From Candidatus Hydrogenedentota bacterium (GTDB lineage Bacteria > Hydrogenedentota > Hydrogenedentia > Hydrogenedentales > CAITNO01): a DNA stretch of 64,000 nucleotides. The position numbers and the translations under genes are program-made. Every line of letters begins with the position of its first letter. Position 1 is the first letter of the stretch. The notes beneath the pieces were generated by a model, which was given only the letters and a program-made list of their open reading frames with translations, was not told where the DNA came from and searched no databases. Below, one piece after another: positions 1-64,000 of the stretch. Location: assembly GCA_012730105.1 (NCBI GenBank), contig JAAYBJ010000066.1:1-64000 (forward strand). Direction: 5' to 3'.

Positions 1-1418
1 TGGTGATCGGCCCGGCCGGTGAAAACCTGGTGCGTTACGCGGGCGTTTTCAGCGAGGAACGCACGGCGGGGCGGGCCGGTATGGGGGCGGTGCTCGGCTC
101 GAAAAATGTCAAGGCAATCACAGCATCCGGCAGCCGAAAAATGGAGCCCCACGATCCGGAGCGCACGAAAAAGGTGTACAAGGGTTGGATAGCCCTGCTC
201 AAGGGGCATCCGCTTACCGGGGAGGCGCTGCCCAAATACGGCAGCAGTTTTCTGCTGCGCCGGATGAACCATCACAACATGCTTGCCACGCATAATTTCA
301 AGCGGGGCACCTTTGCGGATTTCGACATGATTTCCGGGCAGACCATGGCGGAAAAATACCTGATAAAAAACATCGGTTGCGTAACCTGTCCCATTCATTG
401 CGGTCGCCAGGTGGAGGTGAACGGCAAGAAAGTCAAGGGGCCTGAACTAGAAACCATCGGGTTGCTGGGGTCAAACCTGGAAAACAACAACCTGAGGCAG
501 ATTTTGGATTTGAATTACCTGCTTGACGAACTTGGCATGGATACCATGACCGCAGGCGGCAGCATCGCATTTGCCATGGAACTCCAGGAACGGGGTCTGT
601 GGGATTCGGGGCTTCAGTTTGGCCATACGGAGCAACTGGCGCAAGTGATAGAAGACATCGCGTATCGCCGGGGCATCGGCGATATCCTCGCGGAAGGCAC
701 CAAGCGGATGGCCGAAAAATTCGGCGGCAAGGACTTTGCCATCAACGTAAAGGGCCTTGAACTGGCGGCCTACGAACCGCGTGGCGCGGTCGGCCAGGGA
801 CTTGGTTATGCCACGGCCAACCGGGGCGGCTGTCATCTTAACGCCGGCTATCTTGTGCTTATGGAAGGCCTGGGGCTGCACATGAACCCTTACACCACCG
901 GGGCCAAGGCGGCCTTGACGGTAATGAACCAGAATCTCATGGAAGCGATTTCCTCAGCCGGATGCTGCCTGTTTCCACTGTTTTCGTTCTATCCTGCCTG
1001 GTTGATTTCAAACTATGATCATCCTGTGGCCAAGATGGTCTTTTCCATTTTACCCTATTCCGCTGCTGTCGTGAATTTGATTAACACGCTGCCGGGCAAG
1101 TTTTTACCCATTCAATTGCCTGGTTTTCCGTACCCCAAGGCGCTTTCTGCCGTTATGGGCGTTAAAATGAATGTCGGCGCAATGAAAGAAATTGGAGAGC
1201 GCGGGTATAATCTGGAGCGCCTGCTGAATATTCGGCTTGGCCTTACCGGCGATGATGATACGCTGCCGAAGCGGCTGACTGATGAGCCGCAGATTGAAAA
1301 TGACAGCAAAACCCGCGTGCCCCTGCAGCCTATGAAAATGGCTTATTACCGTATCCGCGGTTGGAACAGTTCCGGGGTCCCAAGTGAGAGGAAAAGAAAA
1401 ACTCTCGGATTGGACTAA
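1..1418 (+). CDS. aor: aldehyde:ferredoxin oxidoreductase, C-terminal part (5' truncated by window)
   Basis: Tungsten (or molybdenum) bis-pterin enzyme that oxidises aldehydes to acids with ferredoxin as electron acceptor; cytoplasmic. The readable frame opens with IGPAGENLVRYAG and AGRAGMGAVLGSKNVKAI, both hallmarks of the family's pterin-binding region, followed by the CxxCxxxC set (C126, C129, C133 of the visible part) that ligates the [4Fe-4S] cluster. A later CC pair (SSAGCCLF) sits where the fourth ligand is expected. The end (GYNLERLLNIRLGLTGDDDTLPKR) is the usual family C-terminus. The gene runs in from before base 1, so the start and first domain are missing. Small Cys protein, ModE-type regulator, MobB-like and MoeA genes follow on the same strand, which fits a W/Mo cofactor enzyme unit. 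The substrate cannot be told. Confidence 0.95.
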   Translation, partial: VIGPAGENLVRYAGVFSEERTAGRAGMGAVLGSKNVKAITASGSRKMEPHDPERTKKVYKGWIALLKGHPLTGEALPKYGSSFLLRRMNHHNMLATHNFKRGTFADFDMISGQTMAEKYLIKNIGCVTCPIHCGRQVEVNGKKVKGPELETIGLLGSNLENNNLRQILDLNYLLDELGMDTMTAGGSIAFAMELQERGLWDSGLQFGHTEQLAQVIEDIAYRRGIGDILAEGTKRMAEKFGGKDFAINVKGLELAAYEPRGAVGQGLGYATANRGGCHLNAGYLVLMEGLGLHMNPYTTGAKAALTVMNQNLMEAISSAGCCLFPLFSFYPAWLISNYDHPVAKMVFSILPYSAAVVNLINTLPGKFLPIQLPGFPYPKALSAVMGVKMNVGAMKEIGERGYNLERLLNIRLGLTGDDDTLPKRLTDEPQIENDSKTRVPLQPMKMAYYRIRGWNSSGVPSERKRKTLGLD

Positions 1419-1475
1419 CGGCACGCGATACGTTGTGCAACGTATTTTAAACCTTGATAGTTCGGGAGACACGAT

Positions 1476-1667
1476 ATGGAAACCAAAGATGCTGTGCTCG
1501 AAGCCATTCTGAAGCATATCCGGGAACGGGAAGGCTCGTCATTTTTGCCCTGCGAGGAGGCCTTTAAAATCGCAGCGGACTTGTCTGTGGATATGCATAC
1601 CATTGGAAGAACCTGCAACATCAACAAAATTAAGATCGGGCAGTGTCAATTGGGATGTTTTAAATGA
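1476..1667 (+). CDS. 63-aa Cys-containing small protein of the W/Mo cluster
   Basis: Small soluble protein with four cysteines (C26, C47, C57, C61) and the C-terminal motif IKIGQCQLGCF. Its N-terminal two thirds look helical, like a small winged-helix or DNA-binding-like fold (EEAFKIAADLSVDMHTIGR). From memory, short proteins ending in a CQLGCF-like motif recur beside molybdenum and tungsten genes, but I cannot name a characterised member. The start follows a GGGAG-type ribosome site (TTCGGGAGACACGAT). The stop overlaps the next gene's start as ATGA, so translation is probably coupled to the ModE-type regulator. A role in metal or pterin sensing or handling is a guess from position and cysteines only. 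Confidence 0.75.
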   Translation: METKDAVLEAILKHIREREGSSFLPCEEAFKIAADLSVDMHTIGRTCNINKIKIGQCQLGCFK

Positions 1668-2038
1668 AAAAGAAGGATGCCCCGCTTACAACCCGGGTAC
1701 GTCCCGGTTTCAAACTCTGGTTGTCCTTGTCGGGTGAGGGAATATTCGGGCTGGGGAAATGGCAGTTGCTGGATGCCATCCAGGAAACGGGATCTCTCCA
1801 GGCGGCGGCGGATATGCTGGGCATTAGTTACAGAAAGGCCTGGGGTGACTTGAGGGAGGCTGAAAAAATATTGGGCATCCGATTCCTGGAGCACTACCGG
1901 GGCGGTGCTGAAGGCGGCCGGAGCCTTCTCACGGACGAAGGCAGACGCTGGTGGAGAGAATATGGACGGTTCCAGGGAGAAGTCGAGAAGAGCATAACCC
2001 GTGCTTTTGAAAAATGGCAAAAGAGGATGGGCACCTGA
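1664..2038 (+). CDS. ModE-type winged-helix regulator (HTH domain only)
   Basis: 124-aa DNA-binding protein matching the N-terminal helix-turn-helix of ModE/LysR type: LLDAIQETGSLQAAADMLGISYRKAWGDL, then the wing with GRSLLTDEGRRWW. ModE controls molybdate or tungstate uptake and cofactor genes. This copy ends after the HTH and lacks the C-terminal Mop/TOBE oxyanion-binding domains, so it cannot sense molybdate in the classical way. The neighbouring 63-aa Cys protein, coupled by ATGA, could supply the sensing part; that is inference. Likely targets are the surrounding aor/moeA genes. Confidence 0.85.
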   Translation: MKKKDAPLTTRVRPGFKLWLSLSGEGIFGLGKWQLLDAIQETGSLQAAADMLGISYRKAWGDLREAEKILGIRFLEHYRGGAEGGRSLLTDEGRRWWREYGRFQGEVEKSITRAFEKWQKRMGT

Positions 2039-2095
2039 CGTGTCCACTGCGTAACACCTTGGATAACAACCAGATAATCATTTCCGGAATCTTCT

Positions 2096-2689
2096 ATGGT
2101 AAAAGTTCCCCAGATGCTGCTTATAGGCGCCACCGAACGTGATGCGGGGAAAACGTCCTTTGCCTGCGAAGTGCTCCGCCGATTCAAGGCTCCCGTAATC
2201 GCCGTGAAGGTCACTGTAATTCAGGAGCGCAACGGAGAATGTCCTCGGGGCGGTCAGGGATGCGGCGTCTGCACCTCCCTGGAGGGGAACTATTGCATTA
2301 CAGAGGAAACATCGAAGACGGGCGATAAGGATACGCAGCGGCTGCTTGCGGCCGGCGCGGACCGGGTGTTTTGGCTGCGCACCCTGCGTTCCGAAGCGGA
2401 AGAGGGCGCCTTGGCGCTACTGCGAGAAATCGGCTCGGATGCACCGGTGGTTTGCGAGTCCAACAGTATTCGTCATACGTTGGAGCCCGGACTTTTTATA
2501 CTGGTGACCAACAAGTATTCCGACAAAATTAAAGCTTCGGCCGTATCGGTGCGTTCCTACGCAGATCTTATCGTGCAATCCAATGGCCATGCTTTTGAAT
2601 TCGACTTCAATAGAATTCAGGACACGGGTAAACGCTGGACTTTGTCGCCGGAACATGCCCCGGTGTCTGTTGACGCGGAAAGGAACTAA
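2096..2689 (+). CDS. MobB-like P-loop NTPase with four-Cys insert
   Basis: 197-aa protein opening with a P-loop (GATERDAGKTS, residues 11-21) of the MobB/SIMIBI type. MobB proteins assist attachment of a nucleotide to molybdopterin. Right after the second strand lies a cysteine set, C49, C56, C59 and C67 (CPRGGQGCGVC then C), suited to an Fe-S cluster or zinc and absent from classical MobB. The middle carries VVCESNSIRHTLEPGLFILV, resembling the MobB region that binds the pterin or GTP partner. It lies 8 bp before moeA in the same operon. A weak GGAATC ribosome site precedes the ATG. Role in W/Mo cofactor maturation is inferred from fold and neighbours; it may not be an orthologue of E. coli MobB. 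Confidence 0.75.
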   Translation: MVKVPQMLLIGATERDAGKTSFACEVLRRFKAPVIAVKVTVIQERNGECPRGGQGCGVCTSLEGNYCITEETSKTGDKDTQRLLAAGADRVFWLRTLRSEAEEGALALLREIGSDAPVVCESNSIRHTLEPGLFILVTNKYSDKIKASAVSVRSYADLIVQSNGHAFEFDFNRIQDTGKRWTLSPEHAPVSVDAERN

Positions 2690-2697
2690 ATAAGCCC

Positions 2698-3873
2698 ATG
2701 ATTTCTTACGAGGAGGCTTATAAAGCGGTTATCAGCCGTGCGCGCGTGCTGTCGGCTGAAGCTGTTCCGCTGGGAGAAGCCCGCGGACGGGTGTTGGCCG
2801 AAGATATTCTTATTGATATGGACATGCCTCCCTTTGATAAGTCGGCCATGGACGGTTATGCCTGCCGCAAAGAGGATTTGCCCGGCCCGTTGCGTGTTGT
2901 TGAAGTCATCCAGGCGGGCGTGGCGCCGCAAAAGGATATCGGGCCCGGCGAGTGCGCCAAGATCATGACCGGCGCCAAGATCCCGAACGGGGCCGACTGG
3001 GTCGTTATGGTAGAACACTGTACGACGGATGGAGAAGACCGGGTTCTTATTATCGGGCCTGTAGAGGAAGCCAATATTTGCATTCAGGGAGAGGATCTGC
3101 GTTGCGGGGACAAACTATTGGATCGGGGCCTGTTGTTGGAGTCCCGCCATATTGCGTTATTGGCCACGGCCGGATACGCCGCTCCCAAGGTGATTCGACG
3201 GCCCCGGGTCGGCCTGATTGCCACCGGCAGTGAACTGGTCGAGCCTGAACATAAACCGGGAACGTGTCAAATTCGAAACAGCAACAGTTGGCAGATTTGC
3301 GCCCAGATGGAAGAAACTGGCGCGAAAGTACGCTATTACGGCATTGTCGGGGATGTGGAAGACGATCTGGACCGGATAATGAAACACGCCCTGGTGGAAA
3401 ACGATGTTGTGCTTTTTTCAGGCGGAGTTTCCATGGGCGATTATGACTTTGTGCCGGGTGTTATGGCCCGGAACGGGTTAACACTGATCTTTGAAGCCGT
3501 GGCGATGCGTCCCGGAAAACCTACAACTTTCGGTGTTGGCGCCGATGCGTTTTGCTTTGGCCTGCCGGGAAATCCGGTTTCCACTTTTCTGCAATGTGAA
3601 ATTCTGGTGAAACCCTTTCTCTATGCGTTGATGGGCCATGTATTCAAAGCGCCCTGGCGTTGGTGCGTCCTTTCTGACGCCTACACTCGGAAAAGGACCG
3701 GACGCGCGGCCTGGGTGCCAGTTTTGCGGGTGGATGAGGATACCGTCAAACCCGCCCCCTACCACGGTTCCGCCCATATTTCCGCCTTGTCTTCGTCGTT
3801 TGGATTCATGGTTATTCCCCCTCAGGTTGCAGGGGTGGAAGAAGGCGCACGTACAAAGATATGGGTGCTTTGA
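2698..3873 (+). CDS. moeA: molybdopterin molybdenumtransferase MoeA
   Basis: 391 aa, the normal MoeA length. The enzyme inserts molybdate (or tungstate) into adenylylated molybdopterin. Signatures seen: MPPFDKSAMDGYA near residues 42-54, GVSMGDYDFV near 240 with its conserved Asp, MRPGKP, and GLPGNPVS near 285; the C-terminal beta-barrel domain IV is present. GGAAAGGAAC precedes the ATG by about 10 bases. It closes the aldehyde oxidoreductase, ModE-type and MobB-like gene set and probably serves that oxidoreductase. No moaA-E genes are in the window. Confidence 0.96.
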   Translation: MISYEEAYKAVISRARVLSAEAVPLGEARGRVLAEDILIDMDMPPFDKSAMDGYACRKEDLPGPLRVVEVIQAGVAPQKDIGPGECAKIMTGAKIPNGADWVVMVEHCTTDGEDRVLIIGPVEEANICIQGEDLRCGDKLLDRGLLLESRHIALLATAGYAAPKVIRRPRVGLIATGSELVEPEHKPGTCQIRNSNSWQICAQMEETGAKVRYYGIVGDVEDDLDRIMKHALVENDVVLFSGGVSMGDYDFVPGVMARNGLTLIFEAVAMRPGKPTTFGVGADAFCFGLPGNPVSTFLQCEILVKPFLYALMGHVFKAPWRWCVLSDAYTRKRTGRAAWVPVLRVDEDTVKPAPYHGSAHISALSSSFGFMVIPPQVAGVEEGARTKIWVL

Positions 3874-3920
3874 TGGTTTCTCAGGTATCCCCTTCCTGTT
3901 GAGGTTTTCCTGTTAAGGCG

Positions 3921-3949
3921 TTGAAAACAGAGTGCATGTCCTGTATACT
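3921..3949 (+). promoter_or_regulatory. sigma-70-like promoter before the EGEGE lipoprotein gene
   Basis: TTGAAA at 3921-3926 and TATACT at 3944-3949 are separated by 17 bases. It lies between moeA and the gene starting at 4128, leaving a leader of about 170 bases. Confidence 0.6.
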
Positions 3950-4127
3950 CTGGATATGTACCTTTATGCATATCCATTGCCCAGGAATTGTGTGTCCTCG
4001 GCATGCACCGCGCTTTCCGGTAGTGTAATATCCGTTGAAAATGCAGGAGTAAATCTTTTTTCGCATCGTATGCCATTGGTGCGTAGCAGATCATTCATGG
4101 TCAGGATTTGAGGCAAGGAGTGTAATT

Positions 4128-6416
4128 ATGTTGTCTTTCACATACAAGCGGATAAGAATGTTTTTTAATACAGGAGTGGTCTGCAATGCGATGATTATGA
4201 TTGTCGCCTTTGCCCTGTCGGTAATCTTTTTGACGGGGTGTCCCTCGCTCAATGATGAGGCGCGGGATGTGTTCATCAAGGCACTCGAGAATGACGGTTG
4301 CCGGGGGTGTGAAGGGTGCAACCCTGAAGAGGGGGAGGGGGAAGCAGAAGGAGAGGGAGAAACCGCAATTGAAGGAGAAGGGGAGGAGATACCCGAAGGT
4401 GAAGAATACCCGGAGGGAGAGGGGGAGATGAGAGTGGAAGGGGAAGGAGAAGGTATCACAGAAGGCGAGGGCGAAATGATGCTGGAAGGTGAAGGTGAGG
4501 TGCTACCCGAAGGTGAAGGTGAGGTGCTACCCGAAGGTGAAGGTGAAGTGCTGCCCGAAGGCGAGGGCGAAGTCCTCTCCGAAGGTGAGGGCGAAGCGCC
4601 TGAAGAAGGGGAGTTCCCGTTGGAAGGCGAGGGTGAATTGATGCCGGAAGGTGAAGGCGAGGGTGAAGCGACACCGGAAGGTGAAGCAGAATCAGAACCA
4701 CTTTTAGATTGCCCGCCAGATACCGTTTTTTCACAGAACGCAAGCCTGTCCGTTTCAGATTATTACTTCACAGACTTGACGGGTGGTATTTTGGCTTTGG
4801 ACAACCTTATCGTTGATTTGGGCGAGGATGTTGTTTCAACTGATGATGATGTATATTTGAGCGAAGACGTTTATGGTGTTCACTGGTGGGGAGTTGAATG
4901 TGGCGCAGAGAACCGTCCGTGTGCCGGTGATCTTGGAGCATTTGCTATATCCCTTTCAACTTGGAATGCATCGATAGGGCTATATGAGGAAACGTGTGGA
5001 TGGAATAATATCCAGCCGTCGCGGGTGCCGGCTAACTTCTCTGTTATCACGGATGAGGGTGAACTGCCTGTATATTCCTATACAGCCCAGATGGACCCGC
5101 CGTGTCTTGCCTTAACCGGGGAACCGATTTATATTAACATTCGGCCTATGCCGTCCGCGGGTGGCAAAACGGAAGGGTGTCGTTTTGGGTGGCTGGCAAC
5201 GGATCAGGGCGTGGATAATCAGTTTGTGATTGTCAGTGCTACGGAAGAAGGTGCAACTACAGAAATCATAGAGGGTAATCTTACCGTTTGCTTGATAACA
5301 GGCATACCGGAAGGTGAAGGGGAGATTGCTGTCGAGGGCGAGGGTGAGGAGTTGCCTGAAGGCGAAGGGGAATTGCTCGTGGAAGGGGAAGGCGAAGAGG
5401 AAGGGGAAATTGAGGCCCCGGAAATGGTGCTGGTGCCTGCAGGAACCTTTACCATGGGTCGTCCCTACCCATGGACAGATGTTTGGGAAAGCGAAGGGGA
5501 AGAGGAGCAAACCGATGAATTGCCTGTGCATTCGGTATCTCTGGACGCCTATATGATTGGCAAATATGAGGTGACAAATCAGGAATACTGTGATGTACTT
5601 AATTGGGCGTTTGGGCAAAGTTATCTGAAAGACGCGACTGGCGAGGATTGGCTGGGTACCGGCAGTATCTATGCTGTTAGTGGCGAACCCTACATCCTGG
5701 TAGATTTGGAACGTATTGAATGTAACATACAGTATTTGGACGGGGCGTTCTATCCGAAAACGCGAATGGGACTTCCCGAAATAACCAGTTATTCCATGGG
5801 AAACCATCCCATGCTGTCGGTTTCCTGGTATGGTTCGGCGGCTTACTGTAACTGGCTGAATGAAATACATGGGCTGACACCCTGCTATGATATGGCAACG
5901 GAGGGCTGGGATCTGGATGCTTCCGCGTTGGCTGCGGGCGGGTACAGACTGCCCACGGAGGCGGAATGGGAACGTGCGGCAGCTTGGGACGGCGTTAAGC
6001 ATTGGGTCTACGGATGCTCCAGTGATGTCTTGGACGCCGCCCGGTGCAACTTTTACCTTGAGGCGCTTGTGAATCCGCTGGGTCTTGCAGTTCGGCCGTT
6101 TACAGCACCGGTCGGCTGGTTTGACGGTGTCAATATCAGTCCTAACGGTGGAGTGTTGACTGTTGATGGCGCGAGCCCGTCCGGGGTCTATGACATGTCA
6201 GGAAATGTATGGGAATGGTGCCACGATTGGTATGGTCCTTACGCAGCGGAAGCCCAAACGAACCCGACAGGACCCGCTGCAGGCACTGAACGTGTTTTCC
6301 GAGGTGGGTCCTTTGAAGACCTGGCGGGTAGTTGCCGTTCTGCGGAACGGGATAAACGTCCCCCAGATAAAACCCCGTATAAACGCGGCTTTCGCATTGT
6401 GCAATCGGTTAAATAG
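4128..6416 (+). CDS. lipoprotein with Glu-Gly repeats and C-terminal SUMF1 (FGE-fold) domain
   Basis: 762 aa, surface or periplasmic. A signal peptide with lipobox LTGC puts the acylated Cys at residue 38. Residues about 67-187 are a low-complexity acidic EGEGE tract; about 190-390 is an unrecognised beta-rich domain; a second EGEGE block spans about 394-429; residues 432-762 are a SUMF1/formylglycine-generating-enzyme fold (MVLVPAGTFTMG, YRLPTEAEWERAAAWDG, MSGNVWEW, FRGGSF). The twin catalytic Cys of true FGE are not seen after FRGGSF, where only one Cys stands (GSCRSAERD), so a binding or structural role is likelier than sulfatase activation. AAGGAG lies 8-9 bases before the ATG. A paralogue lies at 9049-11943. 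The acidic linkers may bind calcium or act as stalks; that is conjecture. Confidence 0.88.
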   Translation: MLSFTYKRIRMFFNTGVVCNAMIMIVAFALSVIFLTGCPSLNDEARDVFIKALENDGCRGCEGCNPEEGEGEAEGEGETAIEGEGEEIPEGEEYPEGEGEMRVEGEGEGITEGEGEMMLEGEGEVLPEGEGEVLPEGEGEVLPEGEGEVLSEGEGEAPEEGEFPLEGEGELMPEGEGEGEATPEGEAESEPLLDCPPDTVFSQNASLSVSDYYFTDLTGGILALDNLIVDLGEDVVSTDDDVYLSEDVYGVHWWGVECGAENRPCAGDLGAFAISLSTWNASIGLYEETCGWNNIQPSRVPANFSVITDEGELPVYSYTAQMDPPCLALTGEPIYINIRPMPSAGGKTEGCRFGWLATDQGVDNQFVIVSATEEGATTEIIEGNLTVCLITGIPEGEGEIAVEGEGEELPEGEGELLVEGEGEEEGEIEAPEMVLVPAGTFTMGRPYPWTDVWESEGEEEQTDELPVHSVSLDAYMIGKYEVTNQEYCDVLNWAFGQSYLKDATGEDWLGTGSIYAVSGEPYILVDLERIECNIQYLDGAFYPKTRMGLPEITSYSMGNHPMLSVSWYGSAAYCNWLNEIHGLTPCYDMATEGWDLDASALAAGGYRLPTEAEWERAAAWDGVKHWVYGCSSDVLDAARCNFYLEALVNPLGLAVRPFTAPVGWFDGVNISPNGGVLTVDGASPSGVYDMSGNVWEWCHDWYGPYAAEAQTNPTGPAAGTERVFRGGSFEDLAGSCRSAERDKRPPDKTPYKRGFRIVQSVK
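4327..4690 (+). repeat. tandem repeat encoding EGEGE linker
   Basis: Degenerate GAAGGTGAAGGTGA-type tandem repeats in frame within the lipoprotein gene. Two 24-base units at 4485-4508 and 4509-4532 are identical, and the following unit differs by a few third-position changes. A shorter block of the same kind lies at about 5310-5410. The near-identity of adjacent units suggests recent slippage or unequal exchange. Confidence 0.9.
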
Positions 6417-6498
6417 AAAGACTTGTTGCTTTGAGTATTCCCAGAGTTATGGTTTTGATGAACATTTTGGGTGTGGACATCCTATTTTAAAGGTAAGC

Positions 6499-7191
6499 AT
6501 GTTATACGTTGGTTTGGACGATACGGATATGCCGGGTACACGGGGCACCGGCCACCTTGCGCGCCAGGTGGCGGCATGGTTGGGGGATACCTATGGTTAT
6601 GGCGTTACGGGTATCACGCGTCACCAGCTACTGTATGACCGGCGTATTCCCTATACGGCCAACAACAGTTCCAATGTGATTGGAGTGGATGTGCCGGAAT
6701 CGGAGCGGCAATCGATTTTTGAAGGGGTGGCGGCTTTTGTTCGGCCCCAGTGCCCGGAAGGAAGCGATCCCGGCTTGTGCGTTGCAATGCCGGGTCAAGC
6801 CGAAAATCTGTCCCATGGCAAACGCTGCCAGATAGAAATAGTACCACTGGAAGACGCCCTTAACGCCGCACAAAGCAGGGATATTCTGTTGACAAGTCTT
6901 GCGGGCTCTCCCTGTGGCATGATTGGCGCCCTGGCGGGCGTCTGCCTCCGCGCTTCGGGCGATGACGGCAGATATATTCATATCGGGACCATCAGGGAGT
7001 TGAAAGGCCGGGTTTCGTATGACGATATTTTGGACGCGGGTGTAGATCGTGTCCGGACCGAAGACGGCCGCGAAATCAGTTCCGGATATATTGAGACCCA
7101 TGATAAACTAAGGCCTGCGTTGCGGGACGGGTTGGCAACGCTGTTTGTCAGGCAGGTGGAAGATGACCTGTGGGAATCCATTAAACTGTAG
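6499..7191 (+). CDS. TiaS-like DDTD-domain protein
   Basis: 230 aa from ATG 6499, which has AAAGG about 7 bases upstream; the frame is open further back but only as shadow over the previous gene. It begins LYVGLDDTDMPGTRGTG, the DDTD signature (D7, D8, D10) of the catalytic kinase-like module of archaeal tRNA(Ile2) agmatinylcytidine synthetase TiaS, followed by an alpha/beta domain. TiaS modifies C34 of tRNA-Ile with agmatine; archaeal enzymes carry further OB-fold and zinc domains that are absent here. A free-standing bacterial version therefore probably has another substrate. It is followed after 40 bases by a membrane protein gene. Function unassigned. Confidence 0.7.
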   Translation: MLYVGLDDTDMPGTRGTGHLARQVAAWLGDTYGYGVTGITRHQLLYDRRIPYTANNSSNVIGVDVPESERQSIFEGVAAFVRPQCPEGSDPGLCVAMPGQAENLSHGKRCQIEIVPLEDALNAAQSRDILLTSLAGSPCGMIGALAGVCLRASGDDGRYIHIGTIRELKGRVSYDDILDAGVDRVRTEDGREISSGYIETHDKLRPALRDGLATLFVRQVEDDLWESIKL

Positions 7192-7231
7192 GCCTAAAGG
7201 GGATGTTTTTCCACAAAAAGGAATAGTTGGC

Positions 7232-7909
7232 ATGGAAGAAAAGAAAATAGTCGTTTCAGAACAGAGCTCGGGTATTGTGGAGCCGTCTTACGCGCCGGAA
7301 CACAACTATGCGATTGCCCGGCCATTGGTGGGCACAATTCTCGGTATCCTGGTTTTTGCCGCGGCCATCGTGGCCTCGGACGCAAGTCATATGCGCCTGC
7401 CGGGGCATATTGTCGTGTTCTGGTTCCCCGCGTTGATGGCGGGGCGCGCCCTGAGCGGTTACCGGGGCAGCGGGCTTCTTATTAGTGCACTCGGGGGCGG
7501 CTTGGTAAATGCCTGGCTCCCTGTGGCTAACGCAGATGTGCCCGGTTTTATGCTGGCGGCCGGGGTCGCGGAGGGGCTGATGCTTCTGTTAAAGCAGAAT
7601 CCATCTGTTTTGGCAGGCATATTTTTGGGAATAGTCGTTTCCCTGGGAAAACTACTCCCCAAACTGGCGGTTATCCTGATGGGTTCTTCAACGCCCCACC
7701 ATAATCGTACGTCCTTGCCTTTTATGCTTTCATCGTATGTACTTTTTGGCGCGCTGGCGGGTGGTATCTATGTCGGCGGTTTATTGCTCGCCCGCAAGGC
7801 GGGGCCACGCTTTTTCTCCGGGAAAGACCGGGAGAATTCCGGGGCGTCGCTGTTCGGCCTGCTTGTTGTTGTGGCCGTTGCGGGTGTTCTGGCAGCCCTC
7901 TATGGCTGA
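7232..7909 (+). CDS. polytopic inner-membrane protein
   Basis: 225 aa from ATG 7232, preceded by AAGGAATAG. The N-terminal 30 residues are hydrophilic; the rest holds about six or seven hydrophobic segments with small-residue packing ([22 protein letters not shown]). I do not recognise the family. The compact size and glycine-rich helices recall transporter S-components or other small permeases, but no motif proves it. It lies between the DDTD protein and a pseudopilin gene, whose ATG overlaps its stop by 8 bases, so the three are probably co-transcribed. Confidence 0.7.
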
Positions 7910-8879
7910 TACTTTGCGATCAAGGCGCCGGTCTGTCGGTTACAGCCAGCATGTTCGGTTTGGGAGCAAGACGGCATTCACCTTGATCGAACTGCTTGTG
8001 GTAGTTGCCATCATCGGCATTCTTGCGGCAATACTGTTGCCCGCGCTGGCGCGCGCACGCGAGGCGGCACGGCGCAAGAGTTGCGCCAGCAACCTGAAAC
8101 AACTGGGTGTTGCCATGGCCATGTACACGGATGAGCACAACGGGTCTTTCCCCCCCAAGGCCTCCCGGGTGCGTTCCTTCATGGTATCTTACGCAAGCCT
8201 GTTTCCCGAATACCTGTCCGATGTACGCGTGCTGGCCTGTCCTTCAGACTCACGACGGGTGGATGACGAACTGCTCGCCATTCAGCAAGACCTTTCCCTG
8301 TCTCCCACGGAGCGTGATGATTTATTGAGCGTTTCGTATTCCTATATTTATCTTGGATATGTAACCCTGGGTGACAGTGACTGTGCCGGGTGGCGCTGGT
8401 ATATCGAAGACCTCAAGATGAACTATGGTGATTCGCGCGATGTCGTGGATTTCTGCCAGGATGCGGTCATTCCCAATAACGCCTTCTGGCCGACATCCCT
8501 CAGTGACCAATACGGTCATTATCCACAAATTACCGCGACGGGCAGTAATGGCCAGTCTACGCTTTACGCTTTGAAAGAAGGGATATATCGCTTTCTTATC
8601 ACAGATGTCAATTCCGACACTGATGAATTCTTTGCTGAAAGCACGGTTCCCATACTCTGGGACGCCTTTGCGCAGAGTTTCGATGGGATCACCTCCAGCA
8701 ACCGGGGATTCGGAGAAGGGGTGGCCAATTTCAATCATGTGCCGGGTGGCGCGAACGTGCTCTATATGGACGGCCATGTCCAGTTTGTCCTGTACAGGAC
8801 GCAATACCCGGTTACCGAATGGGTGGCCTGCGAACAAAATAATTCGCGTTTCGGCGGTGGCAATATCAATGGACTCTAG
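7902..8879 (+). CDS. type II secretion/pilin-like pseudopilin of the H-X-DG class
   Basis: 325 aa starting at ATG 7902, which overlaps the previous stop by 8 bases. A short basic leader precedes [22 protein letters not shown], the prepilin peptidase site (cleavage before F, Glu at +5) plus the N-terminal helix. Then comes the [21 protein letters not shown] segment and, near the C-terminus, [17 protein letters not shown], the signature of the DUF1559/H-X9-DG pseudopilins that are abundant in Planctomycetes, Lentisphaerae and Hydrogenedentes. Here ten residues rather than nine separate His and Asp-Gly. It is exported to the inner membrane and may be assembled into a pseudopilus or displayed. 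No prepilin peptidase or GspE/F genes are in the window. Confidence 0.9.
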
Positions 8880-9048
8880 GTACAGGCATTTGCCGTTATT
8901 CCGCTTACAAGTAACTACAGATTGGGAATCCCGGATCAGTAAGATCGGACGGATAAGATTGATCTGACTGATCAGCCTGATGTGCAAAGCGTTTTTTGCG
9001 GCTTCTTTGGCGCGTCGGCGGCCCTCGTCCAATAAGGAGAAAGAAATC

Positions 9049-11943
9049 ATGCTACATCCTGCAGTCAGCAACAACACCTTGACGCTGATAGAAACGGTGT
9101 GCATGGCCTTCATGGTCTTTTTGTCCATGTCGTACAACGCCGTAGCCGTTACTGGCAGCGGTGCCACGCCGGCAATGCTGCTGGAGACCGTTTCGCCCGT
9201 GCTGCAATCGGCGGAAGCTGTTACGGATAATAGCGTGTCGGTGACCTTCAGTGAAGCGCTGCTTACGCCCGGCTCGACAACATCGGATAACTATGCGATA
9301 TCGGGAGAGGGTACGGGAACGCTGGATGCCTCGCCTTCCGGGGCATCAGGTGGCCCGGCAGCGTTTACACTCGATTGGGCGGCCGGCGAAATGCGCGACG
9401 GCGCCTCGCTTACACTTACAGCATCGGGTGTGCAGGACGCCTTGGGCAATCTCATTAACCCGGCCGCGAATACGGCGTCCTTCGAGGGACTGGGAACGGT
9501 CCCGGTATTTTCAGGAGTGACAGTTCTGCCGCCGCAGGCTTGGGTGCGCCTACCTGTGGTATTGAAGTTTTCCGTGTCGGAAAAATTGAAAGGTTCCCCG
9601 AAAGTACTGGTGAATGGCAACATGGCCACGTATGTCGGGGAAGATCCATACCACAACTATACCTATCAGTATACTGTAAAGCGGGGTGATGTGCCGGGCA
9701 TGGCCACAATAGAATTGTCCGGCGAGGATCTGGCGGGTAATTCGGGCATATCTGTGGATGACACCGCGCTGGAAATTATCACCAACCCGCAGGGGATGCC
9801 CTTGTATTGGTTGCCTATTTCTTTAATGCTGCCGGCCGCAGGAATGTTGCTTCTGCGTCGCCGCCATGATTCGTGGAAAATTGCGGGATCAAAAAAACGC
9901 TCCCTGTTCCTTGTTTTTTGCCTTGCTCCGGTCCTAGGCTGCGCGCCCGCTTTTGCGCAGGTCCCGGCGGTCACCAACGTGACCATGACCCAAAGCCCGA
10001 ACGGGGCACTTGGCACCAGGGTGGATATCTATTATGATTTGACCGCAAACGCCCCGTGCGATGTTGTGCTGTCCCTGTCGAAAGACAATGGTTCCGATGG
10101 CTACGTGCATGCCATCCGACACTATTCAGGCGACATCGCAAATGTCGAGCCGGGAACAGGAAGACATATTGTTTGGGACATTTGCGCTGATTATCCCGAA
10201 GAAACAATTCCCGACGCGAGTATTCTCGTAACGGCCGATGATGAAAATATTGTCCACACACTGCAATATGCGGCGGGTGAACATGGTTACATCATTGGCA
10301 CAACGGTGCAAACCCTGAACCACGGCGAGGATGGCGAAACAGTTACGGCGGCGCCGGACGAAGGGTATCATTTCGTCGCCTGGAGCGACGGCGTAACGAC
10401 GCCCTCCCGCCAGGATAGCGGGGTTACCGGCAGCCTTACCGTTACGGCGAGTTTTGCTATCAATATCTATACCATTACTTGCATTTCTGAAGGAAGCGGC
10501 ATTTGCGCCGCCGATCCGGCGGTGGTGAATCATGGTGATGCGAGCACTATCACCATAAGCCCGGCAGCCGGATGGTATATAGACAGCGTAATGGACAGTG
10601 AGGAAGGCGTAAAGTCCGGTTCCTATACAACGACACCGCTAACAGCGGATCGGACCGTTACAACCACCTTTGCCACGGGGCTTGTTATCTCGACATTTTC
10701 CATCAATGCCGGCGCGGATGCGACGGGAGATATCCTGGTAACCCTGGACAACGGCTGTACGGGAACTCCGTTCGAATACCTGGCTTCCGAATCCGAAACC
10801 TTTACCGGATCTGAGTGGCAGCCCTACGCGCCGTCTCCAGCCTTTTCGCTTTCCCCGGGCGTGGGGCCGCGCACTGTATACTTCAAGGTAAGGAACGGCA
10901 GCGGCGAATCGGCCGTGGCGAGCGACGTTATTTTTTTGGAACCAAAAATGCTTCCTGTCGCGGCGGGGACCTTTGACATGGGTCGGACGGATATCGGGGA
11001 TGATGCCTTTTACGGTTCCTATAGCGAACTGCCTGTGCACCCGGTTACGCTTGACGCTTATGAAATCGCCAAGTACCAGACGACCAACAAGCAGTTCTGC
11101 GATGTACTCAATTGGGCGCTGGCGAAGGGCTACTTAAAAACCTATAATGGCTTTCCCTGGACGGGAACGGGCGACATCTACGGTGGCGGCAATCTGCAGA
11201 TTCTTGTTGCGATGGTGTTGCCGGATTGGGAACCACCATGTAGTATTCAGTTTGTAGAAGGAACATTCATCTCTAAAACAAAGGCTGGCCTTCCTGAAGG
11301 AACCCTTTATTCGATGGACACTCACCCGATGATTCGCACCTCCTGGTTTGGCCATGCGGCGTTCTGCAACTGGTTGAGCGAATGGCAGGGATTGACGCCC
11401 TGCTATGACATGGACTCGGCGAACTGGCCGCTGACCACGCCGCCGCCCCAGTCTGGCGGCTACCGGCTGCCGACGGAAGCGGAGTGGGAGCGGGCTGCGG
11501 CCTGGGACGGCAACAGGCACTGGATTTACGGGTACACCAATGATACCCTGAGTGAGGCCCGCTGCAACTATGGTAATCATCCCTACGGACCCTATGTAAA
11601 CCCGCTGGGCCTTACGGAACTCCCTTATACCTCTCCGGTCGGCTGGTTTGACGGCGTGAACATCAGCCCGAACGGTAATGTGCCTACCATTGACAGTCCA
11701 AGTCCAGTGGGGGCTTACGACATGTCGGGCAATGTTTGGGATACATGCCAGGACTGGTATTCCTCAACCTATTACTCCGGCGGGGCCATGACCAATCCGA
11801 CGGGGCCTGCCACGGGTGTCACCAAGGCATTTCGTGGTGGTTCGTTCAGGCATGCCCAAGATTGCCGCACTGCCAGCCGTGACAGCCGCGAACCGGATAA
11901 AACACCCTATTGGCGTAGTGGTCGCGTTGCCCGAACGCCCTGA
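9049..11943 (+). CDS. secreted multidomain protein, Ig-like plus internal sorting signal plus SUMF1 domain
   Basis: 964 aa from ATG 9049, which follows AAGGAGAAAG. An N-terminal signal segment is followed by bacterial Ig-like (Big_5/SbsA type) modules at about 40-240. Around residues 247-277 a membrane segment and Arg cluster (LPISLMLPAAGMLLLRRRHD) look like a C-terminal sorting signal, and at 279-304 a second signal-peptide-like stretch ends APAFAQ. Then come a beta-rich domain, InlB-like repeats (GYHFVAWSDG) at about 405-543, and a SUMF1 fold at 633-964 (PVAAGTFDMG, YRLPTEAEWERAAAWDG, MSGNVWD). The FGE catalytic Cys pair is missing. The SUMF1 part is a close paralogue of that in 4128-6416. 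The internal signals suggest fusion of two ancestral genes. Confidence 0.85.
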   Translation: MLHPAVSNNTLTLIETVCMAFMVFLSMSYNAVAVTGSGATPAMLLETVSPVLQSAEAVTDNSVSVTFSEALLTPGSTTSDNYAISGEGTGTLDASPSGASGGPAAFTLDWAAGEMRDGASLTLTASGVQDALGNLINPAANTASFEGLGTVPVFSGVTVLPPQAWVRLPVVLKFSVSEKLKGSPKVLVNGNMATYVGEDPYHNYTYQYTVKRGDVPGMATIELSGEDLAGNSGISVDDTALEIITNPQGMPLYWLPISLMLPAAGMLLLRRRHDSWKIAGSKKRSLFLVFCLAPVLGCAPAFAQVPAVTNVTMTQSPNGALGTRVDIYYDLTANAPCDVVLSLSKDNGSDGYVHAIRHYSGDIANVEPGTGRHIVWDICADYPEETIPDASILVTADDENIVHTLQYAAGEHGYIIGTTVQTLNHGEDGETVTAAPDEGYHFVAWSDGVTTPSRQDSGVTGSLTVTASFAINIYTITCISEGSGICAADPAVVNHGDASTITISPAAGWYIDSVMDSEEGVKSGSYTTTPLTADRTVTTTFATGLVISTFSINAGADATGDILVTLDNGCTGTPFEYLASESETFTGSEWQPYAPSPAFSLSPGVGPRTVYFKVRNGSGESAVASDVIFLEPKMLPVAAGTFDMGRTDIGDDAFYGSYSELPVHPVTLDAYEIAKYQTTNKQFCDVLNWALAKGYLKTYNGFPWTGTGDIYGGGNLQILVAMVLPDWEPPCSIQFVEGTFISKTKAGLPEGTLYSMDTHPMIRTSWFGHAAFCNWLSEWQGLTPCYDMDSANWPLTTPPPQSGGYRLPTEAEWERAAAWDGNRHWIYGYTNDTLSEARCNYGNHPYGPYVNPLGLTELPYTSPVGWFDGVNISPNGNVPTIDSPSPVGAYDMSGNVWDTCQDWYSSTYYSGGAMTNPTGPATGVTKAFRGGSFRHAQDCRTASRDSREPDKTPYWRSGRVARTP

Positions 11944-12000
11944 TGTTGCTGCAGTTGCTTTCGTCGGGACTGAATCCCCCTGAAACCCTGGCGCGTGTAA

Positions 12001-12030
12001 TTGAAGTCTGTAACGTGTTTTTGGTACACT
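12001..12030 (+). promoter_or_regulatory. promoter of the yceD-rpmF-plsX-fabD-fabG operon
   Basis: TTGAAG at 12001-12006, an 18-base spacer, then TACACT at 12025-12030. It is 38 bases before the first ATG and is the only promoter-like element seen ahead of this five-gene run. Confidence 0.5.
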
Positions 12031-12067
12031 AAAGACAGCGTCACGCCTCAGTGAAAGATGTGGATCC

Positions 12068-12667
12068 ATGAACACCTTTAAGATTCCTGTCTCCGCCATA
12101 GGTGAGACAGGGTATGCGTTTTCCGCGTGCGCGCCTGTCTCAGACATTCAACCGCCCGCCACCAGCATTCTGCCGATTCGTGAAGTAACGGTTTCCGGGC
12201 GCTTCACGCCAGTTGGTGATACCTTTTTATTTCGCGGCGTCATACGGGGTGTTTTCGCGGATGCGTGTTATCGGTGTCTGGAGCCGGCGCAAATTGAAGT
12301 GGCATTGGAGGTGTCCTGGGTTTTTAGTAGAAACGCCTTGGGCGCTTATTCGGAGTTGGGACAGGCTTCAGAACTGGAAGATTCCGGGGATGAATTGCAT
12401 GGCGATGCCGGCAGGTCGCAACAGGCGGACCAGGCGCCCCAGATAGACCTGGCTCCGTGCGTATGGGAAGAACTGGTCCTCGCCCAGCCCTCGCGTTTCC
12501 TGTGCGGTGAAGAATGCCGGGGCATGTGCCCCCGCTGCGGAGTGAATTTGAACAAGGGCAACTGCAAGTGCGCAGCCGCCCATACGCTGGAAGATAGCGG
12601 CAATTCCGGTCTGGCCGCGCTCGCGCGACTGTTTCCGGAATTGACCCCGGATAAAAAGAAGGAGTAA
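12068..12667 (+). CDS. YceD/DUF177 family protein
   Basis: 199 aa. DUF177 proteins lie upstream of rpmF in most bacteria and are tied to 23S rRNA accumulation or ribosome assembly. Seen here are the family's core around CYRCLEPAQIEVALEV and a C-terminal zinc-finger-like set with C-x4-C-x3-C-x2-C spacing (FLCGEECRGMCPRCGVN), followed by a further CxC. The L32 gene follows after 5 bases, with its AAGGAG site inside the end of this gene. No strong ribosome site precedes the ATG. It opens the ribosome and lipid synthesis operon. Confidence 0.88.
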   Translation: MNTFKIPVSAIGETGYAFSACAPVSDIQPPATSILPIREVTVSGRFTPVGDTFLFRGVIRGVFADACYRCLEPAQIEVALEVSWVFSRNALGAYSELGQASELEDSGDELHGDAGRSQQADQAPQIDLAPCVWEELVLAQPSRFLCGEECRGMCPRCGVNLNKGNCKCAAAHTLEDSGNSGLAALARLFPELTPDKKKE

Positions 12668-12672
12668 GCACA

Positions 12673-12855
12673 ATGCCTGTACCAAAAAGACGTACTGGAA
12701 GCACGAAAAAGCGCATGCGCCGTTCTCATCACGCGCTGTCCGCGTCAAATGTAATCGAGTGTCCGGATTCCGGAGAAGCCAAACTGCCTCATCGCGTTTG
12801 TCTCAAAACCGGTTTCTACAAGGGGCGTGTCGTAGTCAAGCCTGAAAACGATTAG
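12673..12855 (+). CDS. rpmF: 50S ribosomal protein L32
   Basis: 60 aa, normal length. The basic start MPVPKRRTGSTKKRMRRSHH and the segment LPHRVCLKTGFYKGR are typical L32. Zinc-binding Cys are reduced to two (ECPDSG and VCLKTG), which suggests the zinc-free type. AAGGAG lies 8 bases before the ATG. The usual yceD-rpmF-plsX order is kept. Confidence 0.97.
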   Translation: MPVPKRRTGSTKKRMRRSHHALSASNVIECPDSGEAKLPHRVCLKTGFYKGRVVVKPEND

Positions 12856-12939
12856 GATTCAATTCGAGGCGAAATGTAAGGTGCGGCGCGCACGTTGCGC
12901 AGGGAGCCGCTGACACCGCCGCCTCCCGGGAAATATACC

Positions 12940-14040
12940 GTGCGTATAGCTGTGGATGCAATGGGCACTGACGCCCCGCCCGATGTCGAAGTGGAAGGGG
13001 CGGTGCACGCCAGTCTGAATTCGGACGTTGAGATTGTATTGGTCGGCGATGAGACACTGTTGCGCGACAAACTGGCGGCTTATCCTAAAACCGGCTATAT
13101 TGAAGTGCGCCATGCGCCCGAGGTGATCGGTTCTCATGAACAGCCGGTGATGGCCGTCCGCCACAAGAAGCAGTCGTCCCTGCTGGTTGCCATGCGCATG
13201 GTTAAGCAGGGGGAGGCCCAAGCGGTAATCAGCGCGGGTAATACCGGCGCCGTCATGGTCGCCGCGCGTACGGTGCTTGGCCCTATTCCAGGCGTGTCGC
13301 GTCCCGCCATCAGCCAGACCCTGCCGACTTTGGAGGGGCGGGCTGTGTTGCTGGACCTTGGCGCCAATGTGGATTGTTCCGCCCGTCAACTGTGCCAGTT
13401 TGCCGAAATGGGAATCGCCTATTCCCGTTACGCTCTCGGCGTGGACAATCCCCGAGTGGCGCTGCTGAATATTGGCGAAGAAAATTTAAAGGGCGGCGCC
13501 ATTGCGCGGGAGGCCTATTCCATCTTGTCCAAGGCGACGCACCTGAACTTTGTGGGCAACGTGGAACCCCGCGCCATGACCGAAGGCAAGGCGGACGTGG
13601 TCGTATGCGACGGGTTCATCGGCAATTTGTTTCTCAAGACCACCGAGGCCGTGGGCTTCTTCATGGGCAAGATGATCCGCGAAACGTTTGAGAGCACGTC
13701 CATGAGCAAATTGGGGGCCGTGCTCGCGCGCAAAGCCCTGTACCAGATGAAAAAGAAGGTAGACCCGAATGAGTACCCGGGCGCGCCTCTGCTGGGCATT
13801 AACGGCACGGTAATTATTCTCCACGGCTCCTGCGCGCCGAAGGCGGTGGAAAATGCCATCAACGGCGCGCGTACCGCCATCGAAACCAACCTGATAGAAC
13901 ATATCCGCGAAAACATTCGTAAATTGCGTGCGGTGGAATCAAGCGCGACCGGGGTTTGTGATTGTGCGGACCTGCCTGAAGCGCCTTTTGCGCCGCAGAC
14001 GGTCGCCGCGGAGGCGGAAGCCGTTCACGTGGAACACTGA
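12940..14040 (+). CDS. plsX: phosphate acyltransferase PlsX
   Basis: Makes acyl-phosphate from acyl-ACP for phospholipid synthesis; a peripheral membrane enzyme. The GTG start at 12940 gives (M)RIAVDAMGTDAPP, the exact family N-terminus; the frame is open back to a TTG at 12895, which would add 15 unusual residues. Other signatures are HAPEVIG, SAGNTGAVMVAA, LLDLGANVDC and VVCDGFIGNLFLKTTEA. The last 30 residues are a variable tail. It is the third gene of the operon, with fabD 18 bases downstream. Confidence 0.96.
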   Translation: MRIAVDAMGTDAPPDVEVEGAVHASLNSDVEIVLVGDETLLRDKLAAYPKTGYIEVRHAPEVIGSHEQPVMAVRHKKQSSLLVAMRMVKQGEAQAVISAGNTGAVMVAARTVLGPIPGVSRPAISQTLPTLEGRAVLLDLGANVDCSARQLCQFAEMGIAYSRYALGVDNPRVALLNIGEENLKGGAIAREAYSILSKATHLNFVGNVEPRAMTEGKADVVVCDGFIGNLFLKTTEAVGFFMGKMIRETFESTSMSKLGAVLARKALYQMKKKVDPNEYPGAPLLGINGTVIILHGSCAPKAVENAINGARTAIETNLIEHIRENIRKLRAVESSATGVCDCADLPEAPFAPQTVAAEAEAVHVEH

Positions 14041-14058
14041 CCGCCAAGGGAGAAAAAG

Positions 14059-14958
14059 ATGACGGTTCTTCTATTTCCCGGCCAGGGCAGCCAGCAGGCC
14101 GGGACCGCAGCGGTGTTCCGCGAGTCGTGCAGTGAGGCAAAATTCCTTTTCGGCATTGCGGAAGAGGTTCTTCCCGGAGATGTCTTCGACATCATTCTGA
14201 ACGGCGCCCAGGAATCCCTGAACGATACACGCTATGCCCAGCCCGCCCTGCTATGCACCGAAACAGCCGCCGCCGCGCTCCTGAATTTCCTAGGTGTGTC
14301 TCCAGCCCTGTGCGCGGGTCACAGCCTGGGTGAAATTACTGCGTTGGTCGCTTGTGGTGCCCTTTCGTTTAAGGACGCGCTGGTCCTTGTTCAGGAACGA
14401 GCGAGACTGATGTCCACTGATGTTCCGGAAGGTGGCATGGCCGCCGTTCTCGGATTGTCTGCGGACCGAGTGGAGGAGGTACTGCCGGAAGAGGCCCAGG
14501 TGGCGAATTATAACGGCCCCGCCCAGACGATTATATCAGGAACCCGCCGTGGGCTTGAGACAGCCGAAGCCTGTCTGAAAGAAGCCGGTGCGAAGCGAGT
14601 GATCCCGCTGGCGGTGTCTGGCCCTTTTCATTCGCGCTACATGGAAACTGCCGGGAACGCCTTAGCGAGGTTTCTTGAGAATATCCCCGTTGCGGCACCC
14701 ACCATACCTTTTCTTTCGTCCGTATCGGGAACGTGCGAAGTGGATCCCTGTCGCATTCGCGCTCTTCTCGCCGAACAACTTTACCGCCCTGTGCAATGGA
14801 CGCGCGTCATGGAATATATTTCCGGACGTAAGGCCGTGGAAGCGGGGCCTGGGGCGGTGTTGCAGGGCCTGGCGAAACGCGTGCCCGGAGGTCCCATGGT
14901 GCACGCGGGATGCACACCGGAACTGTGCCGGGCGTTTGCCGCACTCCAGGAGAGCTAA
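14059..14958 (+). CDS. fabD: malonyl-CoA:ACP transacylase
   Basis: 299 aa. Loads malonyl groups onto acyl carrier protein for fatty-acid synthesis; cytosolic. It shows the N-terminal FPGQGSQQAG, the nucleophile elbow GHSLGE with Ser near residue 89, and the catalytic His in SGPFHS near 195. GGGAG precedes the ATG. The fabG start is only 3 bases after its stop. Confidence 0.97.
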   Translation: MTVLLFPGQGSQQAGTAAVFRESCSEAKFLFGIAEEVLPGDVFDIILNGAQESLNDTRYAQPALLCTETAAAALLNFLGVSPALCAGHSLGEITALVACGALSFKDALVLVQERARLMSTDVPEGGMAAVLGLSADRVEEVLPEEAQVANYNGPAQTIISGTRRGLETAEACLKEAGAKRVIPLAVSGPFHSRYMETAGNALARFLENIPVAAPTIPFLSSVSGTCEVDPCRIRALLAEQLYRPVQWTRVMEYISGRKAVEAGPGAVLQGLAKRVPGGPMVHAGCTPELCRAFAALQES

Positions 14959-14961
14959 GGC

Positions 14962-15696
14962 ATGAATACTCTGGAAGACAAAGTCGCATTGATCACGGGA
15001 GGAACCCGGGGGATCGGCCTTGCCTGCGCCACGTTGTTCGCAGCCCAAGGCGCCCGGGTGGCTATTTGCGGACGGGACGAGGCCCGCGCTCTCGCCGCGG
15101 CGGAGGCCATCGGCGGGGTATGCGTTGGATATGCCTGTGATGTAAGTGATCCCGAACAAACGGCGTCTTTGGTGGCGGCCGTGGAGAAACGCTTCGAAGC
15201 AGTGCATATCCTGGTCAACAATGCCGGTATGGCGTCCGACGGGCTCCTGATACGGATGAAAAATGAACAATGGAACGAGGTGTTGCGCACCAATCTGGAC
15301 GGTGTTTTCTATTTGTGCCGCGCTGTGTCCCGAGGTATGGTCCGGCAGCGTTATGGACGGATTGTCACTGTCGGTTCCGTTGTGGGAATTCATGGTCAGG
15401 CCGGGCAATGCAATTATGCGGCGGCCAAGGCCGGGTTGATCGGATTCACCAAGGCCTGCGCCCGTGAATTGGCCCCTCGCAATATCACCGTCAACCTGGT
15501 GGCACCCGGCCTAGTTGAGACCGACATGACCGCTGATATGACGCCCGCTATGCGCGAGGAAGCCCTTAAGCGCATTCCCCTTGGCAGATCAGGACTGCCG
15601 GAAGATGTCGCACCACTCATCGCTTTTCTCGCCTCGGATCAGGCGGCCTACATCACGGGAGCCGTCATTCCCGTAGACGGCGGATTGGGGATGTGA
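14962..15696 (+). CDS. fabG: 3-oxoacyl-ACP reductase FabG
   Basis: 244 aa short-chain dehydrogenase, NADPH-dependent, second step of the fatty-acid elongation cycle. TGGTRGIG nucleotide loop, NNAG, Y152-xxx-K156 (NYAAAK) and the C-terminal DQAAYITGAVIPVDGGLGM are all typical of FabG. AGGAG lies 11 bases before the ATG. The usual acpP and fabF do not follow; the strand changes after a 219-base gap instead. Confidence 0.95.
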   Translation: MNTLEDKVALITGGTRGIGLACATLFAAQGARVAICGRDEARALAAAEAIGGVCVGYACDVSDPEQTASLVAAVEKRFEAVHILVNNAGMASDGLLIRMKNEQWNEVLRTNLDGVFYLCRAVSRGMVRQRYGRIVTVGSVVGIHGQAGQCNYAAAKAGLIGFTKACARELAPRNITVNLVAPGLVETDMTADMTPAMREEALKRIPLGRSGLPEDVAPLIAFLASDQAAYITGAVIPVDGGLGM

Positions 15697-15915
15697 CGGC
15701 GCCTAGTGCGCTGCCTACCGATGAGAAAATGATGTCAGTAAAATTCCCGTCGATTATTACGAAATAAAATGTTGTTTTATATAGATATTACAAATATACA
15801 ATCAACATATGGTTTTTGTGGGTTGACATTAATCGGAGTGCCGTAAAACAAAATCTGAGATACTGATACTATGCGCACAATCTTGCCTACGTTGAATGTT
15901 CACGATATAGCAGGG

Positions 15916-17418
15916 CTATAAATATCCTAAGGAGCGCAGTTCTTCCACAGTACCTTGATCAGTCCCAATGTACTGGGGCTCGCCAAAAGTACGACTCAAC
16001 TGGCGATGTTTTTCTCTGAAAGTGGCCGTACTTGCCAGTAGTTCAGAGGCCATCGGGATTTCATCGATAAGATTTACTTTTTCCTTGGGGTCATTAGTAC
16101 GATCGTATATTTCGGCGGTCTGCCCGGTTCCGAGGTCATAGACTTTATACCCGCCTTCAATATGACAGAATTGCCATTTATTCATATCGGATTCATTCTT
16201 GTCGAAATAAGCGTTAATGGGCCGGTGTTCAGTGACGTTTAATTTTCCCTCTTTTGTTAAAAGACTTTTTGCCTGCACGGTGTCAGGGGGTGAACCCCCA
16301 GCCAGTGTAATTAATGTAGGAAATAAATCATACAGGTTAACGTGCCAGGGTACGCGTACTCCAAGGGGTTTGTTCCCTAAACGAATGATCAGCGGGACAT
16401 GTAATTCTTCGTCATAGAGCGCATTATTGTGTGCGAAAAAACGGTGTTCTCCGAAAGCCTCTCCGTGGTCTGCCATAAAAACCACGATGGTATTGTTTTC
16501 GATCCCCAGAAGCGCTAACGTATCCAGTAGTCTTCGGAAATGATAGTCTACTCCGCGAATCTCCGCATCATAGAGTTTTATTAAATAATCTATTCCTGCG
16601 GGGCTCAGGTCATTCATAATTTTCTTTTTAAAGTCGCTTGCGTGGGCTTCATAATGCATTCGAAAAGATTGAATAATATCCATATCACGCGGGTTCAATT
16701 TTTTCTGGGATTCTTCCGGTGATTCACGGAATAGATCGTAATAAAAGGATTCTTTGGGAATATATGGCCCATGCGGATCAATAGCATGAATAAAAGCAAA
16801 AAACGGATGGTGTGATGTGGCGTGTAGCCATTCAATGACTGCGTTTACCTGATTTTCTGGCGGCTCCGCAGGTACATATCGATAGTGCTGGAAGCCCCGA
16901 CCAAAGCCGAATTCACGTTGGCAATGCGGGCATGTTTGAAATAAGGCTGTTGAATAGCCTTGGTTCTTGAGTATTTCGGATAAGGTGGGAAAGTTTTCAC
17001 GGAGAGATTGTATTTTGTAGCCCAAGGGATTATTAGAATCCCAGTGCGAAAGGTTTCTTGTATCCCATGATGTAAGAACAGCCTGGTGCACACATGGCAA
17101 ATATCCTGTGAATAATGAGGCTATTGAAGGTTTTGTCCATGGCGCCTGAGAATAGCAACGCTCGAAGACTATGCCTGTCCGGGCCATTGCGTCAATACAA
17201 GGACTGGTGGGAAAGGAATAACCGTAAGTGCCAAGATGATTTGCCCTCAGCGCGTCAGAAAGAAACACCACAATGTTTGGCAAGGCGTTTTCTTCAGATT
17301 GTCTTGAAGGATTGGGGAAGCACCCGGAAGTTGTCGCAATCGCCGATGCAAATGCGGCTCCGCCTGCAGCCAAGGCTTCACGACGTGTGCACGTGAATGT
17401 TTTGAGTCTATCGAGCAT
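15916..17418 (-). CDS. exported sulfatase-fold hydrolase with Thr nucleophile position
   Basis: 500 aa of the alkaline-phosphatase/sulfatase superfamily. The N-terminus has twin Arg (CTRREALAAGG) and a Cys after TSG (C33), suggesting Tat export and possibly lipid anchoring. Metal ligands: D55 in FLSDALR, D317-H318 in MADHGEAFGEH, and the HAIDPHGPYIP region near 211-221. Where classical sulfatases have C-x-P-x-R, this has T95-K-P-S-I followed by ASLFTG, so no Cys exists for conversion to formylglycine. Thr is the nucleophile in related phospho-transferring enzymes (LtaS, EptA, NPP), so the reaction may involve phosphate esters or be FGE-independent. A single-gene unit with its own promoter. 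Confidence 0.88.
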   Translation of the reverse strand: MLDRLKTFTCTRREALAAGGAAFASAIATTSGCFPNPSRQSEENALPNIVVFLSDALRANHLGTYGYSFPTSPCIDAMARTGIVFERCYSQAPWTKPSIASLFTGYLPCVHQAVLTSWDTRNLSHWDSNNPLGYKIQSLRENFPTLSEILKNQGYSTALFQTCPHCQREFGFGRGFQHYRYVPAEPPENQVNAVIEWLHATSHHPFFAFIHAIDPHGPYIPKESFYYDLFRESPEESQKKLNPRDMDIIQSFRMHYEAHASDFKKKIMNDLSPAGIDYLIKLYDAEIRGVDYHFRRLLDTLALLGIENNTIVVFMADHGEAFGEHRFFAHNNALYDEELHVPLIIRLGNKPLGVRVPWHVNLYDLFPTLITLAGGSPPDTVQAKSLLTKEGKLNVTEHRPINAYFDKNESDMNKWQFCHIEGGYKVYDLGTGQTAEIYDRTNDPKEKVNLIDEIPMASELLASTATFREKHRQLSRTFGEPQYIGTDQGTVEELRSLGYL

Positions 17419-17447
17419 TCAACATCCTCTTTTTTGCGTATTTGAGT

Positions 17448-17477
17448 ACTATATGACACGATTGTATTTGCTTTCAA
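17448..17477 (-). promoter_or_regulatory. promoter of the sulfatase-fold gene
   Basis: On the minus strand, TTGAAA (17472-17477), an 18-base spacer and TATAGT (17448-17453), then AGAGGATG as ribosome site before the ATG at 17418. Confidence 0.55.
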
Positions 17478-17614
17478 TACAGGGTTTGCCGGAGATAAAG
17501 GCTTTGAAAGTTTTGGGAAGTTGAATAATCGAAACCCGCACCCTGCCACGCGGTAGGATCGCGGGCGTTGCACAGACCTAGAACGATTTTCAAAGTTAAT
17601 TCCGCATTGTTATT

Positions 17615-17643
17615 TTGGGCGATATTTGGCAGTATGTTACAAT
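17615..17643 (+). promoter_or_regulatory. promoter close to the prenyl synthase start
   Basis: TTGGGC (17615-17620), 17 bases, TACAAT (17638-17643). Only 9 bases separate the -10 box from the ATG at 17653, so a transcript from here would be nearly leaderless; no Shine-Dalgarno is visible before that ATG. Confidence 0.4.
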
Positions 17644-17652
17644 TTGCGCCTT

Positions 17653-18633
17653 ATGGATGCCACTACCTTATCGAGTCTATATGACCCCATCGCGCCCGCT
17701 CTTGCCGAAGTGCGTCGAACCGTCGCCGGTTTGTGGACGGATGTCCTCCAACTGGTGAATATTACAGACGACCAGAACGGGGAGGCCGCCGCCGGAGGGA
17801 AATTGCTGCGTCCCGCCCTGTGCCTGCTTACGGCGGGCGCCCTGGGAGAGCGGAATCTGGTACGCATGTCCCGGCTTGCCGCCGCGTATGAAGCGATTCA
17901 TATCGCCTCGCTGGCCCATGATGACGTGGTAGATCACGCCTCGCTGCGCCGGGGTCGGTCCGCACTGAACGTGCTTTGGGACGATCATGCCGCCGTGCTC
18001 GGGGGCGATTACCTGGTGGCGCGTTCTTTTGAAATGTTGCTGGAATATTCATGCCCGGAATTGCTGAACGCCGCGCTGCAGGCCATGCGCCGCATGGCCG
18101 AGGGCGAACTGCGTTTTTTCGGTAAGGATGACGTTACGGCGGATGAAAATGACTGCATCGCGCTTGCGGACGCGAAAACGGCCAGCCTGTTCGCGGCGGT
18201 TTGCGCCGGACCGGCCCTGCTGCTTTCCCCGGACAAGGCGGATGCCCTCTACCAGTTCGGCATCGACTTGGGAATTGCCTTTCAACTCATTGACGACCTG
18301 CTTGATATTACCCAGCCGTCGTCTGTACTCGGGAAACCGGGATGCGGCGATGTGGCCGAAGGAAAGCATACCCTTCCGATTGTCCTGCTGCGCCGTCGTA
18401 TGAACGACGAAGAAAGGCTGCGTTTGAAGGCCCTGACTGGAGGAGAACTGGGGGAATCCGACCGGGAATGGATTATGGAGCGTTCCGGGCAACTGGGGAT
18501 ATCCGGAACGGTTCAGGAACGGGCTGAGGCCTACATCGCGAGTGCGATTGGACACCTGGATGTTCTTTCCATGTCGGCGTGCAGGCAGTCTCTGGAAGGG
18601 CTTGCGCGTTTTGTACTGGTGCGTATTGCCTGA
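17653..18633 (+). CDS. trans-polyprenyl diphosphate synthase
   Basis: 326 aa. Condenses isopentenyl diphosphate into a long prenyl chain, probably the side chain of a respiratory quinone. First Asp-rich motif DDVVD (D90, D91, D94) after AHD, paired RR at 99-100, GGDYLVARSFEML, and second Asp-rich motif IDDLLD near residue 214. The start at ATG 17653 has no ribosome site; a TTG 27 bases earlier is the only in-frame alternative. The residues before the first motif that set chain length cannot be judged by eye. It stands alone between promoters and is not adjacent to quinone ring genes. Confidence 0.9.
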   Translation: MDATTLSSLYDPIAPALAEVRRTVAGLWTDVLQLVNITDDQNGEAAAGGKLLRPALCLLTAGALGERNLVRMSRLAAAYEAIHIASLAHDDVVDHASLRRGRSALNVLWDDHAAVLGGDYLVARSFEMLLEYSCPELLNAALQAMRRMAEGELRFFGKDDVTADENDCIALADAKTASLFAAVCAGPALLLSPDKADALYQFGIDLGIAFQLIDDLLDITQPSSVLGKPGCGDVAEGKHTLPIVLLRRRMNDEERLRLKALTGGELGESDREWIMERSGQLGISGTVQERAEAYIASAIGHLDVLSMSACRQSLEGLARFVLVRIA

Positions 18634-18682
18634 GCAGCGCATTCGGGGTGGGGCGACCGGCCCTGCGGCGTGGTATCCCTTC

Positions 18683-18711
18683 TTCACGATGAGGGTGATT
18701 CCTGCTATACT
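18683..18711 (+). promoter_or_regulatory. promoter of the glycosyltransferase-TPR gene
   Basis: TTCACG (18683-18688), 17-base spacer, TATACT (18706-18711), about 50 bases before the start at 18762. Confidence 0.5.
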
Positions 18712-18761
18712 GGGCCCCATACACTTTGGGCTGGCGACACTATGCATCGACAATGTAGTGG

Positions 18762-21452
18762 ATGGATGTATGCAGTAGAAAGGGTGCCGGGTTGAACCCA
18801 CCGATTAATAAATGTTCAGGTCGCACTGCATGGCTGGCGGGTATCCTGGTGCTGGCCGTTGTATTGCGGCTGTGGTACCTGGCTGGGGTGATCCATGCGC
18901 CCGATTTCAGGGAATTGCGCCAAGACATGGCGGTGCAGGATTATCATGCCCGTGCCATTCTTTCTGGTGACTGGACTCTGCCGGAAGGCCGGAACGACCC
19001 GAAAATCGCCACAACTCCTTATTACCGGCCGCCGGCCTATTCCTACCTGCTGTCGGTGATCCATCTTTTCAGCGGGGGCGGTTACCTGGCACCGCGAATC
19101 TTTAATGTGATCCTGGGGCTGATTTCCATCGTGCTTATGTACCGTTTCGCCGGACGGATGTTCAGCTACGGGACCGGGCTTATTACGGCGGCGCTCATGG
19201 CTACCTATTGGGGCTTTATCTATTATGAGGGAGAGGTTAATGACCCCGCCGTTTTTGTGTTTCTGCTGCCTTGCCTGTTACATGCTCTGTACCGGTGGAA
19301 AGAAAGCTGGTCGGTGAAATGGATACTGCTGGCAGGTGTGATTACGGGGTGTTACGCGCTGATGCGTCCCAACATCCTGCTCTACGGCCCGGTAATGGCT
19401 GCCTGGCTGCTGTGGGTGGGTTGGCGGGAGAGGCAACTTAAGGCTGTTGCCGCCGCCTGGGCCGCCCTGGCCTGTGCCACCGCGCTCACCATTGCGCCGG
19501 TGACGGTGCGGAATTATGTCGTGTCCGGAGAGTTCGTCCCCATCTCCACCTATTTCGGGGAAAACCTGCACATCGGCAACAGCGAATATTCCGACGGGCA
19601 CACCTCCTGGACGCCCTACTTGCAGGAACTGGAAGGGAGCGGCCAGTTTTCCGTGTGGGAGTATGACCGCATTGTTCAGGGACTGGGGCGGGAAGTGGGC
19701 AATGAGAACCTGACCCATTCGGAGGCCTCTACCATATTCATGCGCAAGGCCCTGGCGTGGATAGGGGAAAATCCCGAGGCCGCTCTTCGGCTGACGCTGA
19801 AGAAAGCCCTGTTGTTCTGGTCGCCATGGGAGATCACGGAAAACAAGGTGGTCCATTACGAAAAAGCCCATTATGCCCCGCTGAAATTACTGCCGGGGTT
19901 CCCTTATGTGCTGGCTTTGTTTCTGTTCGGGACGGTTCTGCTTGCGCGCGACTGGCTTAAGAAATATCTTCCCTGGCAACGGGACGAAGCGCGTGTGTCC
20001 GCCCGGGACATGCTCCTTCTGATTTACGGACTTGTGCTCACATACTGGGTGTCTTTTCTACCCTTTTTTGTCAATGCCCGGGCGCGCCATCCGCTGGCCG
20101 GATTCTTTTTCCTCATCGGCGCCTATGGACTGTATCGTTTCCTACAAATCCTGCGTGAAAGGCGCTTGAAAGCCGCCGTTGCCCTCATGGCACTTTTCCT
20201 GTTGCTGCTGTGTTTCGCCTCGCTCGAATTTGTTTCTTATCGTCCCGACAAGGCCCGTTGGCATTACGCGCGGGCGGATTCCTGGCTGCGGGCGGGCGAA
20301 GTGCAAAAGGCGAAGGCGGAGGCGGAACGGATACTACAGGAAGCGTACTCTCTGTATATGCCTTTCCGGATCGGCCACGCGCTGGCGCTGAAGAAGGAAT
20401 ACGCCCCGGCTGAAAAACTGTTGCGTGCGGCGCTCGGCACGGAGCGGGAACCCGTTCCGTATCGGCAGGATCTGTATTTTCACATTGGGGTGGTGTTAGC
20501 CGCCGACGGGCGCGTTCAGGAGGCCAGAGAGGCCTATGAGGAGGCGTTGCGCCTGAATCCGGAAGACAGCCGGGCTCATAATGACCTCGGGGTGCTGCTC
20601 GAAAAGGAGGGCGACTTGGAAAACGCGCGGGCCCACTATCACGCAGCTGTGTCAGCGCACCCGGATTTCGTGCTGGCATGGAGCAATCTCGGAGACCTGC
20701 TGGGGCGCGCGGGGGATCATGAGGGTGCGGTTGATGCTTTCAGGAAAGCCTTGGAACACGCCCCGGATAACCCGGAATACGCGTATAATCTGGCGGTTCA
20801 CCTGGCCGCTTCGGGAAAACCAGCGGAGGCTGCGGCGCAGTATCAGGCTGTATTGGGGCGGGTGCCGAAAGACGTGCGTGTGCTTAACAACCTGGGACTG
20901 CTGTATGCCGAACAGGGAAAAACGGAAGAGGCCGTGGATCTTTTCCGTCGTGCCCTTGAATATGTCCCGGATTATGGGTTGGCACGGGCTAACCTGGGCA
21001 ATCTGCTGGTACAGTCAGGGGACTTTGACGGCGGCATCCGGGTGTATCGGGAGGGGCTTGACCTTGACCCGGAAAATGCCGATTTGCTGAACGGCATGGG
21101 TTATCAGTACGCAACGCATGGGGATCTGAAAGAGGCAGTGGCCTGTTATGAGGCTGCCTTGCGTCTCCAGCCCGAATTCATCCGGGCGCGCGTCAATCTT
21201 GCCCATGCCTGGCTGCGTCTGGAGGATGCCGACCGCGCTTTGAAAGAATTTGAAACCCTGAGCCGGAATGACCCGTCCAATCCGGATTTCCCGCTTGAAA
21301 TGGGAAATATCCACGCCGGGGCGGGCCAGTATGAGGAAGCGGTGCGCCACTACACCCGCGCCCTTGAAATAGCCCCGGAATTTGAGGCCGCCAGGAACAA
21401 CCTGGAAGTGGTGCGGAAACTGGCCGGGAGTCCGTCGCAACCAGGAGGGTAG
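18762..21452 (+). CDS. membrane glycosyltransferase (GT-C/PMT-like) fused to TPR repeats
   Basis: 896 aa. Residues about 25-500 have about ten transmembrane helices with the layout of ArnT/PMT-type GT-C enzymes, including an acidic first loop (DFRELRQDMAVQDYHA) and a reentrant-like GGGYLAPRIFNVI. These enzymes move a sugar from a polyprenyl-phosphate carrier to a protein or lipid outside the membrane. Residues about 505-890 are tandem 34-residue TPRs (for example ALRLNPEDSRAHNDLGVLLEKEG), probably exposed on the same face. The ATG at 18762 is used; an in-frame TTG at 18792 with AAAGGG upstream is possible. It lies just after a polyprenyl synthase, which could make carrier lipid. The acceptor is unknown. 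Confidence 0.82.
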   Translation: MDVCSRKGAGLNPPINKCSGRTAWLAGILVLAVVLRLWYLAGVIHAPDFRELRQDMAVQDYHARAILSGDWTLPEGRNDPKIATTPYYRPPAYSYLLSVIHLFSGGGYLAPRIFNVILGLISIVLMYRFAGRMFSYGTGLITAALMATYWGFIYYEGEVNDPAVFVFLLPCLLHALYRWKESWSVKWILLAGVITGCYALMRPNILLYGPVMAAWLLWVGWRERQLKAVAAAWAALACATALTIAPVTVRNYVVSGEFVPISTYFGENLHIGNSEYSDGHTSWTPYLQELEGSGQFSVWEYDRIVQGLGREVGNENLTHSEASTIFMRKALAWIGENPEAALRLTLKKALLFWSPWEITENKVVHYEKAHYAPLKLLPGFPYVLALFLFGTVLLARDWLKKYLPWQRDEARVSARDMLLLIYGLVLTYWVSFLPFFVNARARHPLAGFFFLIGAYGLYRFLQILRERRLKAAVALMALFLLLLCFASLEFVSYRPDKARWHYARADSWLRAGEVQKAKAEAERILQEAYSLYMPFRIGHALALKKEYAPAEKLLRAALGTEREPVPYRQDLYFHIGVVLAADGRVQEAREAYEEALRLNPEDSRAHNDLGVLLEKEGDLENARAHYHAAVSAHPDFVLAWSNLGDLLGRAGDHEGAVDAFRKALEHAPDNPEYAYNLAVHLAASGKPAEAAAQYQAVLGRVPKDVRVLNNLGLLYAEQGKTEEAVDLFRRALEYVPDYGLARANLGNLLVQSGDFDGGIRVYREGLDLDPENADLLNGMGYQYATHGDLKEAVACYEAALRLQPEFIRARVNLAHAWLRLEDADRALKEFETLSRNDPSNPDFPLEMGNIHAGAGQYEEAVRHYTRALEIAPEFEAARNNLEVVRKLAGSPSQPGG

Positions 21453-21453
21453 T

Positions 21454-22200
21454 ATGGAATCGGGTACATTGAAGGGAAAGACCGCCCTGGTAACCGGGGC
21501 GGCGAAACGCATTGGGGCGGCGATTGCCGCGGCGTTGTCGGAGCGCGGGACGCATGTGGTTATACACTATAATCGTGCGGAGGCGGAAGCGCTACAACTG
21601 GCAAAGGATATTATGGACCGGGGCGGGAATGCGTCGACTGTTCAAGGCGGCTTGGGTGATGCCCACGACGTTGAGCGACTCATGGAAACCGCTATCCAAG
21701 CGTGTGGCAAGGTGGATATCCTCGTGAACAACGCCTCCATTTTTAATGAGATGGAGTTTATGGGCAGTACCGAGGCGGCGGTGCGGGAAAACATGATGAT
21801 TAACGCCGTGGCGCCCATGTTGCTTGCTCAGCGCTTTGCCGCCCAGGGCATGTCCGGCGCTATTATCAACATGATTGACACGATGGTCATGGATTATGAT
21901 AGAAAGCATGTGCCCTATCATATAAGCAAAAAAACGCTGCACGCGCTTACTAAAATGATGGCTGTCGAGTTCGCGCCGACCATCCGGGTCAATGCCGTGG
22001 CCCCGGGGTTGATATTGCCGCCAGAAGGGCAGGACGAGGCCTACCTCGCGCGCCTGGCGTCCAGCAATCCCCTGAACCGCTACGGAAACACCGGGGACAT
22101 CGTGCGCGCGGTGCTGTACCTGTTGGAATCGGACTTCGTGACAGGGCAAACACTCTATGTGGACGGCGGGAGACATTTGAGAGGACACATGTATGAATGA
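21454..22200 (+). CDS. short-chain dehydrogenase, pteridine reductase/FolM-like
   Basis: 248 aa from ATG 21454, with AGGAGGG upstream and 1 base after the TPR gene. The nucleotide loop reads TGAAKRIG, the form found in pteridine reductases and FolM rather than TGGxxGIG. YHISK supplies the catalytic Tyr and Lys, and FVTGQTLYVDGG ends the fold. In this place, overlapping folB by 8 bases and leading folK and folE, it is best read as a dihydromonapterin or dihydrofolate reductase in the pterin pathway. Activity on another substrate cannot be excluded from the family alone. Confidence 0.8.
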   Translation: MESGTLKGKTALVTGAAKRIGAAIAAALSERGTHVVIHYNRAEAEALQLAKDIMDRGGNASTVQGGLGDAHDVERLMETAIQACGKVDILVNNASIFNEMEFMGSTEAAVRENMMINAVAPMLLAQRFAAQGMSGAIINMIDTMVMDYDRKHVPYHISKKTLHALTKMMAVEFAPTIRVNAVAPGLILPPEGQDEAYLARLASSNPLNRYGNTGDIVRAVLYLLESDFVTGQTLYVDGGRHLRGHMYE

Positions 22201-22561
22201 GTCGTCTTTGGACCGGATTTACATAAGGGATCTTCACACACGTTGTATCCTCGGCATTTTTCCCGAGGAACGGGAAAAGCCCCAGGAAATCAACATCAAT
22301 ATCATTCTTTACGCAGACTTGCGCAAAGCGGGAGAGACTGACGCTATTGAAGATACGGTCGACTATAAGGAGGTGAAACAGCGGGTCTTGGCCTATGTGG
22401 AAAGTTCCGCCTGTTTCCTGGTTGAAAAACTTGCCCGTGAAGTCGCGGACATTTGCCTGGCCAGCCCCGGGGTGGAACAGGTGACCGTGACGGTGGACAA
22501 GCCTGGCGCCCTGCGCTTTGCTCGAAGCGTGGCCGTGGAAATCACCCGGAAACGGGTTTAG
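22193..22561 (+). CDS. folB: dihydroneopterin aldolase
   Basis: 122 aa. Cleaves 7,8-dihydroneopterin to 6-hydroxymethyl-dihydropterin in folate synthesis; works as an octamer. RIYIRDLHTRCILGIFPEEREKPQ and DTVDYKEVKQRV are the family signatures, and the catalytic Glu and Lys regions (EKLAREVADICL, DKPGALRFARSV) are present. The start overlaps the end of the reductase gene by 8 bases, so translation is coupled. Confidence 0.94.
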   Translation: MNESSLDRIYIRDLHTRCILGIFPEEREKPQEININIILYADLRKAGETDAIEDTVDYKEVKQRVLAYVESSACFLVEKLAREVADICLASPGVEQVTVTVDKPGALRFARSVAVEITRKRV

Positions 22562-22580
22562 TTTGGATGATCAGTCAAAG

Positions 22581-23102
22581 ATGCCCATGAGACGATGCTA
22601 TATTTCCGTGGGTGGCAATATCCGGCCGGAAGAAGCCATCCCGCGGGCGTTGGACATGCTTCACAGCGTGTGTCCGATACGGGCGGTCTCCACTTTTTAT
22701 CGGACGGCGGCCATTGACCGTCCTGAACAGCCTCCCTATTTGAACGGTGTCGCCCTCATTCTGTACGGCGGGCAGCCGGGACTGCTGAAGCGTGATATAC
22801 TAAGGCCTATTGAAGCGGCCCTGGGCCGGGTGCGAACCGCGGACCCTTATGCCGCCCGCCCGGTGGATTTGGACGTCATTCTGTGTGGTACGCTGGTGGT
22901 GGATGAATCCGGGTTGCGCCTGCCTGATCCGGACATCCGGGAACGGGTCTTTCTGGCGGCGGGATTGCTGGAACTGGAACCGGAATTGATTTTGCCGGGC
23001 ACGGCACTATTTATACAAGACTTGTTCACGCAGGAGCAACGTGACACTCTTGTGCCTGACATGCCCTTTACAACGGCCCTTAAAGAAAGGTTTCATGCAT
23101 GA
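22581..23102 (+). CDS. folK: 2-amino-4-hydroxy-6-hydroxymethyldihydropteridine pyrophosphokinase
   Basis: 173 aa from ATG 22581 (a second ATG at 22587 is equally possible; an upstream frame overlaps folB). Transfers pyrophosphate from ATP to the pterin alcohol. Signatures are the N-terminal [19 protein letters not shown], and the HPPK box [11 protein letters not shown] near residues 90-102, then [21 protein letters not shown]. Its stop overlaps the folE start as ATGA. Confidence 0.94.
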
Positions 23103-23668
23103 ATATTGAACGCGTCAGCGCGCTGGTGCGCGAATTGTTGATGGAAATCGGTGAAGATCCGGACCGTGAAGGGTTGCTGAAAACACCGGAACGCTATGCC
23201 AAAGCGCTGAAATTCCTGACCAACGGCTACCACCAGGATATTGACGCCATCATCAACAACGCCATTTTCGAGGCGGAATCCAACAACATGATCATCATGC
23301 GTGACATTGAGCTCTACAGCATGTGCGAGCATCACATGCTGCCCTTTTTCGGGCGGGCTCATGTCGGCTATATCGCCAAGAAAAAGGTGATCGGTCTGAG
23401 CAAAATCGCGCGGATAGTGGATTTCTATGCGCGGCGCCTCCAGATCCAGGAACGCCTGACGGCGCAAATCGCCCGTGCGCTCATGGACCACACCAAGGCG
23501 GAGGGCGTGGGGGTGGTGCTCGAATGCAAACACCTGTGCACCATGATGCGTGGCGTGGAAAAACAAAACTCCATCATGACCACGTCCTCGGTGCTGGGCA
23601 GTTTTCATGACGATGAGATCACGCGACAGGAGTTCCTGCAGTTGATCGGCAGAGACACGCGGGGATAA
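23099..23668 (+). CDS. folE: GTP cyclohydrolase I
   Basis: 189 aa, normal length. First step of folate synthesis, GTP to dihydroneopterin triphosphate. Zinc ligands are visible in [18 protein letters not shown] and in [11 protein letters not shown]. The N-terminus has [19 protein letters not shown]. It is coupled to folK by ATGA and ends 2 bases from the convergent cysA stop; no separate terminator is visible there. No folP or folC is in the window. Confidence 0.97.
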
Positions 23669-23670
23669 AC

Positions 23671-24747
23671 TTAGATGGCGTAATCTTCCGTGAAGATACG
23701 GACGTTTCTCAGGCTGACGAGCACCTGTTCACCGACCTCGGGTTGCAGTATTTTGTGGCGTTCGTGGGTGAGTTCGACCAGCAACGTCTCGCCGGTCTGC
23801 ATTTCCAGTTCCACTTTTACATGGGGACCGGCGGACTGGATGCGGCGCACCACGGCGGGCGCCACCGGCGAGCCGTCGGATTCGCGGAGAATGTCCAGGT
23901 CGTGGGGGCGCACAAACAGGCGGGCAGGCGCCCCTTCTTTGGACGCGCCGCCGGAGGCCTGTATGCGCCAGGGGCCGAAAACGGCCTTGCCCGACTCCAC
24001 GCGGCCGTGGAAAAGGTTTACATTGCCCAGGAACTTCATGACGAATTCCGTGGTGGGTTGGTGGAAGACTTCATCCGGCGTCCCGATTTGCTCGATCCTG
24101 CCTTCATTCATCACCACCACCCGGTTTGCGAGTTCTAACGCTTCCTCCTGATCGTGGGTGACAAAGACGCTCGTGACATGAATTTCTTCGTGGAGGCGGC
24201 GCAGCCATTTGCGCAGGTCCTGGCGCACCCGCGCGTCAAGGGCGCCGAAGGGTTCGTCCAGCAGCAGCACCCTCGGTTCAATGGCCAGGGCGCGTGCCAG
24301 GGCGACCCGCTGGCGTTGTCCACCAGACAATTGGGACGGATAGCGGCTGCCCAAATTTTCCAACTGTATCAGCCTGAGCAACTGTGTTACTTTTTCCCGT
24401 ATCGCGGCCTTGTCCGGCCGTTCCGCGCGGGGACGGACCCGCATGCCGAAGGCGATGTTCTCAAACACAGTCATATGGCGGAACAGGGCGTAATGCTGAA
24501 AGACAAAGCCGACCCGGCGGCTTCCGGCGCTACGGTCGGCCACATCTTCGTCACTGAGGAGAACCCGCGCGTTCGGGCCGGGGTCTGGAGCGTCCAGGCC
24601 TGCAATGATACGGAGCAGGGTGGTCTTGCCGGAGCCGGATGGACCGAGCAGTGCGACCAGCTCCCCGGAATCCACGCGCAGGCTGACGTCACGCAGGGCT
24701 TTGAAACGTCCAAAGGACTTGCTGATATTCTGAACTTCTATGCTCAC
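23671..24747 (-). CDS. cysA: sulfate/thiosulfate ABC transporter ATPase
   Basis: 358 aa from GTG 24747, which has GGAG 8 bases upstream and overlaps the cysW stop as GTGA; a longer open frame upstream lies over cysW. Energises sulfate import. Walker [10 protein letters not shown], signature [15 protein letters not shown], Walker [13 protein letters not shown], switch His in [16 protein letters not shown]. The C-terminal part has the TOBE-like domain ([10 protein letters not shown]) typical of CysA. Last gene of the Rrf2-led operon. Confidence 0.95.
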
Positions 24748-25610
24748 GGAATAACTCCTTCTTCGGCCGCGGGTTCTTCTGCACTCAGGCGCTTTTCCCG
24801 TTTCAACCGCCATTCCAATGCGCTTTTGATGACCAGCGTAACCAGGGCAAGCAGGGTCAACAGGGAGGCAACGGCGAAGGCGGCGGCAAAATTATATTCG
24901 TTGTATAGAATTTCGATATGCAGAGGCATGGTGGTGGTGGCGCCTCGGATGTGGCCGGATACGACGGAAACGGCGCCGAATTCGCCCATGGCGCGGGCGT
25001 TACACAAAATCGCCCCGTAGAGAAGCGCCCACTTGATGTTGGGGAGCGTAATGTGCCAGAAGGTTTTCAGTCCGCTTGCACCCAGGGAAATGGCGGCCTG
25101 CTCTTCGTCCTGGCCCTGTTCCTGCATGAGCGGAATGAGTTCCCGCGCGACAAAGGGAAACGTAATGAAGAGTGTCGCGATGAGGATGCCCGGCACCGCG
25201 AAAATAATTTTGATGTCAGCACTCTGAAGCCAAGGCCCGAACACGCCGTTTGTGCCGAGAAATAAAATAAACAGGAACCCGGCGATTACCGGCGGGATGG
25301 CAAAGGGCAGGTCTATCAAAGTGAGCAGCAGGCTTTTGCCCCGAAACTCAAACTTGGTGAGTGCCCAGGCCGCGGCAAGGCCGAACAGTACATTCATCGG
25401 TACCGATACCGCCGACGCCAGCAGGGTCAGGAATATGGCGGCGCGTGCGTCCGGCTCGGTTATTGCGGCGATATAGGCAGCGATGCCCCCGCGGAAGGCC
25501 TCCGTAAACACAATCGTCAGGGGGAGCGCTAGAAAAAGGGTAAGAAACGCTATGGTAATGAAGATGCAGCAGTACCCCGGCCAGCGTGCTGTTTTTGGTT
25601 TATGAAGCAT
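24744..25610 (-). CDS. cysW: sulfate ABC transporter permease CysW
   Basis: 288 aa from ATG 25610, placed 1 base after the cysT stop; the frame continues upstream only over cysT. Six membrane helices. The EAA loop ([28 protein letters not shown]) contacts CysA, and [28 protein letters not shown] is a CysW signature. It pairs with CysT to form the channel. Confidence 0.94.
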
Positions 25611-25611
25611 A

Positions 25612-26451
25612 TTAATCCGCCTGTCGTGCTTTGTGGCTGAACCGCCACTGAACAATATTGATAGCCAACAGAATCAGAAAAGAAAGGAGGAGTGTTAGGG
25701 TTGCCAACGCGGTGGCGCCCGCATAGTCAAATTGCTCGAGTTTTCCCATGATCAGAAGGGAGATGATCTCTGTTCGCAGGGGCATGTTTCCCGAAATGAA
25801 AACCACGGAACCGTATTCGCCAAGGGCGCGCGCGAGGGAAAGGGCAAAGCCTGTCAACATGGCGGGCTTGAGCGACGGAAAGATTACACTGATGAATATG
25901 CGCAATCGGGAAGCGCCCAGGCTCAGGGCGGCCTCTTCATATTCCGGATCCAGGTCTTCGATGGCCGGCTGCAGGGTGCGGACGGCGAAGGGCAACCCGA
26001 TGAACGTCAGGGCGACAACCACCCCGGCGGGCGCAAAGGCAATCTGTATTCCCAGTGGTTCCAGTATTCTTCCGACAAGGCCCGTGCGCGCGAACAGGGT
26101 GGTCAGGGCAATACCTGAAACCGCGGTGGGCAGGGCAAAAGGCAGGTCAACCAGGGCGTCCACCACGCGGCGGCCCGGGAAAGGATAGCGGACCAGCGTC
26201 CAGGCCACCACGAAACCGAACACCAGGTTTAGAAATGCCCCGGCAAATGCGGCGCCGAAGGTCAGTTTAAAGGCCGCAAGGGTGCGCGGGTCCGTAAGCA
26301 CGTTCAAGTACACGCTTGCGTCCAGGGAGAGCGCTTTGAAGCCGAGCACGGCGACTGGAAAAAGCACCAGCAGGCTAAGGTACAAAACCGTGTACCCCAG
26401 GGTCAGGCCGAAGCCCGGCAAGAAGTGTTGGCGTCGGTGTCGTAGGGCCAT
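25612..26451 (-). CDS. cysT: sulfate ABC transporter permease CysT
   Basis: 279 aa from ATG 26451, preceded by GGGAGG; 47 extra upstream residues are open but would overlap the binding-protein gene. Six membrane helices, the EAA loop EEAALSLGASRLRIFISVIFPSLKPA, and the CysT/CysU signature RALGEYGSVVFISGNMPLRTEI. Forms the membrane channel with CysW. Confidence 0.94.
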   Translation of the reverse strand: MALRHRRQHFLPGFGLTLGYTVLYLSLLVLFPVAVLGFKALSLDASVYLNVLTDPRTLAAFKLTFGAAFAGAFLNLVFGFVVAWTLVRYPFPGRRVVDALVDLPFALPTAVSGIALTTLFARTGLVGRILEPLGIQIAFAPAGVVVALTFIGLPFAVRTLQPAIEDLDPEYEEAALSLGASRLRIFISVIFPSLKPAMLTGFALSLARALGEYGSVVFISGNMPLRTEIISLLIMGKLEQFDYAGATALATLTLLLSFLILLAINIVQWRFSHKARQAD

Positions 26452-26476
26452 CTGGCGCCTCCCGCATGGTTGTCCT

Positions 26477-27550
26477 TTACTCTGATGCCGAAAATATCCT
26501 GCTGAAAAGTCCCGTATCCGAAAAGTGTCTTTCATGGGCGGCCTGCCAACCGCCAAACAACTCTTCCACGGAAAAGAGTTCAATATCCGCAAAACTGTTC
26601 ATCTGTTTCGGGTCCGCGTATTCCGCGTGGCGGGGCCTAAAATGGTGTCTGGCGATCATATGTTGCGCTTCCGGGCGGTACAGGTACTCCAGATAGGCAC
26701 GGGCAACCCGGTCCGTTCCGCGACGCGTGGTGATGGCGTCTACCCAGGCTACTGTCGGCTCGGTCAGGATGCTCACCGTGGGCACTACCAGTTCCACCTC
26801 AGCCCCGGCATCGAGATCTAAGACGAGGAAAGCTTCATTTTCCCATGTTAACAGCACGTCGCCTATCTTTCGTTGCATGAAGGTGGTGGTGGCCGCTCGC
26901 GCTCCTGAATCCAGGACCGTAACATTCTTGAACAGTTGGCGAACAAATGCAAAGGCCTGTTCTTCCACTTCGGTCAGCGGGGCCCCTGGCGGGGAAGAGG
27001 GCGGGGGGGTATCCTTGCAGGCCTTGCGAAGGGCATATCCCCAGGCGGCAAGATAATTCCAGCGCGCCCCGCCGGAGGTGCGGGGGTTCGGGGTGATGAC
27101 CTCAATGTCAGGGCGTATCAAATCGTCCCAATCATGAATGGATTTGGGATTCCCTTTTCTTACAAGAAAGACAATGGTGGAAGTATAGGGAGCGCTGTTG
27201 AAAGGAAGCCGCTGCTGCCAGTCCGTCACGATCAGGCCGCTGTTCCGGGCAATGCCATCGATATCATAGGCCAGCGCAAGGGTCACCACGTGCGCTTCTA
27301 GTCCGTCGATTACGGATCGGGCCTGTTTGCCGGATCCCCCGTGGGACTGTCGGATGGAAACCTGCTGTCCCGTTTCTTCCCGCCAGGTGTCGGCAAACCA
27401 GGCGTTATAGTCCTGGTAAAACTCCCGCGTGGGGTCATAAGAAACGTTCAATAACTCCACTCGGTCAGAAGCGCCTTCTTTGGTGCACGAACTTGCCTGG
27501 AAAAGAGACAGGATACAGCAGGCGGCAACTAAGGGTTTCGGGATGTTCAT
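26477..27550 (-). CDS. sbp: sulfate-binding lipoprotein
   Basis: 357 aa periplasmic solute-binding protein of the Sbp/CysP family. The signal peptide ends at ASSC (C22), so it is probably a lipoprotein. Family signatures are LLNVSYDPTREFYQDYN, RQSHGGSGKQARSVIDGLEAHVVTLALAYDID, and NPRTSGGARWNYLAAWGYA. Delivers sulfate (or thiosulfate) to CysTWA. It starts 14 bases after the Rrf2 gene stop, in the same transcript. Confidence 0.95.
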   Translation of the reverse strand: MNIPKPLVAACCILSLFQASSCTKEGASDRVELLNVSYDPTREFYQDYNAWFADTWREETGQQVSIRQSHGGSGKQARSVIDGLEAHVVTLALAYDIDGIARNSGLIVTDWQQRLPFNSAPYTSTIVFLVRKGNPKSIHDWDDLIRPDIEVITPNPRTSGGARWNYLAAWGYALRKACKDTPPPSSPPGAPLTEVEEQAFAFVRQLFKNVTVLDSGARAATTTFMQRKIGDVLLTWENEAFLVLDLDAGAEVELVVPTVSILTEPTVAWVDAITTRRGTDRVARAYLEYLYRPEAQHMIARHHFRPRHAEYADPKQMNSFADIELFSVEELFGGWQAAHERHFSDTGLFSRIFSASE

Positions 27551-27564
27551 AAAGGCCTTTCATA

Positions 27565-28029
27565 TCATATCCCTGAGCCGTTGTTGTGTTGGTGTTGCAC
27601 GGAACTTCCGGATATGGGCGTGTGGTCTCCAATCAGGTCAGCAAGCGTTGTTCGATCCAGCAGGGCCGCAGTGTAATTCCGTATTCCCAGAAATAAAGGA
27701 CGGAAGAGGCAGGTATTTTCCTGGCTGCATGCCTCGTAATGGGTTATGGAGACACAGCCGATCGGGGCAAGTACGCCGTCGAAAACGCGCACCACTTCGC
27801 CCACCGTGATGTCACGGGGGCGCTTGGCAAGCAGCAGTCCTCCTTCTCGACCGGGCAATGTGGTCACCCACCCGTTTTGTTTCAAGTCAAGAACGATCTG
27901 CTGGAGGAAACGATAGGGAATGTCATTGACGGTGGAAAGTTTGCGAATGGAAATCTGTCGTTCTTCTTCCTGAATGGCCAGATAGCATAAGGTCCTAAGC
28001 GCATAATCTGACTTCTTTGACAACTTCAT
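27565..28029 (-). CDS. Rrf2-family transcriptional regulator
   Basis: 154 aa. Winged-helix Rrf2 protein: MKLSKKSDYALRTLCYLA, then ISIRKLSTVNDIPYRFLQQIVLDLKQNGWV and the wing GREGGLLLAKRPRDITVGEVV. The region after the wing has three cysteines (CVSITHYEACSQENTC, spacing C-x8-C-x5-C), which resembles the Fe-S ligand loop of IscR/NsrR though with different spacing. Leading a sulfate-uptake operon, it probably senses sulfur or Fe-S status, as CymR and IscR do. A palindrome over its own transcription start suggests autoregulation. AGGAT precedes the ATG. Confidence 0.9.
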   Translation of the reverse strand: MKLSKKSDYALRTLCYLAIQEEERQISIRKLSTVNDIPYRFLQQIVLDLKQNGWVTTLPGREGGLLLAKRPRDITVGEVVRVFDGVLAPIGCVSITHYEACSQENTCLFRPLFLGIRNYTAALLDRTTLADLIGDHTPISGSSVQHQHNNGSGI

Positions 28030-28038
28030 AAGACATAT

Positions 28039-28067
28039 CCTATCTTATATATTCACGACCTGATAGG
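28039..28067 (-). promoter_or_regulatory. candidate Rrf2 operator
   Basis: Inverted repeat CCTATC (28039-28044) and GATAGG (28062-28067) with a 17-base AT-rich centre. It covers the expected transcription start and the bases just downstream of the -10 box of the Rrf2-sbp-cysTWA promoter, a classic repressor position. Confidence 0.5.
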
Positions 28068-28068
28068 T

Positions 28069-28097
28069 ATTATATATGGCAGTGCATCGAATTGCAA
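28069..28097 (-). promoter_or_regulatory. promoter of the Rrf2-sulfate transporter operon
   Basis: On the minus strand, TTGCAA (28092-28097), exactly 17 bases, then a perfect TATAAT (28069-28074), 39 bases before the ATG at 28029. Confidence 0.7.
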
Positions 28098-28154
28098 GCC
28101 TTAAACGTTTTAATCGCCATGCTTTTCAGGGATTGTCCTTTGGGAACATGCTAA

Positions 28155-28163
28155 TGGTATAAT
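28155..28163 (+). promoter_or_regulatory. extended -10 promoter of the epimerase/aminotransferase gene
   Basis: TGGTATAAT, that is TG-n-TATAAT, at 28155-28163 on the plus strand. A weak -35 TTGTCC at 28133 has a 19-base spacer, which an extended -10 can tolerate. The leader to ATG 28295 is about 125 bases. Confidence 0.55.
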
Positions 28164-28294
28164 GTCTTATCTACAAGGCCTTTGAGTCGTTTACAGCGGT
28201 ACAAGAGGGTGTCTCACGCAAATCGTCAGTGAATCCGTCTTATACCGTCGCAATCCGTGTGCGGGAAGATAAATCCAAGGAGCGGCACAGGTTC

Positions 28295-30484
28295 ATGCAC
28301 ATTTTGATTACGGGAGGGGGAGGCTACCTTGGGGGTTGGGTGGTTTCCTCCGCGATCGCGCGCGGCCATAGTGTTCGCGTACTGGACCGCTTTTGCTTCC
28401 TGTCATCCTCTATGACTCCGGAAACGGTGTTTGCGGAAGAATTGGCATCCGGAAAATTGGAATTGATCCAAGGGGATATTCGGCGTCTGCAGGAATATCC
28501 CAGCCTGCTCGATGGCATAGACACGGTGATTCATCTTGCGGGTTTGTCGAGTGATCCCACCTGTGACCTTGATCCCGAAATGGCGCAGGAAGTCAACGTG
28601 GAATGTACCCGGGAACTGGCACGCCAATCGTTGCAGGCTAGCGCGAAGCGGTTTCTGTTCGCGTCCACCTGCGCCGTTTACGGCCACGGCGTATTTGAAC
28701 TGCTGGATGAAGAAAGCCCCTCCAACCCGGTGTCGGTTTTCGCAAAAACGAAACTGGACGCGGAACAGGCCCTGCTGTCCATGGCTTCCACGTCATTTTC
28801 CCCGGTTGTAGCGCGCATGGGAACGCTTTTCGGTTTTTCCAGGCGGATGCGTTTTGACCTTGCCGTGAATCATATGGTCGCGACGGCCATGAGGCAGAAG
28901 CGGATATTGGTTCGCGGGGGCGGCGGTCAGTGGCGTCCGTTCATTCATGTGTGCGACGCGGCGGAAGCGCTGTTGCTGCTTGCCGAGGCGCCGGACGCTG
29001 TCGTTGAAGGCGAAATATTCAACGTGGGAACGGATGAACAAAACATAAGGGTTTCTGATCTGGCCAGGCTTGTCTCCGACGCTCTTGGTGGCGTGACAAT
29101 CGACATAGCCAAGGATGACGATGACCTGCGCAATTACCGGGTCCGCTTTACAAAACTGAACCGCGAATTCCGGTTTCAGCCGCAGCGCGGATTGCATGAC
29201 GGCATTGAAGAGGTTCGGCACTATCTTCTTGACGGGTCGGTGGAACCCTTTGATGAGCAGTATTTTAACGTGGACCGAATGAAACGGCTTCGGGCCACCC
29301 CCGTGGACGAGGGGGGCGAGCCTGTAGCCGCGCGTTTTATCCCGTTAAGCAGGCCGGGGCTTGGTCCTGAAGAGGAACAGGCAGTATTGAACGTGCTGCG
29401 GACGGGTTGGCTGACTTCGGGTCCGCAGGTAAAAATCTTTGAGCAGATGGTGGCGGATGCGGTGAATTCCCGTTTCGCTGTCGGAGTTTCGTCTTGTACG
29501 GCGGCTCTGCACCTGTGCCTGGCTGACTTGGGAATCGGGCTAGGCGATGAGGTGATCACATCGCCTATTACCTGGGCGTCCACGGGCAATACTGTCTTGA
29601 ATATGGGCGCCTCCCTGCGTTTTGTGGATGTGGATCCCGTAACCATGAACATGGATCCAGCCCGCCTGAAAGAGGCGATATCGGAACGGACCAAAGCCAT
29701 TATCCCCGTGCATATTGCCGGTTTGCCCTGCGACATGGATGCTATTCGCGGCATCGCGGAAAGCGCCGGGATCCCCGTTATAGAGGACGCGGCGCACGCT
29801 ATTGGCGCGTCTTACAAGGGGCGCATGATCGGGTCTGAGGGCCCCTGTTGTTTCAGTTTTTATGCTATCAAAAATATCACCACCATGGAAGGCGGCATGA
29901 TCACCGTGAATGATGCGGATAGGGCGAACCGGCTGCGGTTGCTGGCCGCGAATGGCATGACCGCCACTGCCTGGGACCGCTACGGACGAAGCGCCGTTCC
30001 CGCCCCGTCGGAGGTGATCCAGCCGGGATTCAAATACGCTCTCGGTAACGTGAACGCAGCCATGGGTATAGAACAGATGAAGAAGTTTGACACGTTCAGG
30101 GCATCCCGCAGGCGCATCGCCGAAATGTACACTTCCGTGCTGGCCGGCGTGGAGGAGATCGAAGTGCCCGGGACGCCCGACGAGTCGGAACACGCCTGGC
30201 ATCTGTATGTTATCCGGCTGAACCTGCGGACACTTACCCGGAACCGGAATGAGATCATGCAGGATTTAAGGCGGGAGAACATCGGGACCGGCGTGCACTT
30301 TTATGGACTCCATCTCCACCGGTACTACGCGGACACGCTGGGTTTGCGCCCCGAGGATTTTCCCGTGTCGACGGATCTTTCCAACCGCGTGATATCGCTT
30401 CCGCTACATCCGCAATTGAGCGACCGCCATATCCACGAGGTTGTATCAGCGCTGAAGAAAGTCTTGTCGTATCGAAGAAAATAA
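28295..30484 (+). CDS. fusion: SDR-type sugar-nucleotide epimerase plus ArnB-like PLP aminotransferase
   Basis: 729 aa from ATG 28295 (AAGGAG upstream). Residues 1 to about 310 form an extended SDR: nucleotide loop TGGGGYLGG, RPFIHVCDAAEA, EGEIFNVGTD. Where the catalytic YxxxK belongs, the sequence is F149-AKT-K153, so the Tyr is lost. Residues about 345-729 are a DegT/DnrJ/EryC1 aminotransferase very like ArnB: internal aldimine K526 in SFYAIKNITTMEGG, then AWDRYG and GTGVHFYGLHLHRYY. ArnB makes 4-amino-4-deoxy-arabinose nucleotides. The fusion probably turns a UDP-sugar into an amino sugar for a surface glycan, but the SDR half may only bind substrate or act with another base. Confidence 0.9.
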   Translation: MHILITGGGGYLGGWVVSSAIARGHSVRVLDRFCFLSSSMTPETVFAEELASGKLELIQGDIRRLQEYPSLLDGIDTVIHLAGLSSDPTCDLDPEMAQEVNVECTRELARQSLQASAKRFLFASTCAVYGHGVFELLDEESPSNPVSVFAKTKLDAEQALLSMASTSFSPVVARMGTLFGFSRRMRFDLAVNHMVATAMRQKRILVRGGGGQWRPFIHVCDAAEALLLLAEAPDAVVEGEIFNVGTDEQNIRVSDLARLVSDALGGVTIDIAKDDDDLRNYRVRFTKLNREFRFQPQRGLHDGIEEVRHYLLDGSVEPFDEQYFNVDRMKRLRATPVDEGGEPVAARFIPLSRPGLGPEEEQAVLNVLRTGWLTSGPQVKIFEQMVADAVNSRFAVGVSSCTAALHLCLADLGIGLGDEVITSPITWASTGNTVLNMGASLRFVDVDPVTMNMDPARLKEAISERTKAIIPVHIAGLPCDMDAIRGIAESAGIPVIEDAAHAIGASYKGRMIGSEGPCCFSFYAIKNITTMEGGMITVNDADRANRLRLLAANGMTATAWDRYGRSAVPAPSEVIQPGFKYALGNVNAAMGIEQMKKFDTFRASRRRIAEMYTSVLAGVEEIEVPGTPDESEHAWHLYVIRLNLRTLTRNRNEIMQDLRRENIGTGVHFYGLHLHRYYADTLGLRPEDFPVSTDLSNRVISLPLHPQLSDRHIHEVVSALKKVLSYRRK

Positions 30485-30643
30485 GCACGGTCCTCACGAC
30501 CCCTGTTTGGAGACCGGCACCTGCAACCATAGGAAATAAAACAGTACATGCACATGTGTTCAGATACAAGGGTGAAAAAGGGGCGGCAGCCGTATGGCCC
30601 TTCTTATGGCTGCCACAAGGGTCCGGTGCGCCGGACGGCTCTC

Positions 30644-32989
30644 ATGCCTTTTCTTATTGTCAGTGTCGTGTATTGTCTTCAGCCAGGCGCGGGCGCTTTT
30701 GAGGCCGGCGCCGCGAAAACGGACATTACCGCGCCGGTAGGTACCCCTTTGAACGGATATGGCGCCCGCATGGGACGGAATTCTGCCGGAATACATGATC
30801 CCATCTGGTCACGCGCCTTATATTTGGACGACGGGGAAACCCGGTTGTTTCTGGTCAGTCTAGACCTTGTAGCGATTAATCCGGAGTTGCGCCAGCGGGT
30901 TGAAGAACTCACCGCCGACCTGATACCTCCGGAAAATATTATATTAACGGCCACCCATACACATAACGGCCACGGTGGCATGAGCCGCAGCATACCCTAT
31001 CGTTTCGTTTCAGGCCGGTTTATTCCCGAAGTGGTGGAATCCACAGCCGCCGGTGTCGCAGCATCCATGAGAAACGCCTTTGAAAAGCGCCGCCGTGCGG
31101 CTCTGGGTTATGCCGTGGGCACGCACCAGGGACTTTCCGCGAATCGTCGCTATCCAGGTGGTCCCACCGATGAACAATTGGGGGTGATCGTGGTGGAGGA
31201 TGCCGATGGAAACCCGATCAGTTTTGTGACCAACTTCGCCGGCCATCCCACCTCTATCGATGATCCGGACACCTTTAATTTTTCCGCCGATTACCCGGGC
31301 TTTTACTGCCTGGAAATGGAAACGCTGCTGGGTCCGGAATGTGTTCCGATATTTTTGAACGGTGCGGAAGGCAACCAGACCATTACCGCGCCTGAAAACA
31401 AAAGTGGTTGGGAGCGTACTGAGGCCGTGGGCAGGATGATTGCCCGGCGCGCCCACGAAATCGCCCAGACGATGACTTTTTCTGAGCCGAAGATGATGCT
31501 TTCCCAGAAAACAGCCCCATTGCCGCTGACCCTGGCCACATTTATACAGCCGGAAGAAGTTGTACTTAAATCTCTGGAAATCAACGACCTGCTGATTTCA
31601 TTTTTTCCCGGGGAGCCCTGTGTGGAACTCGGGCTGAACTTGCGCGCCCTTGCGCTTGCGCGGGGATATGGGGCGCATTTCTCCGTGGGGTTGAGCAACG
31701 ACTATGTCAACTATTTCGTGCCCCGGCATCTTTACGCTGACTTGACGTATGAGTCGGCCATGACTTTTTTCGGGCCGGGCACGGAAGATTGGCTTTATGA
31801 GCAATTCCTGAGTTTGATGCTACGCGTGGGTGCGGATGAGGAAGCCCCAGGGCAGACGCCGCTTCCGGAACCCCTTTTGGAAGAGGTGGACGGCGGCACC
31901 ATGATTACTGTAAAAGGTGATTCCCGTAGTCTGGGTGCGCAGCGGGGCAACGCCTTCGCCGTGGATATTCAGGCGCGCTTTGAACAGCGGGTGGTGCAGC
32001 CGGTCAATCAGGGAGATTGGGTTCCTGATTCGGGGATGTGGGGCGGGCTTCCCGCTTTCGTTAACGTGCCTGCCCTCGCATTGTCCTTTATGGGAATGGG
32101 ATCCAGGAATCTGTTGAAGGGCATTTCACTCGATTTGATGAAGGAAATGGAAGGCATGGCCGAAGGCGCTCGTCTGCCTTTCGAAGGATTGTGGCTGTTG
32201 CAGAATGCGCCGCTTTATGCGGGGATCAATGACAAATCCCTGTTGTATGCCGCGCCCATATGCACCATGGTCGCGATTACCGGGGGGCGCGCGGGGGCGG
32301 AAAGCATCATTATCGGGAGAAACCTGGACTGGGCGCTTCCTGAAAAAGGCGTCATTACCCGCGTGCAACCCGAATCCGGCCATCCATTCATTCAGGCCGG
32401 GTTTTCCTGGAGTTCCGGTGTAGTTACCGGAATGAACGATGGTGGTCTTGTTTTGTGCGTGGAACGAATCCAACCGGAGACGGAGTCCCTTCCACAAAGG
32501 GCTCCCGTAGAGTTTATGCTTCGCGACCTTCTTCAAAGCACGGTAGGTTTCACCGAGGCTGTTGAAGCGGTTAAAGCGCTGGACTATATCCGCAATGTGC
32601 ACGTCATGGTGGCGGGTATGGAGGAGGGGAAGCCAAGGGCCGCGGTGGTTGAACTAGGAAATCCGCCGGTGGTCCGGTATGACGAGGACGGGCTGCTGCT
32701 GGGCGTGTTGCCCGAAAATACAGCCGCGTCCATGGCCACCCGGAAACGTTATACGACGGCGAAAGAGATACTGGCGTCACAGCCGGAGGTTAGTCTCGAA
32801 TTTTTGCAGCAGGTATTGACCGGGGGCGGACAGCCAACCGTGGACAACCTGGAGAGGATTTGGAACGCCCAGACACGCCATAGCGCTATTTTACTGCCAA
32901 CATCGCGGGAAATGTGGGTGGCTTTCCCGCTGGCTTCGGGCAATGCCGGTCAATTCACGCGGATAAGCGTGTCCGGAGAAGCATCATGA
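30644..32989 (+). CDS. secreted fusion: neutral-ceramidase-like domain plus C45-type Ntn hydrolase
   Basis: About 781 aa from ATG 30644, which starts a clear signal peptide (MPFLIVSVVYCLQPGAGAF); the frame is open to 30548 but the extra residues are basic and unlikely. Residues about 20-395 match the neutral/alkaline ceramidase N-terminal fold: AAKTDITAPVGTPLNGYG, the zinc site THTHNGHGG, NFAGHPT, NGAEGNQT and GLSNDYVNYF. Residues about 410-780 match the C45/acid-ceramidase-like Ntn hydrolases: GAQRGNAFA, presumed nucleophile Cys in APICTMVAI, IGRNLDW, GVVTGMNDGGL. Both halves hydrolyse amide bonds of acylated substrates in known relatives. The stop overlaps the next start as ATGA. Substrate unknown; a sphingolipid or N-acyl lipid is plausible. 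Confidence 0.85.
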   Translation: MPFLIVSVVYCLQPGAGAFEAGAAKTDITAPVGTPLNGYGARMGRNSAGIHDPIWSRALYLDDGETRLFLVSLDLVAINPELRQRVEELTADLIPPENIILTATHTHNGHGGMSRSIPYRFVSGRFIPEVVESTAAGVAASMRNAFEKRRRAALGYAVGTHQGLSANRRYPGGPTDEQLGVIVVEDADGNPISFVTNFAGHPTSIDDPDTFNFSADYPGFYCLEMETLLGPECVPIFLNGAEGNQTITAPENKSGWERTEAVGRMIARRAHEIAQTMTFSEPKMMLSQKTAPLPLTLATFIQPEEVVLKSLEINDLLISFFPGEPCVELGLNLRALALARGYGAHFSVGLSNDYVNYFVPRHLYADLTYESAMTFFGPGTEDWLYEQFLSLMLRVGADEEAPGQTPLPEPLLEEVDGGTMITVKGDSRSLGAQRGNAFAVDIQARFEQRVVQPVNQGDWVPDSGMWGGLPAFVNVPALALSFMGMGSRNLLKGISLDLMKEMEGMAEGARLPFEGLWLLQNAPLYAGINDKSLLYAAPICTMVAITGGRAGAESIIIGRNLDWALPEKGVITRVQPESGHPFIQAGFSWSSGVVTGMNDGGLVLCVERIQPETESLPQRAPVEFMLRDLLQSTVGFTEAVEAVKALDYIRNVHVMVAGMEEGKPRAAVVELGNPPVVRYDEDGLLLGVLPENTAASMATRKRYTTAKEILASQPEVSLEFLQQVLTGGGQPTVDNLERIWNAQTRHSAILLPTSREMWVAFPLASGNAGQFTRISVSGEAS

Positions 32990-34626
32990 GTGATACGGTG
33001 CGCAATTATTCCTGGGGCGGCAACTCGAGCAAACGGCGTCGTGCGCTGCGCAGGCACGGGCCGAATATTGCCAAGTATGTCCTGCCTGTTCTCGTGGTGA
33101 CTATTGTTTGGGGCTTCTGGATAACCCGTGACAATTATCCCATGGCCGCCTTTGTCGCCCGGGACCACAGTTATGAAATATTTATTAATAATGTTGTCGA
33201 CAGACGAAAAGATTTTATTAACAGCAATTTGCCCCGGCTCTTTCCGGAACCGTCCAGGGTACGGCAGATCGCGGACGGGCTGTCTCGGGAACTGCCGTTG
33301 CCCGAGTGGCTGTTGAACAACGTGAATGACGGGCTATGTCACATTTCCGGTAATGATATCAGCCGTCCGGAAAACACACTGGTTGTCACCAAAATGACTC
33401 GTATCGGTTGTATTTCCGAAAAGATAGCACGCCTGCTGCCCGCGGTGGAACATGACGAAGCCGGGGGGCTTGATTTGTATCTGCTGCCGGACGCGGGCTT
33501 TTACTATGCGGTCCGCGGGCGTACGTTTCTGCTGACCGCCTCCAGAGACTGCTTGATCCGTGCCCTTTCACTGGATAAGGAGCAGGCGGTTCCCATTGAG
33601 GAATTCGAAGAACGGATTCAAAGGGCGGGCGGGGCGGATCTATATTGTCGCATGGAACCTGCCGCATTTCCCGTGGAGTACCGGCCCTTTGAAGAGTTGT
33701 CCTTCGCGCTCAAGTTTGAAAATGAATCTGCGCGTTTCCTGGTGCAGGGCCGCTTTTCAGAGGAATTCCAGACGCACTACGAAGCGTTGTTTCCCGCCGC
33801 GGCCAGCGGGCCGTTGCCGGCGCCCTTTGATGCTGTGGCGTCCGTTTCGATGGATTTCGGCAAGCCCCTTTCGGAGATACTGGACGCGCTGGCAAAGGTA
33901 TTCTACGAGTCGGACATTTTTCCGGAATGGCTGTGGCACAGTTACAAAATGCCCGAGAATGAAACTGAAATCACTTCCTTGCAGCCTTTGATTGCCTCCA
34001 TGATTCAAACAAGCGATTCCAGGGTAAGGCTGGGCTGGTTCGGTACGGACCCGTATGAAATTGTGCCGGTGCCGCTGATTGCGGCCACATTTGAAACCGA
34101 TACTGACGGAGTATTGCTCCTTTTTGAAAGTATTACACAGACCCCGGAAGTATCTCAGGAAATTGATCTGATTCCCCGGTTGAACGCGGAAGAAATGCTG
34201 GTTCATGTTCCTTTTATCGGCGGACCCAATCTTGAACCCACCCTGGTAACTTTTAATGAGGGCATTATTTTCAGTTCCAGCCTTCCTTTGGCCATGGACC
34301 TCAAAACATCCCTTCCCCTGGCACAAGGGTTTAACCAGGAAGGCAACCTGTACGCTTGTGTTAAGCCGACTGAAGCCATGGAGGCCCTCTTGCAGGCTGC
34401 CCGGGAATTGGCGTTGTCCGGGCTGTTGCGAGGTTATACCCCGGAAAGTTTGGAACTCGCCGCTAAACCGTGGATGGATGCCGCGTCAAGCGCCAAAGAA
34501 GCCGCATTGCTCGCTTCCTGGAGCGGTGGCCAGCTGCGCGCTGAAGTTAAAATCAGTATGCAGCCGCCCAGGCCCGTCAATGCGGCGGAGGGGGAGGATA
34601 ACAACGCGGCGGATACGGATCTATAA
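32986..34626 (+). CDS. membrane-anchored protein of unknown function, coupled to the ceramidase-like gene
   Basis: 546 aa from ATG 32986, overlapping the preceding stop as ATGA. A basic N-terminus (SKRRRALRRHG) and one membrane helix (YVLPVLVVTIVWGFWI, about residues 28-45) place about 500 residues outside. The exported part has two similar alpha/beta-like halves with statements such as SRDCLIRAL and DLKTSLPLAQGFN, reminiscent of DUF3352-type proteins that measure surface residues, but I cannot assign it. The end is acidic and shares one base with the smpB start. Tight coupling suggests it works with the ceramidase-like protein. Confidence 0.75.
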   Translation: MSDTVRNYSWGGNSSKRRRALRRHGPNIAKYVLPVLVVTIVWGFWITRDNYPMAAFVARDHSYEIFINNVVDRRKDFINSNLPRLFPEPSRVRQIADGLSRELPLPEWLLNNVNDGLCHISGNDISRPENTLVVTKMTRIGCISEKIARLLPAVEHDEAGGLDLYLLPDAGFYYAVRGRTFLLTASRDCLIRALSLDKEQAVPIEEFEERIQRAGGADLYCRMEPAAFPVEYRPFEELSFALKFENESARFLVQGRFSEEFQTHYEALFPAAASGPLPAPFDAVASVSMDFGKPLSEILDALAKVFYESDIFPEWLWHSYKMPENETEITSLQPLIASMIQTSDSRVRLGWFGTDPYEIVPVPLIAATFETDTDGVLLLFESITQTPEVSQEIDLIPRLNAEEMLVHVPFIGGPNLEPTLVTFNEGIIFSSSLPLAMDLKTSLPLAQGFNQEGNLYACVKPTEAMEALLQAARELALSGLLRGYTPESLELAAKPWMDAASSAKEAALLASWSGGQLRAEVKISMQPPRPVNAAEGEDNNAADTDL

Positions 34627-35084
34627 TGGATAATATTAAGATTATCGGCAAGAATCGGCATGCCTATCATGAGTACCATGTCCTTGAGAAGTATGAAGCG
34701 GGAATCGTTCTGCAGGGAACGGAAGTCAAGTCCATCCGTATGAATAGCGCCATAAGTTTGAAGGAGTCCTACGTGGATATAGAGAAGGAAGAGGCATGGC
34801 TGATTGGTTCCCGCATAAGTCCTTACCTTCAGGGAAACATAAATAATCATGTGCCGGAGCGGCGCAGGAAATTGTTGCTTCACAAGCGGGAACTTAACAA
34901 ATTGGCGCGCCAGGTGCAGGAGAAGGGCATGACCGTGGTGCCCCTGTCTGTGTATTTCAAACGAGGAAAAGTAAAGATTGAAATCGGCCTGTGCCGGGGC
35001 AAGCATCTTTATGACAAGCGTGAATCCATAAAAAAACGCGAATCGGATCGTGAAATGGAACGGGCGGTTAAACGCTACAAATAA
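34626..35084 (+). CDS. smpB: SsrA-binding protein SmpB
   Basis: 152 aa, standard length. Binds tmRNA and brings it to stalled ribosomes. Signatures are KNRHAYHEYHVLEKYEAGIVLQGTEVKSIR, RRRKLLLHKRELNKL, and GKHLYDKRESIKKRESDREMER. The start overlaps the previous stop by one base (TAATG). I did not recognise an ssrA gene nearby. Confidence 0.97.
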   Translation: MDNIKIIGKNRHAYHEYHVLEKYEAGIVLQGTEVKSIRMNSAISLKESYVDIEKEEAWLIGSRISPYLQGNINNHVPERRRKLLLHKRELNKLARQVQEKGMTVVPLSVYFKRGKVKIEIGLCRGKHLYDKRESIKKRESDREMERAVKRYK

Positions 35085-35168
35085 CATCGGAGAATAAGGC
35101 ATTGTGTTATTCACCGCTTCGCGCGGTATGTGTGCAGTTACGGTCAAACAAAAAAAAGGAGAAGGAAG

Positions 35169-35591
35169 ATGAAGAAAGCAGGGCTTGTTCTTGTCGTAGT
35201 GTCCGCGATGGTTATGGTTGCAGGGTGTGCCACTACACCCGAGGGACCCACGGACGAGGAATTGATTCAGCAGACGCTGGACCAGTTTAGCGCGGCGATT
35301 ATTGAAAAAGATATCGACAAGTTGGGCGCGATCCTTTCTGAAAAGTTCAGCGCCCCTGAAGGGGAATCCAAGCAGGACTTCCTTGATTTTATGCAAAGCG
35401 CAATTGATTCTGGTTACCTAGATGACGCGGAAGTCAGCCGTGAAGACGCACAGCAGACCATGGGCGAGGGGACTTGCGATGTCTATCCTGTCGATTTGAT
35501 GAGTTCCGCGGGGAGCGTTTCGGTGGAACTGCATTTAACAAAGGAAGACGGAGGCTGGCTGATCACCAGCTTGGATGTGGACGGCATGTAA
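35169..35591 (+). CDS. small lipoprotein with NTF2/SnoaL-like domain
   Basis: 140 aa from ATG 35169 (AAAAGGAGAAGG upstream; a frame from 35130 would break the signal peptide). Lipobox VAGC with acylated C20. The mature part (TDEELIQQTLDQFSAAIIEKDIDKLGAILSEKFSAPEG...GGWLITSLDVDGM) has the length and helix-then-sheet pattern of DUF4440/NTF2-like domains. No catalytic residues can be named. Probably a periplasmic binding or structural lipoprotein. Confidence 0.75.
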   Translation: MKKAGLVLVVVSAMVMVAGCATTPEGPTDEELIQQTLDQFSAAIIEKDIDKLGAILSEKFSAPEGESKQDFLDFMQSAIDSGYLDDAEVSREDAQQTMGEGTCDVYPVDLMSSAGSVSVELHLTKEDGGWLITSLDVDGM

Positions 35592-35639
35592 TCATCGGGT
35601 CGCGTTGAACCCAAACGGGTACAAGTTGTTTCAGACTAA

Positions 35640-35676
35640 CTCCCGGCCGGAAGCCGGAAATGACGCCGGCCGGGAG
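35640..35676. terminator. strong stem-loop between lipoprotein and M20 peptidase genes
   Basis: CTCCCGGCCGG (35640-35650) and CCGGCCGGGAG (35666-35676) form a perfect 11-bp stem with a 15-base loop. No T-run follows on either strand, so it may be a Rho-independent-like stop without U-tract, an mRNA 3' protector or another structured element. Confidence 0.5.
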
Positions 35677-35731
35677 CAGGTCCTACACCAGTTGTGCTTG
35701 GAGATCTGTGTAAGAAGAGCAGGATAACATT

Positions 35732-37102
35732 ATGGAATTGGCCGAGATAATCTTGTATACCCAAAAACAGCGGGACAACTATGTGAAACGTTTCGAAGAG
35801 GCCCTGGCGATCCCAAGCATATCCACCTTTCCCGAGAACAGGCAGTATATGCTGCGCATGGCCGAATGGCTAACGGCGCAGATGACCGCGATGGGACTGG
35901 AAAATGTCTCGTTAATGCCCACTCCGAATAATCCGATTGTGTACGGGGACTGGATGCACGCGCCGGGAAAGCCGACCGTGCTTGTCTATGGGCATTACGA
36001 CGTGCAGCCGGCGGATCCGCTGGAGGAATGGGACTCGCCGCCGTTTTCCCCCTCCGTGCGGGGAGACTACATATATGCCCGAGGCGCTTCTGATATGAAA
36101 GGGCAGATCTTCGCCCAGTTGATGGCGGTGGAGGCCTTGCTCGGACAGTCGGGACAGCTCCCCATAAACGTTAAGTATCTTATCGAAGGCGATGAGGAGG
36201 TCGGCTCGCCCCCCCTTGAGAATTTTATTCGCACAAACAAAGAACTGCTTTCCTGTGATGCCGTACTGAATTGCGACTCCATGATTCACGGGGCCGATGC
36301 CCCCTCCATTGTGTATGCGCTTCGCGGACTCGCCTATTTCGAACTCACCGTGTCGGGACCCGCAAAAGACGTGCATAGCGGCATGTTCGGAGGTATCATC
36401 CGAAATCCCTTGAATGTGCTGTGCGAAGTGCTCGCGGGAATGCACGACGCGGAAGGGCGCATCACGCTGCCGGGCTTCTATGATACTGTGCGTTTACTTT
36501 CTGAAGACGAGCGGGAGGTGCTCCGGCAGGGTCCATACAGTGAGCGGTATTTCATGGACCTGTCCGGTTCTCCGGGCTTGTTCGGAGAGTCCGGCTATTC
36601 TTCCATGGAACGTCTCGGCGCACGCCCCGCGCTTGATATCAACGGTATTTGGGGCGGTTTCCAGGGGGAGGGGGCTAAAACCGTGTTGCCGGCACGTGCG
36701 GGCGCCAAGTTTTCCATGCGTCTTGTGGCGGACCAGCAACTCGACGAGGTTGTAAAGCAACTCGAGGCATATTTGGAAACGGCCATGCCGAAGGAGTGTC
36801 GGTACGCATTGTCGGTCCATTCGCTGGGGCCGGGCGCCATCATGGACAGGAAGGCGGCGCCTATTCAGGCCGCGGCAAAAGCCATGAAACTGGTCTTTGG
36901 CAAGGAACCTTTTTTCAGGCGCGAGGGGGCCAGCGTTCCTGTCGTCGGCATGATGCAACAGCAACTGGGCGTGGATTCCTTGATGCTTGGATTCGGCCTT
37001 CCCGATGACGGCATCCATGGACCGAACGAACGCCAATCCCTGCCGCTCTTGTTTAAGGGTATTGAGACCTACCTGCATTTCATGAATATCCTGGGCTCCT
37101 GA
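35732..37102 (+). CDS. M20-family metallo-dipeptidase
   Basis: 456 aa, the length of CNDP/PepV-like M20 dipeptidases. Two-zinc hydrolase of dipeptides or related amides; cytosolic, no signal peptide. Motifs are VYGHYDVQPADPLEEW (zinc His, catalytic Asp), RGASDMKGQ (bridging Asp), EGDEEVGSPPL (general base Glu and zinc Glu), NCDSMI (zinc Asp), and GIHGPNE near the C-terminus (last zinc His). The dimerisation domain is present (DVHSGMFGGIIRNPLNVL). AGGA precedes the ATG. Followed by tlyA after 18 bases. Confidence 0.92.
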   Translation: MELAEIILYTQKQRDNYVKRFEEALAIPSISTFPENRQYMLRMAEWLTAQMTAMGLENVSLMPTPNNPIVYGDWMHAPGKPTVLVYGHYDVQPADPLEEWDSPPFSPSVRGDYIYARGASDMKGQIFAQLMAVEALLGQSGQLPINVKYLIEGDEEVGSPPLENFIRTNKELLSCDAVLNCDSMIHGADAPSIVYALRGLAYFELTVSGPAKDVHSGMFGGIIRNPLNVLCEVLAGMHDAEGRITLPGFYDTVRLLSEDEREVLRQGPYSERYFMDLSGSPGLFGESGYSSMERLGARPALDINGIWGGFQGEGAKTVLPARAGAKFSMRLVADQQLDEVVKQLEAYLETAMPKECRYALSVHSLGPGAIMDRKAAPIQAAAKAMKLVFGKEPFFRREGASVPVVGMMQQQLGVDSLMLGFGLPDDGIHGPNERQSLPLLFKGIETYLHFMNILGS

Positions 37103-37120
37103 CGCCGTTTTGGAGGAACG

Positions 37121-37858
37121 ATGAAAAAAGAGCGCCTGGACAGCGTTGTGGCAAGGCGTTTTGATGTGTCGCGCAGCAAGGCGCAGGGGCTGATCCAGAC
37201 CGGTCGCATATGGGAAGTCGGGGGGGAGAGGCTGGACAAGCCCGGGGCGCGTGTGGACCCGGAAATCGCGCTGCAACTGCGTGCGGGACCGCGCTTCGTA
37301 GGCCGGGGCGGAGAGAAACTGAACCACGCGTTTGAAGCCTTTCCCTTGTCCGTCAAGGATAAAATCACCATCGATGTGGGGGCTTCAACGGGGGGATTTA
37401 CCGATTGCCTGCTGCAGTATGGGGCCGCAAAAGTGTATGCCGTGGATGTCGGGTACGGCCAGTTGGCCTGGACCTTGCGCCAGGATCCGCGGGTTGTCGT
37501 CATGGAACGCTGCAACATACGCGGCCTGACCCCGGAAAAACTCGAAGCGCCGCCCGAGTTTTTTACGGCGGACTGTTCCTTCATCTCCCTGAAACTGGTA
37601 TTGGCTGCCGTGATGCCCCTGATGGCGCCGCAACCCGAAGGTGTGGCGCTCATCAAGCCGCAATTCGAGGCAGGGAGAGAGCGGGTCAGTCGGGGCGGTG
37701 TGGTGCGGGACGCGCGCGTGCATGAAGAGGTGATTCACGATATTGTCGGCTATGTGAAGAAACTCGGGTTCGGGTCGGTGGAAGTGGTTCCCTCTCCGTT
37801 GCTTGGCCCGGCCGGAAACCGTGAATTTCTGGCCTGGATGCATGCATATGGAGCGTAA
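37121..37858 (+). CDS. tlyA: TlyA-family rRNA 2'-O-methyltransferase
   Basis: 245 aa. N-terminal S4 RNA-binding domain (ERLDSVVARRFDVSRSKAQGLIQTGRI), linker FVGRGGEKLNHAFEAF, then a Rossmann methyltransferase with SAM loop IDVGASTGGFTDCLL and CSFISLKLVL. TlyA methylates C1409 of 16S and, in the longer type, C1920 of 23S rRNA. Often misnamed hemolysin A. GGAGG precedes the ATG. Its stop is 3 bases from the convergent next gene. Confidence 0.93.
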   Translation: MKKERLDSVVARRFDVSRSKAQGLIQTGRIWEVGGERLDKPGARVDPEIALQLRAGPRFVGRGGEKLNHAFEAFPLSVKDKITIDVGASTGGFTDCLLQYGAAKVYAVDVGYGQLAWTLRQDPRVVVMERCNIRGLTPEKLEAPPEFFTADCSFISLKLVLAAVMPLMAPQPEGVALIKPQFEAGRERVSRGGVVRDARVHEEVIHDIVGYVKKLGFGSVEVVPSPLLGPAGNREFLAWMHAYGA

Positions 37859-37861
37859 AGG

Positions 37862-38350
37862 CTATCTGAATTCGTCTTCCAGGATGTGGGCGATGAAACG
37901 CTCCAAGGATATCTGATAGTAGCGGCTTTCAGGGGTGATAATGACCCCGGTGGTGATATCTTCCATGCGTTCCAGTTCGTTCAGGGAATCTTGCAGAAGG
38001 TCGTCAAGGGTTCCGGACACATGGGCCACCTCAAGGTGATCCATGGAGCATTCCACGGGTTTATTGGGAAAACCAAGAAAGCCGAACATGCGGCCAGCGA
38101 TGGCGACATCCACGCCGTCTTCCCCGAAAACATCCCCGTAATTGGGGTGGTAATGCTTGGGCTTTATGACAAACTGCGGCGATACGTGAATCTTGCCCCG
38201 AACACGCAGGGCGCCCTCGTTATTCTCAAGCGGGTTGCCCAGGCAGATATAGGGCAGTTCATGGTACCCCTTGATGATCCCGTATGTGGGTTTGCGGACA
38301 ATGATCGTCCGTTCATAAATATCGCGCATTTCACGGGGATGTAGTGCCAT
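37862..38350 (-). CDS. conserved-looking hypothetical protein
   Basis: 162 aa soluble protein, no signal peptide or membrane segment. Mixed composition with a His/Tyr-rich centre (KPKHYHPNYGDVFGED) and a C-terminal acidic stretch. The codon use and the well-placed ribosome site GAGAGGCAGG before the ATG support a real gene. I do not recognise the family. The text IHVSPQFVIKPKHYHPNYGDVF suggests a compact beta-rich domain. It is convergent with tlyA and has no obvious operon partner. Confidence 0.65.
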   Translation of the reverse strand: MALHPREMRDIYERTIIVRKPTYGIIKGYHELPYICLGNPLENNEGALRVRGKIHVSPQFVIKPKHYHPNYGDVFGEDGVDVAIAGRMFGFLGFPNKPVECSMDHLEVAHVSGTLDDLLQDSLNELERMEDITTGVIITPESRYYQISLERFIAHILEDEFR

Positions 38351-38717
38351 CCTGCCTCTCCAAATGTATCTGCCGCCGCCACCATGCCGGCCGGCAGGCT
38401 CACCAGTATAACGTTTTCCAGGGTGTCAATGGATGGCGGAGATGAATCCTTGGTCTTGTGGCCTCCGGGCGTGAGAGAAGCCTTTCATCTTCGCCTGATT
38501 CGTGGCGGGACAAGCGGACAAGTCCCTGCACAACATGCCCCCGCAGAGGCGCTGTTAAACAAAGCGCCTTCTACAGCCGCGATTGCTTCTACAGGCCGAA
38601 GGCATCCATCAACCTGCCGTTAGTATATCGCATGCGGTTGCCGAAAAATAATCAAGGTGTCGGCAAGGGACCTGTTCACCGGTCGAGGAGCGCAGCTTGA
38701 GGCGCGGGTGTGCGAAG
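38351..38717. other. intergenic region without a supported gene
   Basis: 367 bases between two minus-strand genes. It holds a TATACT-like -10 on the minus strand (38405-38410) about 55 bases before the 37862-38350 gene, and a weak 6-bp stem (38547-38552 with 38564-38569). Short frames here have no ribosome sites or family features. I see nothing else. Confidence 0.5.
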
Positions 38718-39746
38718 TTATTCAAGGTCTGAGATAAACTGCAGTTCCGCGTATACGGCTGGGTGGTCCGACGCTTCTTTCTGTTCTTTACCGTATGTAT
38801 TGTAGTCGATCACCCAGCGTATGACGTCACTTTGTAAGGGCCCCGCCAGGAAAATGTGGTCGATGGTATGTTCAAACATTTGGAAATCCGTTGTGGCCAC
38901 AGGATCCGCGGAGGCGGGATCGTATACCTGAAGTTCAAGACGCGGCGCGAGAAAGGCGGCGTCCTGAAAAATGACTTCATCCGTGCCGCCCTTCTGAAGC
39001 ACCCCATACCGTTCCGTAGTCGCGTTCGTGTTGAAGTCGCCGGTGAAAATAACGGGAAGCCTGGCCGCATGGGGACTGAAGGTGTTGAAGATCAGTGGGG
39101 CGCTGCTTTCCTTGTTCAGCGTATTGTTGTCAAGATGGGAATTGAGGAACAGAAAAGTAAATCCGTTAAAACGATCACGGAGGCATGCCCAGGACAGGTA
39201 GCGAGGAGCGCTGAGCTTGAGCCAACCGAAACCGAAGGGGAGCCCCGGGTTCGGGCTGAGCCAAAATTGACCCGAATCCAACAGATCATACCTGGACTTC
39301 CGATAAAACAGGGCTGAATCCGCGTAGGTCCAGGGACCGAACTCAAAGGTGACAACGCCGTAGGTGTCCCCTTCAGGAAGGAATTCGGCGATATCCCGCC
39401 ATCCACCCAATTCCTGGGAACCGATCAGGTCGGGGTCATAACGCTCGACAATCTGTCGTAATCGGTCTACACGAATATCCCAGGGATCATCATTATCCTT
39501 GCCGCAAATGCGGCAAAACACATTGTAACTTAATACGCGGATTGGGCCGCTGACGCAAGGGACGCCGCCGAAACAGTTTTCTTCCGGCGGATAGGGCGTG
39601 CTGTCAAAGTAGGGATCGCGAAGCGAACCGGTTAAAAGTGCAAGCGTGTACTGGATCCCTTGAAAATACGCAAAAACACCGGACGCCAAGCATATAAGAA
39701 GAAAAGCGAAACAAATCTTGGCTGTAATTCGCAGGAATCTTTTCAT
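38718..39746 (-). CDS. exported endonuclease/exonuclease/phosphatase (EEP) family protein
   Basis: 342 aa with an N-terminal membrane segment (FAFLLICLASGVFAYF), so anchored or secreted. The EEP metal-phosphoesterase motifs are in order: VLSYNVF (Asn), GSQEL (metal Glu), NSHLD, TGDFNT (Asp/Asn) and TIDHIF (Asp-His pair). Substrates in this superfamily range from nucleic acids to sphingomyelin, inositol phosphates and lipids; secretion argues for a nuclease or lipid phosphodiesterase role. The ribosome site is weak. It stands alone on the minus strand. Confidence 0.88.
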   Translation of the reverse strand: MKRFLRITAKICFAFLLICLASGVFAYFQGIQYTLALLTGSLRDPYFDSTPYPPEENCFGGVPCVSGPIRVLSYNVFCRICGKDNDDPWDIRVDRLRQIVERYDPDLIGSQELGGWRDIAEFLPEGDTYGVVTFEFGPWTYADSALFYRKSRYDLLDSGQFWLSPNPGLPFGFGWLKLSAPRYLSWACLRDRFNGFTFLFLNSHLDNNTLNKESSAPLIFNTFSPHAARLPVIFTGDFNTNATTERYGVLQKGGTDEVIFQDAAFLAPRLELQVYDPASADPVATTDFQMFEHTIDHIFLAGPLQSDVIRWVIDYNTYGKEQKEASDHPAVYAELQFISDLE

Positions 39747-39817
39747 GTGCGGTATATTCCAGTGAGTATTCCGTTACAGTAAGTCAGGGTAATGCAGAAA
39801 TCCGCCCCGGCCCGGTC

Positions 39818-40108
39818 TTACGGGTTGGGTGGATCAGGAACAGATGGCGTGCTATTCGGTTCGGTAACGGGTGGGGGCGGGGCCGGAAAACTTGGGCTTT
39901 CAAACAAGGTTTCCGCCTCCGTCAGTTGTTCCCGGAGAGAAATGATGTCGGTGGTAAGGCGGTTGATCTGGGCGTCTATTTCAGAAATGCGAACGGTAAG
40001 ATCTTCGATCCGTTTCCCCCGCGTATCGGATTGATGCCAGAAGAAACCGGCAAGGATGGCCATGATTACGAACAGAATCCACCCTGTCAGTGCCCGCAGT
40101 GTATCCAT
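39818..40108 (-). CDS. small membrane-anchored coiled-coil protein
   Basis: 96 aa. One N-terminal membrane helix (ALTGWILFVIMAILAGFFW), then a heptad coiled coil (RIEDLTVRISEIDAQINRLTTDIISLREQL) and a Pro-rich tail (PAPPPPVTEPNSTPSVPDPP). AGGAGCC precedes the ATG. Similar small anchors often organise membrane complexes, but none can be named. It lies 75 bases downstream of the UbiB-type kinase gene and could share its transcript. Confidence 0.7.
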   Translation of the reverse strand: MDTLRALTGWILFVIMAILAGFFWHQSDTRGKRIEDLTVRISEIDAQINRLTTDIISLREQLTEAETLFESPSFPAPPPPVTEPNSTPSVPDPPNP

Positions 40109-40183
40109 CTAAGGCTCCTTTCATCAGCGTTCAGGCGGCTGTTGACGTGAAAGAATACACGGAATGCAACCCGTATGCAACGC

Positions 40184-41866
40184 TTATTCCTTGTTGTGGT
40201 CGCCTCCCCAGAGTATGGAGAGAATGAGCATGAATCCCAGAATTCCCGCCACGACATACCCGACGATGCCCAGTCGCGCGAAGGGAGTATTTGTCAGAAA
40301 GAGCAGGCTTGAGCCGATAATGAGCGCGGCGATGACCACCGCCACCGAATTTCGTTTGCTGGCGCGGTCTATGGTGGCGGCGAGCGTTTCGAGATGGTCA
40401 TGATGCACGTGAAGCTTCATTTTGCCTGAACGCAGTTGACGAAGCAGATAGGCGATGTCGGTGGGCGCCTGTCGGCTGAGGCGCAGATAGCCCGAAGCAT
40501 GCGCCTTGAGTTCCCGAAAAACACGGCCCGGGGTATAACGGCTGAACATCATGGCTTCTACGTAGGGACGGATCACGCTTATCATGTCCAACTTCGGGTC
40601 CAGCTGGCGGCCGACCATTTCAATGGTTACCAGTGCCTTCAGCAACAGCGAAAAACGCGGACTGAGTTCCAGGTTGTGCCGGCGAAGAATCTGCACCATC
40701 ATATCCAGACCGCGTCCCACCTGGCCACCGGAAAGAATAATCGGGGCCTCAAAGGCAATGTATTCGGAAAGGTCATGGCCGAGCCGGCGCCTGTCGCCGG
40801 GTTCGTCTTCTCCGGTCAACAGCAGCACCGCATCCAGGCATTGTTGCGTGTCCTCACTGAAAACCGCATAGAGGATGTCGGAAAAGGTGTATACATCGGA
40901 CTCCTCGAGGTGCCCTGCCATTCCCAGATCAAGAAAGGCGATGCGATTGTCCCGAAGAAGAAAAATATTGCCGGGATGGGGATCCGCGTGAAACAGTTGA
41001 TGGGTGAATATCATGTCGCACAAGGCGCGGCAGCCGACAGCTGCGACGGCGGCTGGGGTGGAATTACGAGGCGCGTATTCTGGGATGTTGTTGATGGGTA
41101 CGCCGTCGATCCACTCCAGGGTCAGCACCCTGCGCGCAGTGTATTCGGAGAACAGCTTTGGAATGACAATTTCGGGATCCTCCGCGAAGTTTTCAGCGAA
41201 CCTGCTGACTGCTCGGGCCTCCACCTCAAAATCGAGTTCCCTGCGGATTGAACGGGAAAACTCTTCCACAATGCCTTTCGGGTCGATAACGCGCAGATCC
41301 TCGTTATGCTGGGCGATCCAGTCAGCCACTGTGCCCATAAGGCTGATGTCCGATTCAATGATCCGCTCGATGTCCGGACGCTGGGCCTTTACCGCCACTT
41401 CGCAACCGGAGTGCAGTACCGCGTGATACACCTGGCTTAACGAGGCCGACGCGACGGGTACGGTGTCAATCTCCTTGAAAAGTTCCGAAAGGGGGCTGCC
41501 CAGTTCTTCTTCAATGACCGGGCGTATAACCTCGAAAGCGACAGGGGCCACTTCATCCTGAAGACAGGTCAGTTCCCGGGCGACAACATGGCCTATCAGG
41601 TCCGGACGGGTGCTCAAAACCTGCCCTAGTTTTATGAAGGTCGGCCCGAGTTCAGTCAATGCGGCGCGAAGCCTGCCACCAAAGGTCGCAGGCTCACCTG
41701 CGGGTGCGTTCATGAGTTTCATGCCCTGCAGCAGTTTTCCCGGCCAGCCCGTATCCAGCCCCGCGCGGCGGATCAGGTCCGCAAAACCATGGCGGATAAA
41801 AACCTGCGCGATCTCCGCAAATCGCACGGCGTTTACGGTATGTCGTCCAAGTCTTGTGTAAGGCAT
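40184..41866 (-). CDS. UbiB/ABC1/ADCK atypical kinase
   Basis: 560 aa, the full UbiB length. These membrane-tethered kinase-like ATPases support quinone synthesis or lipid homeostasis. Seen: the KxGQ motif in FIKLGQVLSTRPDLIG, the Ala-rich loop replacement VASASLSQVYHAVL, catalytic region LFHADPHPGNIFLLRDNRIAFLDLGMAG, and two C-terminal membrane helices (VVIAALIIGSSLLFL, VGYVVAGILGFMLILSIL). AAGGAG precedes the ATG at 41866. No ubi or men genes adjoin, though a polyprenyl synthase lies 22 kb away. Confidence 0.94.
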   Translation of the reverse strand: MPYTRLGRHTVNAVRFAEIAQVFIRHGFADLIRRAGLDTGWPGKLLQGMKLMNAPAGEPATFGGRLRAALTELGPTFIKLGQVLSTRPDLIGHVVARELTCLQDEVAPVAFEVIRPVIEEELGSPLSELFKEIDTVPVASASLSQVYHAVLHSGCEVAVKAQRPDIERIIESDISLMGTVADWIAQHNEDLRVIDPKGIVEEFSRSIRRELDFEVEARAVSRFAENFAEDPEIVIPKLFSEYTARRVLTLEWIDGVPINNIPEYAPRNSTPAAVAAVGCRALCDMIFTHQLFHADPHPGNIFLLRDNRIAFLDLGMAGHLEESDVYTFSDILYAVFSEDTQQCLDAVLLLTGEDEPGDRRRLGHDLSEYIAFEAPIILSGGQVGRGLDMMVQILRRHNLELSPRFSLLLKALVTIEMVGRQLDPKLDMISVIRPYVEAMMFSRYTPGRVFRELKAHASGYLRLSRQAPTDIAYLLRQLRSGKMKLHVHHDHLETLAATIDRASKRNSVAVVIAALIIGSSLLFLTNTPFARLGIVGYVVAGILGFMLILSILWGGDHNKE

Positions 41867-41954
41867 GCCCGCTCCTTTAGACGATCAACATACTATACAA
41901 CTTGTGCCCCGTCAAGCCAAAGTGACCGGTTAAAATATCGGATATCCTGAACGG

Positions 41955-42030
41955 AAAAAGAAAAGAGTCCGTGCCGCGCATTCCGCTATCCAATAAATGG
42001 CGCGGCATATCCTTCAGCGATGCGGCACGG
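41955..42030 (-). terminator. terminator-like hairpins after the 42103-43008 gene
   Basis: CCGTGCCGC (41969-41977) pairs with GCGGCACGG (42022-42030), and on the minus strand the stem is followed by a T-rich run at 41955-41965. An inner alternative stem GCCGCGC (41973-41979) with GCGCGGC (42000-42006) shares bases with the outer one, so the two exclude each other. Confidence 0.5.
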
Positions 42031-42102
42031 GATGATTTTGGAATACCATAGGCTCAGCGGATAAAAGCAGTTACATCATGTATAAAACACTTCGGATGGA
42101 TG

Positions 42103-43008
42103 CTATTTGCCGCTTTTGGGCGTGCTGAAATTCTGAAGCAGATACAGGTACTGGGCGTCCATAATTTCCGGGTCTATGCCATAGCCTATGGAAACAGGAT
42201 CCGTTTCCAAGGTGCCGCCTGCGGGAATGACTGCGGGGGAGGAGTAGGTACACTCAAAAATGCCTTCCAAGGGCGATCCGGTCGGATACTTTTTGAATTC
42301 GCAGGAGGCTTGCGTTGAAGGTAAAAATCCGATAAGAAGGCTTACCTGCCGCGCCGGATCGTGGAGACGAACGCTATTCACAGGGCCCGCGCCGGTCAAA
42401 ACAGGTTTCCCATCTTCAAAACTTAAAGCACTCGTGGAGATGGCGGCATTTTCCGTCAGGCTGGGAAAACTGTCCGAGGGAATGATGATGGGGGAAATTT
42501 TGCGAATTTCCACTGGCGCGTCACTTTGGTTTGTTATTTTAATAACCAGGCGGATAAAGTTCCAGCGGCGCATGGTTATCATACTGTGTTGAACCGTCAA
42601 ACCTTCATGCGGGGCGAACTGTACTGCGTAAGTCGTCCCTTCCCCCAATACATCACATGTGTAGGGTTCGCGGAGCATGGTGGTTTCGCCGGCTTGTCCA
42701 AGTACCTCGTTGGTAAGAACGGGGCCATTGTTTATATCAATGGAAAAGTTGACACCGCGAAGCACGAGATTCGGATTCATGCGGCTAGTTTCGGAATCTT
42801 CCTGAAAAATCTTAATGCGCCATTCCGCATTGTCCTTGGCATAATCCAGGCGGAGGGCCTCCCCGCAGAAAGTGTAGTGTTCACGGAGCGTCCAGGGCAT
42901 CTTTTCCGGGATGTCTTTTGCCACCGGAGCGGGATCCGCCAGCGCCGGCAGAACAAGCGACACTAAAGCTATAAGGGAAAGTCCATACGCGCGCAGTCCG
43001 TTTTTCAT
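42103..43008 (-). CDS. secreted beta-sandwich protein, possibly like the N-domain of GH36 enzymes
   Basis: 301 aa from ATG 43008 (AAAGGATTC upstream); the longer frame lacks a signal peptide. Signal peptide ends around ALVSLVLPALADP. The mature part is beta-rich (LVLRGVNFSIDINNGPVLTNEVLGQAGETT, RRWNFIRLVIKITNQSDAPVEIRKISPI), a pattern like the supersandwich that precedes the barrel in GH36/GH31-type glycosidases. There is no catalytic barrel, so it may be a binding or accessory protein for the nearby glycan genes. The assignment to that fold is by eye only. Confidence 0.6.
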   Translation of the reverse strand: MKNGLRAYGLSLIALVSLVLPALADPAPVAKDIPEKMPWTLREHYTFCGEALRLDYAKDNAEWRIKIFQEDSETSRMNPNLVLRGVNFSIDINNGPVLTNEVLGQAGETTMLREPYTCDVLGEGTTYAVQFAPHEGLTVQHSMITMRRWNFIRLVIKITNQSDAPVEIRKISPIIIPSDSFPSLTENAAISTSALSFEDGKPVLTGAGPVNSVRLHDPARQVSLLIGFLPSTQASCEFKKYPTGSPLEGIFECTYSSPAVIPAGGTLETDPVSIGYGIDPEIMDAQYLYLLQNFSTPKSGK

Positions 43009-43176
43009 GGGAGAATCCTTTCTGGGGTTGGGCAGGCAGGAAAAGGGATATGAAATCGCAATACCTACCTCAAGCAGTATTCCGTTTAACACGGCGCTGA
43101 ACATGCCGTGCATTTTACTAAGGCACTGTGACCCGTGAAGCCCGGCATGTTTTGGCGACACTGTCAGTGACGAGAA

Positions 43177-43182
43177 AGTATA
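43177..43182 (-). promoter_or_regulatory. possible -10 box before the beta-sandwich gene
   Basis: TATACT on the minus strand at 43177-43182, about 170 bases before ATG 43008; a -35 at 17 bases (TTCTCG) is poor. Confidence 0.25.
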
Positions 43183-43243
43183 CAACAAACATGCGCGTTC
43201 GAGAAAGAGGAATTCCTTTCCAGTTCTCGTGCGCCGGAATCTT

Positions 43244-44389
43244 CTACAAGACTTTGTTTAACAAGGGCAGCCTTGAAATAAAATGCCCGGCGACGAAACT
43301 GGCCGCGATGACGGGGAGTAGTAACAACAGAAAAGAAAGCAGGGGCGGGAAGGACCAGTTCCGCGCCAGAAAGGTGGCGGCAATGACAAGGAAGGGATGG
43401 ATAATATATACGGTGTAGGCGCTTTTCGACAAGCGGGCGGTCAGGGGAGACGTCGTGTTTACCCGGGCCTGGAACAGGCTGAGTAGTTTCATGCTGATAC
43501 CCACGCAAACAATGGTCTCGCAAAGGATATAAACCAGGGATTGAACTGTAAACCCGCCCTGAAACGTGTTTCCCAGTCCCCGGGATGCCCCGCCGATCTC
43601 AAAAATAACGGGCAGTGCGACAATAGAAACAACGGCCAGGAAGAACCAAAGCCGCACCTGGCGGTTATCCAGTTGTCCAAGCCAGTCGGCCCGGAAAGCA
43701 TGGATCCCAAAAACAAAAAACGCGATGTAAGTAGGGAAAAAGGCGAATTTCAGATCGCACACGGGGGCATCAATTGGAAACATGATCCGCACCAGGAAGG
43801 TCAAAACAGTGATTCCCAGGATAAACAGCAACACGCTTTTATTTGATGGATAGGAGAGGGGGCCACTGCCGGCGGAATGGCGCTGTAACCATTTGCAGAG
43901 TAAAAGGTAGACACCGGTGAAGAGCAGCAGGGAGAAAACAAACCACAGGGGCCCACAGCCGAAATAGTAATGTCCTTCCTGCAGCATAAACTTCAGGTAT
44001 CCATACTCTTTTTCACCGCGAAACCGGAAACTGATATAGGCAAGAGTGGGATTCAGAATCAGAAAAAACACCGCCAGGGGAATGCCAAGCCGTTTGAGGC
44101 GGTCCCGCAAGAAATGATTCGTGTTTTTCTTGTCAAGCGATCTCGGGGTGAAATAGGCGGACACAAAGAAAAAGAGACTCATGAAGAAGGACTGGTTGAT
44201 AATGACGAAGAGAGAAAGCAATGCGGTGGTGAGCGGTGAGGGCTGGGCGGGGATGACATAATACCATCCGCCCGGCGCGCCGAAACCCATGGCCAGGTGG
44301 TGGCAGATGACCAGCATGGTGAGGAAGATTCTGAGATTATCAATATAGTGGATACGGGCGCCGGCCCGGGCTTCAGTCGTAGCGTTCAT
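43244..44389 (-). CDS. acyltransferase 3 family membrane protein
   Basis: 381 aa from ATG 44389 (GAAAGGGG upstream). OafA/NolL-type enzymes acetylate or acylate sugars and glycan chains across the membrane. Seen: RIHYIDNLRIFLTMLVICHHLAMGFG (family start with the conserved His in ICHH), about ten membrane helices and FFVSAYFTPRSLDKK. It starts 37 bases after the glycosidase-like gene stop on the same strand and is probably co-transcribed with it. The acyl donor and acceptor are unknown. Confidence 0.88.
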   Translation of the reverse strand: MNATTEARAGARIHYIDNLRIFLTMLVICHHLAMGFGAPGGWYYVIPAQPSPLTTALLSLFVIINQSFFMSLFFFVSAYFTPRSLDKKNTNHFLRDRLKRLGIPLAVFFLILNPTLAYISFRFRGEKEYGYLKFMLQEGHYYFGCGPLWFVFSLLLFTGVYLLLCKWLQRHSAGSGPLSYPSNKSVLLFILGITVLTFLVRIMFPIDAPVCDLKFAFFPTYIAFFVFGIHAFRADWLGQLDNRQVRLWFFLAVVSIVALPVIFEIGGASRGLGNTFQGGFTVQSLVYILCETIVCVGISMKLLSLFQARVNTTSPLTARLSKSAYTVYIIHPFLVIAATFLARNWSFPPLLSFLLLLLPVIAASFVAGHFISRLPLLNKVL

Positions 44390-44425
44390 TGCACCCCTTT
44401 CTTGCATGACCGTGTACACCGGCTC

Positions 44426-46591
44426 TCAGGAACCATAGCGGATAGTAAAACGGACATCCGCCGCCTGGTTGTCGAAATCCAGCCACAGTGTCTTGCTTTC
44501 TTTGTCCCATTCCTGGCCTACAAAAACTCCCGGAACCGCGGTGATAGCGGTCGGAGTGTCGGGCAACAATACGCGCACGCGCGCACGGGTTGCCGCCGGT
44601 CCTCTGGTAACAAACGTGAGAACACCATTTCCAGAAACTTCCTCTCGCACCCGGCAGGCCGCCGCGGCGACCTTTGCCCCGCCGATATTGTTTTCGGCCC
44701 ACTCCAGATCATACAGCAAGGTGCGCTGGTTCGGTAAAAGCGTTTTTTCATGAATTATGGGCAGCATGGGGTCCAGGATATCTACGAAACGTCCGGTGAT
44801 GATAAGAGGCGCCTCCGATACGGACTCATCCATCACCGATGCAATGACATAGGGGCCACGTCGAAGTTTCAGATAGTTTTGCGTGCGCAGGGTTTCGCCC
44901 GTTTTTCCCAGCATGGCGGTCACGAGGCGCATCAGTTCATCGGCTCCGTGCGCCTCTTTGGCAATCCGGCTGGGCGCTTTCTTATGGATGCGCACCCATC
45001 CCTTGCCTGTCTGCACCGGTGTTTGCCCGGCTTCATCGGGAATTTCCATTCGTTCAAAGAGATCCTTTTCCGGCGTTCTTTTTATAGTGCCTTGCTTATT
45101 CCACCATTCGCGCACATGATTGTAGGGATCCTCGCCGTCATCAATAAACAACAGGCGCCCACCGTCCCGCACCCAGTTATTCAGCACTTCATGGTATTCC
45201 GGCTTGAGCGGTTTCTGGCCTTCATAAGTCAGCAGAAGCACCTTTATGTTGTCCAGCACATGGGGTTGGGGCAGGTTTTCCATCTGAATCAATTCCACGG
45301 GAATGCCATGCTTCAGGAGGGGCATCGCCAGGCCGTAAAGATGGCTCAAATGTATGTTGCTGGGTTTGGGCGCCGCCCGTTGAAACATCAGGGTATCCGA
45401 AACAAGCACCCCGATACCGCGTGTTCCGGTGTCGTACTCGACCACCTTCTGGTCCATATCGTTGAGCGCGTTGATGACGCTCAGCAGTTCGGTGGCGTAG
45501 TCGGCGGGAATACCCTCCCGTTCCCCGGACTTGGTGTCCATGTCCACTTTGGGATAGGTGCCCTGAAAAATGCGCGACGGCCAGGGCATGACTTCAAAGC
45601 GGTGCACTTCCGGCCACATGAGGGAAGAAATGACCGTGCATTCATAATTTAACTTGTAGTTGTTCCAACTGTAATTCGGATTATCCTCGATGGGATCCGC
45701 CAGAAACCATACCTTGCGGCCCGTGGGACGGACCATGGCAAGCATCTGGCTATATTCCAGGAAGCCGCCCTCGAAAGTGCGTTCTTTCAGTAAACCACGG
45801 TACATGGTGGCGGAACGGGCGGTGCCCGTCCATACCTGGGCGATGTACCCGTCCATCTCTTTTAAGTCCATCAGGTGGGACATTGGGCTTACAATACGCC
45901 AGTGGGAGTAACTGTTGAGGCTGTGGGTCGGCACGACGCAGTCAACGGATTTCCCCTGTTCCGCGGCCCGCTGTTTTATGTGAAGAAACACCTCGCGCAA
46001 GGCCTTGAAATAGAGCTCGTACTTGAGTTTGCTTGCACGATACTGGGCGTCCACACTTGAATCCGGTTCCTGCCAGGGTTCTCCGTAAAACAGTTCCCAC
46101 TCCCGCTTGAAGGCATTACTCCAACCGGTTTCCGCCCAGTATTCCGGTTCTTCAAGAAATATGGCTTGCGCGCCCAGATCCACAACGGGTTCCACCACTT
46201 TTTTGATGTACTGAATGTAGGCGTCCGTCGGAACATTGTAACCCACAGTCGTGCTGTTGCCATGCATGTAAAGACGGCCTGACTTGGTTGTTTGGACCTC
46301 GTCCTTCTTGAAGCCGTCAGGGGTTTGGTAATAGTCGTCATAGCCGCCCCAGGCGATGCCGGTCATCATGCCGATGGAATAGCCCTTTTCACGCCATTGG
46401 GCGACACGATCCGCAAAAGTGTCGTTGACTCCGTAGACCACGGCCATGTCGGAACCAATGTCAATCTGCGGCGTATAAGGGCCGGCCTCCTGAAAACAGG
46501 TATAGTCAGGCCCGTAGCTCTGATCGATGGCGGGTGTGGGAAACGAACAGAATAATAAGAGCGAACCTATTACAGAAAACCGTGTTAACAT
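44426..46591 (-). CDS. secreted glycoside-hydrolase-like protein, family not recognised
   Basis: 721 aa from ATG 46591 (AGGAG upstream), signal peptide ending FPTPA. Residues about 35-390 read like a TIM barrel: YSIGMMTGIAWGG, DLGAQAIFLEEPEYW (acid pair near 148), DCVVPTHS, RKVWFLADPIEDNP. Residues about 400-550 resemble the glutamine-amidotransferase-like fold of GH42-type enzymes (VLLLTYEGQKPLKPEYHEVLNNWVRDGGRLLFID). A beta-rich C-terminus closes it. The organisation recalls GH42/GH14-like beta-galactosidases, but no family signature is certain. It lies among other glycosidase genes, which supports a carbohydrate role. Confidence 0.7.
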   Translation of the reverse strand: MLTRFSVIGSLLLFCSFPTPAIDQSYGPDYTCFQEAGPYTPQIDIGSDMAVVYGVNDTFADRVAQWREKGYSIGMMTGIAWGGYDDYYQTPDGFKKDEVQTTKSGRLYMHGNSTTVGYNVPTDAYIQYIKKVVEPVVDLGAQAIFLEEPEYWAETGWSNAFKREWELFYGEPWQEPDSSVDAQYRASKLKYELYFKALREVFLHIKQRAAEQGKSVDCVVPTHSLNSYSHWRIVSPMSHLMDLKEMDGYIAQVWTGTARSATMYRGLLKERTFEGGFLEYSQMLAMVRPTGRKVWFLADPIEDNPNYSWNNYKLNYECTVISSLMWPEVHRFEVMPWPSRIFQGTYPKVDMDTKSGEREGIPADYATELLSVINALNDMDQKVVEYDTGTRGIGVLVSDTLMFQRAAPKPSNIHLSHLYGLAMPLLKHGIPVELIQMENLPQPHVLDNIKVLLLTYEGQKPLKPEYHEVLNNWVRDGGRLLFIDDGEDPYNHVREWWNKQGTIKRTPEKDLFERMEIPDEAGQTPVQTGKGWVRIHKKAPSRIAKEAHGADELMRLVTAMLGKTGETLRTQNYLKLRRGPYVIASVMDESVSEAPLIITGRFVDILDPMLPIIHEKTLLPNQRTLLYDLEWAENNIGGAKVAAAACRVREEVSGNGVLTFVTRGPAATRARVRVLLPDTPTAITAVPGVFVGQEWDKESKTLWLDFDNQAADVRFTIRYGS

Positions 46592-46682
46592 GAAAGATAT
46601 CTCCTGGTGGCAGATTGGTACCGTCACTATTCGAGGCGCCCGGTCGGGGTATTTCAAAGGGCGGTCAAAACACGCTACCCGA

Positions 46683-47747
46683 TTATTCTTTGAGACTACA
46701 ACTTACACCGGAAAGTTCCGTGATGAAATGACTGCCGAAGGCAAGGGATGGTGTCCAGGCGCCTGGTGCGACCTCCCCGGCCAGAACGCGTTCCGCGCAG
46801 GTTATGGAAGATTCAAAAGTCAGGGAGTAGCCGTTCGGCGCGGTCATCGTCATGGAAACGTGATAACCTTCTTCATTCGCAGCATCACCATAAAGTTCCG
46901 AGGAATCCATTTCGCGTTGTTCGTCATCCGGACCGGTTATCGCCCATCCCGCAATCTTTTGTGCGATTATTTGAGCCCATTTCAGGCGTAATAGCTTAAA
47001 AATGGCGCCTGAAGATTTTATCTGGTCAAGTTGGCCGGGGGGTATTGCCGTATAAACCTCTATGTTGGGAATGCCGGTAGAATAGTAGGCGGTGGACACA
47101 TCGCCCCAGGGAATGACGACGGACAGGCTTGGGCCGCCGGGATAGGGGAGCGTGTCGGACAGGGCGCCGAAAGATGTTTGTTCCAGGGTGCCGTTCCGGC
47201 GAACGGTGCAACCCTGCGCGAACCCCTCGATCATGGTTTTTGCGGTCCCGGGGCTGAGCCGTCCCCGCTTATTTTTAAAGGCCAGCCGGAGCCGCGTCGC
47301 GTCGGGAAGGGCTTCTTTGAGCATGGCCGCCATGCAATCCGTGGGAACGACATCAAAACCGGCTCCCGGCAGCACAACAATACCCGCCTCACGCCATATA
47401 GCGTTCAACTGGTGTATGTATTCAAAGACGGCAATTTCGCCCGTGACATCCAGGTAATGGGATTTTGACACGACACAGGCGTCAAGAAGGGGTTTCGCGG
47501 TGCGGGAAAAGGGACCGGCGCAGTTGAGCACCACACGCACCCCCTCCAACGCCCGAGTGGCTGATACGGTGTCTTCCAGTGCAAATACCCGCTGCGGCAG
47601 GTTCAACTCAGCGGCTACGTGGGCTACGCGTTCCGTATCACGTCCCGCGATGATTGGGCGCAATCCGCGCCTAACGGCCTCCAGGGCACAGTACCTGCCT
47701 GTGTATCCGTTCGCACCGTATATCATGAATGAGGAGGTTTCAGACAT
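46683..47747 (-). CDS. saccharopine-dehydrogenase-like NAD(P) oxidoreductase
   Basis: 354 aa. N-terminal Rossmann fold with IYGANGYTGRYCALEAVRRG, IIAGRD, and VLNCAGPFSRTAKPLLDACV, then YLDVTGEIAVFEYI and PGAGFDVVPTDCMAAML, all typical of the COG3268/trans-acting enoyl-reductase-like group within the saccharopine dehydrogenase superfamily. Members act on lysine intermediates, lipids or polyketide chains. AGGAAT precedes the ATG. Substrate unknown; it sits between two carbohydrate genes on the same strand. Confidence 0.85.
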   Translation of the reverse strand: MSETSSFMIYGANGYTGRYCALEAVRRGLRPIIAGRDTERVAHVAAELNLPQRVFALEDTVSATRALEGVRVVLNCAGPFSRTAKPLLDACVVSKSHYLDVTGEIAVFEYIHQLNAIWREAGIVVLPGAGFDVVPTDCMAAMLKEALPDATRLRLAFKNKRGRLSPGTAKTMIEGFAQGCTVRRNGTLEQTSFGALSDTLPYPGGPSLSVVIPWGDVSTAYYSTGIPNIEVYTAIPPGQLDQIKSSGAIFKLLRLKWAQIIAQKIAGWAITGPDDEQREMDSSELYGDAANEEGYHVSMTMTAPNGYSLTFESSITCAERVLAGEVAPGAWTPSLAFGSHFITELSGVSCSLKE

Positions 47748-47850
47748 GTTCTATTCCTGTTGTTGCGTAAAAAAACGAACGACACTATATCGCATATTCT
47801 ACTGCCAGATCAGACCGGGAATGGTTATTTCCAGGAGTAAACGGTCTAAT

Positions 47851-48936
47851 CTATTTTGGATCCGCAGCGAGCGGTGTTGAAGTTGCCAAGGCAATCACCC
47901 GTCCTTCGTTCCCTACGGCACAATAGAAATGGTACACAATTCCGTTATGTTTTATGACCCAGGGCTTGTGGGCGTATTGCTCGTCCCAGGGTTCCGAGGG
48001 TTCTATCAGGTGCGGTCCCGTCCAATCGGTCCAATGTTCGAGATCATGGGAGCAGGCGAAATTGTCAAAGGCCATGGGTTGCCAGAAGGCGCCAAAGTAG
48101 AACATCACCCATACGTCGCCGATGCGGACAACCTGGGGATCCCCGGTAATTCCGGAATGGTGGTCGATTACGGGATCTTTCCCATGACGCTTCCAGGTGG
48201 TCATGTTATCCGAAATGGCCATACCGATGCGTTCTGTACTGGTGGCGTCTTTCCCGTTGTAGTACATGACATAGGGGTGCCTCAGCCGTTTGTCCGGATC
48301 ATGAATAATATTGCTTTTATAGAGGGTGACCGTCTCAAAATCACGCGCATCCGTTCCGCCAGGTTTCAGAACGGGCTCCGGCAATCTTTCCCAGGGTGCA
48401 GCAGCGGAAGGGTCCAGGGTCCAGGCCAGGCCGATTGACAGCGGATCGGTCTCATAGCCTTCCAGGGCACCGCCCACATAGGACATCCAGTATTTGCCGT
48501 CATGCGTCGTCAATGCGTAACTGCCGCCCCATCTTGTATCCTGCAAGGCGGCGAAACCGGCCGCCTGGTATTGGTCCCAGGTGCCTTCTCGAAACGCGAG
48601 CACACGGCCTCGGGTTTCCCAGTGCAGCAGGTCGTCACTTGAGGCCAGCCAGGTTTCATACCCTTTCTGGTCAAAAACGATGTAAAGCATGTGCCAGCGG
48701 TCGTTGTGGCGGAAAACACTCGGGCAGTCGACGCTGTGTCCGTCCGGGTGTTTGATTACGATACCATGCTTGTGCGGTGTTTTTACTTCTTCGTAAATGT
48801 CGCGCATCACCTGCTCCGAAACCTCTGTGTGCGACTTCCCTGTCTCCGCAATTGCTGATAAGGATGCCGCGAAGAGGGAGGATGCGGACAGGGTGACGAG
48901 AAAAAGGTGATAGACTGTATGAGAACGTTGGTACAT
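47851..48936 (-). CDS. secreted five-bladed beta-propeller glycosidase (GH43/GH130-like)
   Basis: 361 aa with a signal peptide (LFLVTLSASSLFAASLSAIAE). Blade motifs with small acidic spots: HSVDCPSVFRHNDRWHMLYIVFDQKGY, WLASSDDLLHWETRG, PHPYVMYYNGKDA, GDPQVVRIGDVWVMFYFG. The fold is that of arabinanases/xylosidases (GH43, GH117) or GH130 phosphorylases. Acidic residues that could be the base (Asp in VDCPS) and acid (Glu in EGYETD or TERIG) can be pointed to but not fixed. It is divergent from the gene at 49076. Confidence 0.82.
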   Translation of the reverse strand: MYQRSHTVYHLFLVTLSASSLFAASLSAIAETGKSHTEVSEQVMRDIYEEVKTPHKHGIVIKHPDGHSVDCPSVFRHNDRWHMLYIVFDQKGYETWLASSDDLLHWETRGRVLAFREGTWDQYQAAGFAALQDTRWGGSYALTTHDGKYWMSYVGGALEGYETDPLSIGLAWTLDPSAAAPWERLPEPVLKPGGTDARDFETVTLYKSNIIHDPDKRLRHPYVMYYNGKDATSTERIGMAISDNMTTWKRHGKDPVIDHHSGITGDPQVVRIGDVWVMFYFGAFWQPMAFDNFACSHDLEHWTDWTGPHLIEPSEPWDEQYAHKPWVIKHNGIVYHFYCAVGNEGRVIALATSTPLAADPK

Positions 48937-49036
48937 CGGATAAGCCCTTATTTGGGACCATCATACATCAAGGTATGTCCTTCCCTTCAAGGTGCGGAGA
49001 ACGTGGCGGAATCGGTTCTTCTTCTTTCCCCCTTTC

Positions 49037-49045
49037 TGCTATGAT
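49037..49045 (+). promoter_or_regulatory. possible extended -10 before the propeller-like gene
   Basis: TGCTATGAT (49037-49045), TG-n-TATGAT, about 30 bases before the ATG at 49076; no convincing -35. Confidence 0.35.
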
Positions 49046-49075
49046 GACTGAAAATCATGAATGGAAGGATTTGCC

Positions 49076-50518
49076 ATGCTGTGCGCTTTGTGTCTCTTGG
49101 TAGGCGGTATCTTGTTTGTTGTCAATCCGGCCCCGGCTGATGTCGCCGAAGAGGTTCATAACCTGCCTGTTCAGGTGCAAGGCGTATTCCCCAAGATTAC
49201 AGTGTTTGCCCCCGGCGCCGGAAGCCGCAGTGAGACGGGTGTCGGCGCCCTGATTCCCTGGGCGGACAGGCTTTGGGCGGTGGGCTATGTCGCGCATATT
49301 CACGGGGAGGGGATCGGGTTGTATGAAATTTGTGATGACATGACAATGCGCCTGCATCCCCAGTCGGTGACGGGCACCTTCGCGAATCGTCTGATACATT
49401 GGGAAACTACACAGGCCATTATCGGGCCCCATGTGATCGACGCGGAAGGAACGGTGCGCACCATCGAAGCCCTGAAAGGACACCGGCTAACCGCGACGGC
49501 ACGGCATCTTAAACATCCCAAAACCATGGTTTACTTTCTTACCATGGAAGGACTGTTGTTTGAAACGGACCTGGTTTCCCTGGAAACGACGCAGGTGGCC
49601 GATGTGACCCAAACGCTGGGTATTGAGGGGCAACCTCACTTCAAGGGGTGCCACACCGCGCAGGACCGCGTTGTGGTGGCGAACAACACCTATGAGGAAG
49701 AAGAATTCCTGGGCGAACGCACCTCGGGCTGCCTGGCGGAGTGGGACGGCGATACCTGGACTGTGCTGGAACGCAACCCCTTTGTGGAAGTGTCCGGCAA
49801 GCAGAATCCGTCTGCGGGGAGCCGCTATGGGAACACGCTGTACGCCACGGGCTGGAACAAATCGAGCGCCATTCTTCGGGTACTGCATGACGGAAAATGG
49901 ACGCGCTACCTGTTGCCCAAATCCAGCCAGGCCTTTGACCACACCTGGAATACGGAGTGGATGCGCATACGTGAAGCCCAGACGGAACGGTATCTCATGG
50001 ACCTGCACGGCCTGTTTTACGAACTGCCCCCGCTGGTGTATGGCGGGCGGGTGTGGGGGATTCGGCCTATTTGCGCCCACCTGCGCATTGTGCCGGACTT
50101 CTGCCATTGGCGGGGCCTTTTTGTCTTGGCGTCTGACCAGACGGATAATGCCGTTGGACAGCCCCAGTCGGGCCTGTGGTTTGGCAATATTGATGACCTG
50201 TGGTCCATGGGTAAGCCTGCGGGATGGGGAGGCCCCTGGTGGGGCACTGAAGTTCAAGCAGATACACCTTCGGACCCCTATCTCATGACTGGATTTGATA
50301 AGAAGGTGCTTCATATCGTTCACAAAGCGGACGAGCCCGTCACATTTACAGTAGAAGTGGATTTTCTGGGGGATAGCACATGGGTGGTCTATGCCGACGA
50401 GGTGGTTCCCGCCGGAGGCTACGCGCATTACGAATTTCCTGACGGTTTTTCCGCACACTGGGTGCGTTTGCGTTGTAACAAGCCGTGTGTGGCTACGGCT
50501 CATTTTGTGTATACTTGA
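49076..50518 (+). CDS. secreted protein with propeller-like repeats
   Basis: 480 aa from ATG 49076, with GGAAGG 8 bases upstream (an ATG 15 bases earlier is possible). Signal peptide MLCALCLLVGGILFVVNPAPA. The mature part repeats beta-sheet units with Trp and Gly (ALIPWADRLWAVGYV, LYATGWNKSSAILRV, RGLFVLASDQTDNA), suggesting a six- or seven-bladed propeller, and a C-terminal beta-sandwich (FTVEVDFLGDSTWVVY). No enzyme motif is seen. It starts the plus-strand pair with the GH36-like gene and may bind or process the same glycan. Confidence 0.7.
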   Translation: MLCALCLLVGGILFVVNPAPADVAEEVHNLPVQVQGVFPKITVFAPGAGSRSETGVGALIPWADRLWAVGYVAHIHGEGIGLYEICDDMTMRLHPQSVTGTFANRLIHWETTQAIIGPHVIDAEGTVRTIEALKGHRLTATARHLKHPKTMVYFLTMEGLLFETDLVSLETTQVADVTQTLGIEGQPHFKGCHTAQDRVVVANNTYEEEEFLGERTSGCLAEWDGDTWTVLERNPFVEVSGKQNPSAGSRYGNTLYATGWNKSSAILRVLHDGKWTRYLLPKSSQAFDHTWNTEWMRIREAQTERYLMDLHGLFYELPPLVYGGRVWGIRPICAHLRIVPDFCHWRGLFVLASDQTDNAVGQPQSGLWFGNIDDLWSMGKPAGWGGPWWGTEVQADTPSDPYLMTGFDKKVLHIVHKADEPVTFTVEVDFLGDSTWVVYADEVVPAGGYAHYEFPDGFSAHWVRLRCNKPCVATAHFVYT

Positions 50519-50732
50519 CCCGCGCGATAGCGTGTCAGATAATTAATGCGAACACGGGCATTCCTTTAGCCGAAAGGATGTACAGGGCTGAAATGACGCG
50601 GAAGAGGCGTGTGAACGGGGCTGTGGTCGGGTAATGCCACGCTCCCGTCCTTTATTTCCTATGCCCTTTAAGTCCTTCGGAATCTATGCTTTTGCCCCGG
50701 TAGAAGTAACTATTATTCGGGAGGAAAGATTC

Positions 50733-53195
50733 ATGACAACATTTTTTCTGGTAACCCTTGCGCTCCGCATGACGGCTTGCGCATTGCCCCTGCCTGCGGA
50801 ACTGGAGGAGGCGCATCACTGGGCTGAGGCAAAATTTGCGGGTCTTGTAGAGGAAATGCAGTTCCAGTCCGGCATTCATGTGCTTGCCAACAATGATCCG
50901 GTGCAGATGAACGAGCGAAACGGGCATCCCATGCGAATCGCCGGGCGCCAATTTACCCGGGGCCTGTATTGTCACGCGGTGAGTCGTGTGGTGGTATATC
51001 TCCCCGGACCGGGAAGCCGATTTGAGGCTGTGGCGGGTGTGGATTCCAATGAACAAACCAGCGGCGGCCGGGGCAGTGTCGTATTGAGTGTTAAAAAGGG
51101 GGATCAGATGCTGTGGGAATCCGCCTTGATGCGGGAAGGCATGGACGGAATTCCCGTGGCGGTGGACCTGGGAGGCGCCCGTGAATTTACCCTGATGGTC
51201 CGGGATGGGGGAGACGGTATCAGTTGCGACCAGGCGGACTGGGCGGATGCCCGGGTCATCCTGGAAGACGGTTCCGAAATCTGGCTGGGCGACATGCAAC
51301 AATTAGGTGTGCAGCGCACCCCGTATAGTTCTGATCCCTTTTTCTCCTTTGCTTATGGGGGAAGGCCGTCTTCGGAATTGCTGGGCGCATGGAAACTGGA
51401 AAGGAAATCCGTGCCGCTGGATGAACAAAGGATCCAACATCAGATCGTGTATACCGATCCAGAAACGCATCTTGTCGTTCGGTGTGTTGGTATCGAATAT
51501 GCCGATTTCCCGGTTGTGGAATGGACTCTGTATTTCAAAAACGGGGGGAGTGTCGACACGCCCATTCTGAGTGATATCAAGGCGATAGACGACCGTTTTG
51601 AACGGAGTGGAAACGAAGAGTATGTGTTGCATAGGCATAAGGGAGACAACTGTACAGCGGATAGTTTTGAGCCGGTGGACGAAGCACTGATACCAGGTAC
51701 GGAAAGGCATATTGCGAATACGGGTGGACGTCCCACCCAGACGGAGTTCCCATATTTTAATGTCGATGCCGACAAAGAGGGCCTGATTTTTGTCGTCAGC
51801 TGGGCTGGACAGTGGGCGGCCGATTTCGTGCGGGATGATGCCAACGGTTTGACTCTGCGTGCGGGCCAGGAAACGACCCGGTTCAAACTGTTGCCCGGCG
51901 AGGAAGTGCGCACACCCATGATCGTGCTGCAGTTCTGGAAAGACAACCGGATGCATGCCCAAAATGTCTGGCGCGCCTGGATGCTGGCCCACAGTATGCC
52001 CCGTCCCGGCGGTAACCTGCCACCTGTGCCGCATCTGGCAGCGTGCAGTTCCCACCAATTCGGTGAAATGATTAACGCCAACACGGAGAACCAGAAGTTT
52101 TTCATTGACAAGTATCTGGAACGGGGCCTTAAACTGGATTACTGGTGGATGGACGCCGGCTGGTATTACAACAAAACCGGGTGGCCCCACACGGGCACGT
52201 GGGAAGTGGACCTGAACCGTTTCCCCGGCGGCCTACGGCCGATTTCTGACCACGCCCATGTCAAAGGTGTAAATATCATTGTCTGGTTCGAACCGGAACG
52301 GGTGGCCGCTGACACTTGGTTAACGGAAAACCATCCTGAATGGATACATGGAGGGGCAAAAGGCGGGCTTTTGAACCTGGGTAACAAGGATGCCTGGACA
52401 TGGCTCGTGAACCATGTAGACAAACTAATAACGGATCAGGGCATTGACCTGTACCGCCAGGATTTCAATATGGATCCGTTGCCGCATTGGCAGGCCAACG
52501 ACACGGAGGACCGGCAGGGCATTACGGAAATCCGCCACGTAGAGGGCTACCTCGCCTACTGGGACGAACTGATCCGACGACACCCGAACATGCTTATCGA
52601 TTCCTGCGCCAGCGGCGGGCGCCGTAACGATCTCGAAACCTTGCGCCGGGCCGTGCCGTTGTTGCGCAGCGACTACATCATGGAACCGACCGGGAATCAG
52701 TGCCACGGTTATGTGTTGCCCTTGTGGTTCCCCTTTTTTGGCACGGGCAGTTCAAAAACGGGAACCTATGAAATACGCAGTACCCTTTGCCCACACTATA
52801 TTGCATGCTGGGATCAGCGCGATGAAACCATCGACTGGGTTAACATAAAGCGAATCATGGACCAGTGGAGCGCCTGGGCGCCGAATTACTATGGCGACTA
52901 TTACCCCCTTACGCCGTATTCCTTGAAAAATACCGATTGGATTGGATGGCAGTTCCATCGTCCCGAGGCCGGCAAGGGCATGGTGCAGGTTTTTCGCCGT
53001 CCCGACAGTATATATAGCGCTGCGCAATTGCCCCTCCTCGCCCTACAGCAGGATGCCGTATACGCCGTTCACACTATGGATGATGCGGACACCGTTACGG
53101 AATATACCGGGAAACAGTTGATGGATTCAGGGGTCAAAGTCGCCATGGACGAAAAACCGGCGGCGGTAATATACCTCTACGAACAAATAAAATAG
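50733..53195 (+). CDS. secreted GH36-like alpha-galactosidase with N-terminal NPCBM domain
   Basis: 820 aa from ATG 50733 (GGGAGGAAAG upstream); the frame continues back to 50634 without signal features. Signal peptide, then an NPCBM carbohydrate-binding domain at about 70-230 (FTRGLYCHAVSRVVVYLPG, GSRFEAVAGVDSNEQ). The supersandwich domain follows, then the barrel from about 450: YWWMDAGWYYNKTGWPHTGTWE, nucleophile Asp in LYRQDFNMDP, acid/base Asp in SCASGGRRNDLETL...LRSDYI. These fit retaining alpha-galactosidases of GH36 (or the close GH27). It acts on alpha-galactosides outside the inner membrane. Confidence 0.92.
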   Translation: MTTFFLVTLALRMTACALPLPAELEEAHHWAEAKFAGLVEEMQFQSGIHVLANNDPVQMNERNGHPMRIAGRQFTRGLYCHAVSRVVVYLPGPGSRFEAVAGVDSNEQTSGGRGSVVLSVKKGDQMLWESALMREGMDGIPVAVDLGGAREFTLMVRDGGDGISCDQADWADARVILEDGSEIWLGDMQQLGVQRTPYSSDPFFSFAYGGRPSSELLGAWKLERKSVPLDEQRIQHQIVYTDPETHLVVRCVGIEYADFPVVEWTLYFKNGGSVDTPILSDIKAIDDRFERSGNEEYVLHRHKGDNCTADSFEPVDEALIPGTERHIANTGGRPTQTEFPYFNVDADKEGLIFVVSWAGQWAADFVRDDANGLTLRAGQETTRFKLLPGEEVRTPMIVLQFWKDNRMHAQNVWRAWMLAHSMPRPGGNLPPVPHLAACSSHQFGEMINANTENQKFFIDKYLERGLKLDYWWMDAGWYYNKTGWPHTGTWEVDLNRFPGGLRPISDHAHVKGVNIIVWFEPERVAADTWLTENHPEWIHGGAKGGLLNLGNKDAWTWLVNHVDKLITDQGIDLYRQDFNMDPLPHWQANDTEDRQGITEIRHVEGYLAYWDELIRRHPNMLIDSCASGGRRNDLETLRRAVPLLRSDYIMEPTGNQCHGYVLPLWFPFFGTGSSKTGTYEIRSTLCPHYIACWDQRDETIDWVNIKRIMDQWSAWAPNYYGDYYPLTPYSLKNTDWIGWQFHRPEAGKGMVQVFRRPDSIYSAAQLPLLALQQDAVYAVHTMDDADTVTEYTGKQLMDSGVKVAMDEKPAAVIYLYEQIK

Positions 53196-53211
53196 CCACC
53201 GCATCCGTGGC
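53181..53211 (-). terminator. weak terminator-like hairpin between convergent glycosidase genes
   Basis: GCCAC (53195-53199) and GTGGC (53207-53211) with a 7-base loop; on the minus strand a T-rich stretch (53181-53194) follows, fitting the end of the GH2 transcript. The stem overlaps the stop codon of the GH36-like gene and is short. Confidence 0.35.
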
Positions 53212-53225
53212 ATGGATCGATTCCA

Positions 53226-56200
53226 TCAGTAGCCGATTGTTGTGAGGGTAGACGCAAAATCCACTGGCAAAGCCGCAGACGGCAATTCGACTGATGTCAG
53301 GGCATATTCGATCATGTTAAGCAGCATGCGATCCGCGGCCGGATGCCTGTCAATGTTGTCCAGAATGTTGAAGGTGTTCACAATGATTTTTCCGGCGCCA
53401 AAGCTGTACGCGCCAAGCATGACACCGGCAGCGAAGCCATCAGGACGGCTGGAGTGGCAGACGGCAAAGGCGGCCGCCGCCATGTCTTCAGGAATGTCGC
53501 CTCCCTCAAAAAATTTGTTGGTGATGATCGGTCCGTAATAGTCCCAGTCCATGACACCCCTGGATTGCAGGCCGTTGAAGAAGGCATGTTTTTTCGCAAC
53601 GCATTCCTTGTGATAGAGCCAGTCCGAAAAATGAGTGAGACCGCCCTTGTTCTCTATTGGCAGCCAGCCGAGGGGGGTGTCGCCCTTTTGGAACGCCTCC
53701 GGCTTGAGAAAGACGGCCACGCTGCCCCGGGCGACACGTTCCAGCAAGGCGGTGCGTGCGGCGGTGTCCGTGTTCGAATCGTTCATATCACCAATGAGGA
53801 TTAGGTGTCGCGTGTCCGCGGGTGTGTTGTCGAGGGGAACGACTGTAACGCCTCGGCCCGCCAGGCATTCCGTGACGCGTGGATCCATCTGGATACCTGC
53901 CACGGTGACTTGTTGCGCCGACCGGGGCGGTTCAGACAGGTAAAAGGCAAGACGGCCTCCGGCGGGCGCGCCGCCCCGTTCCAGGGTAATCGCGAGGGTG
54001 TATTTGCCGCCCGGACCAGTAAGCAAAACGTCTTCCGCAAAGACGGAGATGGAAAGAGGCCCGTCTTCACCTGCGGCGGGCGCCGGCACGGTAACCTCGG
54101 TTTTCCGTTCCCAGGCGATACCGTCGGGACCGAGGATACGCATGAATGCCGGGTACGTACCCGGTCTCAATGCGTCCTCTGTGGCCAGGACTACCTCCAC
54201 CTTGACGGGGCGATCCGTGTAACCGTGCATGGGCGCGGCGAACAAGCACCAGCGCAGGGGGGAGAAGCCGTCCTGAAGGACGTCCGCGATGCCCGGCTTG
54301 AATTCCCGCCAGAAGGTCCACAGGCCTTCCCCCGTATAGCCGTGGTCAAGGATGCCGGTCAGGTTGTAACCGCAAATCTTCGGGTTGGAACGGATCAGAT
54401 TAAAGCCCAACAGACGCTGGCGTCCATGGAGTTCCTGGCTGGCCCGGAGCATTTCCTCAGGAAAGGCGTAGACGCCTTCCATACCCAACTGTGTCCAGGC
54501 CGCGGTGAGTTTTTCCTCGGTTTGTTTGAAGTACTTATAATCATCCCATTCCGGGTTCGCGCCATGTTGTTCATAATACCGCAGTTCACGAATGGCATTC
54601 ATCAGGCTGCCGATGCCGTACTCCGACAGGAACACCGGCTTACTGTCGCTTCCCAGGTTGCGTATGCCCGCTTCGATTTCGGGAGTATGAGGCGTCCCCG
54701 GATAGACATGAGCATCGCCCGCCCCGGTAAAATAGCCGCCCCAGGGGCCGTTGCCCGCAGTCCCAGTGAATTCCGGGCTTTCCACGCCCCAGACATGTTC
54801 CCAGTGCGTGCTGCCCGGATTGGATACAGACCCGACGTTATATTGCCCGTCCCAGCGTCCGCTTTGAAACAGGATCAGGCGCGTATCATCAAGCGAGCGC
54901 AGCATTCCAAGACTGGCAATGGCGTGTTGCACCACTGGCCCGTTACCTACTTCATTCATAAGTCCGAAAATCGTCAGGCTGGGATGGTTGCGATCCCGCA
55001 GGATCATTTCCCGCAGACTGAAATCAAAGCGTTGCGCCATGGCCGGCGAGTCCTCCATGCACCAGCCGGACATGTTCTCTTCGTAGACCATCAGGCCGAT
55101 TTCATCGCAGAGGTCGAGTTGATACGGATGGGCCATGCCGGCGATAAAGCGAATCATGTTGAACCCGCAGGATTTAGCGTATAGCAGGTCTTTGCGAAGT
55201 AGGTCTTTGGCGCTGTCGGGAGGCAGAATCGCACCCACCGGACAGTGATTGCCGGTGTGAGAACTCTTTAGAAAAATCCGTTTGCCATTTAAACGGAAAT
55301 ATCCCTTCTCAACACGAAAATCCCGGAATCCGAAACGGGTAAAGTGCGCATGGGGCTGCGCATGCGAAGATTCCGGGGGAGAAGCCGGCGCGACGCGGGT
55401 GATAAGACGATAGAGAAACGGATCATCGAGTTGCCAAAGCCGGTGATTTTCTACTTTTAGTTCTGATTCGATTGCGCTGCTTCCCATGGGAAGATTTTGC
55501 GTGAACTCCAACTTGGCGGCGATATGGTTTCCGAGAGCGGGAGCGATGGTGAGCTGGAGCAGGCCTTTCACCGGGGCTGGGCTGGCATTAATTACAGTCG
55601 TCTGTACCCGCACCAGTCCTGTATTCCAGTCAGGACGCACGAAAACATCTTCAACGCGCACGGCGGGCGTCCAGAAAAGTTCGACGGGCTCGATGATGCC
55701 GCCGCTGTTGTAAGAGCCTCCGACAACAATACCGGAGGCCCCCTTGTTTCGATGGGGCGTCTGGCTCAGGATGACACCGTCAATGGGCTCTGCCGTGGGG
55801 TTTAACACCCGTACAGCGAGGCGGTTCATCTGGCCAGAGAGTAGCGCTTCGGTGATATCGAGGGTGAAAGGTGTTTCGCCGCCCTCGTGGCTGCCCACAT
55901 GCGTATCGTTCAGCCAGACATCCGCCAGGTAATCTATCGCGTGAAAACGCAGTAGACAATGCCCGCCCTCATAGGGATTGGCCGGAGGGGTGAATTCTCG
56001 CCAATACCAGGCCACGCCGTGATAAGCCGGAAGGGCTTCCTGAAAGATGCCCGGCACACGCACGGGAACCGCCTCCAGCCGGGGGCCGGTCCACCATGCT
56101 TCTTCTTTGCCCATATTATCCGGGTCTGCGGCAACCGTCCAGCCGCTTCCCTCCAGTGGCAAAAAGGTTGTCGGCAGGGCGAGGGTTTCTGCGCCTACCG

Positions 56201-56258
56201 AAACGGTAAAGATCACCATCAATGACATTGCAGCCAATGCACCCGTTCGCTTGAACAT
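53226..56258 (-). CDS. secreted GH2-family beta-glycosidase
   Basis: 1010 aa from ATG 56258 (GGAG with six-base spacing; an ATG at 56264 touches the ribosome site). Signal peptide ends SVGAE. The jelly-roll sugar-binding domain comes first (ADVWLNDTHVGSHEGGETPFTLDIT), an Ig-like domain next, then the barrel with FFLKSSHTGNHCP-type start, acid/base Glu in IFGLMNEVGNG and nucleophile Glu in PVFLSEYGIGS. Two more beta domains and a ThuA/GATase-like end (LILIGDMNDSN) follow. GH2 covers beta-galactosidase, glucuronidase and mannosidase; which of these is not clear. It shares direction with the beta-helix gene upstream. Confidence 0.9.
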   Translation of the reverse strand: MFKRTGALAAMSLMVIFTVSVGAETLALPTTFLPLEGSGWTVAADPDNMGKEEAWWTGPRLEAVPVRVPGIFQEALPAYHGVAWYWREFTPPANPYEGGHCLLRFHAIDYLADVWLNDTHVGSHEGGETPFTLDITEALLSGQMNRLAVRVLNPTAEPIDGVILSQTPHRNKGASGIVVGGSYNSGGIIEPVELFWTPAVRVEDVFVRPDWNTGLVRVQTTVINASPAPVKGLLQLTIAPALGNHIAAKLEFTQNLPMGSSAIESELKVENHRLWQLDDPFLYRLITRVAPASPPESSHAQPHAHFTRFGFRDFRVEKGYFRLNGKRIFLKSSHTGNHCPVGAILPPDSAKDLLRKDLLYAKSCGFNMIRFIAGMAHPYQLDLCDEIGLMVYEENMSGWCMEDSPAMAQRFDFSLREMILRDRNHPSLTIFGLMNEVGNGPVVQHAIASLGMLRSLDDTRLILFQSGRWDGQYNVGSVSNPGSTHWEHVWGVESPEFTGTAGNGPWGGYFTGAGDAHVYPGTPHTPEIEAGIRNLGSDSKPVFLSEYGIGSLMNAIRELRYYEQHGANPEWDDYKYFKQTEEKLTAAWTQLGMEGVYAFPEEMLRASQELHGRQRLLGFNLIRSNPKICGYNLTGILDHGYTGEGLWTFWREFKPGIADVLQDGFSPLRWCLFAAPMHGYTDRPVKVEVVLATEDALRPGTYPAFMRILGPDGIAWERKTEVTVPAPAAGEDGPLSISVFAEDVLLTGPGGKYTLAITLERGGAPAGGRLAFYLSEPPRSAQQVTVAGIQMDPRVTECLAGRGVTVVPLDNTPADTRHLILIGDMNDSNTDTAARTALLERVARGSVAVFLKPEAFQKGDTPLGWLPIENKGGLTHFSDWLYHKECVAKKHAFFNGLQSRGVMDWDYYGPIITNKFFEGGDIPEDMAAAAFAVCHSSRPDGFAAGVMLGAYSFGAGKIIVNTFNILDNIDRHPAADRMLLNMIEYALTSVELPSAALPVDFASTLTTIGY

Positions 56259-56376
56259 GATCATCTCCTATAGTTTCCGGGTGTATAAATTCAAATTGCC
56301 GTTAGATGACGGAAGTGTTTTGTTTTGTATATATCTGAAGGAGGAGTAGGCCGGTAAATTCTAATAAATCCTGATG

Positions 56377-57558
56377 TTATTCGCTGCTATTGTTAGCGAT
56401 AAGAATATTCGGCACGGCCTCTCCCAGAAAACTATTGTTGATTTCAGCCACATCCGGCATATTACCACTGATATAGATTACGGCGGTCTGATGTGCGCTT
56501 GTCTGAAATATATTGCCTGCGATTCGAACCCCGCCTGTTACCATGTCATATTCCACCGCGTCATCCAGGCGGATTTCGCAGTCCATTTCGCCATGGTCTT
56601 TGCGTCCGTTTTCGATAAAGAGATTACCGGAAACGATAATGGACCGCACATCCGGCATCCAGAGCCCCTCCCGTCCGCTATGCCGGATGATGTTGTTTGA
56701 CAGGGTGCAATACTGGCTGTTCCGTTCAATGGTCACGCCCCGCGAACCGTTGTCGCAGATAAGATTCCCGGAGGCGGAGATGTTTTCGCACCCCTCAAGA
56801 AAATAACCGCCCATGGCGCTTCCGGAAACGGTGTTGTTGGTAAACTGCCCGTTGGTACAGTGATAGAAGTGGGTTCCGTCCGATTGAGCGTCCTCAAAGT
56901 GGCTGGTGTCAACGGACCATCCGTCAACGTGATAGAAGGCCACGGTTCCTTGGTCTTCCCGTTCGCTACCGGGCACAGGCCCTTTGTTCGGTTGCAGATA
57001 ATCGACATAGGTGTTGCAGCAATTGATGCCAGTGATATGAGTTACATGGACGTTGCTGATGACATGGTCGCCTTCCCCTCCGAACACGCCAATGGCATTG
57101 CTGGACAGGTTCTTACAGAACAAGTTATCGATGTGAATATTGCTGGACTTTCCAACCACCCGGACGCCTGCGATATTTGTCCCGGGATCCCAGGTTTCAC
57201 GCGCACCGATAATGGCGCCGCCTTTCATAACGATGTTGGATACACTTTCCAGAAGGAAGGCCTGCCCGTCCTCGCTCAGCTCTTCCGAGAGGATGAATGA
57301 GGCCCCGTCCATGAGTAATGTTACCCCATCAGGAATCCGTAATCCTGACGGACTGGTGAGGTGGTACTCACCTGGCGCGAACAGGAAGCGGTTCAGCCCG
57401 GAGTTGTCAAGACGTTCCTGGATCCATGCCTGATGTAAAGCGGCATCGGCCTTGTCATAGGGGCCTATGGCGTAGGTAAGGGAGGAATCGACGGAAGGAA
57501 CGGTGACACAGCCCGATGTGATCAGCAGGGGACATAGGAAATAAAGACGATATTTCAT
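56377..57558 (-). CDS. right-handed beta-helix lipoprotein
   Basis: 393 aa. Lipobox ITSGC puts the lipid on C17. After an N-terminal helix typical of pectate-lyase-like folds (AALHQAWIQERLD, FLFAPGEYHLTSPSGLRIPDG) come about eight beta-helix turns (NIHIDNLFCKNLSSNAIGVFGG, GVTIERNSQYCTLSNNIIRHS), with NosD-like Asn and Gly ladders. Such proteins are polysaccharide lyases or hydrolases (pectin, alginate, chondroitin), or binders. No catalytic residues can be fixed. GGGAG precedes the ATG. Confidence 0.85.
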   Translation of the reverse strand: MKYRLYFLCPLLITSGCVTVPSVDSSLTYAIGPYDKADAALHQAWIQERLDNSGLNRFLFAPGEYHLTSPSGLRIPDGVTLLMDGASFILSEELSEDGQAFLLESVSNIVMKGGAIIGARETWDPGTNIAGVRVVGKSSNIHIDNLFCKNLSSNAIGVFGGEGDHVISNVHVTHITGINCCNTYVDYLQPNKGPVPGSEREDQGTVAFYHVDGWSVDTSHFEDAQSDGTHFYHCTNGQFTNNTVSGSAMGGYFLEGCENISASGNLICDNGSRGVTIERNSQYCTLSNNIIRHSGREGLWMPDVRSIIVSGNLFIENGRKDHGEMDCEIRLDDAVEYDMVTGGVRIAGNIFQTSAHQTAVIYISGNMPDVAEINNSFLGEAVPNILIANNSSE

Positions 57559-57741
57559 TCTATTTTACTCCCGGGTGCAGGTTTCGTGCCCTACTCCATT
57601 GTATCAGGCGTCCCGGGAGAAGTGAAATGGTGCGCCCTGCATAAGATGTAAACGTTGCAAGTGCCGCCCCAGTTTTGATCAAATACGGCAATGGGGCGGT
57701 TCGTAAAACGGGGGTGACACTCCTCCATAGGGTAAGCATTC

Positions 57742-58377
57742 ATGAGTCATACTATTCGAAAATTTGATGAAGAGGCCGCTTCCTGGGACGACAAACCCCA
57801 CAGGCACAAACTGGCGACGGATATTGGCAATGCCCTGCAGATGGCCGTAACTTTCTCGGAAAATATGCATATTCTGGATTTCGGTTGCGGTACCGGGCTT
57901 GTCGCCCTGCAACTGGCGGGGAAAGTCGGGAAGATTACCGGCGCGGACAGTTCCCGGGGAATGCTTGAGGTGTTCCGCGAGAAGGCTAAACGGGCCGCTC
58001 TGGATAATGTCAATACCCTGCACCTCGGTTCGGAAGAACGTATGGTGTCTTCAGACCGGTATGATGTGATTGTGAGCAGCATGACCCTGCACCATATCCG
58101 GAATGTTGAGCAACTATTGCGCGATTTTCACCAACTTTTACGACCGGGTGGGATTTTGTCACTGGCAGATCTGGATTCGGATGACGGCCAGTTTCATCAA
58201 GACAAGGCGGGAGTATTTCACCAGAGTTTTGACCGTGGCCAACTGAAGTGCATGTTGGCCGATGCCGGATTTTCGTCCATGGTGGACTGTACTGCCGGAC
58301 AAGTTACCCGGCCAGTCGCTGATACGGGAGCCATGAGAACATTTACGGTATTTCTGATTACCGCTTGTCGCGTTTGA
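57742..58377 (+). CDS. class I SAM-dependent methyltransferase
   Basis: 211 aa, cytosolic. N-terminus FDEEAASWDDKPHR is common in UbiE/SmtA-like methyltransferases. SAM loop ILDFGCGTGLVALQLA, motif II VNTLHLGSEE, and the post-loop YDVIVSSMTLHHIRNVEQLLRDFHQLLRPGG. The substrate is not inferable; families with this layout act on quinones, small acids and thiols. AGGGTAAG precedes the ATG. It is transcribed toward the acetyltransferase-like gene, 93 bases before it. Confidence 0.88.
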   Translation: MSHTIRKFDEEAASWDDKPHRHKLATDIGNALQMAVTFSENMHILDFGCGTGLVALQLAGKVGKITGADSSRGMLEVFREKAKRAALDNVNTLHLGSEERMVSSDRYDVIVSSMTLHHIRNVEQLLRDFHQLLRPGGILSLADLDSDDGQFHQDKAGVFHQSFDRGQLKCMLADAGFSSMVDCTAGQVTRPVADTGAMRTFTVFLITACRV

Positions 58378-58470
58378 TTTGTGGGGTGTTTTTAAATCAT
58401 TCGTTATCGACAACGGATGTTCGTGAAGGGGCCGTCTATGGGGATTAACTTTGACCGTGGGAGAAAAACT

Positions 58471-59595
58471 ATGGAGACGGAAAGTAATGCCCAGACTCAG
58501 GCACCGTCTGCCCGCATCGTCAGCGTGGATGTGCTTCGAGGTTTTGATATGTTCTGGCTTGTCGGAGGGGCCGGAGTCGCCCTCGGCATTGGGCGCTTGC
58601 TGGGCAGCCCGTTTAAGGAAGGTGTATTACGGCAGTTTGAACATGCGAAGTGGGAGGGGTTTTATTTTTACGACCTGATTTTTCCGCTCTTCGTATTCCT
58701 AGCGGGCATGTCCATCGCTTTTTCAATGGGGCGTATCCTGCGGGAAGGGGGACGCCTGCCGGCGATGAAACGGCTTTTCCGCCGTTGTGTCATCATGTTT
58801 CTGCTTGGTATTCTGTACAATGGCGGGTTGGCACAGCCGTGGCCCGAAGTGCGTATTATGGGCGTGCTTCAGCGTATCGCGTTGTGCTGCCTCTTTGCCG
58901 GGCTGTTATTTTGTTTCGTCGATTGGCGTGGACTGACGGTTGTCTTATTGCTTTCGTTGCTGGGATATTGGGCGTTGTTGAGTTTTGTCCCCGCGCCAGG
59001 ATTGGCCGAGGTCTCATGGGCCGAAGGGCAAAATTGGGCCTGCTGGCTGGACTCCGTGGCGCTGCCCGGGCACAAGCATTATCAAACCTATGATCCGGAG
59101 GGCCTGCTAAGCACGATTCCTGCGGTGGGAACCTGCCTGATGGGCGTTCTCGCCGGGTTGGCCCTGAAGTCTTCCACCTTCCGGCCGGGTCAAAAAGTGT
59201 TGGGATTCTTCCTCGGGGGCGCGGCACTGGTGGCGCTCGGTTACTTCTGGGGATACCAGTGTCCCATTATCAAGAAAATCTGGACGCCTAGTTATGTCTG
59301 CGTGGCTGGGGGATACAGCCTGATGCTGCTGGCGATATTCTTTTTTGTGGTTGACGTCCTTGAAATCCGTTGGTGGATAGCGCCCTTTGTTTGGATCGGC
59401 GTTAATCCGCTCACGGTCTATCTGGCGCGCAGCCTGATCGAATTCAACAAAATCGCGGAGCGCTTCGTGGGCGGCAGTATCGCCGCTTGGGCGGGAGCAG
59501 ATGGTGGCTATTTACTGAAGATGGGTGTTTCCCTGTTGCTGGTGCTGCTCTTTGTCTGGTTTTTAAATAAAAAACACATTTATCTTCGCCTTTAA
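58471..59595 (+). CDS. DUF5009 membrane protein, heparan-alpha-glucosaminide N-acetyltransferase-like
   Basis: 374 aa from ATG 58471 (GGGAG upstream; ATGs at 58417 and 58438 would add residues of no family likeness). Family start RIVSVDVLRGFDMFWLVGGAG, then about ten membrane helices; YDLIFPLFVFLAGMSIAFSMGR and VRIMGVLQRIALCCLFAGLL are the core segments of HGSNAT/NagX proteins. HGSNAT transfers acetyl from cytosolic acetyl-CoA to terminal glucosamine of heparan; bacterial relatives probably acetylate amino sugars. It lies beside the glycosidase district, consistent with amino-sugar glycan use or surface modification. Confidence 0.86.
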   Translation: METESNAQTQAPSARIVSVDVLRGFDMFWLVGGAGVALGIGRLLGSPFKEGVLRQFEHAKWEGFYFYDLIFPLFVFLAGMSIAFSMGRILREGGRLPAMKRLFRRCVIMFLLGILYNGGLAQPWPEVRIMGVLQRIALCCLFAGLLFCFVDWRGLTVVLLLSLLGYWALLSFVPAPGLAEVSWAEGQNWACWLDSVALPGHKHYQTYDPEGLLSTIPAVGTCLMGVLAGLALKSSTFRPGQKVLGFFLGGAALVALGYFWGYQCPIIKKIWTPSYVCVAGGYSLMLLAIFFFVVDVLEIRWWIAPFVWIGVNPLTVYLARSLIEFNKIAERFVGGSIAAWAGADGGYLLKMGVSLLLVLLFVWFLNKKHIYLRL

Positions 59596-59621
59596 AATCC
59601 CTGACGTTTTTGCCGAACACC

Positions 59622-59658
59622 AAAAAAGAGCCTGCGGCGTTTCGGGGCGCCGCAGGCT
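59622..59658 (-). terminator. Rho-independent terminator of the C25 peptidase gene
   Basis: Perfect 11-bp stem AGCCTGCGGCG (59629-59639) with CGCCGCAGGCT (59648-59658), 8-base loop. On the minus strand the stem is followed by a T6 run (plus-strand A6 at 59622-59627), 26 bases after the gene's stop. It may also end the plus-strand transcript of the upstream gene less efficiently. Confidence 0.9.
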
Positions 59659-59684
59659 TGAGTGTGCGGGGTCCTAGTTGTATC

Positions 59685-62558
59685 TTAGTTGATTTTTTCA
59701 GCAGTCAGGATTTTCGCCTCGGCATTTTCAGCATTGGCGATAAAAACGAGCGGGGCGCTGGTGCTCACCTCTTCCAGGAAGTCAACAAAGGCCACACCGT
59801 TTTTGACAACCCCGCGGCCGATAGGGGTTTGGATTTTGCGCAGGAAAGGCTCTTCATAAACGGTGATTATGGCGCCTTCCTGTGCGTATTCAAGATTTAT
59901 GCCCGTGGCAAATTCCTGTTGTTCGGCCAGAATCAATCCCAGATAGCGGTACTTGAGCACGCCGGGCAAGATGAAAATATTGGGATTGCTGGTCCAAATC
60001 TCCAGTGTCGGGTCGCCGATGCAGTGCCACAGGTAAAGTTCGTTTACGGCATCAGAATTGGCAATTGTCGCGCCCATAACGCTGGTGCCGACTTTGGACA
60101 TCAGGTAGAGTTTTCCGTGATTGAGGATATCTCCCAGGCGGCGTTGTGCCGTGGCGGCGCCGAAGGAGCCGATGGCGTTTGGCCAGATGGCATCATAGAA
60201 GCCCTGTGTCAGCGTGCTATTGGCCCAACTCGGACTGTTGCGCGTGTCACCCAGGATACCGACCGCGCCACCGTTCGCCTTACGTAACAACTTCTCACAG
60301 AAATAAACGTTTCCTACGGTGGTCCCATAGGCGCCTCCTGCAGTCTCGTTGTCCCAGAAACCGCTAGCGCAGTTGACGCTGAACACTACGGGTTGCAGTG
60401 TGCCGTTGGTCAGGTCGTCAATTTCGGGCAACTCGTATTCGGGATGGCTCCATCCTTCTTCCCAGCCATGATCGCGGTGCATAATGAGGAAACGGCCTTC
60501 ATTCCAGGCGTTCGTGATATCGTCTGAATCAGCGTTCCAGGCGAATCCGCTCGATGCGCCGATGGCGGTCGGAAGCAGGCTGCCGTCATAATATCGGGTG
60601 GGGGTGGAAGTGCCCGTTTCCATATACAGCCTGTCCACCGTCTTGCCGGCGCTGACCATGACGTTGCGCGCAAATTCCGACACTTCGATGAAGGTGCGCT
60701 GATCCGTGCCGTAGGAGGCGCCGTCGCGACAGCATTGGAACTGCGAAGCCAGGGACGCGTGACTGTAAAAGGTGGTGTTGAAAGGAGGAGTGTCTTCATA
60801 GGCGATAATTTTATTGATCACCGTGTTTGCTTGTTCCAGCGTGTCGACGGGAATGCGTCCCACCGCGAAGTCGGGTATGGTGTCCGTTCCCACCGCGCCG
60901 AGAATGGCATAGGGCCAGTCGGTTCCGATGCTGTTTTGATAGAAGGGGGCAATAAATTCGGCATCGCCCAGCAGCAGAATATAGGAGGGGCGGATGGCCA
61001 TGGCGTAATAGTGGTCGTGGATAAACGTGTCAATCTCCTCTTTTGTGGTGCGGCCTGTTATCCCGGAGCCGGTGCCGCATTGATATACGTTTGTCCAGAT
61101 GCCTTTGCTGCGCTTCCAGTCACGCAGGGCGATTGCCGCATCATTAAAATCGGGATGGGTTAGAATCATGAACTCTTCTCCCAGCAATACCGGCTTGATC
61201 CGACCCTCCACAAAATATTCAATCGCGTTCTTGTTCAGTACCGCCTTGGTAAAGGCGGGTGAGCTGCTTTCAAAAGGACTTAGCATGGCTTCCGTGAGAA
61301 ATGCGCCGCTGCCGCCACTGAATTCCACGTCAAAATTCACGTTGTCAAAGAGCACCAACCTGTTGCTTTGCGGGTAATACTGCCCTGTCGCAACCTCCAC
61401 AAGGTAGTATTCCATATCCCGGGCGTCGCCGAGGTAATTTACAGTAATGGGGGAAGGCGGGTAGGCATTGTCAGAGTTATAGGTCGACGAGTCCAGGGCA
61501 AAAGGCTTGTCTTCAAAAATGGAGGGGTCGGGCCTGGCGTCCACCGGTTGCTCCTGGCAGGGATAGAGGTTCAGGAAGATTTCTTCGGCTATTTCAGGCT
61601 CGGCTTTGGTCAGCAACACTTCCACATCGGCGCCGCGCGGCGCTGCGATCAGCCGCCGCAAGATGGGAATGCCGGGTTTGCCCGGCTCTCCCCCGATTGC
61701 CTCGGCGCCCGGAATATGGACCTGGGTAAAGACCTCTCTCACGCTACCGTCACCAAGGGCAATCGTCTGTACCATGGGCTCTCCGAATAAGCCGAGAGCG
61801 CCGAGCATCTTGGTGGTCTCTTCTCCGACTTCGGCTTCAGCCACCAGCCCCAGACGTTCCGCCCCGGGGCAGACGCTTTTTACCGGAATGGAGCCAAGCA
61901 TATCATAGCGGAGCATTCGCCCCATGTTATACAGCTCTTCAGCAAATCCAACCGCCGCGCCTAGCCGAACATTCTGGGCTTTTTCCAGGAATTTTCCCTC
62001 TAGAACCTCAGCGGATCCGCACGGATCACCCCCACGGTAAAGAAGTTCCGCTTCCAGAAGCCGGGCTTCGAGTTCTAACTCATCGTCTTCTTCAAGAACA
62101 TCATCAGGATCATTTAGAATCAACGTATGTAAAGTTTCATATTCTCCAAGAATACTTTCCACGGCGGTGGCGATGGTTGGTGTTGCGTTCGCTTGTGCGC
62201 CGGCGGCATAATTCCCGGCGCTGTCGTAGGCGAATGCGGCATAAAAATACTCCGTGCCGTTCGCGGCGGTGGCATCCGTATGTGTCGTTCCCAGACCATT
62301 GTAAACGGCGGTGCCGTCCGTGTGTGAAGTAGGCGGCGTGATAGTCTTACGGACAACGGCTACACCGGCGAGGTCTTCATCAGCAGGGTTGTTCCATGTC
62401 AGTACAACCTGTGCATCCCCGGCGGCGGCGGAAAAATTGGTCACTATGCCCGGAGGTGTGGTGTCTTCCGGACATCCGGTAAAGATCGTGGCTATCATGA
62501 ATACGCCCGGTAACAATATCAGGTGCATCCAACCGACTCGGCCCTTTTGGGTACTCAT
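59685..62558 (-). CDS. gingipain-type (C25) cysteine peptidase lipoprotein
   Basis: 957 aa. Lipobox IFTGC with C29 acylated; a fibronectin-III-like domain at about 36-125 (PPGIVTNFSAAAGDAQVVLTWN). Then a helical, acidic region and a beta domain, and the C25 catalytic part from about 480 (YILLLGDAEFIAPFYQ, TIPDFAVGRIPV). The dyad His stands in MHRDHGWEEGW near residue 695 and the nucleophile Cys in FSVNCASGFWDNE near 730. C25 peptidases cut after Arg or Lys in other phyla; specificity here is unknown. AAAGGAG precedes the ATG. It has its own promoter and terminator, so it is a one-gene unit. Confidence 0.87.
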   Translation of the reverse strand: MSTQKGRVGWMHLILLPGVFMIATIFTGCPEDTTPPGIVTNFSAAAGDAQVVLTWNNPADEDLAGVAVVRKTITPPTSHTDGTAVYNGLGTTHTDATAANGTEYFYAAFAYDSAGNYAAGAQANATPTIATAVESILGEYETLHTLILNDPDDVLEEDDELELEARLLEAELLYRGGDPCGSAEVLEGKFLEKAQNVRLGAAVGFAEELYNMGRMLRYDMLGSIPVKSVCPGAERLGLVAEAEVGEETTKMLGALGLFGEPMVQTIALGDGSVREVFTQVHIPGAEAIGGEPGKPGIPILRRLIAAPRGADVEVLLTKAEPEIAEEIFLNLYPCQEQPVDARPDPSIFEDKPFALDSSTYNSDNAYPPSPITVNYLGDARDMEYYLVEVATGQYYPQSNRLVLFDNVNFDVEFSGGSGAFLTEAMLSPFESSSPAFTKAVLNKNAIEYFVEGRIKPVLLGEEFMILTHPDFNDAAIALRDWKRSKGIWTNVYQCGTGSGITGRTTKEEIDTFIHDHYYAMAIRPSYILLLGDAEFIAPFYQNSIGTDWPYAILGAVGTDTIPDFAVGRIPVDTLEQANTVINKIIAYEDTPPFNTTFYSHASLASQFQCCRDGASYGTDQRTFIEVSEFARNVMVSAGKTVDRLYMETGTSTPTRYYDGSLLPTAIGASSGFAWNADSDDITNAWNEGRFLIMHRDHGWEEGWSHPEYELPEIDDLTNGTLQPVVFSVNCASGFWDNETAGGAYGTTVGNVYFCEKLLRKANGGAVGILGDTRNSPSWANSTLTQGFYDAIWPNAIGSFGAATAQRRLGDILNHGKLYLMSKVGTSVMGATIANSDAVNELYLWHCIGDPTLEIWTSNPNIFILPGVLKYRYLGLILAEQQEFATGINLEYAQEGAIITVYEEPFLRKIQTPIGRGVVKNGVAFVDFLEEVSTSAPLVFIANAENAEAKILTAEKIN

Positions 62559-62584
62559 TTTTCTGTCTCCTTTGGTTTCTTTTG

Positions 62585-62596
62585 TTCACATGTGAA
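62585..62596. promoter_or_regulatory. perfect 12-base palindrome in the C25 leader
   Basis: TTCACATGTGAA at 62585-62596, downstream of the mapped promoter and 26 bases before the C25 start codon. Its place suits an operator for a dimeric regulator; no regulator is known. Confidence 0.35.
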
Positions 62597-62639
62597 ACGC
62601 ATCATCTGAGAAGCACAAATACATAATGTTTAAGTTGTT

Positions 62640-62668
62640 ATATTAGCATAAAAAGTATAAAATTTCAA
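62640..62668 (-). promoter_or_regulatory. promoter of the C25 peptidase gene
   Basis: On the minus strand, TTGAAA (62663-62668), 17 bases, then TAATAT (62640-62645) preceded by TGC, which also gives an extended -10. Confidence 0.55.
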
Positions 62669-63021
62669 TCTCCCGCAGAATTAGAAGAGAAATATAACGA
62701 TTTTACAAAATCAAATAACGTAATTAAAAACAATAAAATATATGCAAATCGAATCTTTATAAAATCAATAACTAGTACTAATATAAAATTGAAAACAACG
62801 TCTAAGGTTACAATTATTTTTAAACGCAATATTGTCTATATGTCACATGGACTACTTTATTTTGCTCCCTTTAGTGTCAGGACGGAGTCAATCGACTGAT
62901 AGCCTTCAATAATCCCTGTTTGACACGTAGTTTTGAGATTATTCGGTCATCGGGCAAAGGCAGGCCCTTCATCAATGCGATATAAGTTACTTATGCAACC
63001 GCGTTGTGTAGAGGGTATGGC

Positions 63022-63050
63022 TTGACTGGCGTTGCTTGAAACGTCATACT
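63022..63050 (+). promoter_or_regulatory. candidate promoter of the LamG-like gene
   Basis: TTGACT (63022-63027), 17-base spacer, CATACT (63045-63050), leaving a leader of about 85 bases to ATG 63144. Confidence 0.45.
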
Positions 63051-63143
63051 CGTTTCTGCTCCAATTCTGAAACTGTTAGTGGCGTCTGCGTGTTTTTTCG
63101 CCGATTTTAACTGATATTTCTTTGAAGTAAAATAAGGTTGGTT

Positions 63144-64000
63144 ATGAATATAAATGAGATGATAAAAATTAAATTCCTTGGACGCTGGCTGACGGTGATT
63201 GTCCTTACTTTGCTTGTAGTCGGTTCCGGTTGGGGAAAATCGATAGAACCCCTTGGTCAGACGCTTGATGCTTCTTTGGGCGCTTTGGTAATCCCGGAAT
63301 CGGAAGTGTATGGGAATGGAGACTTGACGGTTGAATGCCGTGTCCGTTTGTCGGAGGCAAAACACTACAACATTATTGTTGCCAATGAACCTAAAGTGTC
63401 CGGTACACACTGGGAATTATTTACGACACCCGGAGACGGAATCGTGCATGCCTACTTTCCGGGTCGGGTACCGGACCATCTGCACACCGATTGTGCTCTT
63501 GTCGACGATCAGTGGCATTGGATTACCCTGGAAATGGAACCGGATCGTATCGCACTGTTGGTGGATGGCGAGGAAAAGTCCGCGATAGTTTCAAACTTTA
63601 AGGAGCCGTGTCCGGACAGGGTCGGGGGACCGTTGGTCATTGGAGGGCTGGCGGAGGGAAGCCTGGGGTGTAGCGGATTGATTGACGAGATACGCATCTC
63701 ATCCGGTATCCGGCCCCGGTTGCCGGTAGTTACCACAGAACTTGCGGCGGACGAAAGCACCTTGGCGCTTTGGCATTTTTCGGGGGATGCCCCGGGACTG
63801 GATGCTTCCGGAAATGGCAGAAACGGGCAGCACAGGCCAAGCAATAAAACGTATACCAATGGAGGTATGGAAATTCCGGGTGGCATGTCCTCCGCCCTGC
63901 AACCGCTGCCGCCGGCCGAAGAGGTCGGCCCGCTCCGGAACGCCTTGGGCATTCTGGTAGAACGCCTTGGGTTGAAAACCATAGAAGTTGAGGCCATAGA
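63144..64000 (+). CDS. secreted LamG/concanavalin-like domain protein, 3' truncated by window
   Basis: The frame opens at ATG 63144 (AAGGTTGGTT upstream) and stays open to the window end, 285 residues. A signal peptide (RWLTVIVLTLLVVGSGWGKS) is followed by a beta-sandwich of laminin-G-like type: ALVIPESEVYGNGDLTVECRVRL, WHWITLEMEPDRIALLVDGEE, GPLVIGGLAEG, GLIDEIRISSGIRP. LALWHFSGDAPGLDASGNGRNG is the usual second strand set of LamG-like domains in PVC proteins. An alternative ATG lies five codons on. The rest, perhaps an enzyme or sulfatase-like part, is outside the window. Probably binds polysaccharide or cell surface. Confidence 0.75.
   Translation, partial: MNINEMIKIKFLGRWLTVIVLTLLVVGSGWGKSIEPLGQTLDASLGALVIPESEVYGNGDLTVECRVRLSEAKHYNIIVANEPKVSGTHWELFTTPGDGIVHAYFPGRVPDHLHTDCALVDDQWHWITLEMEPDRIALLVDGEEKSAIVSNFKEPCPDRVGGPLVIGGLAEGSLGCSGLIDEIRISSGIRPRLPVVTTELAADESTLALWHFSGDAPGLDASGNGRNGQHRPSNKTYTNGGMEIPGGMSSALQPLPPAEEVGPLRNALGILVERLGLKTIEVEAI

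Follow-up and report, generated by a model that had tools for sequence, protein, structure and literature searches.

A predicted exported fusion of two unrelated amidase folds in Candidatus Hydrogenedentota

The window analysed here, a stretch of 64,000 nucleotides from a Candidatus Hydrogenedentota bacterium, contains at 30644-32989 (+ strand) one uninterrupted frame. Behind a probable export signal, this frame encodes first a zinc-amidase-like domain (PF04734) and then an Ntn-hydrolase domain of the C45 family. The open frame runs from an ATG at 30548 to a stop codon at 32987-32989 and offers several in-frame starts, of which that at 30644 yields a protein of 781 amino acids and is the point from which residues are numbered below. 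Our preferred start is the GTG at 30626 (with 30548 and 30644 as alternatives), which by eye gives the best-looking export signal among them (MRRTALMPFLIVSVVYCLQPGAGA); this probable signal (30626-30697, +) has a charged start, a hydrophobic core and an AxA ahead of a conserved EAG. A second gene (32986-34626, +), hereafter the partner, begins four bases inside the stop of the fusion, at an ATGA (32986-32989). Directly upstream of the fusion, a 751-aa chain (28229-30484, +) combines an NAD-dependent epimerase with a DegT-type sugar aminotransferase, an arrangement found next to the PF04734-C45 gene in just a few of the close relatives.

The N-terminal domain (residues ~18-400; 30695-31843, +) belongs to the neutral/alkaline ceramidase superfamily: it scores 95.3 bits against the Pfam model Ceramidase_alk (PF04734; cut-off 32.1), and when 12 orthologues are combined into a profile, neutral ceramidases from human and Pseudomonas are recovered at E-values of 1e-21 and 5e-21, respectively. 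We take the zinc ligands of neutral ceramidase to be three His, one Glu and one Tyr, and all five have aligned counterparts in the window protein, namely H105 and H107 within a THTH motif (30953-30964, +), H201 (31244-31246, +), E324 (31613-31615, +) and Y357 (31712-31714, +), such that zinc binding is predicted from the alignment. An AlphaFold2 model of the fusion, built from 12 orthologue sequences and of moderate confidence (mean pLDDT 72), finds neutral ceramidase 2zws as its best match in a fold search (E 9e-17). The likeness to neutral ceramidase (2zws, 4wgk) therefore extends to the fold and the full set of zinc ligands, whereas identity to the N-terminal half is only ~18-19%, and the fusion differs further in carrying a C45 domain.

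The C-terminal domain (residues ~425-781; 31916-32986, +) is a member of the C45 family by the NCBIfam model C45_proenzyme (NF040521; 103.3 bits against a cut-off of 85), and falls slightly short of the Pfam AAT cut-off (PF03417; 21.9 against 23.2 bits). By alignment, C540 (32261-32263, +) is the predicted Ntn nucleophile and putative point of self-cleavage, and is followed by R559-x-x-D562 (32318-32329, +); these residues, all present in the window protein, correspond to Cys143, Arg159 and Asp162 of acid ceramidase (PMC5915598). The AlphaFold2 model also matches isopenicillin N acyltransferase 2x1c (E 3e-13), with NAAA and acid ceramidase among the next matches. In sequence membership, nucleophile Cys, Arg/Asp pair and fold, the domain thus resembles the acyl-CoA:isopenicillin N acyltransferase type of C45 enzyme (NF040521; 2x1c), yet here it makes up the second half of a longer exported protein and shares ~15% identity with 2x1c. 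Acid ceramidase and NAAA (family C89; 5u84, 6dxw), known enzymes whose substrates are lipid amides, share the Ntn fold and the Cys plus Arg-x-x-Asp arrangement, but the fusion matches them weakly in sequence and has no saposin. The match to the NAAA subunit reaches E 0.0094 with a single sequence and 4e-5 with the profile of 12 orthologues, and the C45 model fits better. Of the "acid-ceramidase/C45-like" label in the earlier note, the C45 part stands at sequence level, while the acid ceramidase likeness lies in the fold. A narrow, single-sequence pattern search recovered no viral relatives of the C45 half.

The central claim of the earlier note, that two unrelated amidase folds occur in one exported chain, is borne out by these Pfam, NCBIfam and fold matches, and both sites carry their conserved catalytic residues in the window protein (the five zinc ligands, and C540, R559 and D562). 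The ceramide specificity that its naming implied is not supported. At the position of the amidase-motif serine of neutral ceramidase, the window protein has a Thr (T246; 31379-31381, +), a placement that we infer because the aligned stretch stops two residues before it, and among the 44 Hydrogenedentota members that retain the three His and the Cys this position is occupied by Thr in 28, Arg in 13, Lys in two and Ala in one. Moreover, the window protein lies far under the cut-off of the neutral-ceramidase equivalog NF041649 (64.9 against 1200), and serine palmitoyltransferase (NF047600) exceeds its cut-off in none of 68 Hydrogenedentota genomes, a test that leaves sphingolipid routes unlike this model outside its reach. 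Four candidates score ~370-500 bits against the cut-off of 640, and the similar enzyme of the window genome itself is BioF/Kbl-like. Given the serine replacement, the equivalog score and the serine palmitoyltransferase result, "neutral ceramidase" is too specific a name, and ceramide made by the cell itself, which we considered and rejected on the last of these grounds, is in general an unlikely substrate. The ceramidase names should yield to "PF04734-C45 fusion". No published description of such a fusion was found in the open-access literature, and it is a new combination of already known domain families.

The fusion is present in 64 of 68 Candidatus Hydrogenedentota genomes, including all 38 of good quality, normally as one full-length match per genome. 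In the window genome, eight ceramidase-like and four C45 loci exceed the cut-offs, and both domains coincide only at the fusion locus. An artefact, in which a frameshift or assembly error joins two neighbouring genes, is practically excluded, since the same fusion recurs as one open frame, mostly without internal stops, in dozens of independently assembled genomes; the hidden frameshift that the earlier note had named as a danger was thus not found. Outside the phylum, eight loci, labelled Omnitrophota or Planctomycetota, are fused. Two records with a Hydrogenedentota-type fusion, titled Nitrospiraceae (L085) and Robiginitomaculum (L104), fall within the Hydrogenedentota clade of the tree and are probably misbinned contigs.

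At 17 loci, all labelled Omnitrophota, the two halves are encoded by adjacent genes on the same strand, ceramidase-like first, as in the fusion, with -292 to +14 bases between the maximal frames. Judged by eye, most of the separate products start with an export signal, and lipoprotein cysteines are present in several. On the tree, at least four changes between fused and split states are required, and a single event may account for most of the adjacent pairs in Omnitrophota. Where two domains share one gene in some lineages and sit in neighbouring genes in others, joint function is the usual inference, and the occurrence of separate genes, adjacent and in the same order, in Omnitrophota argues for joint function; very probably, then, the two amidase halves work together. 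At Omnitrophota loci such as L117, L119, L124, L126, L131 and L132, a CCA-adding/poly(A)-polymerase-like gene immediately precedes the separate pair, a neighbour shared by 13 loci; another gene often nearby is alpha/beta-hydrolase-like. Separate genes also occur in genomes that carry the fusion: a genome of the same genus as that of the window (L162) has a ceramidase-like gene (580-2043) followed on the same strand, after ~127 bases, by a separate C45 gene (2171-3628), and carries the PF04734-C45 fusion elsewhere, while two fusion loci, L050 and L053, have a separate gene of C45 type (426 aa and 451 aa, respectively) one gene upstream.

Where the sequence extends far enough, Hydrogenedentota loci almost always have the partner gene on the 3' side of the fusion, with an overlap of mostly four or eight bases. 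Its product, which has one predicted membrane helix and an extracytoplasmic domain, shows no Pfam family, nor is a Pfam family shared among the partner proteins. Part of its predicted fold weakly resembles the lipoprotein TP0453 (3k8g; TM 0.24/0.46), but the partner is twice as long, with ~8% identity and only partial overlap, and is anchored by a membrane helix where TP0453 is anchored by lipid. A part for this protein in lipid handling is only a lead. Upstream of the fusion, conserved neighbours were not found, the genes there differing between families.

Loss of the active sites offers a further view of the protein. Both sites (scored as the three His and the Cys) are kept in 44 of 60 Hydrogenedentota members and lost together in 10; five retain the zinc site without the Cys, and one the Cys without the zinc site. 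Two Planctomycetota members likewise keep the zinc site with the Cys gone, and these together with the five Hydrogenedentota cases indicate that the sites can part. The rarity with which the Ntn site is kept without zinc would fit an Ntn site that acts second, although the events are few. The double losses sit in two clades of the tree, and this joint loss, along with the adjacent Omnitrophota genes, supports the joint function of two sites proposed in the earlier note; coupled loss is not statistically significant, as the independent pairs number only three, too few to reach significance. In G030, G032, G040, G041, G044 and G048, all genomes in which the fusion lacks both sites, it is also the sole C45 match, unlike in most other Hydrogenedentota genomes, which have several.

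The double-loss members have full-length frames, and the partner gene still adjoins where the contig permits. Pairwise dN/dS was 0.11-0.15 for three pairs in which one or both sites are lost (with dS high or saturated in two), which suggests that purifying selection acts on these proteins. Such persistence is what would be expected of a mainly structural or binding protein, whose folds bind a ligand and in which catalysis is secondary or lost. We consider this quite improbable as a general account, because the 44 members that retain every catalytic residue checked, the window protein among them, would not need these residues for binding alone.

A different explanation is scavenging: the fusion would be an exported N-acyl amidase of broad range, its two sites having no special link, and would release fatty acids from ceramides, N-acylethanolamines or N-acyl amino acids in detritus. 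A published account of the phylum (PMC10866078) credits it with the breakdown of detritus, glycerol and fatty acids, and this, with the enoyl-CoA hydratase gene that lies directly upstream of the fusion in five loci, fits an N-acyl lipid from outside. Other degradative enzymes within the window, in line with a detritus-degrading lifestyle, include a C25 (gingipain-type) peptidase (59685-62558, -), a sulfatase (15916-17418, -) and two proteins with sulfatase-modifying-factor domains (4128-6416 and 8980-11943, both +). However, a gene for scavenging should be patchily distributed, whereas the fusion, together with its fixed partner, occurs in all 38 genomes of good quality, and copies that have lost both sites appear to remain under purifying selection, leaving this explanation rather unlikely. 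The near-universal, single and partner-linked state of the fusion fits better with an envelope role than with an N-acyl lipid from outside. In its strictest form, such a role would make fusion and partner a phylum-core envelope unit that deacylates or transacylates an N-acyl lipid of the cell itself, the two clades of double losses holding a conserved non-catalytic pseudoenzyme; in this specific form we regard the proposal as unlikely.

We favour, as reasonably probable, the broader reading of the fusion as a coupled exported two-site N-acyl amidase/acyltransferase, whether its substrate comes from outside or from the cell's own envelope. Ntn enzymes self-cleave to expose their nucleophile, and after export the C45 domain would accordingly be expected to cut itself before Cys540. 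The N-terminal domain, in which ligand conservation is seen, would bind zinc via H105, H107, H201, E324 and Y357 and cut an amide bond. The two sites may act on the same or on successive N-acyl compounds, as the adjacent Omnitrophota genes and the joint losses suggest, and the acyl group would be either released or transferred; the two-step cutting and transfer put forward in the earlier note would be one such possibility. Judging from the enzyme families and the weak fold match of the partner, the substrate is probably lipidic, and the partner might present it or carry it off, comparable to saposin-D with acid ceramidase.

Mammals have enzymes of both amidase folds that act on ceramide-type lipids; here the two unrelated folds are joined in one bacterial chain. 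The split Omnitrophota pairs are small, separately expressible enzymes that make the proposed N-acyl processing directly testable, and the lineages in which both sites are lost provide natural pseudoenzymes for comparison. Retention of the fusion with a dedicated membrane partner throughout the phylum points to an undescribed step of N-acyl, probably lipid, processing in Hydrogenedentota.
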